Positions 1 through 35,756 of a stretch of 35,756 nt of DNA are shown piece after piece. Source of the DNA: Thermoproteota archaeon (lineage in GTDB: Archaea > Thermoproteota > Methanomethylicia > Methanomethylicales > Methanomethylicaceae). Positions within the stretch are counted from its first letter, which is position 1; each line of letters starts with the position of its first letter. The DNA lies in NCBI GenBank assembly GCA_016882195.1, contig VGLU01000011.1:1-35756 (forward strand). Reading direction: 5' to 3'. The translations under genes and the position numbers were made by a program. The notes under the pieces were generated by a model that saw nothing but the letters and a program-made list of their open reading frames with translations, had not been told where the DNA came from and did not search any database.

Positions 1-6
1 TAAATG

Positions 7-112
7 TGGCGCCGCGGGAAGGACTCGAACCTTCGGCCATTCCCCGTCCAGGAGAGGTCTCCTGAACTACGGGTTAACAGCCCGTCGCTCTACCGAACTG
101 AGCTACCGCGGC
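7..112 (-). tRNA. tRNA-Asn (GUU) with a non-canonical intron
   Basis: On the minus strand a perfect 7-bp acceptor stem (106-112 with 11-17), D arm, anticodon stem ACGGG/CCCGT with loop CTGTTAA (anticodon GTT) and T arm GAAGG-TTCGAGT-CCTTC can be drawn. Discriminator G is at position 10 and an encoded CCA at 7-9. Between the anticodon stem and the T stem lie 34 nt instead of about 5. Removing 29 nt leaves the variable loop AGGCC, close to the AGGTC I recall for archaeal tRNA-Asn. The excess folds as CAGGAG-ACCT-CTCCTG and contains ACGGG, which could compete for the CCCGT strand of the anticodon stem. The anticodon loop itself is uninterrupted, so the intron lies in the variable region. The exact splice sites are inferred. 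Confidence 0.9.
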
Positions 113-201
113 TCTATAGATGAGCAACTGAAATTTAGTATTAAACTTTTGCGTCCAACAAATAAAATGAGCGTCCATCTCTGTTGACCAAATCCGCGCC
201 T

Positions 202-1281
202 TTAGCTCATATCGGCGATCATCTTCAGCTTCTTCGGCAGATACTTCTCAACTATGGCGGTTAGACCGTGTGCGCTGAAGCTCTCGAGCTCGGTCCTCCT
301 CTTGGTCTTCTTGAACTCCTGAAGCTCGCTCTGCCACTCAAAGTCCCTGTACCTCATGTCGGCCTCCAAGAGCCTTATCCTCTGCTCGTCGAGCTTTGTC
401 AGCGGGAACGACGGCAGGCTGAACCTCTTTATGTCCGTGGCCCAGAGCCCGACCCACCTAGCGGTCGATGTGGTCAACTCCCTGAGATGCGCCGCATTCG
501 CCGACCCTCTTATGATCACCATGGCTATGTGCATCCCCCACGGATCTGCGTCCGTAAGCAGGTAGACCGGCAGCCCAAGCTCCAGGCTCAGTCGTCTTAT
601 GAGCAGCCTAGCGAGCCTCGGCGCCTGCCCAGCGGTATCTATCAGCAGGGCGTTGAACTTATCGTAGACCCTCTCCTCTATGAACCTCCGAAACACCGCG
701 TTCTTCTCGATCACGAAGACCTTGTTGGCATTGCAGGAGAGGAAGTCCGCCTGCGCCACGGAGAGCCCCACCATGACCCCGTCGGGATTGGATCCGAGGT
801 TAGCCCTCCTCCCCTTGTGCGTCTCCGGCGTGGTGTACTCTATGGAAAGGTCGCCGAATATTGCCGACCTCTCCTTGGGGAAGATGTTGAATGCCTCCCG
901 GGGCTCCGTCATGAGCGCCTCAAGGTCGGTCACGGTGTCGTCGGACTCCATCTGCTCCCTGAACTTTATCCCGTAGTTCAGCGAGTGGTAGTAGAGGTCC
1001 CTAAGCGTGCTGCTCTTCCCCTCGCTCACGAGCCGCTTGGCGAAGGACGCCACCCAGAGGAGCTGGGTCAGCGACCTTATCTGCTTAATGTTGCTCGCAG
1101 ACCTGACCGCCTTCTGATCCCCGAGGATGAACTGGTTCAGCTCCTCGTCGAAGACTATATTGGAGGTGGTCCTGCCCGGGAGCTTAATCCTGGGGAACTC
1201 CCCCCTCTCAAGCTGCCCGTATATCTCCATACCAAGCTCATTCAGCTTGGAGACTACTTCTTTGTTCAACCTCTTTTGCAT
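202..1281 (-). CDS. top6A: DNA topoisomerase VI subunit A
   Basis: Catalytic, DNA-cleaving subunit of the type IIB topoisomerase, a relative of Spo11. It makes a transient double-strand break through a tyrosine while subunit B drives strand passage with ATP. The 359-residue protein has the winged-helix (5Y-CAP) motif STLRDLYYHS with a tyrosine pair at 97-98, the second presumably catalytic. The Toprim domain shows VFVIEKNAVF (Glu192) and the metal-binding TDADPWG (Asp244, Asp246). Length is normal. The ATG start overlaps the 3' end of top6B by 44 nt, so translation is probably coupled. It is the last gene of the minus-strand run rio1-pno1-top6B-top6A. Confidence 0.97.
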   Translation of the reverse strand: MQKRLNKEVVSKLNELGMEIYGQLERGEFPRIKLPGRTTSNIVFDEELNQFILGDQKAVRSASNIKQIRSLTQLLWVASFAKRLVSEGKSSTLRDLYYHSLNYGIKFREQMESDDTVTDLEALMTEPREAFNIFPKERSAIFGDLSIEYTTPETHKGRRANLGSNPDGVMVGLSVAQADFLSCNANKVFVIEKNAVFRRFIEERVYDKFNALLIDTAGQAPRLARLLIRRLSLELGLPVYLLTDADPWGMHIAMVIIRGSANAAHLRELTTSTARWVGLWATDIKRFSLPSFPLTKLDEQRIRLLEADMRYRDFEWQSELQEFKKTKRRTELESFSAHGLTAIVEKYLPKKLKMIADMS

Positions 1282-2782
1282 GGATTTGTAACCTCTTTAA
1301 GACCTTCTCAACATTCGGCTGGTTTTGGGCCCCGGCGAGTTCCGTCGCGAACCGAGATATCAGCGGGAGGTACTTCTCGAAGACGGTGAGCCTCCGCTGT
1401 ACGATGGACGCCTTCTCCTTCCTCGTTAGGTGCATCTTAACCTCCCTGGCACAGGTCTTGAGGGCCCACTCGATCTCGTACTCCACCTCTGGTCTGTCTG
1501 CTATGTACTCCTTGCCCACGGTCTTGTACGGCACCTTCGTTGCGCAGATGTGGATGAAGAAGGCGATTGGCATCGTGCTCAGGTCGAGCCTGTACCTCTG
1601 CCAGTTGATCTTCTTTATGACCTTCATGGCCACGTCGCTGTGTAGGTCGTAGAGTAGCGGTATCTTGTTGGCATACCTGAAGACCGACATCTCGTCCGGA
1701 GGGGTGATGGGTATCTCCCCGCCGTAGGCTATCGCCGCCTCGACTATGAAGGGGTAGCCGCTGTAGGCAGACGCCCCCCTCTGGGTGACTGCGACAAACT
1801 CTGGCCTGAACTCCCTCATAATGCCAGCCTTCAACAGCTCCATCCCAATGGGAGAGAGGCACTGCGCGTCTGGTGGCTGGAACTCGTCGTACTCCTTCAT
1901 CCTGCTCACCACCGTGAGGAGTTCCCTGGACTGAAGGGTCTTCGGGTTGGCCTGCGGATCGATCTTTATGCTCTTAAGGAAGTTTAGGGCTGTGGCTACG
2001 CCGACCCTGTGGAAGTTGTTTGCCATGAAGTCTAGCATGGTGCTGCTCCTGCTGGCGTTTATCATCCTCTGCACACCCTCCACGTCGATCCCGTGCGGGT
2101 GGGGCTGAACCTCCTCCGCCGGCTTCGGCATCACGTCTGTAACCCTGTCGAACCTGTAGAGCACCCCGTCCGGATCCACGAAGAGGATGTTGGCGTATGG
2201 CAGGAGGATGGACGTCTGCTTGAAGTACTCCACCACCTTCGGCTTTGCCCTGACGTAGTCCCCCTCGAAGCTGAACTGTACTGTTGTGCCCCTCCACCTG
2301 CCGGGGTTGGGCCCCACCTCCTTCCTCCTTATTACTGGTCTGTTCTCCTGAATGTTGATATTGAGCTCGTAGGAGTACTTCTCAAACCCTCCAGTGCTAG
2401 ATGTCACCCTCACGGTGCTGTGGGCGGTTATCTGCCCGTACAGAATCGCCATCTTGCCGCCGAGCCCGAAGATGCCTCTGCTCTGCCTCAACGTGTACTT
2501 CGATCCGAAGAGGATCTGGGCGAAGGCGTATGGGACCTGCTCATAGGGAACTCCGATGCCGTTATCCTCTACCTTCAGCTTATAGATGGAATTACCTTCG
2601 TCTATCAGCTTGACCCTCACCTCTGGCAGGATTGAGTACTGCTCACAGGCATCCAAGGCGTTCTCAACGAGCTCCCTCATTATCGTGTACGTGGCCCTGA
2701 CGGGATTGTCGAAGCCAGCTATCTCCTTGTTCTTATAGAAGAAGTCTGCCGCAGAGATGGCCTTGAACTTCTCGCCGGACAA
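1238..2782 (-). CDS. top6B: DNA topoisomerase VI subunit B
   Basis: ATPase subunit of topoisomerase VI (GHKL fold). It dimerises on ATP binding to capture the second DNA segment and pairs with the A subunit encoded just downstream. In 514 residues the GHKL motifs are in order: ELVENALDACE (N box, about 37-47), VEDNGIGVP (G1, 71-79) and GIFGLGGKMA (G2, 103-112). A transducer-type region with conserved lysines follows. The start is a TTG one base after the upstream TAA, preceded by the purine-rich GGGAGGGAGAG. Length is typical for the short archaeal form without an added C-terminal domain. Confidence 0.97.
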   Translation of the reverse strand: MSGEKFKAISAADFFYKNKEIAGFDNPVRATYTIMRELVENALDACEQYSILPEVRVKLIDEGNSIYKLKVEDNGIGVPYEQVPYAFAQILFGSKYTLRQSRGIFGLGGKMAILYGQITAHSTVRVTSSTGGFEKYSYELNINIQENRPVIRRKEVGPNPGRWRGTTVQFSFEGDYVRAKPKVVEYFKQTSILLPYANILFVDPDGVLYRFDRVTDVMPKPAEEVQPHPHGIDVEGVQRMINASRSSTMLDFMANNFHRVGVATALNFLKSIKIDPQANPKTLQSRELLTVVSRMKEYDEFQPPDAQCLSPIGMELLKAGIMREFRPEFVAVTQRGASAYSGYPFIVEAAIAYGGEIPITPPDEMSVFRYANKIPLLYDLHSDVAMKVIKKINWQRYRLDLSTMPIAFFIHICATKVPYKTVGKEYIADRPEVEYEIEWALKTCAREVKMHLTRKEKASIVQRRLTVFEKYLPLISRFATELAGAQNQPNVEKVLKRLQIHAKEVEQRSSLQAE

Positions 2783-2783
2783 C

Positions 2784-3380
2784 TTACGTCTCTCCCTCCC
2801 TTCTTGCGGTCTTCAGCTCTGGTCTCTCCTCCCAGAGCGACATCTTCCTCTTCTTCAGCTCCAGGTGCTCCCTGTTCAGGAATCTGTACACAGTCCCGTG
2901 CTGCGCCCCCTTCAGGAGCATCTCGATTGCCTCCTTTGCCACCCTCATCTCATCGTAGTCGCCGATCAGCGCCACGGTGTGGCCGTACACAGATATGGCG
3001 GTCCCGGCAAGGTTCTCTATGATCCTCCGAGTCTTTCCGTTCTCACCTATAATCCTGCCCTTCATCCTGACCAGCTGGTTCCTGGAGTCGCCCATGACCT
3101 GCTTCAGGTCTATCACCTCAAGCATCTGCCCGTCCGTGAAGAGCCTGAAGGCGCGCTGCGGGCTGAACCCCCTGCCTATGGCGTTGATGAGATCCCTCAC
3201 CCTCAGAATCCCGGACGGGTCAGAGGATCCCGCGGGGCACTCTATAACGATCTCCCCAGTCCTCCCGTCCACCGAGATGGAGGTTCCGGTCCCCCTCTCC
3301 AGCTCCGCCTTTGTGCTACCCCTGTTTCCTATCAGCACGCCCGCCCTCTCCACAGGTATCCTCAGATATATCCTGCTCAT
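2784..3380 (-). CDS. KH-domain rRNA-processing protein, Pno1/Dim2 family
   Basis: Archaeal Dim2/Pno1-like protein, which in the family binds near the 3' end of 16S rRNA and works with the Rio1 kinase in small-subunit maturation. It has two KH-type repeats: RIPVERAGVLIGNRGSTK near the N-terminus, with the GxxG loop as GNRG, and MKGRIIGENGKTRRIIE in the second half (GENG). An ATG at 3380 overlaps the rio1 stop as ATGA and gives the family-like start MSRIYLRIP. An earlier in-frame ATG at 3395 would add five residues and overlap rio1 by 19 nt. I prefer 3380. Adjacency to rio1 supports the role. Confidence 0.93.
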   Translation of the reverse strand: MSRIYLRIPVERAGVLIGNRGSTKAELERGTGTSISVDGRTGEIVIECPAGSSDPSGILRVRDLINAIGRGFSPQRAFRLFTDGQMLEVIDLKQVMGDSRNQLVRMKGRIIGENGKTRRIIENLAGTAISVYGHTVALIGDYDEMRVAKEAIEMLLKGAQHGTVYRFLNREHLELKKRKMSLWEERPELKTARREGET

Positions 3381-4162
3381 GGTCTCTTCAGCCATCTCAG
3401 CACCACCTCCTCCTTGGGGGCATCAATTCCAGCCCTCTCAAAGAACCTTATAATATTGCCTATGTCCCTCCTGAGGAACTCCTCCGCCATGGGGTGCTCC
3501 TTTGATACCGCCTGCCCGAAGTCTATCAGAAAGATCTTGTTGCCGTGCACCATCACATTATACTCGCTCAGATCCGCATGCACCAGACCCGCTTTTCTGT
3601 AGAGGCTGTCCAAGGCGCCCGCTATTTCGTTGTAAACCTCCGCCGTGATCTCCTCCCTCGGCAACTCCTTCAGAAGTGGGGACGGTACACCATCCAACCC
3701 GATAAACTCCATCACAACTATATTCTCGTAAGCGTAAATAGGTCGCGGAACTGGGACCCCGGCGTTGCGCGCCTCTGTCAGGTTCCGGAACTCCTTCTGG
3801 GCCCAGGTGTAGACTATCCTCCTATAATCGTGCCCCACCTTGAACCTCGGATCTCCGTGAATGTACTGAAGCATGCTCTTCTTGAACTCCATTGATGAGG
3901 TGAGAAATATCTTCACGGCGAGGTCCTCCTCGTTGGTTCCTTTTGCCCAGTATATCCGGGACTCCTTTCCGGCCTTGACCACGCCGCGCATCCCGCCGAT
4001 GATCCCTCTGTTTATCATCTGGTAGAGGGCCATCACGGTCTTCCTGTCGAAGACCTCCTCCACTGTCTCGAGGACCTCGTCACCCTTCCTCCTCTTGATC
4101 CTCCTCCAATCTACCTTCCTCATTTCCTCCCTTCTTGCAACCTCCTCGAAATCCCTGCTCAA
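3377..4162 (-). CDS. rio1: RIO1-type serine/threonine protein kinase
   Basis: Atypical RIO-family kinase involved in late 30S maturation. The 261-residue protein carries the nucleotide-binding lysine in LAVKIF (Lys84), the catalytic loop LVHADLSEYNVMVH (Asp197) and the metal-binding IFLIDFGQA (Asp214). The RIO-specific N-terminal region precedes the kinase core. The start appears to be a TTG at 4162; a downstream in-frame ATG (residue 14) is possible but sits directly against a GGGAGGA. First gene of a four-gene operon, with an AT-rich promoter-like stretch in 4163-4243. Confidence 0.95.
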   Translation of the reverse strand: MSRDFEEVARREEMRKVDWRRIKRRKGDEVLETVEEVFDRKTVMALYQMINRGIIGGMRGVVKAGKESRIYWAKGTNEEDLAVKIFLTSSMEFKKSMLQYIHGDPRFKVGHDYRRIVYTWAQKEFRNLTEARNAGVPVPRPIYAYENIVVMEFIGLDGVPSPLLKELPREEITAEVYNEIAGALDSLYRKAGLVHADLSEYNVMVHGNKIFLIDFGQAVSKEHPMAEEFLRRDIGNIIRFFERAGIDAPKEEVVLRWLKRP

Positions 4163-4243
4163 TGAAATCGCCTAGAATCCACTGCAAAATTATGAATCTG
4201 CATCACGCTAAAAATCTTTCTTATCGTGCATCTTACTTCAGGT

Positions 4244-4546
4244 TCAGGCAAGCACACCTAGTAATCCCTTAGCTTTCAGGGTTTTTACCTCTCCTCTATC
4301 ATAACGCCAGATCACGTCTGCCTTCTGGTCTGATTGGAAGTCCCAAGGCGTTACTATCACGATGTCCCCCTCCCTCAGCCAGACCTTCTTTATCATCCTT
4401 CCGGGTATCCGGGCGATCCTCGTCTTGCCGTCCGAGCACCTGACCTTCACCCTGTTAAAGCCCAAAAGCTGGGCTACGACACCCAATAACTCCCCCTCCA
4501 TGGGGGTCTTGAGTTCTCGGGACGATCCCTCAACACGACGCCGCAT
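4244..4546 (-). CDS. eif1A: Translation initiation factor aIF1A
   Basis: Archaeal counterpart of eIF1A, which binds the A site of the small ribosomal subunit during initiation. The 100-residue sequence is an S1-like OB fold: GVVAQLLGFNRVKVRCSDG, the core arginine-rich strand RIARIPGRMIKKVW, and GDIVIVTPWDFQ, followed by a short basic tail. The purine-rich GAGAGGGTG lies a few bases upstream of the ATG. It is convergent with nothing and separated from rio1 by about 80 nt, so it may have its own promoter within 4547-4655. Confidence 0.95.
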   Translation of the reverse strand: MRRRVEGSSRELKTPMEGELLGVVAQLLGFNRVKVRCSDGKTRIARIPGRMIKKVWLREGDIVIVTPWDFQSDQKADVIWRYDRGEVKTLKAKGLLGVLA

Positions 4547-4618
4547 CGAAGCACCCTCTCTTTAAACCATAGAAAGAATGAAGATGATATTAAGCTTTTG
4601 TTCATGATTCGGCAATGC

Positions 4619-4630
4619 ATAATACTTAAG
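4619..4630 (+). promoter_or_regulatory. TATA-like box of tRNA-Arg
   Basis: ATAATACTTAAG lies about 26-37 bp upstream of the first base of tRNA-Arg, a suitable archaeal box A position. Position and composition are seen; function is inferred. Confidence 0.5.
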
Positions 4631-4655
4631 TCCACCCAACATAACGGATTGATCA

Positions 4656-4733
4656 GGGCCCGTGGCCTAGCTGGATCATGGCGGTGGCCTTCGGAGCCAC
4701 AGGACCTGGGTTCAAATCCCAGCGGGCCCGCCA
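4656..4733 (+). tRNA. tRNA-Arg (UCG)
   Basis: Uninterrupted cloverleaf: acceptor GGGCCCG/CGGGCCC, anticodon stem GTGGC/GCCAC with loop CTTCGGA (anticodon TCG), T arm CTGGG-TTCAAAT-CCCAG, discriminator G at 4730 and an encoded CCA at 4731-4733. It lies between the divergent aIF1A and glycosyltransferase genes. Confidence 0.96.
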
Positions 4734-4804
4734 CATTTTAATCCCACCGCTCCGGCAACAAAAGCAAAAATAGACGTGTCAACACACGTTCTATCACGTG
4801 AGAG

Positions 4805-5509
4805 ATGTTGGCAGAGATCTCGGTGATAATCCCCGCGTACAACGAGGAGAACGGTATCGAACGCACCCTTCAGTCCATATCTGACCAGACAATGCCGAGG
4901 TCCGGCTACGAGATCATAATAGTTGACGGTGGCAGTAAGGACAGGACGCGGGATATAGCCTCCAAATATGCCGACAAAGTCCTCATGCAGAAGAGCAAGG
5001 CCGTCGGGGGCGCGAGGAACGACGGCGCTGAAATTGCAAATGGACGTATCATCGTACATACCGACGCAGACGTTGTAGTCCCTCGGGACTGGCTCAAAAA
5101 CATCAAGTCGCTCTTCGGGGACGGTGTAGTTGCCGTCTGCGGTCCAGATTCACCGATAGAGGAATCGGCGAAGTACCGCATCCTCTACTTCCTGATAAAC
5201 CTCTCGAACTCTGTGGCATACCGCTTCGGGGTTGTCTGGACCCGCGGGACCAACACAGCAGTACTGAAGGAAGCCTTCCTTAAGGCGGGTGGGTACACCG
5301 ACTACCCGCTCTGTGACGACGGCGAGCTGGGGCTCCGGCTGAAGAGGGTGGGCAAGATCGTTTACAGCAACAAGATCAAGGTAAAGATGTCCGCCAGGCG
5401 ATTTGCGAAGCACGGCACCCTCTCAGTTCTTAAAAACTGGATTAAGGGGGACATAATGCTGCTGATGGGTAGGAGGACCGAGGGGGAGTACCATAAGGAG
5501 CGCTACTAA
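4805..5509 (+). CDS. Glycosyltransferase family 2
   Basis: Inverting GT-A glycosyltransferase that probably transfers sugar from a nucleotide donor to a lipid or protein glycan; the acceptor cannot be told. The 234-residue protein opens with AEISVIIPAYNEENGIERTL and has IIIVDGGSKDRTRD (nucleotide contact). The metal-binding DXD-like motif is HTDADVVVPRDWL, and DDGELGLRLKRVGKI acts as the later acidic motif. There is no clear C-terminal membrane anchor. It is followed by an NAD-dependent epimerase and a broken Nudix gene, a small sugar-metabolism cluster. Confidence 0.88.
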   Translation: MLAEISVIIPAYNEENGIERTLQSISDQTMPRSGYEIIIVDGGSKDRTRDIASKYADKVLMQKSKAVGGARNDGAEIANGRIIVHTDADVVVPRDWLKNIKSLFGDGVVAVCGPDSPIEESAKYRILYFLINLSNSVAYRFGVVWTRGTNTAVLKEAFLKAGGYTDYPLCDDGELGLRLKRVGKIVYSNKIKVKMSARRFAKHGTLSVLKNWIKGDIMLLMGRRTEGEYHKERY

Positions 5510-5603
5510 CTGTATAGCTAACCATTATGATGGCCGCTGATGTCGTTTATCATACTGCAACGAAACAATAAGACTATTATCACCCCAAATTAGAGTGAAG
5601 GGT

Positions 5604-6521
5604 ATGCGCATTCTTGTTACCGGCGGTGCGGGCTTCATAGGCAGTCACCTCGCCGAGGCGCTCGTAGGACGCGGGCACGACGTAGTGGTTCTGGACGACC
5701 TGAGCACGGGAAAGAAGGAGAACCTCGCCGAGGCGCTTCGCCAGATAGAGTTCGTGGAGGGCGACATACGAGAAGACGGTGTGGTCAAGAAGGCATTAAG
5801 GGACATCGAGGCGGTCGCGCACCTGGCCGCCCTGATAAGCGTAAACGAATCGATGAAGAAGCCCCTCCTCTATCACGATGTCAACTCCATGGGAACGCTG
5901 AGGCTCCTCCAGCACTCGCTGAAGAGCGGCGTGAAGAGGTTCGTCCTGACCTCGTCGTGCGCTGTCTACGGCGACCCGGCAAAGGTGCCGACAAGCGAGA
6001 CGGATCCAGTCGGTCCCCTCTCGGTGTACGCCGCTAGCAAACTCTCAGCGGAGGAGTACTGCAGGACCTACGACGGCACAGGCGGCATGAGTGTTGCCGT
6101 ACTCCGCCTCTTCAACGTCTACGGGCCGAGGCAGACCTTCAGCCAGTACTCGGGCGTCATCATGCAGTTCGCCGAGAGGGTACGGAACGGCAAGCCACCC
6201 GTGATTTACGGCGACGGGAGACAGACCCGCGACTTCATATTCGTCAGAGACGTTGGGCGCTTCATAACCGCTGCCATCGAGACGGAGGCGAGCGGGACCT
6301 TCAACGTCGGAACAGGGAGATCAGTTACCATAAGACGGCTGGCGGCGGTCGTCCTGAACGTGATGGGCAGGGAAGACCTTAAACCCATATTTGCGCCTCC
6401 AAGGCCGGGCGACATTATGTACAGCGAGGCGGATATGTCACGAGCGGTTAAGGAACTTGGCATTAAGCCCGAGGTAGCCCTCAAGGAGGGCCTTAGAGAA
6501 ACGATCCCCCCTATCAGGTGA
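5604..6521 (+). CDS. NAD-dependent sugar-nucleotide epimerase/dehydratase
   Basis: Extended short-chain dehydrogenase of the UDP-glucose 4-epimerase type, probably making a nucleotide sugar for surface glycans. The N-terminal Rossmann motif is VTGGAGFIGSHLAEAL, with DDLSTGK after strand 2. The catalytic triad is represented by LTSSCAVYG (Ser) and YAASKLSAEEY (Tyr-x-x-x-Lys). LFNVYGPRQ and the C-terminal FNVGTGRSVTI are family signatures. An upstream in-frame GTG at 5595 would add three residues; ATG 5604 with AGTGAAGGG just before it looks better. The precise substrate is not determinable. Confidence 0.9.
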   Translation: MRILVTGGAGFIGSHLAEALVGRGHDVVVLDDLSTGKKENLAEALRQIEFVEGDIREDGVVKKALRDIEAVAHLAALISVNESMKKPLLYHDVNSMGTLRLLQHSLKSGVKRFVLTSSCAVYGDPAKVPTSETDPVGPLSVYAASKLSAEEYCRTYDGTGGMSVAVLRLFNVYGPRQTFSQYSGVIMQFAERVRNGKPPVIYGDGRQTRDFIFVRDVGRFITAAIETEASGTFNVGTGRSVTIRRLAAVVLNVMGREDLKPIFAPPRPGDIMYSEADMSRAVKELGIKPEVALKEGLRETIPPIR

Positions 6522-6544
6522 GCCATTGGCAGGAGGTGTGCACA

Positions 6545-6987
6545 ATGATATCCTCAAAACTCTATGAAAAGATAGTCGCGTCAATGCCCATCGCCAGCGT
6601 CGAGGCCATAGTGAAAGGGGACAGCCTCCTCATGATGAGAAGAAAAACAGCCCCGCCAAGGGGGGAGGGTGGTAGGGGCGGTGGTGGTGGTGGTGGTGGT
6701 GGCTCCCTGGCGGGACGGTTAGAAGAGGCGAAACCTTCGAGGGAACATTACTCCGCGAGGTAAATGAGGAGACGGGACTGGATGTGGACGTGGTGCGGTT
6801 CGTTGGCGTCTACAACAGGATATTTCCCGAGAGGCACGACATAACAATTGTCTACCTATGCCAGTGTAAAGATCAAAACGCTGAGGTAGCCACGGACAGT
6901 GAGCACTCTGAATACCGCTTCTTCAGGGAACTGCCGAGACTCCCCACGTACCTGCTCGAGAAGATCCGAGACTCTGGCTGGAAGTAA
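6545..6987 (+). pseudogene. Nudix hydrolase disrupted by a GGT repeat
   Basis: The first part reads ASVEAIVKGDSLLMMRRK, then TAPPRGE, in one frame. The rest is in another frame, beginning LPGG and continuing through the Nudix box GETFEGTLLREVNEETGL and VVRFVGVYNRIFPERHD. In homologues (GDP-mannose hydrolase-like Nudix proteins) PPRGE is followed directly by WWLPGG. Here 35 nt separate GAG (6665-6667) from the CTC of LPGG, where 6 are expected, so 29 nt of GGT-rich sequence have been gained and the frame is lost. A good Shine-Dalgarno AGGAGGTG precedes ATG 6545. Either a pseudogene, a phase-variable gene or an assembly error. Confidence 0.8.
6680..6702 (+). repeat. (GGT)7 microsatellite inside the Nudix gene
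   Basis: Seven GGT units run from 6680 to 6700 and end in GG, preceded by the imperfect GGTGGTAGGGGC. In the downstream reading frame the tract reads as TGG (Trp) codons, consistent with expansion from the two Trp codons of the family WWLPGG motif. Confidence 0.85.
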
Positions 6988-7073
6988 AGTAACCATCTAA
7001 TGATAGTCGTTTGACCTCGCGCAATTTTGCTACTAGATCTTGGACCAAGCCCCTCCACTGACTTTGTCGTATG

Positions 7074-7463
7074 TCATATCATCTCGACACTTGGCAGGTT
7101 CTTGAAATGTTCATCACCTGTCACCAGTACCTTCTGTTTAGATCGCGACGAAGCATAAACAATTGCATCGACCGTGTGAAGGGCATCTCTCTGCTTTACA
7201 GCTGCGGCATCTAGGGCCATACTCGCGCTGGTCTCGATTATATAACTCCTGTCGAGGATGAACTCGATCCTCTCCTTAGATTCCTTTCCCTCCCTCAGAT
7301 ACTTGAAGGCGATCTCAGTCAGACAGATCGAGGGAGTGTAGATCGGCGTCCGTCCGTCCACGTACTCCTTGACCCTCTTTGCCCTTCCTCCCCCTTTGAA
7401 ATACTCGATCCATGCGAAGGAATCAAAGACCTTTGCGCTACTGCTCATGCGGCTCATCCTCAT
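7074..7463 (-). CDS. vapC: VapC-type PIN-domain toxin
   Basis: PIN-domain ribonuclease of a type II toxin-antitoxin pair. The 129-residue protein shows the acidic active-site pattern: Asp in KVFDSFAWIEYF, Glu in CLTEIAFKYL, Asp in LHTVDAIVYASS and Asp in LVTGDEHFKNL. Its start overlaps the 3' end of the antitoxin gene by 26 nt; an internal start at MSSSAKVFDS is possible. The targeted RNA is unknown. The second PIN protein in this window (11986) shares the overall plan but is not a close copy. Confidence 0.88.
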   Translation of the reverse strand: MRMSRMSSSAKVFDSFAWIEYFKGGGRAKRVKEYVDGRTPIYTPSICLTEIAFKYLREGKESKERIEFILDRSYIIETSASMALDAAAVKQRDALHTVDAIVYASSRSKQKVLVTGDEHFKNLPSVEMI

Positions 7464-7647
7464 CCCTCAGGCCCTCCGTGGTAAGCCAGGGATCCACCCC
7501 AAACATGCTCCGCTTGGGCTTGAAGAGTTCCTTCTCCAGGATCTCATTTACCGCCGAGGACAACCGGCGCCGCCCCGCCTTCTTTATGAGGCGCTCGTAT
7601 ACCTCCTCCTTCAATAACAGTGTCGTCTTTACCGGCAATACGGTCAC
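7438..7647 (-). CDS. vapB: VapB-type antitoxin
   Basis: 69-residue partner of the PIN toxin. The N-terminal part (TTLLLKEEVYERLIKKAG, then LSSAVNEILEKEL) looks like a ribbon-helix-helix DNA-binding domain, expected to dimerise and repress its own promoter. The C-terminal tail contains SMFGVDPWLTTEGL, a likely toxin-binding segment; the same MFGVD occurs in the antitoxin at 11786. The gene precedes and overlaps vapC. AT-rich promoter-like sequence (TATATGTACA on the plus strand) lies just upstream. Confidence 0.75.
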   Translation of the reverse strand: MTVLPVKTTLLLKEEVYERLIKKAGRRRLSSAVNEILEKELFKPKRSMFGVDPWLTTEGLRDEDEPHEQ

Positions 7648-7779
7648 CGTATATGTACACCGTAGACCATCTAATAACGTTTTCTAGCCTCCCATAACAA
7701 AAGGAGGACATAAAAATACGCGCAATGAACCGTTGCTGGCTGGATGTGCGCATCTCAACTTTATTGCCAGCAGGGCGTC

Positions 7780-7893
7780 TCATTTCTCGAGCTTTATTGG
7801 ATCTACCCTTTCAGCCCAATCCGCGCTATCAAAGTCGGGGTCGGCCGGGAGGATGCGCTTGACCCTCATCTCCTCGTGCAGAAGGACGGGCGT
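7780..7893 (-). pseudogene. Possible PIN-domain C-terminal remnant
   Basis: The minus strand reads LLHEEMRVKRILPADPDFD followed by SADWAERVDPIKLEK and a stop. This resembles the last third of PIN-domain proteins, where an Asp-containing strand is followed by a W-x-R-x-D tail. There is a stop immediately upstream in frame and no start, so only a fragment remains. Recognition is by pattern only. Confidence 0.4.
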
Positions 7894-8056
7894 TCACCGA
7901 CTCCCTCCATCACCAGCAGAACCTCTGGTGCCGAGCCGGGCGCGTTCCAACCTCCCCAGCCCGAAGTCCAGGGCTTCCCGCCGAAATAGTTAAGGAAGTT
8001 GTACCAGCTCGGCTCCTTCAGGGAAAGTGACGGACTTTTATTTGGTGCAACATGAT
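7866..8056 (-). pseudogene. Unrecognised coding remnant
   Basis: An open frame on the minus strand, running out of the tRNA-derived repeat, reads SWYNFLNYFGGKPWTSGWGG and then WNAPGSAPEVLLVMEG. The strongly biased, aromatic-rich composition looks like real protein, but I do not recognise the family. There is no proper start: the frame begins inside the tRNA fragment. It overlaps the PIN-like remnant. The rest of 7650-8083 shows nothing else I can support. Confidence 0.3.
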
Positions 8057-8083
8057 CTGGGGGCTTTATAGGAAGTCCGAGAG

Positions 8084-8129
8084 GTGGCGCCCCGACCGGG
8101 ATTTGAACCCGGGTCACTGACTCGACAGG
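8084..8129 (-). repeat. Truncated copy of the tRNA-Asp 3' half (putative att site)
   Basis: Forty-six bases are identical to 9670-9715, the 3' end of tRNA-Asp, and include the CCA complement, acceptor strand, T arm, variable loop and part of the anticodon arm. A weaker match (CTCTAGAC) continues beyond a small gap. The 5' half of the tRNA is missing. It has the same orientation as the intact gene, as expected of the distal att site left by an element that integrated into tRNA-Asp. Confidence 0.88.
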
Positions 8130-8153
8130 ACTCTAGACTGCGTTGTTGCAGGC

Positions 8154-8588
8154 TCATGTCCCCCATCTCTTTAGGTAAGCCCTAATCCTGCCCACAACAA
8201 ACTTGGCGTTGTCCACCACTGCCCTTCCCATCTCCAGGCTGTAGTAGTCCATAGGCGTCACCCACCTGCCAGCCACCTTGAGGGGGTAGCGGGAGTATAC
8301 AACCTCCCTCTGTATCTCCCTGCCTTTCTCGATCAACTGCGAGAATTCCTCATCCCCCAGCAACTCCGGCCTCGTCCTCCTCACGACCGCAACCAGGCCG
8401 CTGATAGCTCTGTGATCCTTTGCCTCGTCGCCACCGAGGACGAGAATCATCGCATTCGCGGCACTCTCTGCGGCGATCGAGGCATGATATACTGCGGCAT
8501 CGTACTCGCCGGTATCAAGGCGCCTCTCTGCCCGGGCGAGGTTCGCCTCGGAGACCCTCAACAGTGCCTCTATCTTGCTCTCAGCCAT
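8154..8588 (-). CDS. HEPN-domain protein (HepT-like toxin partner)
   Basis: 144-residue helical HEPN protein: EANLARAERRLDTGEYDAAV, then YHASIAAESAANAMILVLGG, matches the HEPN helical core. The later REVVYSRYPL stretch sits where the Arg-containing active-site motif of HEPN nucleases is normally found. It overlaps the 3' end of the nucleotidyltransferase gene by 19 nt. In characterised HepT/MntA pairs the HEPN protein is an RNase toxin neutralised by AMPylation; whether that holds here is inference. It ends only 25 bp from the putative att repeat. Confidence 0.82.
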   Translation of the reverse strand: MAESKIEALLRVSEANLARAERRLDTGEYDAAVYHASIAAESAANAMILVLGGDEAKDHRAISGLVAVVRRTRPELLGDEEFSQLIEKGREIQREVVYSRYPLKVAGRWVTPMDYYSLEMGRAVVDNAKFVVGRIRAYLKRWGT

Positions 8589-9235
8589 ATTCTCTCCTCC
8601 AAGTAATCATGGCTACGCTTTATCTCCTCCACTCTCTCTCTCAAGACCTTGGCCAACACGCCCGTCTTATCCATCAATACCTCATAGCCCTCGGCGATTC
8701 CGTACACGATGCCGCCCTCACGCGACTGGATGTTGTCCATGAAATCCTCCTGTGAAAGGATTAGCGGCTCGATCGTAATGTGGTACCTGCCCTCCAGCCG
8801 CGAGACCTCCCTAAAAACACCCTTCCTTGCGTCCTGGGCAGGCCCGCCTACAACAACTACCATGTCCAGATCGCTGTACTCTTGGGCCCTCTTCTGAGCC
8901 ACACTTCCGAAGAGGACTATCGCCTTGACCAAGCTCAGCCTCGCCAGCTCTTGCGCTATCCGCCCTGCCTGAGCGATCATATAAAGACTTAATTCACAGG
9001 CGGAGGCATTCAGCCCCTCCCTCAAGCCGTACCACTTGCCCTCCCTCTCCACGATCCCCTTCTCCATCAATCCGTTGAGCTTGACCGTCAACCATCTGTC
9101 ACTCAACCCTGTCTCAAGCCTGAGCTCGCTGTAAGTATGCTTTCCGTGCGTCAGCGTCAGTGCGATCCTCCCCTCCGCGCTCAGAGAGAGTAACTCCACC
9201 CCAATCCCCCGTGTTAATGGAGGGTCTTGTGGCAT
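8570..9235 (-). CDS. MNT nucleotidyltransferase fused to an N-terminal winged helix
   Basis: 221 residues in two parts. Residues about 10-75 look like a winged helix-turn-helix (TYSELRLETGLSDRWLTVKL, then EKGIVEREGKWYGL). Residues about 95-200 are a minimal nucleotidyltransferase with AIVLFGSVAQKRAQEYSDLD (GS-x10-DxD, metal-binding Asp pair). It is likely the antitoxin of the HEPN protein encoded downstream, to which it is translationally coupled. The extra DNA-binding domain suggests it also acts as the repressor; a 19-bp palindrome sits 3 bp before the start codon. Confidence 0.85.
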   Translation of the reverse strand: MPQDPPLTRGIGVELLSLSAEGRIALTLTHGKHTYSELRLETGLSDRWLTVKLNGLMEKGIVEREGKWYGLREGLNASACELSLYMIAQAGRIAQELARLSLVKAIVLFGSVAQKRAQEYSDLDMVVVVGGPAQDARKGVFREVSRLEGRYHITIEPLILSQEDFMDNIQSREGGIVYGIAEGYEVLMDKTGVLAKVLRERVEEIKRSHDYLEERIWLRAR

Positions 9236-9238
9236 AAA

Positions 9239-9257
9239 TACTTTACTTAGTAAAGTA
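9239..9257. promoter_or_regulatory. 19-bp palindromic operator candidate
   Basis: TACTTTACT-T-AGTAAAGTA is a perfect inverted repeat with a single central base, ending 3 bp before the ATG of the wHTH-nucleotidyltransferase gene. Such a site suits a dimeric winged-helix autorepressor. Confidence 0.6.
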
Positions 9258-9331
9258 AATTTTTCATCAGGTCCTTAGGATCGAACTTGGCGACCGGACA
9301 TGTCGCAGGCTTTTACATAAAAAGTTAGCCA

Positions 9332-9603
9332 GAAGCCCCCGGCTTCAGTCGTGGGGATGAATGGTGCAAGGTTTATGGGCTAACATGTTGATGAATATAG
9401 GGGCATCAACAAATGGAATACAGGTACTCTCGGGGTGCAAAGCCTGTGAAATCGAGGCGCACCGAGACGTGGTTGGAGCCTTGAACATAGGTGCCGTCCA
9501 CAAGGGAGGGCACGTAAACGGGGCGATGGCGCACCCCTTGGAGGCCTGCGTGAAGGTATGAGCCTCCAAGAATCCCCGCGCTTTAGCACAGGGGAGCGTC
9601 AAA
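9332..9603 (+). mobile_element. Internally deleted IS200/IS605-type element
   Basis: A left-end-like hairpin (GAAGCCCCCGGCTTCAGTCG and following GTGGGGAT, 9332-9357) and a right-end-like hairpin (AATCCCCGCGCTTTAGCACA followed by GGGG, 9571-9594) flank only the last part of a tnpB gene. About 270 bp in all, without a tnpA transposase: a miniature, non-autonomous derivative. Confidence 0.6.
9361..9561 (+). pseudogene. TnpB 3' fragment
   Basis: The open frame ends ACEIEAHRDVVGALNIGAVH, which corresponds to the C-terminal part of IS605 OrfB/TnpB: the zinc-finger remnant GCKAC and the last RuvC acidic residue in HRDVVGALNI. The stop is directly followed by the right-end hairpin, as in intact elements. 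The N-terminal two-thirds of the nuclease are absent, so it is non-functional. The ATG at 9361 is accidental. Confidence 0.75.
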
Positions 9604-9670
9604 GAACCATCCGCTCAGCTAGATGTGGCGGAGCCGGGAGACAGGCCAGAATGACCTTAAAAGATCGAAG

Positions 9671-9748
9671 TGGCGCCCCGACCGGGATTTGAACCCGGGT
9701 CACTGACTCGACAGGCCAGTATTCTAGACCGGACTATACTATCGGGGC
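9671..9748 (-). tRNA. tRNA-Asp (GUC)
   Basis: Minus-strand cloverleaf: acceptor GCCCCGA/TCGGGGC, anticodon stem CTGGC/GTCAG (one G-U pair) with loop CTGTCGA (anticodon GTC), T arm CCGGG-TTCAAAT-CCCGG, discriminator G at 9674 and an encoded CCA at 9671-9673. No intron. Its 3' half is repeated at 8084-8129. Confidence 0.93.
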
Positions 9749-9795
9749 ACGCCTTCGTCTCTCTTTTTGTCTGCGTTATTTAACCCTTCCGCCGA

Positions 9796-9826
9796 GAAGT
9801 CCCCTTCCGCAAGGGAGGGGATGAGA
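9796..9826 (+). repeat. Left-end-like hairpin of a second IS605-type element
   Basis: GAAGTCCCCTTCCGCAAGGG followed by AGGGGATGAG folds as CCCTT-CCGC-AAGGG or as CCCC/GGGG. It resembles the hairpin at 9332 and precedes the zinc-ribbon ORF and tnpB 5' fragment, so it is probably the left end of that element. No matching right end is seen. Confidence 0.45.
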
Positions 9827-9867
9827 GGCGGTACATATATATTACTCTAAAGTATAACCTATAAGTA

Positions 9868-9996
9868 ATGATAAAAATAACCTTGCTGAAGTGCAAAAGG
9901 TGCGGACACGAGTGGTATCCTAGAAGCCCAGAGAAGCCGAGAATATGTCCGAAATGCAAATCACCGTACTGGGATAGGGAGAGAAGACATGCTTAG
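9868..9996 (+). CDS. 42-residue zinc-ribbon protein upstream of tnpB
   Basis: ATG 9868 opens a 42-codon frame: MIKITLLKCKRCGHEWYPRS and, further on, RICPKCKSPYWDRERR. Two CxxC pairs (CKRC and CPKC) form a rubredoxin-like zinc ribbon. The stop overlaps the tnpB ATG (8-nt overlap), so the two were translated together. I recall similar tiny zinc-ribbon ORFs next to archaeal tnpB and toxin-antitoxin genes, but their role is unclear. AT-rich promoter-like sequence (TACATATATATTACTC) lies upstream. Confidence 0.7.
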   Translation: MIKITLLKCKRCGHEWYPRSPEKPRICPKCKSPYWDRERRHA

Positions 9997-10410
9997 CTAC
10001 AAGTTCCGCATCTACCCGTCGAAAACGGTTCAGGCTAAACTGCTGGAACACCTTGAGCTTTGCAGGTGGCTCTACAACCGCCTGCTTTCGGAGCTGAGTC
10101 TCACAAGGGAAAAGGGGATAAAGCTCAGGCGGGGTGATACCCAAGCACTCATCGTTGACCTGAAGAAACACGAGAAGCCCGAGCTGAACGGAGTGTATTC
10201 AAAAGTTCTCCAGATGATCAACTACCAGCTCTGGTCTAATATCCACGCTCTTGCGGGGCTGAAGCACAACGGCAGGAAAATCGGGAAGTTCAGGTTCAAA
10301 GGGCAGGGCTGGTTCAAGACCATCAACTACAACCAGTCGGGGTTCAGGCTCGAAGGCGGGAAGCTCGTGCTCTCGAAGATAGGCGAAATTCATATCAAGC
10401 TCCACCGAGA
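9989..10410 (+). pseudogene. TnpB 5' fragment (IS605 OrfB)
   Basis: N-terminal part of TnpB: LSYKFRIYPSKTVQAKLLEH, then LELCRWLYNRLLSEL, and later GKFRFKGQGWFKTINYNQSG. Homology stops at about EIHIKLHRE; the frame then runs into the promoter of the protease gene and ends at 10453. The RuvC nuclease domain and right end are missing. It cannot be rejoined with the 3' fragment at 9361, which lies upstream in the same orientation, so at least two elements or a rearrangement are involved. Confidence 0.8.
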
Positions 10411-10420
10411 AATTTTATTA
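10411..10420 (+). promoter_or_regulatory. TATA box of the HtrA-like gene
   Basis: AATTTTATTA lies 35-44 bp before ATG 10455, placing transcription start near 10440 and giving a short leader without an obvious Shine-Dalgarno sequence. Confidence 0.5.
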
Positions 10421-10454
10421 GCCTTAGAAGTGATTTCATTTGTGTGGGTCTAAT

Positions 10455-11648
10455 ATGACCGAGCAGCCCCGTGGCAACTCCCTCCGCACAGTGTCCTTTC
10501 TTCTCATTGCCTTTGTCATAGGCGCGTACGTCGGGTACGCCCTCTACTCCTACAACACCCAGCCAACCATCTCCACGCTGAACGCAAGGGTGGGCGCGCT
10601 GGAGGGGCAGGTGGCAGGGCTCCAGTCGCAGCTGTCGGACCTGCAGACCAGGAACGCCACCCTTGCCGGAGCCAGCCTCAACGCCCTCTATGAGCAGGTG
10701 AAGGACTCCGTGGTCATGATAAAGGGCCTCATCCCATCCACAAACATCCTTGGTCAGACCACATACAGCGAGGTCCTCGGCTCGGGCTTCGTAATCTCGC
10801 ATAACGAGACCCGGCTGGTGGTGACCAACTTCCACGTGGTGGACGGCATGGTTAACGGCTCCATGGCATTCCTGGACGGCGATGCCTACCCGTTCCAAGT
10901 GCTGGGCAAGGATATGTACAGTGACCTTGCGGTCCTTCTTCCGCTGGCTCCAGACAATAAGCTTAAGCCCCTTACCGTCGTCTCCTCGGAGACCCTCCGC
11001 GTGGGCGACCAGGTGGTTGCGGTGGGCAACCCATACGGGCTAGAGTCGACGCTGACCTCTGGAATAGTGAGCGCGCTTGGGAGGTCTATCCAGACCACCT
11101 CGGGCAACTACCTCATATCGGGCGTGATACAGACCAGCGCCCCGATAAACCCAGGCAACTCGGGAGGCCCCCTCATCGACATTTTCGGAAGGGTCGTGGG
11201 GATAACCAGCGCCATCCTGAGCGGCTCGCAGAACTTGGGCTTCGCCATCCCCTCTGACACGGTGATAAGGGCGCTACCGGATTTAATATCAAAGGGCAGC
11301 TACAGCCACCCGTACTTGGGGGTGACCGGTGTCTCCGTTGACTACATCATCGCGAACGCCATCGGGCTGAACTATACCTACGGTGTGCTCGTCCAGAGCG
11401 TCGTCAGGGACGGTCCTGCAGACCGGGCCGGAATGAGGGCTGGCACCCAGCTGGTCACCATCGTTGGGCAGCAGATCTACGCCGGCGGTGACCTGATAGT
11501 CGGCATAGGCTCCGATAGGATCAAGACCATGGACGACCTCTCCTCTTACCTAGCGGTGCACTCGGTGCCGGGCCAGACCGTGATCTTCACCGTGGTAAGG
11601 GACGGCAGCACGCTGACGCTGGCCGTGGTGATTGGGATAAGGCCCTGA
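10455..11648 (+). CDS. Membrane-anchored HtrA/DegP-like serine protease with PDZ domain
   Basis: Trypsin-fold protease expected to act outside the membrane in quality control. From ATG 10455 (397 aa): a transmembrane anchor at about 13-32 (TVSFLLIAFVIGAYVGYALY), then a short coiled coil (about 40-70, VGALEGQVAGLQSQLSDLQ). The catalytic domain has His127 (TNFHVVDG), Asp157 (DMYSDLAVL) and Ser236 (PINPGNSGGPL). A C-terminal PDZ domain spans about 285-395. A GTG at 10440 is also in frame but falls at the predicted transcription start. Substrates are unknown. Confidence 0.93.
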   Translation: MTEQPRGNSLRTVSFLLIAFVIGAYVGYALYSYNTQPTISTLNARVGALEGQVAGLQSQLSDLQTRNATLAGASLNALYEQVKDSVVMIKGLIPSTNILGQTTYSEVLGSGFVISHNETRLVVTNFHVVDGMVNGSMAFLDGDAYPFQVLGKDMYSDLAVLLPLAPDNKLKPLTVVSSETLRVGDQVVAVGNPYGLESTLTSGIVSALGRSIQTTSGNYLISGVIQTSAPINPGNSGGPLIDIFGRVVGITSAILSGSQNLGFAIPSDTVIRALPDLISKGSYSHPYLGVTGVSVDYIIANAIGLNYTYGVLVQSVVRDGPADRAGMRAGTQLVTIVGQQIYAGGDLIVGIGSDRIKTMDDLSSYLAVHSVPGQTVIFTVVRDGSTLTLAVVIGIRP

Positions 11649-11745
11649 TAGATTCTGTAATTGATAAATTGCGGAGGCTGCTCCTTTTAAAGCCCTCCAT
11701 ATGCATGAGGGTCTTTATGCAGAGGATCTGATCCACGGGATAATC

Positions 11746-11755
11746 TTATAAACTA
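11746..11755 (+). promoter_or_regulatory. TATA box of the second vapBC pair
   Basis: CTTATAAACT is about 30-40 bp upstream of ATG 11786, with further AT-rich sequence (TATAATCTATATCTC) after it. Confidence 0.5.
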
Positions 11756-11785
11756 TAATCTATATCTCTATAATGGAGATCCAAA

Positions 11786-11989
11786 ATGGAGGTAACAACT
11801 ATACAGGTCAAGCGCCGCAACCTGAAGTTGCTGGACGTGCTCAAGAAGAAGATGAAGGCGAAGAGCTACGATGAAGTGTTGGCCAGCTTACTCTCCGAGA
11901 AGCTCGGCATTGAGGAGAACATGTTCGGAGTAGACAGGGGCAAAATCTCAAAGTTCACTGAAGAAGACCGGCTGGAGGACAGGGATTGA
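11786..11989 (+). CDS. vapB: VapB-like antitoxin
   Basis: 67-residue antitoxin-like protein: TTIQVKRRNLKLLDVLKKKM, followed by KSYDEVLASLLSEKLGI, consistent with a small helical or ribbon-helix-helix DNA-binding domain. The tail is ENMFGVDRGKISKFTEEDRL, the type of acidic C-terminal segment that wraps the toxin. Its TGA overlaps the TTG start of vapC by 4 nt (TTGA). Confidence 0.8.
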   Translation: MEVTTIQVKRRNLKLLDVLKKKMKAKSYDEVLASLLSEKLGIEENMFGVDRGKISKFTEEDRLEDRD

Positions 11990-12399
11990 TAGTCTTCGAC
12001 AGCTACGCTTGGATAGAGTACCTCCTTGGGAGCCCGTCGGGGAAGGTTGCTAACGGTTACCTCGATGGCGAAGAGGCGCTGACCCCCTCCATCGTGCTGG
12101 CCGAGGTCTCGAGAAAGTATCTGAGGGAGGGCGTAAGCGACAGCGAGATCGCAAAGCGCCTCAACTTCATAGCCACGAGGTCCACAGTGGTTGAGCTCGA
12201 CCCAGACCTGAGCCTGTTGGCGGGAAAAGCCTACATGGAGCTCTCCCAAAGGGTGAAATCCGTGAGCAAGACAGGAGGAACTGGAACCCCGAGTCTCACC
12301 GACGGGATAGTCCTCGCCACCGGAAGGGCCTTGGGCGCGAAGATCCTAACGGGGGACGTTCATTTCAAGGGGTTGCCGGAAGTCATCTATTTGGGTTAG
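11986..12399 (+). CDS. vapC: VapC-type PIN-domain toxin
   Basis: 137-residue PIN ribonuclease. Active-site acids are visible in IVFDSYAWIEYLL (Asp), LAEVSRKYL (Glu), SLTDGIVLATGRA (Asp) and ILTGDVHFKGLPEV (Asp). The start is a TTG overlapping the antitoxin stop, with GGAGGA about 7 nt upstream. Co-transcribed with the antitoxin from the TATA box near 11746. The target RNA is unknown. Confidence 0.9.
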   Translation: MIVFDSYAWIEYLLGSPSGKVANGYLDGEEALTPSIVLAEVSRKYLREGVSDSEIAKRLNFIATRSTVVELDPDLSLLAGKAYMELSQRVKSVSKTGGTGTPSLTDGIVLATGRALGAKILTGDVHFKGLPEVIYLG

Positions 12400-12411
12400 A
12401 GTGTATGCTCC

Positions 12412-12447
12412 AACACGCTACACGGGCATGAGCGTGTTCTCTGCCCG
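12412..12447 (+). other. Overlapping hairpins downstream of vapC
   Basis: AACACGCT (12412-12419) pairs perfectly with AGCGTGTT (12431-12438), and CGGGCA (12423-12428), inside that loop, pairs perfectly with TGCCCG (12442-12447). The two stems are therefore interleaved: either mutually exclusive or an H-type pseudoknot, though the 3-nt linker is short for one. It lies 12 bp after the vapC stop and before tRNA-Tyr. Confidence 0.6.
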
Positions 12448-12460
12448 ACTTTCAGAAAAG

Positions 12461-12470
12461 CTTTTAATTT
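12461..12470 (+). promoter_or_regulatory. TATA box of tRNA-Tyr
   Basis: CTTTTAATTT is 23-32 bp before the first base of tRNA-Tyr. Confidence 0.5.
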
Positions 12471-12492
12471 CAGTCCGTTAATTCTATCTCGC

Positions 12493-12634
12493 CCCGCCCT
12501 AGCTCAGTGGTAGAGCGCCCGGCTGTAGACCAACGGTCGCGCGGGGGAAGTCGCTGAACCGAGCGGGATATGTCCCTGCGCCAGCCTGGGCAAGTACCGG
12601 GTGGTCGCTGGTTCAAATCCGGCGGGCGGGACCA
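12493..12634 (+). tRNA. tRNA-Tyr (GUA) with a 67-nt canonical intron
   Basis: Acceptor CCCGCCC/GGGCGGG begins with the C1-G72 pair typical of archaeal tRNA-Tyr. The anticodon stem is CCCGG/CCGGG, the anticodon is GTA, the T arm GCTGG-TTCAAAT-CCGGC, and the encoded CCA is at 12632-12634. An intron of 67 nt (about 12529-12595) separates G37 from A38, the standard archaeal position cut by the splicing endonuclease. Confidence 0.94.
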
Positions 12635-12741
12635 CCACCCACACGATCTGTGGGTAGGAAACTTTATTAGCCCGCGTATTTTTCTCTAATGGATAGCCCA
12701 GCGCCGGGCGTATCTTTTGTGGAAATAATGGTGGGGTTCTA

Positions 12742-12981
12742 TTGGTCAAGTTCGATATTCTAAGTCATGAACTGGTCCCCAAGTTCTTCATTCTCTCCAA
12801 GGAGGAGGTCGAAGCCTTGAGGCATTCCTATGGCATCAGGAAGGAGAGCCTCCCCTGGATCAGGCGGAGTGACCCCGTATGCAAGACGATCGGTGCAAGG
12901 CCTGGGGACGTACTAAAAATAGAGAGGAGCAGTGAGGTTGCCGGCAGGACCGTGGTCTACCGGTATGTTGTACCAGGGTGA
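12742..12981 (+). CDS. rpoH: RNA polymerase subunit H (Rpb5-like)
   Basis: 79-residue subunit equivalent to the C-terminal domain of eukaryotic Rpb5, located in the lower jaw of RNA polymerase. Signature stretches are DILSHELVPKFFILSKEEVE and SDPVCKTIGARPGDVLKIER. The start is TTG 12742, preceded by the purine-rich GGTGGGG; an ATG at 12728 is out of frame. It opens the rpoH-rpoB-rpoA1-rpoA2 operon, the usual archaeal order. The AACTTTATTAG at about 12660 is a plausible promoter. Confidence 0.95.
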   Translation: MVKFDILSHELVPKFFILSKEEVEALRHSYGIRKESLPWIRRSDPVCKTIGARPGDVLKIERSSEVAGRTVVYRYVVPG

Positions 12982-13001
12982 TATGGTTGAGCGGAATTAG
13001 T

Positions 13002-16316
<3,315 letters not shown>

Positions 16317-16320
16317 GAGG

Positions 16321-18978
16321 ATGTCCATAGCAGAGATCGCAAAGTCGATAAAGTCCATCAAGTTCGGCCTACTCTCGCCGGACGAGATAAGGAAGATGTC
16401 CGTAGTCAACATAATAACCGCCGATACCTACGACGAGGACGGCGTCCCCATCGATGCGGGCTTGATGGACAGGAAGCTGGGAACCATCGAGCCTGGGCAG
16501 AAGTGCCAGACATGTGGGAATCGCGTGGGGCAGTGCCCCGGCCACTTCGGGCACATCGAGCTCGCAAGACCTGTGATCCATCCTGGCTTTGCCAAGACGG
16601 TCTACCTCATGCTCAGGGCCAGCTGTTGGAACTGTGGCAGGCTCCTCCTCACGAAGGAGGAGTACGATAAGTACACGCTGATGATGGAGCGGTACAAGAG
16701 GAGATGGCCACAGCTAAGGTTCAAGCTCGCCGATAGGATCGTGAAGAAGGCGACTAAGACCCAAGAGTGCGCCTACTGCGGCAAGGAGCAGTTCAAGATA
16801 AAGTTCGAGAAGCCCACCACCTACTACGAGGAGCACCCGGAGGGTAACATGAAGCTCGCCCCCAACGAGATCAGGTCCAGGCTCGAGAGGCTCACGGACG
16901 TGGACGCTGCCCTCATGGGGCTGGACGCTGCCCTCGCCAGGCCGGAGTGGAAGATCCTCACGGTTCTTCCAGTGCCCCCCTCCTCTGTAAGGCCCTCGAT
17001 CACCTTGGAGTCCGGCGTGAGGTCAGAGGACGATCTGACCCACAAGCTCGTGGACATAATCAGGATAAACGAGCGCCTCAAGGAGAATATCGACGCAGGC
17101 GCCCCCCAGCTCATCATAGAGGACCTCTGGGAGCTACTACAGTACCACGTCACCACCTACTTCGACAACGAGACCTCTGGAATTCCGCCTGCGAGGCACA
17201 GGTCGGGTAGACCCTTGAGAACTATAGCCCAGAGGCTAAAGGGCAAGGAGGGAAGGTTCAGGTCGAACCTCTCAGGCAAGAGGGTCGACTTCTCGGCTAG
17301 GACGGTCATCTCTCCTGACCCGATAATAAGCATAAACGAGGTTGGGGTTCCCATCGATATAGCCAAGCTCCTCACCATTCCAGAGAGGATAAACAAGTTC
17401 AACCTCGATCAGATGAAGGTGCTGATTGAGAACGGACCGGACAACCACCCCGGCGCAAACTACATAATTAGGCCGGACGGCAGGAGGATAGACCTGCGCT
17501 TCCCCAAGGACAGGAGGACCATAGCAGACTCTGTGGAGATCGGCTACGTTGTGGAGAGGCACATAAAGGACGGGGACGTTGTCCTGTTTAACAGGCAGCC
17601 CTCGCTACACAGGATGTCCATCATGGCCCACCGCGTCAGGGTACTGCCGTATAAGACCTTCAGGCTCAACCTCTGCGTATGCCCGCCCTACAACGCTGAC
17701 TTTGACGGAGATGAGATGAACCTCCATGTGCCGCAGAGCGAGGAGGCAAGGGCTGAGGCCCTAGTCCTGATGCTCGTCCAAGAGCAGATACTCTCACCAA
17801 GGTATGGAGGTCCCATAATGGGCGGAATTCAGGACTACATCACTGGTGCCTACATGCTCACGAGGAAGAGCACACTTCTGACTAGGGAGGAGGCCTCCCA
17901 GCTACTAACGAGCGCTGGCTACGACGGGAGCCTCCCGCCGCCGGGGATAACCAAGCCGGAGGAGCGCTGGACTGGCAAGCAGCTGGCGAGCCTCTTCTTA
18001 CCGGAGACCTTCAACTACACCCTGAGATCAAACGTCTGCCAGAAGTGCCCCCAGTGCAAGAAGGATGAATGCGAGAACGATGCCTACGTCGTGATAAAGA
18101 ATGGAAAACTGATCGCTGGTGTCATAGACAAGAAGTCCATCGGCGCGGGTCAACCGGAGAGCGTCCTTCACAGGCTCGTGAAGGACTATGGAACCGACAA
18201 GGGCAGATATTATATCGACAAGGCCTTCAAGCTGTTCCTGTCATACATCGACAGCCGCGGCCTGACCATAGGCCTCGACGACGAGGAACTTCCGGAGGAG
18301 GCAAAGGAGAGGGTCCGGTCAGTGGTGGAGGAGGCCGAGAAGAAGACCGCCAAGCTGATAGAGATATACAACCAAGGGCTACTGGAGCGCCTCCCTGGGA
18401 GGACCTTGGAGGAGACCTTGGAGACTAAGATCATGCAGGGGCTCGAGGAGGCGAGGGAGAGGGCAGGCGAGGTTGCCGGCCAGTACCTCAAGGACAGCAA
18501 CACTGCCCTCCTGATGGCCAAGACCGGCGCGAGGGGCAGCCTCATGAACCTTGCGCACATGGTGGCGTGCGTCGGCCAGCAGTCGGTAAGGGGCGAGAGG
18601 ATCACGAGGGGATACCAGAACAGGACCCTCCCTCACTTCAAGCCTGGTGACTTGGGGGCAAAGGCCCATGGTTTCGTCTACAGTAGCTACAAGGACAAGC
18701 TCAACCCCATAGAGTTCTTCTTCCACGCCATGGGAGGAAGGGAGGGTCTGGTGGACACCGCCGTCAGGACGAGCCAGAGCGGTTACATGCAGAGGAGGCT
18801 GATAAACGCCCTGCAGGACATCCGGGTGGAGTACGACGGCACGGTGAGGGGCACGGATGGGTCGATAATACAGTTCAAGTACGGGGACGATGGCGTTGAC
18901 CCTGCCAAGAGCGACCACGGCAAGGCCGTCAACATAGACAAGATTATCGAGAGGGTCGTGGGGGCCGGGGGTAAGTGA
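16321..18978 (+). CDS. rpoA1: RNA polymerase subunit A'
   Basis: N-terminal two-thirds of the largest RNA polymerase subunit (885 aa). The zinc-binding clamp motif [20 protein letters not shown] is at about 60-79, with a second Cys cluster (CWNCG, CAYCG) further on. The catalytic magnesium loop is [12 protein letters not shown], and [11 protein letters not shown] precedes it. The C-terminus carries the bridge-helix region with [20 protein letters not shown]. It ends where archaeal A' normally does, its stop overlapping the GTG that could open rpoA2. Confidence 0.98.
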
Positions 18979-18980
18979 AC

Positions 18981-20357
18981 ATGGCAAAGAGGAAAATTGA
19001 CAAGAAGAAGGCAGCCAGGCCAGCACCAAAGGAAAAGCCAAAGGCAAAGAAAACTGCCACCAAGCCAAAGGCAGAGAGGCCAGAGAAGATCCAGAAGGCC
19101 GTCACCAAGGTCGCAAAGAAGGTCGCTAAAAAGAAGTCGCCGGTAAGGGCGGAGAAGGTTAAGGGTAAGAAGAAGGAGGCCAAGGCAGAGCAGGAGCTCA
19201 AGGTAACCGCCTTGGATAAGTTGCTCGAGGCCTACAAAGAGGTCCTTCCTGACAGTCTAATCGCGCAGCTCAAGGAGAAACTCTCCAAGCTGGAGCTGGA
19301 CGAGGGGCAGATGAAGGCGATAATTGAGGAGACCCACAAGGCTTACGTAAAGGCGCTCGTGGAACCGGGAGAGGCCGCAGGAACCGTGGCCGCCCAGTCC
19401 GTTGGAGAGCCTGGCACACAGATGACCCTTAGAACGTTCCACTATGCGGGAGTCAGGGAGCTCAACGTTACCCTCGGTCTCCCGCGCCTCATCGAGATAG
19501 TCGACGCCAGGAGGATACCCTCGACGCCAACCATGACCCTCCGCCTAGACGACGAGCACAAGGGTAGCCTCGAGAAGGCAAAGGAGGTTGTGGCAAGGAT
19601 CGAGAGGATAGCGGTGGAGAACGTGGCGAAGAGCATCGAGTACGACATGGTCAACGCCTCGTTCATAATCGAGATAGACGAGGAGATTGCACAGGACAAG
19701 GGCATAGAAGTCGACTTTGTGGCAAAGTCCCTGGAGAAGCTTAAGATAGGGAAGGTGGATGTCGAGGGCAACAGCATAATCATAACTCCAGAGACCACCG
19801 CCCCGGAGAAGATCAAGAGACTCAGGGAGAGGATCTTGGATCTGAGGCTGAAGGGTCTCAAGGGGATAAAGAGGGTTCTCATCCAGAAGGAGGGCGGCGA
19901 GTACGTCCTTCACACCGATGGTTCAAACCTTGCGGCGGTTCTGTTGATAAAGGGGATAGACCCCCACCGCATCTACACCAACAACGTCTCCGAGATCGCG
20001 GACGTCCTCGGCATCGAGGCAGCAAGGGCTGCAATAATCAAGGAGGCCTTCCAGGTCCTCGATCAGCAGGGGCTTGATGTGGACGTGCGCCACGTGATCT
20101 TGGTGGCAGACCTCATGACCTCCACCGGGAGGATAAGGCAGATCGGCAGGCACGGGGTCAGCGGCGAGAAGTCAAGCGTTCTTGCGAGGGCGGCTTTCGA
20201 GGTCACCGTAAAGCATTTATTGGATGCAGCATCACATGGAGAAGAGGACGCGTTGGAGGGTGTTACAGAAAACGTTATAGTAGGTCAGTCCATACCGTTG
20301 GGTACGGGGATCGTTGAGCTGTTTATGCGTTTCTCAAAGGAGAGGGAGGGTGCCTGA
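18981..20357 (+). CDS. rpoA2: RNA polymerase subunit A'' with Lys-rich N-terminal tail
   Basis: C-terminal third of the largest RNA polymerase subunit. Core motifs include [20 protein letters not shown] and [14 protein letters not shown] (trigger loop region), then [19 protein letters not shown]. From GTG 18975 the frame would be 460 aa; ATG 18981 (458 aa) looks more natural. Unusually, roughly the first 70 residues are a histone-H1-like tail rich in Lys, Ala and Pro (27 Lys in the first 76 residues from the GTG). Conserved sequence starts only at about [15 protein letters not shown]. Immediately followed by rpl30e. Confidence 0.97.
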
Positions 20358-20359
20358 AC

Positions 20360-20656
20360 ATGGATCTCTCAAAAGAACTCAAGGTAGCCTTGAACACTGG
20401 CAAGGTGGAGATCGGATACAAGGTCAGTCTCAAGATAGCGAGCAAAAAGAAGGCCAAACTGATAGTCGTGGCATCCAACGCGCCGGAGAGTCTATTCGTA
20501 AAGGTGAAGCAGGCTGCGGGTTCTGAGGTTCCGATATACAAGTACCCCGGCTCAAGCTGGGATCTAGGCGGCATCTGCGGCAAGCCATTCCCAGTCTCCA
20601 CGATCACGATCATCGACCCAGGCGAGTCCGCGATCCTTAAGGTCCAGGAGGGATAA
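20360..20656 (+). CDS. rpl30e: Ribosomal protein L30e
   Basis: 98-residue large-subunit protein of the L7Ae/L30e fold that binds kink-turn RNA. Visible are LSKELKVALNTGKVEIGYKV and AKLIVVASNAPESL, then YKYPGSSWDLGGICGKPFPV. Position between rpoA2 and nusA is the conserved archaeal arrangement. The 3' end contains AGGAGGGA, which also serves as Shine-Dalgarno for nusA. Confidence 0.96.
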   Translation: MDLSKELKVALNTGKVEIGYKVSLKIASKKKAKLIVVASNAPESLFVKVKQAAGSEVPIYKYPGSSWDLGGICGKPFPVSTITIIDPGESAILKVQEG

Positions 20657-20659
20657 GGC

Positions 20660-21094
20660 GTTCCTGCAATAAGGTTCACGGCAGACGAGATGCGATTTAT
20701 AGCCCTTCTAGAGAACCTCACGGGGGCTATCGCGAAGGACTGCGTCGTCGAGTCGGAGGGCAACAGGATCATATTTGTCATACGCCCTGGCGACATGGGG
20801 CTCGCCATCGGCAGGAACGGCATGAACATAGAGAGGGCGAGGAAGGTCATCGGCAGGAACGTCGAGATCGTGGAGTATGCCGAGACTCCTGAGGAATTTC
20901 TCAAGAATATCGTTGCCCCCGCCAAGGTCAGGGGAATAAAGATAACCAAAAACTCGGAGGGCAACACCGTGGCTCAGGTGACGGTGGACCCCCACGACAA
21001 GGGCATGGCCATTGGCAAGAGCGGAAGGAACATTTCCAAGACTAGGCTCCTCATGAAGCGCCATTTTGATCTTAACAATGTTGTGATTGTGTAG
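20660..21094 (+). CDS. nusA: NusA-like KH-domain protein, apparent GTT start
   Basis: Short archaeal NusA: two KH domains only, with GDMGLAIGRNGMNIERARKV and HDKGMAIGKSGRNISKTRLL (GxxG loops GRNG and GKSG). It probably binds RNA in transcription elongation or antitermination. The first ATG is 20690, but the frame upstream encodes PAIRFTADE, which matches the family N-terminus (MPxIKLTxEE as I recall it). No ATG, GTG or TTG precedes it after the TAA at 20654. AGGAGGGA (20646-20653) is spaced 6 nt before GTT 20660, giving 144 aa. With the conventional ATG the protein would lack the first strand (134 aa) and have no Shine-Dalgarno. Confidence 0.9.
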   Translation, partial: VPAIRFTADEMRFIALLENLTGAIAKDCVVESEGNRIIFVIRPGDMGLAIGRNGMNIERARKVIGRNVEIVEYAETPEEFLKNIVAPAKVRGIKITKNSEGNTVAQVTVDPHDKGMAIGKSGRNISKTRLLMKRHFDLNNVVIV

Positions 21095-21143
21095 GGTTTT
21101 AGGGAATGTCCCTGTCGGTGTAAGGGGTGGAGGAGACGGGCTA

Positions 21144-21158
21144 CCCTTCCCTGAAGGG
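21144..21158 (+). other. Hairpin upstream of rps12
   Basis: CCCTTC-CCT-GAAGGG is a perfect 6-bp stem in the nusA-rps12 gap (21095-21226). It may be an end-of-transcript structure for the nusA message; no T tract follows. Confidence 0.35.
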
Positions 21159-21179
21159 CGGAGGTCACAATCCGAAGAA

Positions 21180-21190
21180 GTTAAATAATT
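21180..21190 (+). promoter_or_regulatory. TATA box of rps12
   Basis: GTTAAATAATT lies 37-47 bp before ATG 21227, so rps12-rps7 probably has its own promoter in addition to read-through from rpoH. Confidence 0.5.
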
Positions 21191-21226
21191 GTGAGTAATT
21201 ACGAAGACCGCATTAAGGTGTATCGC

Positions 21227-21670
21227 ATGGCCGGTTCAAAATCCCCAAGGGGCTTGCTTGCCGGAAGAAAGCTCAGCGAGAAGAGGAGGCGCTTCCGCTG
21301 GAGCCTGCGGCAGTTCAAGCGAAGGGAACTCAAGCTGGACGTGAAGGCAGACCCGCTCGAGGGCGCCCCGCAGGCCAGGGGTATCGTCCTCGAGAAGGTG
21401 GGTGTGGAGAGCAGGCAGCCCAACAGCGCGGTTAGGAAGTGCGCCAGGATCCAGCTCATCAAGAACGGCAAGCAGATCACCGCCTTCCTGCCCGGCGACG
21501 GCGCTCTCAACTTCGTGGATGAGCACGACGAGGTGATAGTGGAGGGGATAGGCGGTCCTATGGGGAAGGCACTGGGAGACCTCCCAGGAGTGAGATGGAA
21601 GGTCGTAAAGATCAACGGCGTTTCGCTCTACGCCCTCATGACAGGAAAGAAGCAGAAGCCCGTGAGGTGA
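21227..21670 (+). CDS. rps12: Ribosomal protein S12
   Basis: Decoding-centre protein of the small subunit. From ATG 21227 it has 147 residues beginning [20 protein letters not shown], like archaeal S12. The universally conserved loop is [20 protein letters not shown], followed by [23 protein letters not shown] lies 6 nt before ATG 21227. An in-frame GTG at 21191 would add a 12-residue extension that does not fit the family. Its TGA stop is part of the Shine-Dalgarno of rps7. Confidence 0.97.
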
Positions 21671-21676
21671 TGAGAG

Positions 21677-22243
21677 ACGTCCGAGATCAAGCTCTTCGGG
21701 AAGTGGGGCTCGTCCAACATCGAGATCAAGGATCTCGGTCTGAAAAATTACATCGCACTCTCATCGACGCTTATACCGCACTCCTGCGGAAGGCACGAGC
21801 ACAAGCGCTTCGGCAAGGCAAAAGTTAACATAGTCGAGAGGCTAGCGAACAGGGTCATGCGCCCCGGCAAGAGCGGGGGCAAGAAGGCCCTGGCGCTGAA
21901 CATAGTCGACGGCGCCCTCCAACTCATCAACCTCAAGACGGGCGAGAACCCGCTACAGATCCTCGTCAGGGCGATCGAGCACTCCGCGCCTAGGGAGGAG
22001 GTCACGCGGATCAGCTACGGCGGTGTATCCTATCCACAGTCGGTGGACGCCTCCCCCCAGAGAAGGGTAGACCTTGCACTGAGGTTCATAACGGACGCCG
22101 CCAGGAACGCGTCCTTCAGCAGCAACAAGCCGATAGAGGAGTGTCTCGCCGAGGAGATAGTCCTTGCTGCGAGCAAGGATGCCAAGAGCTACGCCGTCCA
22201 GAAGAGGGAAGAGATCGAACGCATAGCCATATCCGCCAGGTAA
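21677..22243 (+). CDS. rps7: Ribosomal protein S7, apparent ACG start
   Basis: Small-subunit assembly protein. After the in-frame TGA at 21671 the reading frame runs E-T-SEIKLFGKWGSSNIEIKD and on through STLIPHSCGRHEHKRFGKAK to MRPGKSGGKKALAL. The KLFGKW and PHSxGRHExKRFGKAK segments are conserved in archaeal S7 but lie far upstream of the first ATG (21857). ACG 21677 would give (M)SEIKLFGKW, the expected N-terminus and 188 residues, and GAGGTGA (21664-21670) lies 6 nt before it. An out-of-frame ATG at 21670 would need a one-base deletion to read into S7, so a sequence error is the rival explanation. Confidence 0.93.
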   Translation, partial: TSEIKLFGKWGSSNIEIKDLGLKNYIALSSTLIPHSCGRHEHKRFGKAKVNIVERLANRVMRPGKSGGKKALALNIVDGALQLINLKTGENPLQILVRAIEHSAPREEVTRISYGGVSYPQSVDASPQRRVDLALRFITDAARNASFSSNKPIEECLAEEIVLAASKDAKSYAVQKREEIERIAISAR

Positions 22244-22320
22244 ACCCCTATTTTTGTCCGCCGTTTCATGCATCTGGTCACGGTGTTCTCTTCAACGCCA
22301 CTTCCTTTTTCCAACTAAAC

Positions 22321-22331
22321 TTTATATATAT
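22321..22331 (+). promoter_or_regulatory. Strong TATA box of tuf
   Basis: TTTATATATAT lies 58-68 bp upstream of the EF-1alpha ATG. Transcription would start near 22350, with AGAGGAGA as Shine-Dalgarno (22375-22382). Confidence 0.65.
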
Positions 22332-22388
22332 CTGACTATGTTCTAACTTCAACAGGCAATTAGAGTATACCTAAAGAGGAGATGCTGA

Positions 22389-23699
22389 ATGTCATCCCAG
22401 AAGAAAGAGCACATGAATATGCTTGTGATGGGACACGTAGACCACGGCAAGAGCACGCTAGTCGGGCATCTGCTATTCCTCGCTGGTGGTCTTGATGATC
22501 GATCACTGGCGGCTCTGGAAGAGGAGGCCAAAAGAACTGGAAAGGATTTCGCAAAGTTCGCCTGGCTGGGCGACAAGCTGAAGGAGGAGAGGGAGAGGGA
22601 CATGACTATCGACCTATCCTTCTGGAGGTTCGAGACCCCCAAGTTCTTCTTCACGATCATTGATGCACCGGGCCACAGGGACTTCGTCAAGAACATGATC
22701 ACAGGCGCCTCACAGGCGGACTGTGCAATCCTCGTACTCTCTGCAAAGAAGGGAGAGTACGAGGCTGGTATGGGTCCAGGCGGTCAGACCAGGGAGCATG
22801 CCTTCTTGGCCAAGACGCTGGGAGTCAACCAGCTGGTCGTCGCTGTGAACAAGATGGATGACCAGACGGTCGCCTACAGCCAAGAAAGATTCAACGAGGT
22901 AAAAGACGGACTGCTGAAATTCCTCAAGATGATCGGCTACGACACCTCAAAGATCATTGTGGTTCCGATCTCCGGATGGAAGGGCGACAACATCATAAAG
23001 CAGAGCACCAACACCACGTGGTACAAAGGCACGACACTCTTCGAGGCCATGGACACCTTTACAGCTCCAGAGAAGCCGATCGACAAGCCGCTCCGCGTAC
23101 CTGTCCAGGACGTCTACACCATAACCGGTGTTGGCACCGTCCCGGTGGGCAGAGTGGAGACGGGCATCATGAAGAGGAACATGAACGTAATCTTCATGCC
23201 AGCCAACAAGACCGGTGAGCTCAAGGATATTGAGACCCACCACATGAAGATCGAACAGGCTATTCCTGGCGACAACGTGGGATTCAACGTAAAGGGCATC
23301 GGCAAGACCGACATCCACAGGGGTGACGTCTGCGGAGACACAGCGCACCCACCCGTGGTGGCTGAGACCTTCAAGGGAAGGATCTTCGTACTGTACCACC
23401 CGACAGCCATCGCCGCCGGATACACGCCTGTGCTGCACGTCCACACAGCTACCGTTGCCACAACCTTCTTGGACTTAGAGAAGAAGATAGACCCCAAGAC
23501 AGGCGCGGTCATAGAGGAGAAGCCGAGCTTCCTCAAGCAGGGCGACAGCGCAATTGTGACTTTCAAGCCAACAAAGCCGCTCGCGATCGAAACATACACC
23601 GACCTACCGCCACTCGGCAGGTTTGCCCTCAGGGATATGGGTCGCACAGTGGCAGCTGGTGTTGTGACTGAGGTGAAACAGGCAACATTGGCTAAATAA
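22389..23699 (+). CDS. tuf: Translation elongation factor EF-1alpha
   Basis: GTPase that delivers aminoacyl-tRNA to the ribosome. 436 residues with G1 [13 protein letters not shown] (15-27), the switch region [13 protein letters not shown]3 [12 protein letters not shown] (92-103) and G4 NKMD (154-157). The beta-barrel domains carry [16 protein letters not shown] and the C-terminal [17 protein letters not shown]. It has its own strong promoter and is followed after 23 nt by rps10, a conserved archaeal pair. Confidence 0.98.
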
Positions 23700-23722
23700 C
23701 CTTTTTTTGTGGTGCCTTCCTT

Positions 23723-24031
23723 ATGCCCCAGAAAGCAAGGATAATGCTCAGTAGCACCGACTACCGCAAGTTGGAGGACGTCTGCTCGCAGATAAAGAAG
23801 ATCGCTGAGAAGACTGGGGTGAAGATTGCAGGACCAGTGCCGCTCCCCACGAAGAGGCTCCTCGTACCCACAATGAAGTCCCCAGCCGGAGAGGGCACAA
23901 AGACATGGGACAAGTGGGAGATGAGGATCCACAAGCGCCTCATCGACGTGGACGCGGACGACCGGACCATGCGCCAGATGATGAGAATACAGGTCCCGGA
24001 CGATGTTTTTATCGAGATAGAGCTCGTCTAA
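23723..24031 (+). CDS. rps10: Ribosomal protein S10
   Basis: 102-residue small-subunit head protein. Recognisable stretches are [20 protein letters not shown], then [18 protein letters not shown] and [20 protein letters not shown]. Encoded directly behind tuf, probably co-transcribed. The last base of its stop begins a 10-bp inverted repeat. Confidence 0.97.
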
Positions 24032-24076
24032 CCTGTGGCAATCTGCTTATTCCGACAATTTCACTATGCCACAGGT
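24031..24076 (+). terminator. Inverted repeat after rps10
   Basis: ACCTGTGGCA (24031-24040) and TGCCACAGGT (24067-24076) form a perfect 10-bp stem with a 26-nt loop immediately after the rps10 stop. It may end or protect the tuf-rps10 transcript, although archaeal termination does not generally need a hairpin. Confidence 0.4.
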
Positions 24077-24114
24077 GGCGCCGGGGAATAGATTTACATC
24101 TCGGTTTAAATTCT

Positions 24115-24345
24115 CGGCGAATTTTTATACTAATTAACCTATGACGAAAATAAGTTCTTGATGAAAGGGAGGTTAGGAAGTCTTATTTCGACGTACCAGA
24201 AAGCTTCCCGCATCCTGAGGGATCACTTCAGAGTCGGCGCGTGCGATAAAAGAAGTTTGCGATAGCAAATTTGGGCGAAGCGTAGTGAAGCCTTTTATCC
24301 GCTGTTAGGCGATAGTGCGAACGAAGGGGTTCAATTTTTAGTATC
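24115..24345 (+). ncRNA. Structured non-coding segment, possible small RNA
   Basis: A TATA-like ATTTTTATAC (24121-24130) precedes about 200 bp without an ORF. It contains GGAAG (24176-24180) that can pair with CTTCC, and a multibranch fold at 24243-24302. In that fold the outer stem GATAAAAG/CTTTTATC is extended by GC/GC past one bulge, and an inner 8-bp hairpin AAGTTTGC-GATA-GCAAATTT sits inside it, followed by a weaker GC-closed loop. I do not recognise RNase P, SRP, 5S or box C/D motifs. A palindromic mobile remnant is an alternative. Confidence 0.4.
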
Positions 24346-24352
24346 CGACGAT

Positions 24353-24916
24353 TCATTTTCTCCTCCTAATTTTTGGAAAAAACATCCCTACTTTTTTCTT
24401 ATACTCTCTGTACTCATCTCCAAACTCTTTCTCCAGAATGTGTTTCTCCTCAATGAAGGCCTGCACTATTGCGAGCAGGACGAACAACGGCACTAGATAG
24501 AGGCAATAAATAGCCCCCCAAATTAGAAACCATCCAATTCCGAAGAGGATTCCACCTGCATATTGTGGATGCCTGACTATTCCATAAGGTCCGGTATCGA
24601 CTATTCTTGTTACCTCGTTTAACGTTGTGGATGTACCTCTTTTTCGGAGGTATATCATCGGGTACACCCGCCCTATCAAACCAAACACTGCTAAGGGAAC
24701 ACCAATGACATAATTTAAAACTGTATTGTGGAAACTCGGCTGTTCAAAAAAGGGAAGTGCAAATGCAAAGAAGCCGATGATGGCCCCCACCGCTGTGAAT
24801 CCACTCCGCAAGAGTTTATTCTCCAATCTATCCGACTTTGCTAGCAACCATGAGGCTACGATGAGGATGACCAGAGCGATTGGAAATATTATCCAAACCA
24901 TTGGATATTTAATCAT
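24353..24916 (-). CDS. Isoprenylcysteine carboxyl methyltransferase-like membrane protein
   Basis: 187-residue membrane protein of the ICMT/phospholipid methyltransferase family. Hydrophobic helices include VWIIFPIALVILIVASWLL and AVGAIIGFFAFALPF. The family signature follows: GPYGIVRHPQYAGGI (SAM-binding RHPxY) and, near the end, AFIEEKHILEKEFGDEYREY (the conserved EE and terminal YxxYxxxV). The substrate cannot be inferred; archaea lack classical CAAX prenylation. Its ATG overlaps the stop of an upstream truncated paralogue (ATGA). Base composition is clearly more AT-rich than the flanking core genes. Confidence 0.87.
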   Translation of the reverse strand: MIKYPMVWIIFPIALVILIVASWLLAKSDRLENKLLRSGFTAVGAIIGFFAFALPFFEQPSFHNTVLNYVIGVPLAVFGLIGRVYPMIYLRKRGTSTTLNEVTRIVDTGPYGIVRHPQYAGGILFGIGWFLIWGAIYCLYLVPLFVLLAIVQAFIEEKHILEKEFGDEYREYKKKVGMFFPKIRRRK

Positions 24917-25164
24917 GATTTGCCCCCTATCTTTGGTAAAAACATACCCACATTCTTCTTATATTCTCTATATTCATCTCCAAATGCCTTTTCCAAGATA
25001 TATTTCTCCTCAATGAGTGCCCACAACAACATGTAGATAATCGATACAGGCAATATGGACAAGGTATAGGGCCCACCCCCGATTAAATACCAGCCTATGA
25101 TAAAAATTATAGATCCAACATACTGAGGTTGTCTTACAATGCCATATGGACCACTTGTAATGAA
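24913..25164 (-). pseudogene. Truncated paralogue of the ICMT-like gene
   Basis: The minus strand reads ITSGPYGIVRQPQYVGSIIF and, later, LIEEKYILEKAFGDEYREY to KNVGMFLPKIGGKS, nearly the same as the C-terminal half of the neighbour. An in-frame TAA lies directly upstream (25165-25167) and the membrane helices before it are gone. The signature His of RHPQY is Gln here. It is a 5'-truncated duplicate that still overlaps the intact gene as ATGA. Confidence 0.82.
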
Positions 25165-25243
25165 TTAGGCTGGCCCGTGAGCAACGAGAACCCATTTAGA
25201 TGGTCGTGTTTTCACCTTCCAAAAATATACCGGAGGGGAAAAT

Positions 25244-25381
25244 CTAGAGGCCATTCCAAGTATAGCCAAAGATGAACATGACAATTAGAGGTACAAAAAC
25301 GAGCATTGCCATTGTTCGTTTGTCGTGTTGTATTCGCCTAAGAACGCCTTTTATGATCGCAAGAGACCTCTTCATGTTCAT
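25244..25381 (-). pseudogene. ABC-2 permease N-terminal fragment
   Basis: A 45-codon frame, MNMKRSLAIIKGVLRRIQHD then KRTMAMLVFVPLIVMFIFGY, followed by a stop. It is the typical cytoplasmic start plus first membrane helix of ABC-2 type permeases (the R-D-K/R-T...P...M..FGY pattern). The remainder of the permease is missing. It overlaps the stop of an ATPase fragment as ATGA. Confidence 0.65.
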
Positions 25382-25449
25382 GGCTTCCCCTCCAAAAGTG
25401 CCAGTAACACGTCTTCGAGAGATTCCATGCCTGTCTTAGACTTTAAGGC
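25378..25449 (-). pseudogene. ABC transporter ATPase C-terminal fragment
   Basis: The frame LKSKTGMESLEDVLLALLEG, then KP and a stop, corresponds to the last residues of ABC ATPases of exporter systems (xPSLEDVFLxLTG pattern). It is cut off at the tRNA-Ser boundary. Together with the permease fragment it marks a lost ABC-2 exporter operon. Confidence 0.5.
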
Positions 25450-25452
25450 ATT

Positions 25453-25561
25453 TGGCGCCGGGGAAGGGATTCGAACCCTTGCTCCCCCGAAGAGGAACCG
25501 GCTTGCCTGTCCCTTTCTGAAGATCTCGAGGCCGGCGCCTTAACCACTCAGCCACCCCGGC
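25453..25561 (-). tRNA. tRNA-Ser (CGA) with a 21-nt intron
   Basis: Minus strand: acceptor GCCGGGG/CCCCGGC, anticodon stem CCGGC/GCCGG, anticodon CGA, long variable arm (TTCCTCTTCGGGGGAGC region), T arm AAGGG-TTCGAAT-CCCTT, discriminator G (serine-type, not the A of leucine), encoded CCA at 25453-25455. A 21-nt intron (25504-25524) sits at the canonical 37/38 position. Confidence 0.9.
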
Positions 25562-25709
25562 TCAATTGATAAACAAAAGCCTCGTTTTAATATTGTTTTT
25601 CCCTCTGTGGTGCCTTCTCAGCCTCAGGATCCATCACAATTGGCAAACATGCCCCTTCTATGAGTAAATAACAATAACTTCCTCTGCCAATAATCTCATG
25701 TGGTGCTCA

Positions 25710-26138
25710 ATGTTGGTGTATTCTTACCTTGATCACATATCCGATGTTTACGTGCACGTACAGTCCGACTCGCTCGGAGGAATCTTCGAGGGTGCTGCCA
25801 AGGCTACTTTTGGGGTGATGCTCAACACCTCAGCCGTCAGGGAAAAGACCGCCTTGGACGCAGAGATTAAAGCGGACGATCTGGAGCAGCTCCTGTATAT
25901 GTGGGTCGACCACCTTCTCTACATCTTCGATGCGAAAAGCTTTGCCGTGTCTCGAGCCAAAGTGAAAATCTCGGACACCAAAAGGCACCCCCCCTCCCTA
26001 AGCGCCAAGATCTACGGCGAGGACTACGATCCCTCCATCCACGGTCAAAAGGTGGGGGTCAAGGCCATGACTTACTCGTTGATGCGGATCTTCCAGCAGA
26101 GTGGTCGCTGGGAAGCATACTTCGTCTTGGATATCTAA
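25710..26138 (+). CDS. Archease, RtcB ligase activator
   Basis: 142 residues from ATG 25710; an upstream ATG at 25698 would add four. The archease family stimulates guanylylation and turnover of the RtcB RNA ligase. Features are YSYLDHISDVYVHVQSDSLG at the N-terminus (the family DHxxD), VDHLLYIFDAKSFAVSR in the middle, and VKAMTYSLMRIFQ before a short acidic end, VLDI. Located 71 bp upstream of rtcB on the same strand, a conserved association that supports the call. Confidence 0.93.
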   Translation: MLVYSYLDHISDVYVHVQSDSLGGIFEGAAKATFGVMLNTSAVREKTALDAEIKADDLEQLLYMWVDHLLYIFDAKSFAVSRAKVKISDTKRHPPSLSAKIYGEDYDPSIHGQKVGVKAMTYSLMRIFQQSGRWEAYFVLDI

Positions 26139-26156
26139 CCCGCCTCACCAATTGCG

Positions 26157-26166
26157 ATTTATAAAC
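26157..26166 (+). promoter_or_regulatory. TATA box of rtcB
   Basis: GATTTATAAA lies 44-53 bp before ATG 26210, so rtcB may be transcribed separately from the archease gene. Confidence 0.5.
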
Positions 26167-26209
26167 CTCTGTTGGTATATCTATATCGAACAGGCGAGGC
26201 GTGAAACTC

Positions 26210-29071
26210 ATGAGCGAGAATAGAGGCACAGGGGTTACGCTGAAAAAAGTTGAGGATAACGTATGGGAGATTCCCAAGACCTTCAGGCCAGGGATGAACG
26301 TGCCCGGTAGGGTCTACGCCGACGAGTCACTCCTCCAGAAGATGAGCGAGGACCTCACCCTTACGCAGTGCGTGAACGTGGCTCAGCTACCCGGAATATT
26401 AAAATTCTCCATAACTATGCCTGACGGGCATCAGGGCTACGGCTTCCCCATAGGTGGCGTTGCTGCCTTCGACTCCGAGACAGGCGTCATATCCCCCGGA
26501 GGCGTAGGGTATGACATAAACTGCCTCCCGGTAGGCTCGAAAGTCCTCACCCCTGACGGCTACCGCGTCCCAATAGAGCAGGCGATGCAGCACAAAAGCG
26601 TCTCATGCATCGATTCTGGCAAAGCCGTTCCAGCCATGGTTGCATTGGGACTGAAAAAGCGCGACGGCCCCCTCTACAAAATAGTGACAAAGTCAGGCCT
26701 CACGATAAAGGCAACCGGGGACCACCCGATCCTGACGGCAGAGGGGATGGTCGAGGCAAAATCCTTGCGCAACGGGGTGAGGGTAGCCACGCACCCCTTC
26801 CAAGGAGTGGACTTTGAGTCGCCGCCTCCAGTCGAGATCCTTAGGGAGAATGACTTCATACCTAATATTTCTAAAGCGCTGGTGCGGAGAGAGATCCTTC
26901 CCCTTCGCGCGGGCAACAGGCGCCTCGCCGCAATCCTTAGGCTTTTGGGATACTTTCTAGGCGACGGATCCTTCGATGGCAAAAAGACCTGTTTCTATGG
27001 GAGCAAGGAGGGCATGGCGCAGCTGCGTAGAGATGTGGCAATTCTAGGCTTCAGCCCCTCGCGCGTTTATACTAGAGAAAGATCAGCTTCTATCAATGGC
27101 AAGGGATTCATCTCCATCGAGAACTCCGTCCATGTCTCGGCGCGCAGCTTCAGGCAGCTGATGGAAAGGCTCGGCGCCCCCAAGGGAAACAAGACAGCCG
27201 ACGCATTCGTCGTTCCTGAGTGGATAATGATCTTGCCCAAGTGGCTACAACGATCCTTCTTAGCAGGGTATTTTGGGGCAGAGATGAACAAGCCCCAGAC
27301 CCCCAACGGATACAACCTCGAGCCGCCAGTAGCCTCATGCACCAAGTCAAAGCCGTCCACTGAAAGTGGCATCAAGTTCCTGAGCCAACTGGGGGACATG
27401 TTGAAGGGTTTCGGCGTTGAAGTCTGTGGCATATACCAAGAGGACCTCGGCGACAGGGTAAGGTTAAAGCTCCAGCTCTCCGAGAAGCCGGAATCCCTCA
27501 TCAACCTGTGGTCCAAGATAGGTTACACTTACTCGCCTAAGAAGCAGGGACTGGCACTGGCGGCCGTGAGCTGGCTACGCTGGAAGGTCTCGGTGATCTC
27601 TGAGAGGCAGAGGGTCGCCGTCGCAACCAAGGCTTCCCATACCTCCGGTTCATCCATCCGCGAGATACTGGAAAGTACTGGCGATTGCCGGTGGATCAAC
27701 AGAAGGTTCATCGAGCGTAGCGTATGCGAGGATCGCCTCACGTCGCCCCGGGGCTTCCCGCCCTTCGAGAACTGGGCAGCTGCCTCATTGGAGGGAGACA
27801 TCGTCTGGGACGAAGTGGTCGAAACGACTGAGGAGCGCTACTTTGGCGAGGTCTACGACATCACCGTTGATAATCCCTCCCACAACTTCGTGGCCGAGGG
27901 CTTTATCGTCTCCAACTGCGGGGTGAGGCTCGTTCTCACGAACTTGGAGGTGAAAGATGTTAGACCAAACCTCTCCAAGCTCGTGGACACCCTCTTCGAC
28001 CTCGTCCCTTCGGGGCTGGGTAGCAAGGGTGGCATACGCCTCGATACCGCCCAGCAGGATCAAGTTCTTGACCGTGGAGTCGAGTGGGCGGTGGAGAAGG
28101 GCTACGGCTGGGAGGAGGACGCGAGGAGGTGCGAGGAGGGCGGCAGGATGAAGACCGCCGACCACACCAAGGTCTCCCCCCACGCCAAGGGGAGGGGCGC
28201 CAGCCAGCTCGGGACCCTCGGCAGCGGGAACCACTTCCTCGAGGTGCAGGTCGTGGACAAGATCTACGAGCCGCATACCGCGAAGATCTTCGGGGTCGAG
28301 AACGAGGGTCAGGTGGTGGTCATGATACACTCGGGGAGCAGGGGTCTGGGGCACCAGGTCTGCAGCGACTACCTCCACGTCATGGAGCACGCAGTCTCCA
28401 AGTATAAGATAAGGATACCCGATAGGGAGCTGGCCTGTGCGCCGGCCAACAGCCCAGAGGCCAAGGACTACTTCGCCGCCATGTCCGCCGCCTGCAACTA
28501 TGCCTGGGTGAACAGGCAGTGCATAAATCACTGGACGAGGGAGGCCTTCCAGAAGACCTTCAAGTCCGATCCCGAGAAACTTGGCATGCGCTTGGTATAC
28601 GACGTAGCCCACAACCTCGCAAAGCGGGAGGAGCACACCTACGAGGGCAAGACCCGCACCCTCTTCGTCCATAGGAAGGGCGCCACGAGGGCATTTCCGG
28701 CGGGCCGCCCGGAGATCCCGCAGGAGTACCGGAACGTGGGTCAGCCCGTGATCATCCCGGGTAGCATGGGCACCGCCTCGTACTTATTGGTCGGAGGACA
28801 GAAGTCGCTGGACCTCAGCTGGGGCTCCACAGCCCACGGGGCCGGTCGTTTTCTCAGCAGGGAGGCTGCCATAAGGAAGTACTGGGGCAGCGACGTGAGG
28901 CGCGACCTCGAGAGCAGGGGCATACAGCTGAGGGCTGCAAACATAAGAGTAATTGCCGAGGAGGCCCCTGGGGCGTACAAGGACGTTGACAGGGTGGCGG
29001 ACGTTTCCAACCAGCTGGGCATCGCAACCCTTGTTGCGAGGATGGTCCCATTAGGGGTGACCAAGGGATGA
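26210..29071 (+). CDS. rtcB: RNA-splicing ligase RtcB containing an intein
   Basis: GTP- and Mn-dependent ligase that joins tRNA exons after intron removal (2',3'-cyclic phosphate to 5'-OH). From ATG 26210 the precursor has 953 residues; a GTG at 26201 would add three. N-extein residues 1-104 include [16 protein letters not shown] and GGVGYDIN. The metal-binding cysteine of the family motif [12 protein letters not shown] is the residue after the insertion. C-extein features are [33 protein letters not shown] and the guanylylation-site region HGAGRFLSR. Spliced length would be 488 aa, normal for RtcB. Its stop overlaps the MBL gene start. Three tRNA genes in this window need such a ligase. Confidence 0.97.
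26522..27916 (+). other. RtcB intein with LAGLIDADG homing endonuclease
   Basis: 465 residues (1395 nt) in frame. Block A is [16 protein letters not shown] starting with Cys1, and block B is [13 protein letters not shown] (TxxH). Two LAGLIDADG-type helices are [11 protein letters not shown] (about 26940-26972) and FLAGYFGAE (about 27259-27285). Block F is [19 protein letters not shown] and the C-terminal block G is FIVSN followed by Cys+1. The usual penultimate His is Ser here. Insertion is immediately before the catalytic metal-ligand cysteine, the place where I recall the Pyrococcus horikoshii RtcB intein. Confidence 0.95.
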
Positions 29072-29727
29072 TGGCACGGCCCCCGTTGCAACCCATAACC
29101 TCGAGAGCCGGACGGTTCCTCGCCATCTACGAGGAGTCCTTTGTCGGGATCGGCATCTCCTCCAACGTCTACGCGGCTGAATCGGGCGGAAGGCATTATA
29201 TCTTCGACGCCAGCGGGCATCCAGATCTTCTCTCATACCTAAACGCCGCTGGCATTCCAAGCGAGAGTATAGCTGCCGTATTCCTCACCCACGGCCACCA
29301 CGACCACGTCAGGGGGCTGGTCTCGCTCTCCAGGATTGGCGTGCCTGCCTACCTCAACATGAACGACCTCGGGTTGCTGGAGAACTGTATAGGTAAGAGG
29401 GATGTGAGGGACGTATTCGAAGGCAATGACATCCTCAGCGGTCTAGGTCTAAGGATAATCCCGACTCCGGGCCATACTCCCGGCAGCACCTGCTACTACT
29501 CAGGGGACGAGGGGCTACTAATCAGCGGGGATACGGTCTACGCGGACGGCTACTTCGGCAGGACCGATCTGCCAGGAGGTAGCGACTCTGAGATGGAGAA
29601 GAGTCTGAAACGACTGATGGGGCTGGGTGTGCACTCCATCCTTCCGGGCCACGGGGCCTACATAATGGAGGGCGGCGGGAGGTCGATCTCTGTCGCCCTC
29701 TCAAACGCCAACTTCCTGCTGAGGTAG
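29068..29727 (+). CDS. MBL-fold metallo-hydrolase (glyoxalase II-like)
   Basis: 219-residue metallo-beta-lactamase-fold hydrolase. The dinuclear metal site is represented by [13 protein letters not shown] (HxHxDH), [13 protein letters not shown] (third His), [13 protein letters not shown] (bridging Asp) and LPGHGAYI (last His). There is no added RNA-binding beta-CASP domain, so a small thioester- or lactone-type substrate is likelier than RNA, but it is unidentified. The ATG overlaps the rtcB stop (ATGA; a second ATG follows at 29071), indicating coupling to the ligase gene. Confidence 0.9.
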
Positions 29728-29735
29728 ATCCCTCA

Positions 29736-30665
29736 CTACACCAAGATGACCGCGTGCAGCAGCCAGGCCATTATGAGCGAGAATACTGGCGTCGTTGACC
29801 ACAGGATTACAAGCTTTACCGCCGTCTCCCTGCTCAACGCCTTGGCCCCCTTTGCCAATCCACTGCCCGAGACCCCTCCAATTATCGCGTGACTGATGGA
29901 GACCGGGATCCCGCCCTGCGTGAACATATGCACGGTGAGGGCACCGCCCACTTGGGATGCGAATGCGGTGGGAGGTCCGAGGCTGGACACCCCCTCCCCA
30001 ACCGTTCTTGAGACCCTCTCTCCAAGGATTATCCCGCCAAGGCTGGCCGCTATTACTGCCGTGGCGAGGGATACGGACCAGCCGAGGTCCTCCCTTATCA
30101 CCCCGATTATCAACCCTAGCGTGTTTGCCCCGAAGGCATATGCGGTATAGAGGCTTGCTAGGATGGTCAGGATGCCGTAGATCACGACCGTCCCCCCCAC
30201 ACTGTTGATCGTGTAGCGGTGGAGCACCTTGGATAGCACAAGCGAGACGGCGGCCGCCAAGAAGGGGGTGAGCGCCCACGACGCTAGAACTATCATCACG
30301 TTGTCCAGGTGCAGCGGAACCCCTAGGTAGAGCCCGCTCCCAATGGACGCTCCGAATATCGCCTGCGTGATGGGTAGTGGCAACCGGGCTGCGGTGGCTA
30401 TCAATATCATGGCAAACGTGACGCCCATTATTATCTGCAAGGAGTCCGTCCCGAGCCCTCCAGCCAGCGCCCTGCCTTGGATTGCCCCCGACAGTTTCCC
30501 CCCCTCGAGCACCGCACCCAGGGTGAGCCCAGCCGCGAAGATGAGTATTCCATTCCGGTAGGACATTATCTTGGATCCCGCGACCGTCCCGGCAGAGTTG
30601 CTCGCGTTGTTGGCTCCTGCCATCCCGAGCGTAATCGCGGTTAGGGCGATCAGCAACAGTGACAT
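29736..30665 (-). CDS. PiT-family inorganic phosphate transporter
   Basis: 309-residue multi-helix permease of the PiT family, which moves phosphate (or sulfate) by ion symport. The duplicated signature is visible as GMAGANNASNSAGTVAGSKI at the N-terminus and as PVSISHAIIGGVSGSGLAKG near the C-terminus. The sequence between is mostly hydrophobic. A DUF47/PhoU-like gene ends 8 bp upstream on the same strand; that pairing is typical for PiT and suggests regulation of transport. Confidence 0.93.
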   Translation of the reverse strand: MSLLLIALTAITLGMAGANNASNSAGTVAGSKIMSYRNGILIFAAGLTLGAVLEGGKLSGAIQGRALAGGLGTDSLQIIMGVTFAMILIATAARLPLPITQAIFGASIGSGLYLGVPLHLDNVMIVLASWALTPFLAAAVSLVLSKVLHRYTINSVGGTVVIYGILTILASLYTAYAFGANTLGLIIGVIREDLGWSVSLATAVIAASLGGIILGERVSRTVGEGVSSLGPPTAFASQVGGALTVHMFTQGGIPVSISHAIIGGVSGSGLAKGAKALSRETAVKLVILWSTTPVFSLIMAWLLHAVILV

Positions 30666-30673
30666 AAGTACAA

Positions 30674-31345
30674 TTAGGCCCCTGATTTCACGATCATCGC
30701 GGTGATGACGTCCGAGGCCTCCTCGGCCGTATCTGCCACCATATCCAAGAGGAAGACGAAGTCCCTCGCCTGCAGATAAGTCAATGTCGAGATGCTCCTC
30801 TCCTTCTGGGTAAGATACTTTAGCACATCAAGTTTCATGTCGTCCAGTTTTTCCTCGGTCCTCTCTACCTGTTGCGCCAGCTGAAGGGAGGCCTTCTTGT
30901 CCGTACTCATCAGCTCCACCGACCTCTCCAGTAGCTTCACGATCTCCACTGTCGAAGCCACTATTTCCCTGATCTTGATGTGGCATTCGTAGAGCTCATC
31001 CATCTCCTCCTTCCCTGGTTGCCTAGATGCAAGTGCCCTGGAGGCATCCTTCGATTTGTCTGCTATCTGGTCTATGGCCTCGGCAAGCCTCAGAAAGTCC
31101 TCCTTGAGTCCCACGAAGAGGGTCCCGCTGTATAGGTGGAGTTCCACCCTCCTCTTCACGTCATCCGCCTCTCTCTCCGCCATAGCGATCCTCTCGGCAG
31201 CCGACTGGACCACGGTCCAGTTGTAGCTTATGCAGCCCTCAATGAGGTCCCTCAAAAGCTCCGTGGACGTGAGCACGAGCTTCATGTGCTGCCTGAGAAG
31301 ATCACCCACGCCTCTCAATGGAAAAGAGGATATCTTTCTCCACAT
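30674..31345 (-). CDS. DUF47/PhoU-like phosphate transport regulator
   Basis: Helical bundle of the DUF47 (TIGR00153) family, related to PhoU, normally encoded with PiT transporters. From ATG 31345 it has 223 residues: MWRKISSFPLRGVGDLLRQH, then AEREADDVKRRVELHLYSG and FLRLAEAIDQIADKSKDASR. The E/DxxxD-type acidic positions typical of PhoU metal binding are included. An earlier in-frame start at 31429 would lie inside valS and encode low-complexity shadow sequence, so I reject it. Begins 3 bp after the valS stop. Confidence 0.9.
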   Translation of the reverse strand: MWRKISSFPLRGVGDLLRQHMKLVLTSTELLRDLIEGCISYNWTVVQSAAERIAMAEREADDVKRRVELHLYSGTLFVGLKEDFLRLAEAIDQIADKSKDASRALASRQPGKEEMDELYECHIKIREIVASTVEIVKLLERSVELMSTDKKASLQLAQQVERTEEKLDDMKLDVLKYLTQKERSISTLTYLQARDFVFLLDMVADTAEEASDVITAMIVKSGA

Positions 31346-31347
31346 AA

Positions 31348-33783
31348 CTAATCTCTCTTCAGCTCTGCCTTCGGCTCTCCTTCGCCGTACCTGACCTCCT
31401 TTATGTGGAGGACCTCCTTGATCAACCACTCGTTCTCCCTGCAGATCCTTAGGGTATCCTTATCGCTCTGTATGTAAGCCCCGCCGACCTCTGCGGAGAG
31501 AGCAATCTTGCCCTCAACCTTCCTCGACCTCAGCTCCGCTATTACCCTGACAAGCACCTCGCCGACCTTTCCCTCCACCGCGGGAACCTCCTCGACCCTC
31601 GGATAGGGTGCGGCGTGGATCGATACATAGCCCTCCCCATCCCTGAACACCTTCTGGTAGATCTCCTCGGTTATGTGGGGGCAGATCGGGGCAATAAGCC
31701 TCGAGAACGTCCATATGACCTTGTACAGCGTACTCTTCGCAGCCCTCCGGCTCTCCGGGGTCCTCGGGCTGTAGAGCCTCGGCTTTACCGCCTCCACGTA
31801 CTGGTCGCATACGTCGTGCCAGTAGAACCTCTGGAGCACGTCCACCGCCACGTGGAACTGGAAGCCCTCCATGGCCTCCACGGTCTTTGCAACGGCTTCC
31901 CTAAGCCTTGAGAGGATCCACCTGTCCACATCCTCCAGCTCCTCGATCCTGATCTCATATGAGGGCTCCGCGAAGAACCCCTCGGCGAACCTCACAGACG
32001 ACCAGACCTTCTGGAGGAAGGACTTGCCATACTTGACCGGCTCCCACTTGAATGGAAAGTCCGATCCCAGAGTCAGCGACAGGAGTGCCTGCCTTATGGC
32101 GTCGGCGCCGTACTCATTCAATCCCTGCTCTGGCATTATCACGTTCCCCCTCGACTTGGACATCCTAGCCCCATCGGGACCGAGGATGTGCCCGTTTATC
32201 AACACGCCCTTGAAGGGCTTCTCACCGGTGAGTATGGTGCACCTGAGTGTCGTGTAGTAAAGCCAGGTCCTCACTATGTCATGGCCCTGCTGCCTGTAAT
32301 CAGACGGATAGGTCCTCTTGAACCTCTCCCTGTCGGTGAAAAAGCCCGAGATGATTAGGGGGGTTATGCTGGAGTCCACCCAGCAGTCGCAGACATCCGG
32401 CGTTCCCACGATCTTAGTCCCGCCGCACTTGGGACACCTACTCACCGGCGGGGGGCTGGCCGTCGTGTCCACCGGCAGATCCTCCTTCCTTGGGGGTATT
32501 ATCTCGCCGCACGCCACGCAGTACCAGAAGGGGACTGGAGTTCCAAAGACGCGTTGCCTTGATATGAGCCAGTCCCACTCTATGCTGTTCACCCAGTCCA
32601 CGAGTCGCTGGCTCATGAACTTGGGGACCCACCTCATCCTCATCCCCTCCTCGAGGACCATCTCCCTGAACTCCTTGGACCTCGCGAACCACTGGTCCTT
32701 CACCAGGAACTCTATCGGCGTCATGCAGTCCGCCCTCTCTGTGTGGGTCAGCACGCTATGCATCATATCCTCTGTCTTGGCTATTCGACCCGACGCCTCG
32801 AGATCCTTTACTATCTCCCCCTTAGCCTGCGCAACCTTCATTCCAGTGTACTTGTCTGCGTTCAACATCCTGCCATGCTCGTCGATCGCTAACACTATCG
32901 GCAGGTTGTGCTTCTGCTGCCACTTTATGTCCTGCTCGTCGCCATAGGTGCATATCATAACGATGCCAGTCCCGAAGTTCGGGTCCACGGCCTCGTCGGA
33001 AAGGATCTTGACCTTCTGCCCGAATACTGGGACCTCGGCCTCCTTGCCGGCCAGACCTGTGTACCTACCATCCTCAGGGTTGACCGCCAGGGCCACGCAG
33101 GCGTTGAGCAGTTCTGGCCTCGTGGTCGCGACAACCAGGTCCAGGTCACCGGACTTGAACTTGATGTAGTAGAGCTTTCCACTTTTTTGGACATAGCCGA
33201 CCTCAGCTTGAGCGAGCGCCGTCCCGCACCTGCTGCACCAGTGGACGGGGAACTCCTTCCTGTAGATGAGCCCCCTCTCGTGCATCATAAGGAGCGACTC
33301 GTGGACTGCCCTCCAGTAGCTCTTGTCCATCGTCCGGTACTCGAAATGCTCCCAGTCTGGCCTGTAGCCGAGCCTCGTCATCGTCTGCTTCATGCTCTTT
33401 ATCATATTGCCTGTCCACTCGACGCACTTCTCCCTGAAGAGCCTCCGGTTCTCCCTAGAGATCTTCCACTTGTACTGGACCTTCAGCTCAGTGGGCAACC
33501 CCTGGCAGTCCCAGCCCTGCGGGAGGAGTACGTCGAAGCCGCACATCCTCTTATGCCTGGCTAGGGTGTCGTTGATTATGTTCCAGTAGGCGTGGCCCAT
33601 GTGTAGCTCACCGGAGGTGAACGGAGGAGGGGTGTCTATGACGAAGACGGACCTTCCGTCGTTCTTGAACCTATAAACCTGATAGAACTCCTCTGTCTGC
33701 CAACTGCTCTGCCACTTCTCCTCCACCGCGCGGGGCGAGTAAGTCTTGTCCATCTTCCTCAATGGATCCCCAGAATCTGGCAA
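31348..33783 (-). CDS. valS: Valyl-tRNA synthetase
   Basis: Class I aminoacyl-tRNA synthetase, 811 residues. The HIGH motif is PPFTSGELHMGHAYWN and the KMSKS motif is GARMSKSRGNVIMP. A CP1 editing domain lies between, with DLVVATTRPELLNACVALAV as editing-site sequence and GDEQDIKWQQKH. Zinc-type Cys clusters are WCSRCGTALAQAEVGY and SRCPKCGGTKIVG. The C-terminal anticodon-binding helical domain is present. The start is a TTG at 33783 with GGAGGAGG 5 nt before it; an internal ATG at 33753 (MDKTYSPRAVEEKW) is possible. First gene of the valS-DUF47-PiT run. Confidence 0.97.
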   Translation of the reverse strand: MPDSGDPLRKMDKTYSPRAVEEKWQSSWQTEEFYQVYRFKNDGRSVFVIDTPPPFTSGELHMGHAYWNIINDTLARHKRMCGFDVLLPQGWDCQGLPTELKVQYKWKISRENRRLFREKCVEWTGNMIKSMKQTMTRLGYRPDWEHFEYRTMDKSYWRAVHESLLMMHERGLIYRKEFPVHWCSRCGTALAQAEVGYVQKSGKLYYIKFKSGDLDLVVATTRPELLNACVALAVNPEDGRYTGLAGKEAEVPVFGQKVKILSDEAVDPNFGTGIVMICTYGDEQDIKWQQKHNLPIVLAIDEHGRMLNADKYTGMKVAQAKGEIVKDLEASGRIAKTEDMMHSVLTHTERADCMTPIEFLVKDQWFARSKEFREMVLEEGMRMRWVPKFMSQRLVDWVNSIEWDWLISRQRVFGTPVPFWYCVACGEIIPPRKEDLPVDTTASPPPVSRCPKCGGTKIVGTPDVCDCWVDSSITPLIISGFFTDRERFKRTYPSDYRQQGHDIVRTWLYYTTLRCTILTGEKPFKGVLINGHILGPDGARMSKSRGNVIMPEQGLNEYGADAIRQALLSLTLGSDFPFKWEPVKYGKSFLQKVWSSVRFAEGFFAEPSYEIRIEELEDVDRWILSRLREAVAKTVEAMEGFQFHVAVDVLQRFYWHDVCDQYVEAVKPRLYSPRTPESRRAAKSTLYKVIWTFSRLIAPICPHITEEIYQKVFRDGEGYVSIHAAPYPRVEEVPAVEGKVGEVLVRVIAELRSRKVEGKIALSAEVGGAYIQSDKDTLRICRENEWLIKEVLHIKEVRYGEGEPKAELKRD

Positions 33784-33895
33784 CGCATCCTCCTCCGGTT
33801 CCTCATCACTGTACCACTGAAGAGTTGATTAACCTTACCTCTTATTATTTTTGCCCAACAAAAAGAAAGAAGAAAGATCATTGCCCTTAGATGCC

Positions 33896-34261
33896 CTACT
33901 TGCACTGCCCACTCCTCTCGGCCGCCCTCTCGTCTATCGCCTTTATGGCCTTTAGCGCAAACTCCGCCTCCATCTTGTCTACGTTCTCTTCAAAGTTTCT
34001 TATCCCTGAGTCAAAATCTTTCAGGATCTCCTTGATTGGCTTGCCTTTCCTCCTCTCGATCTCCTTGATCTTGGCAACAAAGTAGCTCTTGGTCAAGCCG
34101 TTCGTTTCCTCAACGCAGACCGGCGGCTCCACGCTCAGCGCCCTGCAGAGTTGCACCAGCGCCAGGCAGACCTCAGGGTCCCTGTCGGCTGGACACCTAT
34201 CTTCGCAATGGGACTTTGCGTACCTCAATATTCTAGCAAGATCCTTGTCACTCGCCGTCAT
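33896..34261 (-). CDS. Conserved-looking hypothetical protein with N-terminal cysteines
   Basis: 121 residues, not recognised. The N-terminal third has cysteines (SHCEDRCPADRDPEVCLALV, then QLCRAL and PPVCVEE) that could bind metal or form disulfides. The rest is charged and predicted helical (FVAKIKEIERRKGKPIKEIL, then DFDSGIRNFEENVDKMEAEF), and the protein ends SGQCK. There is no membrane segment. It stands alone between valS and the divergent SPOUT-rpl3 operon. Codon use looks like its neighbours, so I regard it as real. Confidence 0.7.
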   Translation of the reverse strand: MTASDKDLARILRYAKSHCEDRCPADRDPEVCLALVQLCRALSVEPPVCVEETNGLTKSYFVAKIKEIERRKGKPIKEILKDFDSGIRNFEENVDKMEAEFALKAIKAIDERAAERSGQCK

Positions 34262-34376
34262 GAGTGATCATACTCCATATTTGGCCTCTGCAAAGTTGTT
34301 TCTACATCGCTTTTAGCTCTGCGAACTCGGCAAATTCATCATTGGCCAAATACCATTACGCCTCGGGGAGAGATAA

Positions 34377-34386
34377 GCTTTATAGT
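34377..34386 (+). promoter_or_regulatory. TATA box of the SPOUT-rpl3 operon
   Basis: GCTTTATAGT lies 35-44 bp before the 27-codon ORF at 34421, well placed to start the ribosomal-protein operon transcript near 34410. Confidence 0.55.
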
Positions 34387-34420
34387 CGTATTACTTTCTC
34401 TATCTGATGAGGTGTTAAGG

Positions 34421-34504
34421 ATGGGAGGCCGTCAGAAGACCACTCTCCTGAGTCCGGTAACCAAAGAGGAGAAGAAGAAGCAACAACAGGAGCAGAAGCA
34501 GTAG
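34421..34504 (+). CDS. 27-residue Lys/Gln-rich ORF at the head of the operon
   Basis: ATG 34421 with GAGGTG 6 nt upstream opens MGGRQKTTLLSPVTKEEKKK, then QQQEQKQ and stop. The MGG-basic start and K/Q-rich body recall the beginning of archaeal S25e, but the winged-helix body is missing. It could be a divergent or degenerate S25e-like protein, a leader peptide for the operon, or a chance ORF. The well-placed Shine-Dalgarno and promoter favour translation. Confidence 0.55.
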   Translation: MGGRQKTTLLSPVTKEEKKKQQQEQKQ

Positions 34505-34516
34505 AGCGAATAGGCC

Positions 34517-35359
34517 ATGATCCAAAAAAGGAAGAGCCCCGTAACAATTTTCATACCCATCTCTATACTGTCCGACGTTCCAAGCCTTCTTGAGAAGACG
34601 GTTAAGGTCGGGCAGATAGCGAGGGCCGCATCCATATTCAGGGTTGATGCAATAGCCATCTACCGGGACATGGCCGCGGCGAACAGGGAGGACGCCTTTC
34701 TCATAAGGGATCTGCTCACCTATGCCGAGACCCCGCAGTACCTCAGGAGGAGGATCTTTCCCCTCTCAAGGAACCTAAAGTACGCCGGTCTCCTCCCCCC
34801 TTTACGGACCCCCCATCATCCCCTCGAGTCCTCAAAGTCCACTTACAGGGAGGGCTTCGTCCTAAAGTCGGACGGCAAATCCTCACTCGTGGACATCGGA
34901 CTGAGAAGGCCGGTGGAATGTCCCTCGCCCCTCCCCGTCAACAGAAGGGTAACACTGAAGGCGGTTGGAGGATCTTGGCTCCCATCCTCAAAGGAGGAGG
35001 TTCCCTACTACTGGGGGTACGACGTCATGCTGGAGTTCAAGGGTCTTGCGCAATTCCTCTCGTCGCACCCATACGATCTCGTGGTCGGCACATCGCGGCT
35101 GGGCAGTCCGCTCGCCTCGGTGGCCGCAGATCTGAGAAGGGCCCTCTCGGAGGATAATTGCATCGCCCTCCTCTTCGGCTCGCCAGCCGAGGGGCTCCAC
35201 GAGATACTGGGGAGGGAGGGCGCCCGCATCGAGGATCTGGCAGACTTCATTGTGAACACCGCCCCAGACCAGGGCACCGCAACCATAAGGACAGAGGAGG
35301 CGGTCATGATATCGCTTGCTGCCCTCTCATCCATCGAATCCACACAGCGACCGGTATAG
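34517..35359 (+). CDS. SPOUT-class RNA methyltransferase (DUF171 family)
   Basis: 280-residue member of the Methyltrn_RNA_3/SPOUT1-like family, putative rRNA uridine N3 or related methyltransferase, commonly encoded at the head of archaeal rpl3 operons. Early motif: VTIFIPISILSDVPSLLEKT. The region RREIFPLSRNLKYAGLLPP-like is present (LSRNLKYAGLLPPLRTPHHP). An OB-like insert (FVLKSDGKSSLVDIGLRRPV) follows. The C-terminal SPOUT knot has IALLFGSPAEGLHEIL and FIVNTAPDQGTATIRTEEAV. The exact RNA target is unknown. Confidence 0.9.
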   Translation: MIQKRKSPVTIFIPISILSDVPSLLEKTVKVGQIARAASIFRVDAIAIYRDMAAANREDAFLIRDLLTYAETPQYLRRRIFPLSRNLKYAGLLPPLRTPHHPLESSKSTYREGFVLKSDGKSSLVDIGLRRPVECPSPLPVNRRVTLKAVGGSWLPSSKEEVPYYWGYDVMLEFKGLAQFLSSHPYDLVVGTSRLGSPLASVAADLRRALSEDNCIALLFGSPAEGLHEILGREGARIEDLADFIVNTAPDQGTATIRTEEAVMISLAALSSIESTQRPV

Positions 35360-35457
35360 AGACACCGATAAGTTAAAGAACAAATCCCTGCTGAAAGCAA
35401 TAGAAATATATTTGAGCAATACGGCTAATCACAAGCCAATTTGGTGGAGGGCTACCG

Positions 35458-35756
35458 ATGGGACACAAGAGCAAGAGCGCCCCGCGAAGAGGCTCGCTGA
35501 TGTATTATCCTAGGGTACGCGCTAGGCGCATCACCGGTAGGGTGAGGACCTGGCCGACCGTTGGCGGCGCTCCCAAGCTGTTAGGTTTTGCTGGCTACAA
35601 GGTGGGCACCACTCACCTTATCCTGGTCGACAACAAGCCGAAGAGTCCGCTCTTCGGAAGAGAGGTCGCAAGGGAGGTAACCGTGGTGGAGGTCCCTCCA
35701 ATTTATGTTTATGGCTTCAGGGCATACGTCAAGTCACCGAAGGGCCTCAAGACGCT
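35458..35756 (+). CDS. rpl3: Ribosomal protein L3, 5' part (runs off the window)
   Basis: ATG 35458 with GGTGGAGG about 9 nt upstream opens MGHKSKSAPRRGSLMYYPRV, then GYKVGTTHLILVDNKPKSPL and REVTVVEVPPIYVYGFRAYV, the N-terminus of archaeal L3. About 99 codons are visible; the rest lies beyond the right edge. It begins the main S10/spc-type ribosomal-protein operon downstream of the SPOUT methyltransferase gene. Confidence 0.96.
   Translation, partial: MGHKSKSAPRRGSLMYYPRVRARRITGRVRTWPTVGGAPKLLGFAGYKVGTTHLILVDNKPKSPLFGREVAREVTVVEVPPIYVYGFRAYVKSPKGLKT

Follow-up and report, generated by a model that had tools for sequence, protein, structure and literature searches.

The stretch of DNA analysed here, hereafter the window, comprises 35,756 nucleotides and is contig 11 of 41 in an archaeal assembly of 1.45 Mb that is 97% complete (genome G000; L218 for the helicase locus discussed below). 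Its nearest named relatives are Candidatus Methanomethyliaceae and Methanomethylicus, of the class Methanomethylicia (Verstraetearchaeota). According to its open reading frames the window carries the gene order rpoB-rpoA1-rpoA2-L30e-nusA-S12-S7-EF1A, and the features at and around the L30e-nusA junction are listed in Table 1. Elsewhere, positions 26201-29071 hold an RtcB RNA ligase gene with an in-frame intein (Pfam PF14890, residues 137-572), and the ORF translations PPAGFEPATT and GAGEGIRTLAPP, at 12504-12749 (-) and 25325-25543 (+), resemble read-through of tRNA-like genes; ARAGORN placed no tRNA at either site.

Table 1. Features of the L30e-nusA-S7 region of the window
Feature	Position	Strand	Remarks
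Ribosomal protein L30e gene	20360..20656	+	ORF with ATG start, ATG kept across the family; NCBIfam NF002172, 109 bits
Shine-Dalgarno (SD) AGGAGG	20646..20651	+	Within the 3' end of L30e, 8 nt before GTT
L30e stop TAA	20654-20656	+	Precedes the nusA start by three nt and shares the nusA frame
GTT, putative nusA initiation codon	20660..20662	+	NTN in every examined genome of the class
nusA, archaeal NusA with two KH domains	20660..21094	+	144 codons plus stop; TIGR01952, 170.9 bits; 2CXC, E=1.7e-29
ATG of codon 11, first canonical start of the nusA frame	20690..20692	+	Rejected as start
ACG, putative rpS7 start	21677..21679	+	Window genome only; SD GAGGTGAT at 21665-21672; ATG/TTG/GTG in relatives

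From position 20646 the sequence runs AGGAGG, GA, TAA, GGC, GTT, CCT GCA ATA AGG TTC ACG GCA GAC GAG and then the ATG at 20690, so that a single codon (GGC) separates the L30e stop from GTT. An earlier note on this DNA had claimed that no ATG, GTG or TTG occurs between that stop and the ATG, which a direct reading of the window confirmed, and that the frame upstream of 20690 encodes the N-terminus of archaeal NusA. The latter claim was borne out by two matches that reach almost to the first residue. Translated from 20660, the frame aligns from its residue 3 to profile positions 2-141 of 141 of NCBIfam TIGR01952 (nusA_arch), with a score exceeding the cutoff of 74.35 bits and thus qualifying as archaeal NusA, and the match to the Aeropyrum pernix protein (2CXC) starts at residue 5. 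Archaeal NusA binds RNA, has two KH domains and is of unclear function (PMC8116511). Measured from GGAGG, the SD stands at a fitting distance from GTT and 38 nt from the ATG of codon 11, again as the note had held.

In the methane-cycling order to which the window genome belongs, nusA was found in 21 of the 23 genomes compared. Its codon 1 is GTT in the window, TTT in five genomes (G003, G004, G008, G009, G022), TTC in one (G014), TTA in three (G002, G013, G017), ATA in six (G001, G007, G012, G018, G020, G021), ATT in one (G019) and TTG in four (G005, G006, G010, G011). ATG or GTG is thus found in none of the 21, and in 17 of them TTG is absent as well. Among the sister families codon 1 is ATC in all five f4 genomes and ATA in f8 and f9 (two genomes), which brings the non-canonical codons to 24 of 38 class genomes. 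In f9 an in-frame GTG that overlaps the SD lies two codons upstream of codon 1; a GTG at this distance is recorded for G033. The class families f3, f5, f6 and f7 start nusA with ATG or GTG, and in the genomes sampled from the remaining Thermoproteota classes ATG, GTG or TTG stands at the equivalent place or no more than a few codons away. Those homologues that have a canonical start begin at the equivalent of the window's GTT, and the comparison with related genomes places the N-terminus of NusA at codon 1 and not at the equivalent of MRFIALLENL; both results uphold the start proposed in the earlier note. In most genomes the codon directly after the L30e stop and before codon 1 is GGC, TGC, GCC, GTC, ACC, CAC or GCT, and in most the open nusA frame contains no upstream alternative start, the codons there not being near-cognate. 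On these sequences, the apparently non-canonical nusA codon of the order is far beyond chance.

A sequencing or assembly error concealing a true GTG or ATG, which the 41-contig state of the window genome and the lack of a canonical start in its S7 (same operon, this genome only) might suggest, is practically negligible for nusA and is excluded by the relatives: ATG and GTG are likewise missing, with differing codons in their place, from the other 20 nusA genes of the order, including those of the named assemblies L032-L035 from separate projects. The systematic sequence problem considered in the earlier note is not supported, as ATG is absent from this place in all 21 assemblies, which are separate and in some cases come from unrelated named projects.

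Evidence that translation begins at codon 1 came from the pattern of substitutions. A tree of 38 class genomes was built from L30e, S12, S7 and NusA from codon 12 onwards, and changes were counted by parsimony; this four-short-protein tree is consistent with either one or two origins of the trait. The three positions of codon 1 changed 5, 0 and 9 times, those of codon 2 (Pro) 1, 0 and 14 times, and those of codon 4 (Ile) 0, 0 and 9 times. The silent changes in codons 2 and 4 indicate that residues 2-10 of NusA are under selection at the protein level and, together with the unchanged middle base of codon 1, that translation begins at codon 1, where positions 1 and 3 are free and the middle U is fixed. 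U in the middle is likewise characteristic of codons for hydrophobic residues.

The Shine-Dalgarno sequence agrees with this start. Wherever the SD is clear, GGAGG lies 7-9 nt from codon 1, as compared with 6-9 nt in relatives with ATG or GTG; in a few genomes whose SDs are weak or rich in G, the automatically assigned spacing was 11-12. The window genome contains the 16S 3' end GGATCACCTCCTA, and the predicted duplex of the nusA SD there has an energy of -12.5 kcal/mol, equalled or surpassed in just 1.8% of 169 sampled genes of the same genome. In G003 the corresponding proportion is 1.4% of 143 genes, and in the ATA genus g2 the SD is ordinary (28-44%). We estimate a probability of roughly 80% that nusA of Methanomethyliales-type archaea initiates at codon 1, at a non-canonical NUN codon (GUU in the window) supported by the SD. 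In model organisms, very poor initiation would be expected of UUU and GUU. Four genomes have TTG, an accepted start; that a weak codon within the canonical set is tolerated too counts against this explanation.

The L30e stop precedes nusA codon 1 by +3 nt in the window and by +1 to +4 nt wherever the distance could be resolved, in all nusA-bearing genomes of the order but G014 (20 of 21), so that the pair has the arrangement of termination-reinitiation, in which stop and start overlap or stand a few nt apart. Archaeal coupling needs overlap or very short gaps (PMC10666635), and 1-4 nt falls within the working range. Since the window stop is in frame with nusA and one codon away, one might suppose instead that L30e and NusA are fused by stop-codon readthrough or frameshifting. 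Across the genera, however, TAA, TGA and TAG all occur as this stop, and its distance to codon 1 is 1, 2, 3 or 4 nt, which puts it in all three frames relative to nusA, with neither a fixed frame relation nor a shared slippery site, which excludes readthrough or fusion as a shared mechanism. The optimal SD, moreover, would serve no purpose in a fusion. An out-of-frame ATG in an overlapping ATGA, combined with a frameshift, was rejected as well, the ATGA being present in some genomes and absent from G000, G002, G008, G013 and G022. We consider a fusion exceedingly improbable. A conserved hairpin at the nusA start was sought and not found (consensus -0.25, shuffled mean -0.85).

Slightly better placed, and still highly improbable, is a start at the ATG of codon 11 with the upstream codons untranslated. 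This ATG is kept in most genomes of the family, and gene finders would pick it. Against it stand its distance from the SD and the many silent and few replacement changes of residues 2-10, conserved residues that such a protein would lose. Homologues with canonical starts begin at codon 1, and those that start there with ATG or GTG also commonly have Met at position 11. In G029, finally, codon 11 is ATT and the first 47 codons of the frame contain no canonical start. Automatic annotation is likely to shorten NusA by 10 N-terminal residues, and by more in G029; other genes of this kind would then be hidden.

The third alternative within the nusA frame is initiation at the near-cognate AUA, AUU or AUC of codon 4, an AUH codon that is conserved in 38 of 38 class genomes and is one base from AUG. 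The SD would then be spaced by about 17 nt, the 14 silent changes of Pro2 and the fixed U of codon 1 would be unexpected in untranslated sequence, and Ile is also common at this place in relatives with ATG or GTG at codon 1. We regard a start at codon 4 as very unlikely, and hold to codon 1.

Two non-standard starts in one superoperon had led the earlier note to suggest relaxed start selection in the lineage. We compared stop-to-stop ORFs of the nusA loci, the ribosomal-protein regions around uS3 and sampled genome stretches. In a set of 644 conserved gene instances (20 genomes), nusA alone lacked a canonical start lineage-wide; the isolated exceptions were the ACG of S7 in the window genome, one Cbf5-like frame of G031 and a few ORFs that are short and doubtful. 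ATG is the start of both S12 and L30e in the whole family. A sample of 967 starts consisted of 587 ATG, 248 TTG and 132 GTG, the only codons that the method admitted. The canonical starts of ribosomal-protein and neighbouring genes indicate that start selection is not generally relaxed, and the suggestion is not sustained. As for the two genes, the claim holds for nusA, lineage-wide; the second, most likely S7, is private to the window genome, where either a true ACG start or a base error is possible. The Cbf5-like frame of G031 (L120:17037) lacks a canonical start for 49 codons, relatives have one, and a frameshift or assembly fault is probable.

The scan for conserved N-termini without a canonical start, as the earlier note had proposed it, covered sampled stretches and returned a few near-cognate cases and no general relaxation. 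A pairwise comparison of G000, G001 and G003, covering as much as roughly 400 kb of each, gave two real-looking additional cases, the remaining output being mostly conserved upstream or overlapping-gene sequence as judged by eye. One is FEN1, with an apparent CTG start in G001 (L164, minus strand, about position 7792 of the reverse complement) and ATG in G003. The other is a DEAD-box helicase (L222:1501, G001:C6:16861; orthologs L217 and L219-L228), which has an invariant ACG in 11 genomes and ATG at that place in G000. Its ACG stands 5 nt after GAGTTGAT or a close variant, the same distance as that of GAGGTGAT in S7, and is a second candidate for a conserved non-canonical start. Near-cognate starts thus occur at low frequency in this lineage, with nusA outstanding in both extent and kind of codon.

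In the initiation machinery, loss of aIF1 was ruled out as a cause, the factor being present in all 21 near-complete class genomes, and an altered initiator tRNA was rejected likewise, since Met-tRNAi retains the normal CAU anticodon. Where found, the Met-tRNAi of f1 genomes carries a short intron after the anticodon (L204-L215), which is absent in f2-f7; f2 (TTT) and f4 (ATC) are intronless yet share the trait, so the intron is not its cause. That no machinery change was found to explain the trait fits a gene-specific cause.

Our best reading is that nusA has a gene-specific, conserved and weak NUN start, which would be rescued by a strong SD and by coupling to L30e. The SD in the end of the L30e gene may pair with the 16S tail, both partners being present in the sequence, and would hold the ribosome that terminates on L30e over codon 1; the stop 1-4 nt upstream, as in most family genomes, would bring that ribosome to the spot. 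Met-tRNAi(CAU) would then be accepted with the middle A-U pair as the only one common to all codons, a step to which the invariant middle U points, and the first residue would be Met. Inefficient initiation may in turn set NusA at a small, fixed fraction of L30e. That ATG is never regained suggests that weak initiation is retained, and that it is tolerated or even selected. We would put selection for weakness at just short of an even chance. As a further guess, NusA output might depend on the stringency of aIF1 against mismatched codons. An extended version, in which the NUN start is selected order-wide to stay weak and NusA output reads out initiation stringency (aIF1/aIF2) or L30e translation, an archaeal counterpart of the infC AUU placed on a transcription factor and accepting UUU, is speculative and on balance unlikely.

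The one alternative with real standing accepts the start at codon 1 and competes only with this last, functional step. By neutral drift, coupling and SD would make the codon nearly irrelevant, any NUN would be tolerated and no regulation would be involved. The wide variety of codons, the tight coupling geometry and the exceptional SD in several genera speak for drift; other closely packed genes of the same operons nevertheless retain ATG, GTG or TTG, and ATG never returns though ATA, ATT, ATC and TTG are one step away. We hold drift to be quite possible, at clearly less than even odds. The failure to regain ATG favours selected weakness and the codon variety favours drift; the data do not separate the two.

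Under the codon-1 reading, a single gene would lack AUG across an order, its replacement codons lying one or two bases from AUG with the middle U alone fixed. If SD pairing and the terminating ribosome do most of the work, this bears on start recognition in archaea, whose aIF1, aIF1A and aIF2 are shared with eukaryotes. In the open-access literature we found no report of a conserved archaeal start outside AUG, GUG and UUG, or of the nusA case, which is weak evidence; the papers on aIF1 discrimination and the other literature searched likewise described no case of a conserved NUN start in a natural archaeal gene. Very few genes with conserved starts of this kind are known, and none in the searched literature is archaeal.

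Termination-reinitiation in Haloferax volcanii takes place at stops and starts within a few nt (PMC10666635, PMC6728339). Most of those pairs overlap by 4 or 1 nt and have canonical starts, whereas nusA shows a gap of +1 to +4 and a non-canonical start. In vitro, aIF1 of Pyrococcus and Sulfolobus disfavours non-canonical starts (PMC6237735, PMC8211752), and the initiation machinery is the same here, aIF1 included. A close parallel is bacterial infC (IF3), an essential gene whose conserved AUU/AUC start, also outside AUG, GUG and UUG, has been kept over long evolution (as cited in PMC5472188). The infC gene encodes the fidelity factor itself, so that its codon gives direct feedback, whereas NusA is not an initiation factor; the infC system uses IF3, in whose place archaea have aIF1; and infC starts with AUU in E. 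coli and with AUC in Streptomyces, as against GUU, UUU, UUC, UUA, AUA, AUU, AUC and UUG in nusA. Streptomyces sigR, which is repressed by IF3, starts with GTC, or GTT in two species, a non-canonical codon conserved in the genus together with a highly conserved SD, AGGAGGTG (PMC5472188). It differs in being bacterial, in resting on experiment and IF3 dosage and in having one dominant codon, while the nusA codon varies freely at positions 1 and 3 over an order. With infC and sigR nusA shares a conserved start that is not ATG, GTG or TTG, an SD at a working distance (7-9 nt) and retention across related species.

What the first reader, a model, noticed from the sequence alone, without database searches (positions are those of the whole stretch)
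21664..21700. rps7 appears to start at an ACG codon
Seen: the conserved S7 N-terminus (SEIKLFGKW, later PHSCGRHEHKRFGKAK) lies in frame up to a TGA at 21671, and the first ATG in frame is at 21857, 60 codons too late. ACG at 21677 is exactly where Met should be, with GAGGTGA 6 nt upstream. ACG starts are very rare for essential prokaryotic genes. Rival: a one-base indel or base-call error near GACGTCCGAG would let ATG 21670 read MRDVEIKLF.
Basis: partly seen in the sequence, partly recalled or inferred. Interest (0 to 1): 0.72.

Follow-up and report, generated by a model that had tools for sequence, protein, structure and literature searches.

The report
Archaeal ribosomal gene starting with ACG
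In a methanogen-related archaeon the essential ribosomal protein S7 gene begins with the codon ACG instead of ATG, and related genomes keep ACG as the start of other genes over long evolutionary times, so this looks like real use of a start codon that gene finders do not consider.

Summary
rps7 (only copy) has ACG at 21677-21679 exactly where the nearest sister genera have ATG, TTG or GTG, followed by the conserved TCC GAG ATC AAG. An 8-nt perfect Shine-Dalgarno match (GAGGTGAT) lies 5 nt upstream. No ATG/GTG/TTG occurs in frame from the preceding stop to ATG 21857.

The genome is a Methanomethylicaceae MAG, alone in its genus, so the rps7 base cannot be checked against a close relative. But ACG starts occur elsewhere in the family and are conserved. 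aTrm56 has ACG behind AGGAGGT here and ACG at the same column in genera g3, g5 and g7. An SMC-like ATPase gene has ACG in g1, g3 and g4 (ATG elsewhere). A flavoprotein gene has TGACG where sisters have TGATG. The neighbouring nusA also lacks an NTG start in most of the order. Independent MAGs sharing ACG starts make sequencing error a poor general explanation.

Most likely the ordinary CAU initiator tRNA starts on ACG with one mismatch, helped at rps7 by a strong SD and coupling to S12 termination. No reads, proteomics or ribosome profiling were available. Non-AUG initiation is known; conserved ACG starts in archaea are, as far as I could find, unreported.

The parts
21677..22243 (+). rps7 (uS7) coding sequence read from ACG, 188 codons, TAA stop at 22241-22243
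   Evidence: Pfam Ribosomal_S7 8e-45; 70-85% identity to family homologues from about residue 2
21677..21679 (+). ACG start codon of rps7
   Evidence: Aligned to ATG/TTG/GTG in the sister genera; no other in-frame NTG before 21857
21664..21671 (+). Shine-Dalgarno GAGGTGAT, 5-nt spacer to ACG, overlaps the rps12 stop
   Evidence: Perfect complement of 16S 3' end ATCACCTC
21227..21670 (+). rps12 (uS12), upstream gene; TGA stop 21668-21670, 6 nt before ACG
   Evidence: Homology and conserved AGGTG...ATG start in relatives
21671..21673 (+). second in-frame TGA between rps12 and rps7
   Evidence: Direct reading
21670..21672 (+). out-of-frame ATG (TGATG overlap), rival start; lies inside the SD
   Evidence: Direct reading; absent in sister genera
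21857..21859 (+). first in-frame ATG of the rps7 frame, 60 codons downstream of ACG
20660..21094 (+). nusA-like gene of the same cluster, apparent start codon GTT (20660-62), not ATG 20690
   Evidence: Column holds ATG/GTG/TTG in many outgroups and non-NTG codons in most Methanomethylicales, followed by Pro in most homologues; KH/NusA domains
20646..20651 (+). Shine-Dalgarno AGGAGG of nusA, 8 nt before GTT

Best explanation
ACG 21677-79 is the real start codon of rps7. Ribosomes that finish S12 at TGA 21668-70 (or 30S subunits arriving at the strong SD GAGGTGAT) are held so that ACG sits in the P site 5 nt downstream, and the ordinary initiator tRNA (anticodon CAU) starts there with one mismatch at the middle base, inserting Met. 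This is one case of a wider tolerance: in the archaeal family Methanomethylicaceae a small set of genes (roughly 2% of those I could test) starts at ACG, CTG, ATT, ATC or other codons outside NTG. Shown by sequence: position, SD, conservation, recurrence across genomes. Inferred: Met as first residue, mismatch decoding, coupling to S12.
For: Column match to ATG/TTG/GTG in sister genera with the same following residues. 8-nt SD. Single rps7 copy. Conserved ACG starts elsewhere: aTrm56 has ACG in G000, G002, G006, G011, G014 (four genera), each behind a G-rich SD, with GTG/TTG/ATG at or near the column in other genera; the SMC-like gene has ACG in G000, G002, G003, G008, G013 (three genera) and ATG in the other genera, fitting one origin on the tree with reversion in g2; a flavoprotein gene has TGACG in G000 versus TGATG in G003, G014, G017. 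Further non-NTG starts: CTG in the gene after the SMC-like gene in nearly all relatives, nusA, ATT and CTG in G003. The initiator tRNA is of normal type, CAU, with an intron, and aIF1 is present.
Against: The rps7 ACG itself is seen in one MAG only; its genus has no other held genome, and no reads were available. No protein or ribosome-profiling data. In other family members rps7 uses NTG, so nothing requires ACG at this gene. The SMC-like gene has only a weak SD (GGTG), and G003, G002 and G013 have an in-frame TTG a few codons upstream of its ACG, so in those three genomes ACG is not the only possible start.
Confidence: 0.84

Rival explanations
1. Base-call, assembly or consensus error at rps7: the organism has ATG (T read as C) or one base fewer so that ATG 21670 reads into S7.
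For: One MAG only, no second genome of the genus. ATG to ACG is a single transition. A one-base deletion would make M-R-D-S-E-I-K, similar in length to MSQTEIK of genus g2.
Against: Several other ACG starts in the same genome, two of them shared with independent assemblies, raise the prior for a true ACG. No homopolymer at the site. ATG 21670 would have only 2 nt between GAGG and start, whereas sisters have about 6. Both flanking frames are intact.
Confidence: 0.1
2. S7 is made from another start: the out-of-frame ATG 21670 with a +1 shift, a downstream codon such as ATC 21686, readthrough of the two TGAs from S12, or ATG 21857 giving a truncated protein.
For: TGATG is the classic coupled overlap (PMC6728339). 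rps12 and rps7 are in the same frame.
Against: The ATG 21670 frame has no recognisable shift signal and runs open to 21828. Two tandem stops would need readthrough, and in close sisters the two genes are in different frames. ATG 21857 would remove 60 residues that are 80% identical to the sister protein. The SD spacing fits ACG.
Confidence: 0.04
3. C-to-U RNA editing turns ACG into AUG before translation, as in chloroplasts.
For: Chloroplasts edit ACG to AUG start codons (PMC9845219). ACG is the codon expected if editing existed.
Against: The nusA, CTG, ATT and ATC starts in the same family cannot be repaired by C-to-U editing. I know of no archaeal mRNA editing of this kind.
Confidence: 0.02

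Closest known systems
Non-AUG start of bacterial infC (AUU), recalled from own knowledge
   Same: A translation-related gene with a start codon outside NTG
   Different: infC uses AUU for autoregulation by IF3; here ACG, in an archaeon, and no regulation was tested
Termination-reinitiation at overlapping gene pairs in archaea (Huber et al. 2019, PMC6728339)
   Same: Stop of the upstream gene next to or overlapping the downstream start, SD inside the upstream gene; the G000 flavoprotein junction is TGACG in place of TGATG
   Different: Known pairs were described with standard start codons (ATGA, TGATG); some ACG genes here (SMC-like) are not coupled
ACG starts in eukaryotes and chloroplasts (cited in PMC9845219)
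   Same: Initiation on ACG, or ACG at the start position
   Different: Eukaryotic scanning or RNA editing; not SD-driven archaeal initiation
aIF1-controlled start-codon discrimination in archaea (PMC6237735, PMC8211752)
   Same: [quoted passage not shown] aIF1 is present here
   Different: Here discrimination is apparently leaky for some genes, with no loss of aIF1

Membership tests
Archaeal ribosomal protein uS7 gene | S7 domain and archaeal N-terminus | tested here: met
   PF00177 8e-45; alignment from residue 2 with family homologues
Archaeal ribosomal protein uS7 gene | Single intact copy in the rps12-rps7-EF1A cluster | tested here: met
   One match in own genome; order nusA-rps12-rps7-EF1A-rps10
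Gene with a non-canonical (ACG) start codon | No NTG codon in frame at the conserved start | tested here: met
Gene with a non-canonical (ACG) start codon | Homologues have an ordinary start at the same column | tested here: met
Gene with a non-canonical (ACG) start codon | Base confirmed by reads or a second genome | not testable with these tools
   No reads; only held genome of its genus
Gene with a non-canonical (ACG) start codon | Met shown as first residue, or ribosome start peak | not testable with these tools
   Needs proteomics or profiling
Translationally coupled pair (termination-reinitiation) | Short distance from stop to start, SD in upstream gene | tested here: met
   6 nt between TGA 21668-70 and ACG 21677, SD 21664-71
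Translationally coupled pair (termination-reinitiation) | Downstream synthesis depends on upstream translation | not testable with these tools
   Needs a reporter assay

The most novel reading that the evidence does not exclude
The order Methanomethylicales has generally relaxed start-codon discrimination: a small but lasting set of genes starts at ACG, CTG, ATT, ATC and even codons with two differences from AUG (nusA: GTT, TTT, TTC, TTA), placed by the SD or by reinitiation. At nusA the absence of NTG across five genera and a sister family, while the codon itself keeps changing, suggests selection for a weak start, that is, a regulatory use.
Probability: 0.42. Interest if true: 0.82.

Novelty: new variant of a known kind. 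Interest (0 to 1): 0.7.

Why it matters
Gene finders for prokaryotes accept ATG, GTG and TTG, and table 11 does not list ACG as a start (own knowledge), so such genes are truncated or lost in annotation; here S7 would lose 60 residues. Evolutionarily conserved ACG starts give a natural test of how archaeal ribosomes, which use eukaryote-like aIF1/aIF1A/aIF2, choose start codons, and whether a strong SD or reinitiation can make up for imperfect codon-anticodon pairing.

Tried and rejected
Second genome of the genus: none held. Unusual initiator tRNA as cause: rejected, the initiator reads as CAU with A1:U72 and the G-C pairs of the anticodon stem, plus an intron (my reading); a tRNA-Thr(CGU) gene is present and looks ordinary. 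Loss of aIF1: rejected. RNA hairpin at the start: none, z = +0.8. First screens were full of antisense and rRNA-derived ORFs and were replaced. A candidate ACG in an MFS transporter gene (L124:8504-9724:-) was left open because its SD is poor. A candidate ACG at L118 was dropped because ATG GTG lies just upstream. Literature searches found no report of ACG starts in archaea, but only open-licence papers were searched, and Hecht 2017 and Hasenohrl 2009 were not held.

Full report
Observation. The sequence is as described. rps12 ends with TGA at 21668-21670, a second TGA follows in the same frame, then GAG ACG TCC GAG ATC AAG CTC TTC GGG. No ATG, GTG or TTG occurs in the rps7 frame before ATG 21857. 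GAGGTGAT (21664-21671) is fully complementary to the 3' end of this genome's 16S rRNA, GGATCACCTCCTA, with a 5-nt spacer to ACG. In a codon-usage screen of 818 kb of this genome, rps7 was by a wide margin the strongest case of coding sequence before the first canonical start.

Identity. The genome (G000; 1.45 Mb, 41 contigs, 97% complete) lies in the archaeal family Methanomethylicaceae, judging by the named best relatives such as Methanomethylicus and Methanosuratincola. It is the only held genome of its genus. There is one rps7 gene, and its product is a uS7.

Start column. In sister genomes the codon at the ACG position is ATG (G003, G002, G013, G006), TTG (genus g5) or GTG (G008), followed by the same or similar residues. 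Genus g2 and g6 proteins are a few residues longer or shorter at the N-terminus. The site of initiation is therefore well fixed; only the codon is odd.

Is it an error? The rps7 base cannot be checked directly. The decisive question is whether ACG starts exist at all in this family, and they do. (a) SMC-like ATPase gene (L135:6840-8597:-): ACG in G000, G003, G002, G008, G013; ATG at the same column in g5, g2, g6 and g7. In G000 and G008 an in-frame stop codon precedes with no NTG in between; in G003, G002 and G013 an in-frame TTG lies 5 to 9 codons upstream, so for those the reading is less strict. (b) aTrm56 (L122:16977-17525:-): AAGGAGGTAAAAAT-ACG in G000, and ACG at the same column in G011 and G006 (g7), G014 (g5) and G002 (g3), each with a G-rich SD; in G011 and G006 an in-frame TAA lies just upstream of the SD, leaving no NTG option. 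G003 has GTG, g2 TTG, g6 ATG nearby; G013 has ACG one codon off and G008 has ACA with an ATG two codons later. (c) A flavoprotein gene (L115:18933-19748:+) has TGACG overlapping the upstream stop where G003, G014 and G017 have TGATG; a CTG one codon upstream is a possible alternative. On a tree of rps7, rps12, EF1A and the SMC-like protein, the SMC ACG fits one gain before the split of g1, g4, g3 and g2 with reversion in g2, and the aTrm56 ACG spans the deepest split of the family (some internal supports are low). Independent assemblies sharing ACG starts are not explained by error.

Other non-NTG starts. nusA in the same window cluster reads AGGAGGGATAAGGC-GTT-CCT-GCA-ATA-AGG; many outgroups have ATG, GTG or TTG followed by Pro at this column, while Methanomethylicales have GTT, TTT, TTC, TTA, ATA or ATT (g6 and g7 have TTG). 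The residues between this column and the internal ATG 20690 are conserved with mostly synonymous changes, so they are translated. The gene after the SMC-like gene starts with CTG in nearly all relatives. In G003 one gene starts with ATT and one with CTG against ATG/TTG in G006. A class II amidotransferase-like gene of G000 has ATC before the Cys that should follow Met. In the filtered screen 445 G000 ORFs were testable and 15 showed conserved coding before the first canonical start; by hand I judge about half of them credible, about 2%. This number is a rough estimate, and false positives from antisense ORFs remain.

Mechanism. The initiator tRNA is of the normal CAU type with an intron, and aIF1 is present, so neither a changed anticodon nor loss of the fidelity factor explains the pattern. 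A strong SD is the visible compensation: runs of 7 or more nt occur at 3% of canonical starts in the sample but at rps7 (8) and aTrm56 (7). At rps7, nusA and the flavoprotein gene the start lies at or within a few nt of the upstream stop, the arrangement of termination-reinitiation in archaea (PMC6728339). The SMC-like gene has neither strong SD nor coupling, so these do not explain everything. aIF1 favours discrimination against non-canonical starts in Sulfolobus (PMC6237735; PMC8211752), which makes leaky discrimination in this family a testable idea. A 2020 review of archaeal initiation speaks only of AUG, GUG and UUG starts (PMC7531240).

Limits. No reads, RNA or protein data. Literature search covered open-licence papers only. 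I therefore give 0.84 that ACG is the true start of rps7 in this organism.

Noticed in passing
window 20657-20690: nusA has no NTG start at its conserved N-terminus; apparent start codon GTT. In most Methanomethylicales this column holds a non-NTG codon that varies between genera.
   Followed up: partly
L271 and family loci among L255-L279: aIF1 (SUI1) appears to start with TTG in the Methanomethylicales examined and ATG in several other orders of the class; possibly a weak start for the start-selection factor itself.
   Followed up: no
L135:6053-6856:-: Gene after the SMC-like ATPase, no Pfam match, starts with CTG in nearly all family genomes (TTG in g7).
   Followed up: partly
L230 (G006) around 9403-11554 and L206 (G003) around 6043-8308: A large conserved gene appears to start with ATT behind GGAGG in both genomes.
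   Followed up: no
L124 minus strand, about 9838-9931: Initiator tRNA gene with a short intron after the anticodon; ARAGORN reads it as a four-base anticodon.
   Followed up: partly
window 10-112 and G000:C33:1073-1175: The same intron-containing tRNA sits near the ends of two contigs; probably an assembly repeat.
   Followed up: no
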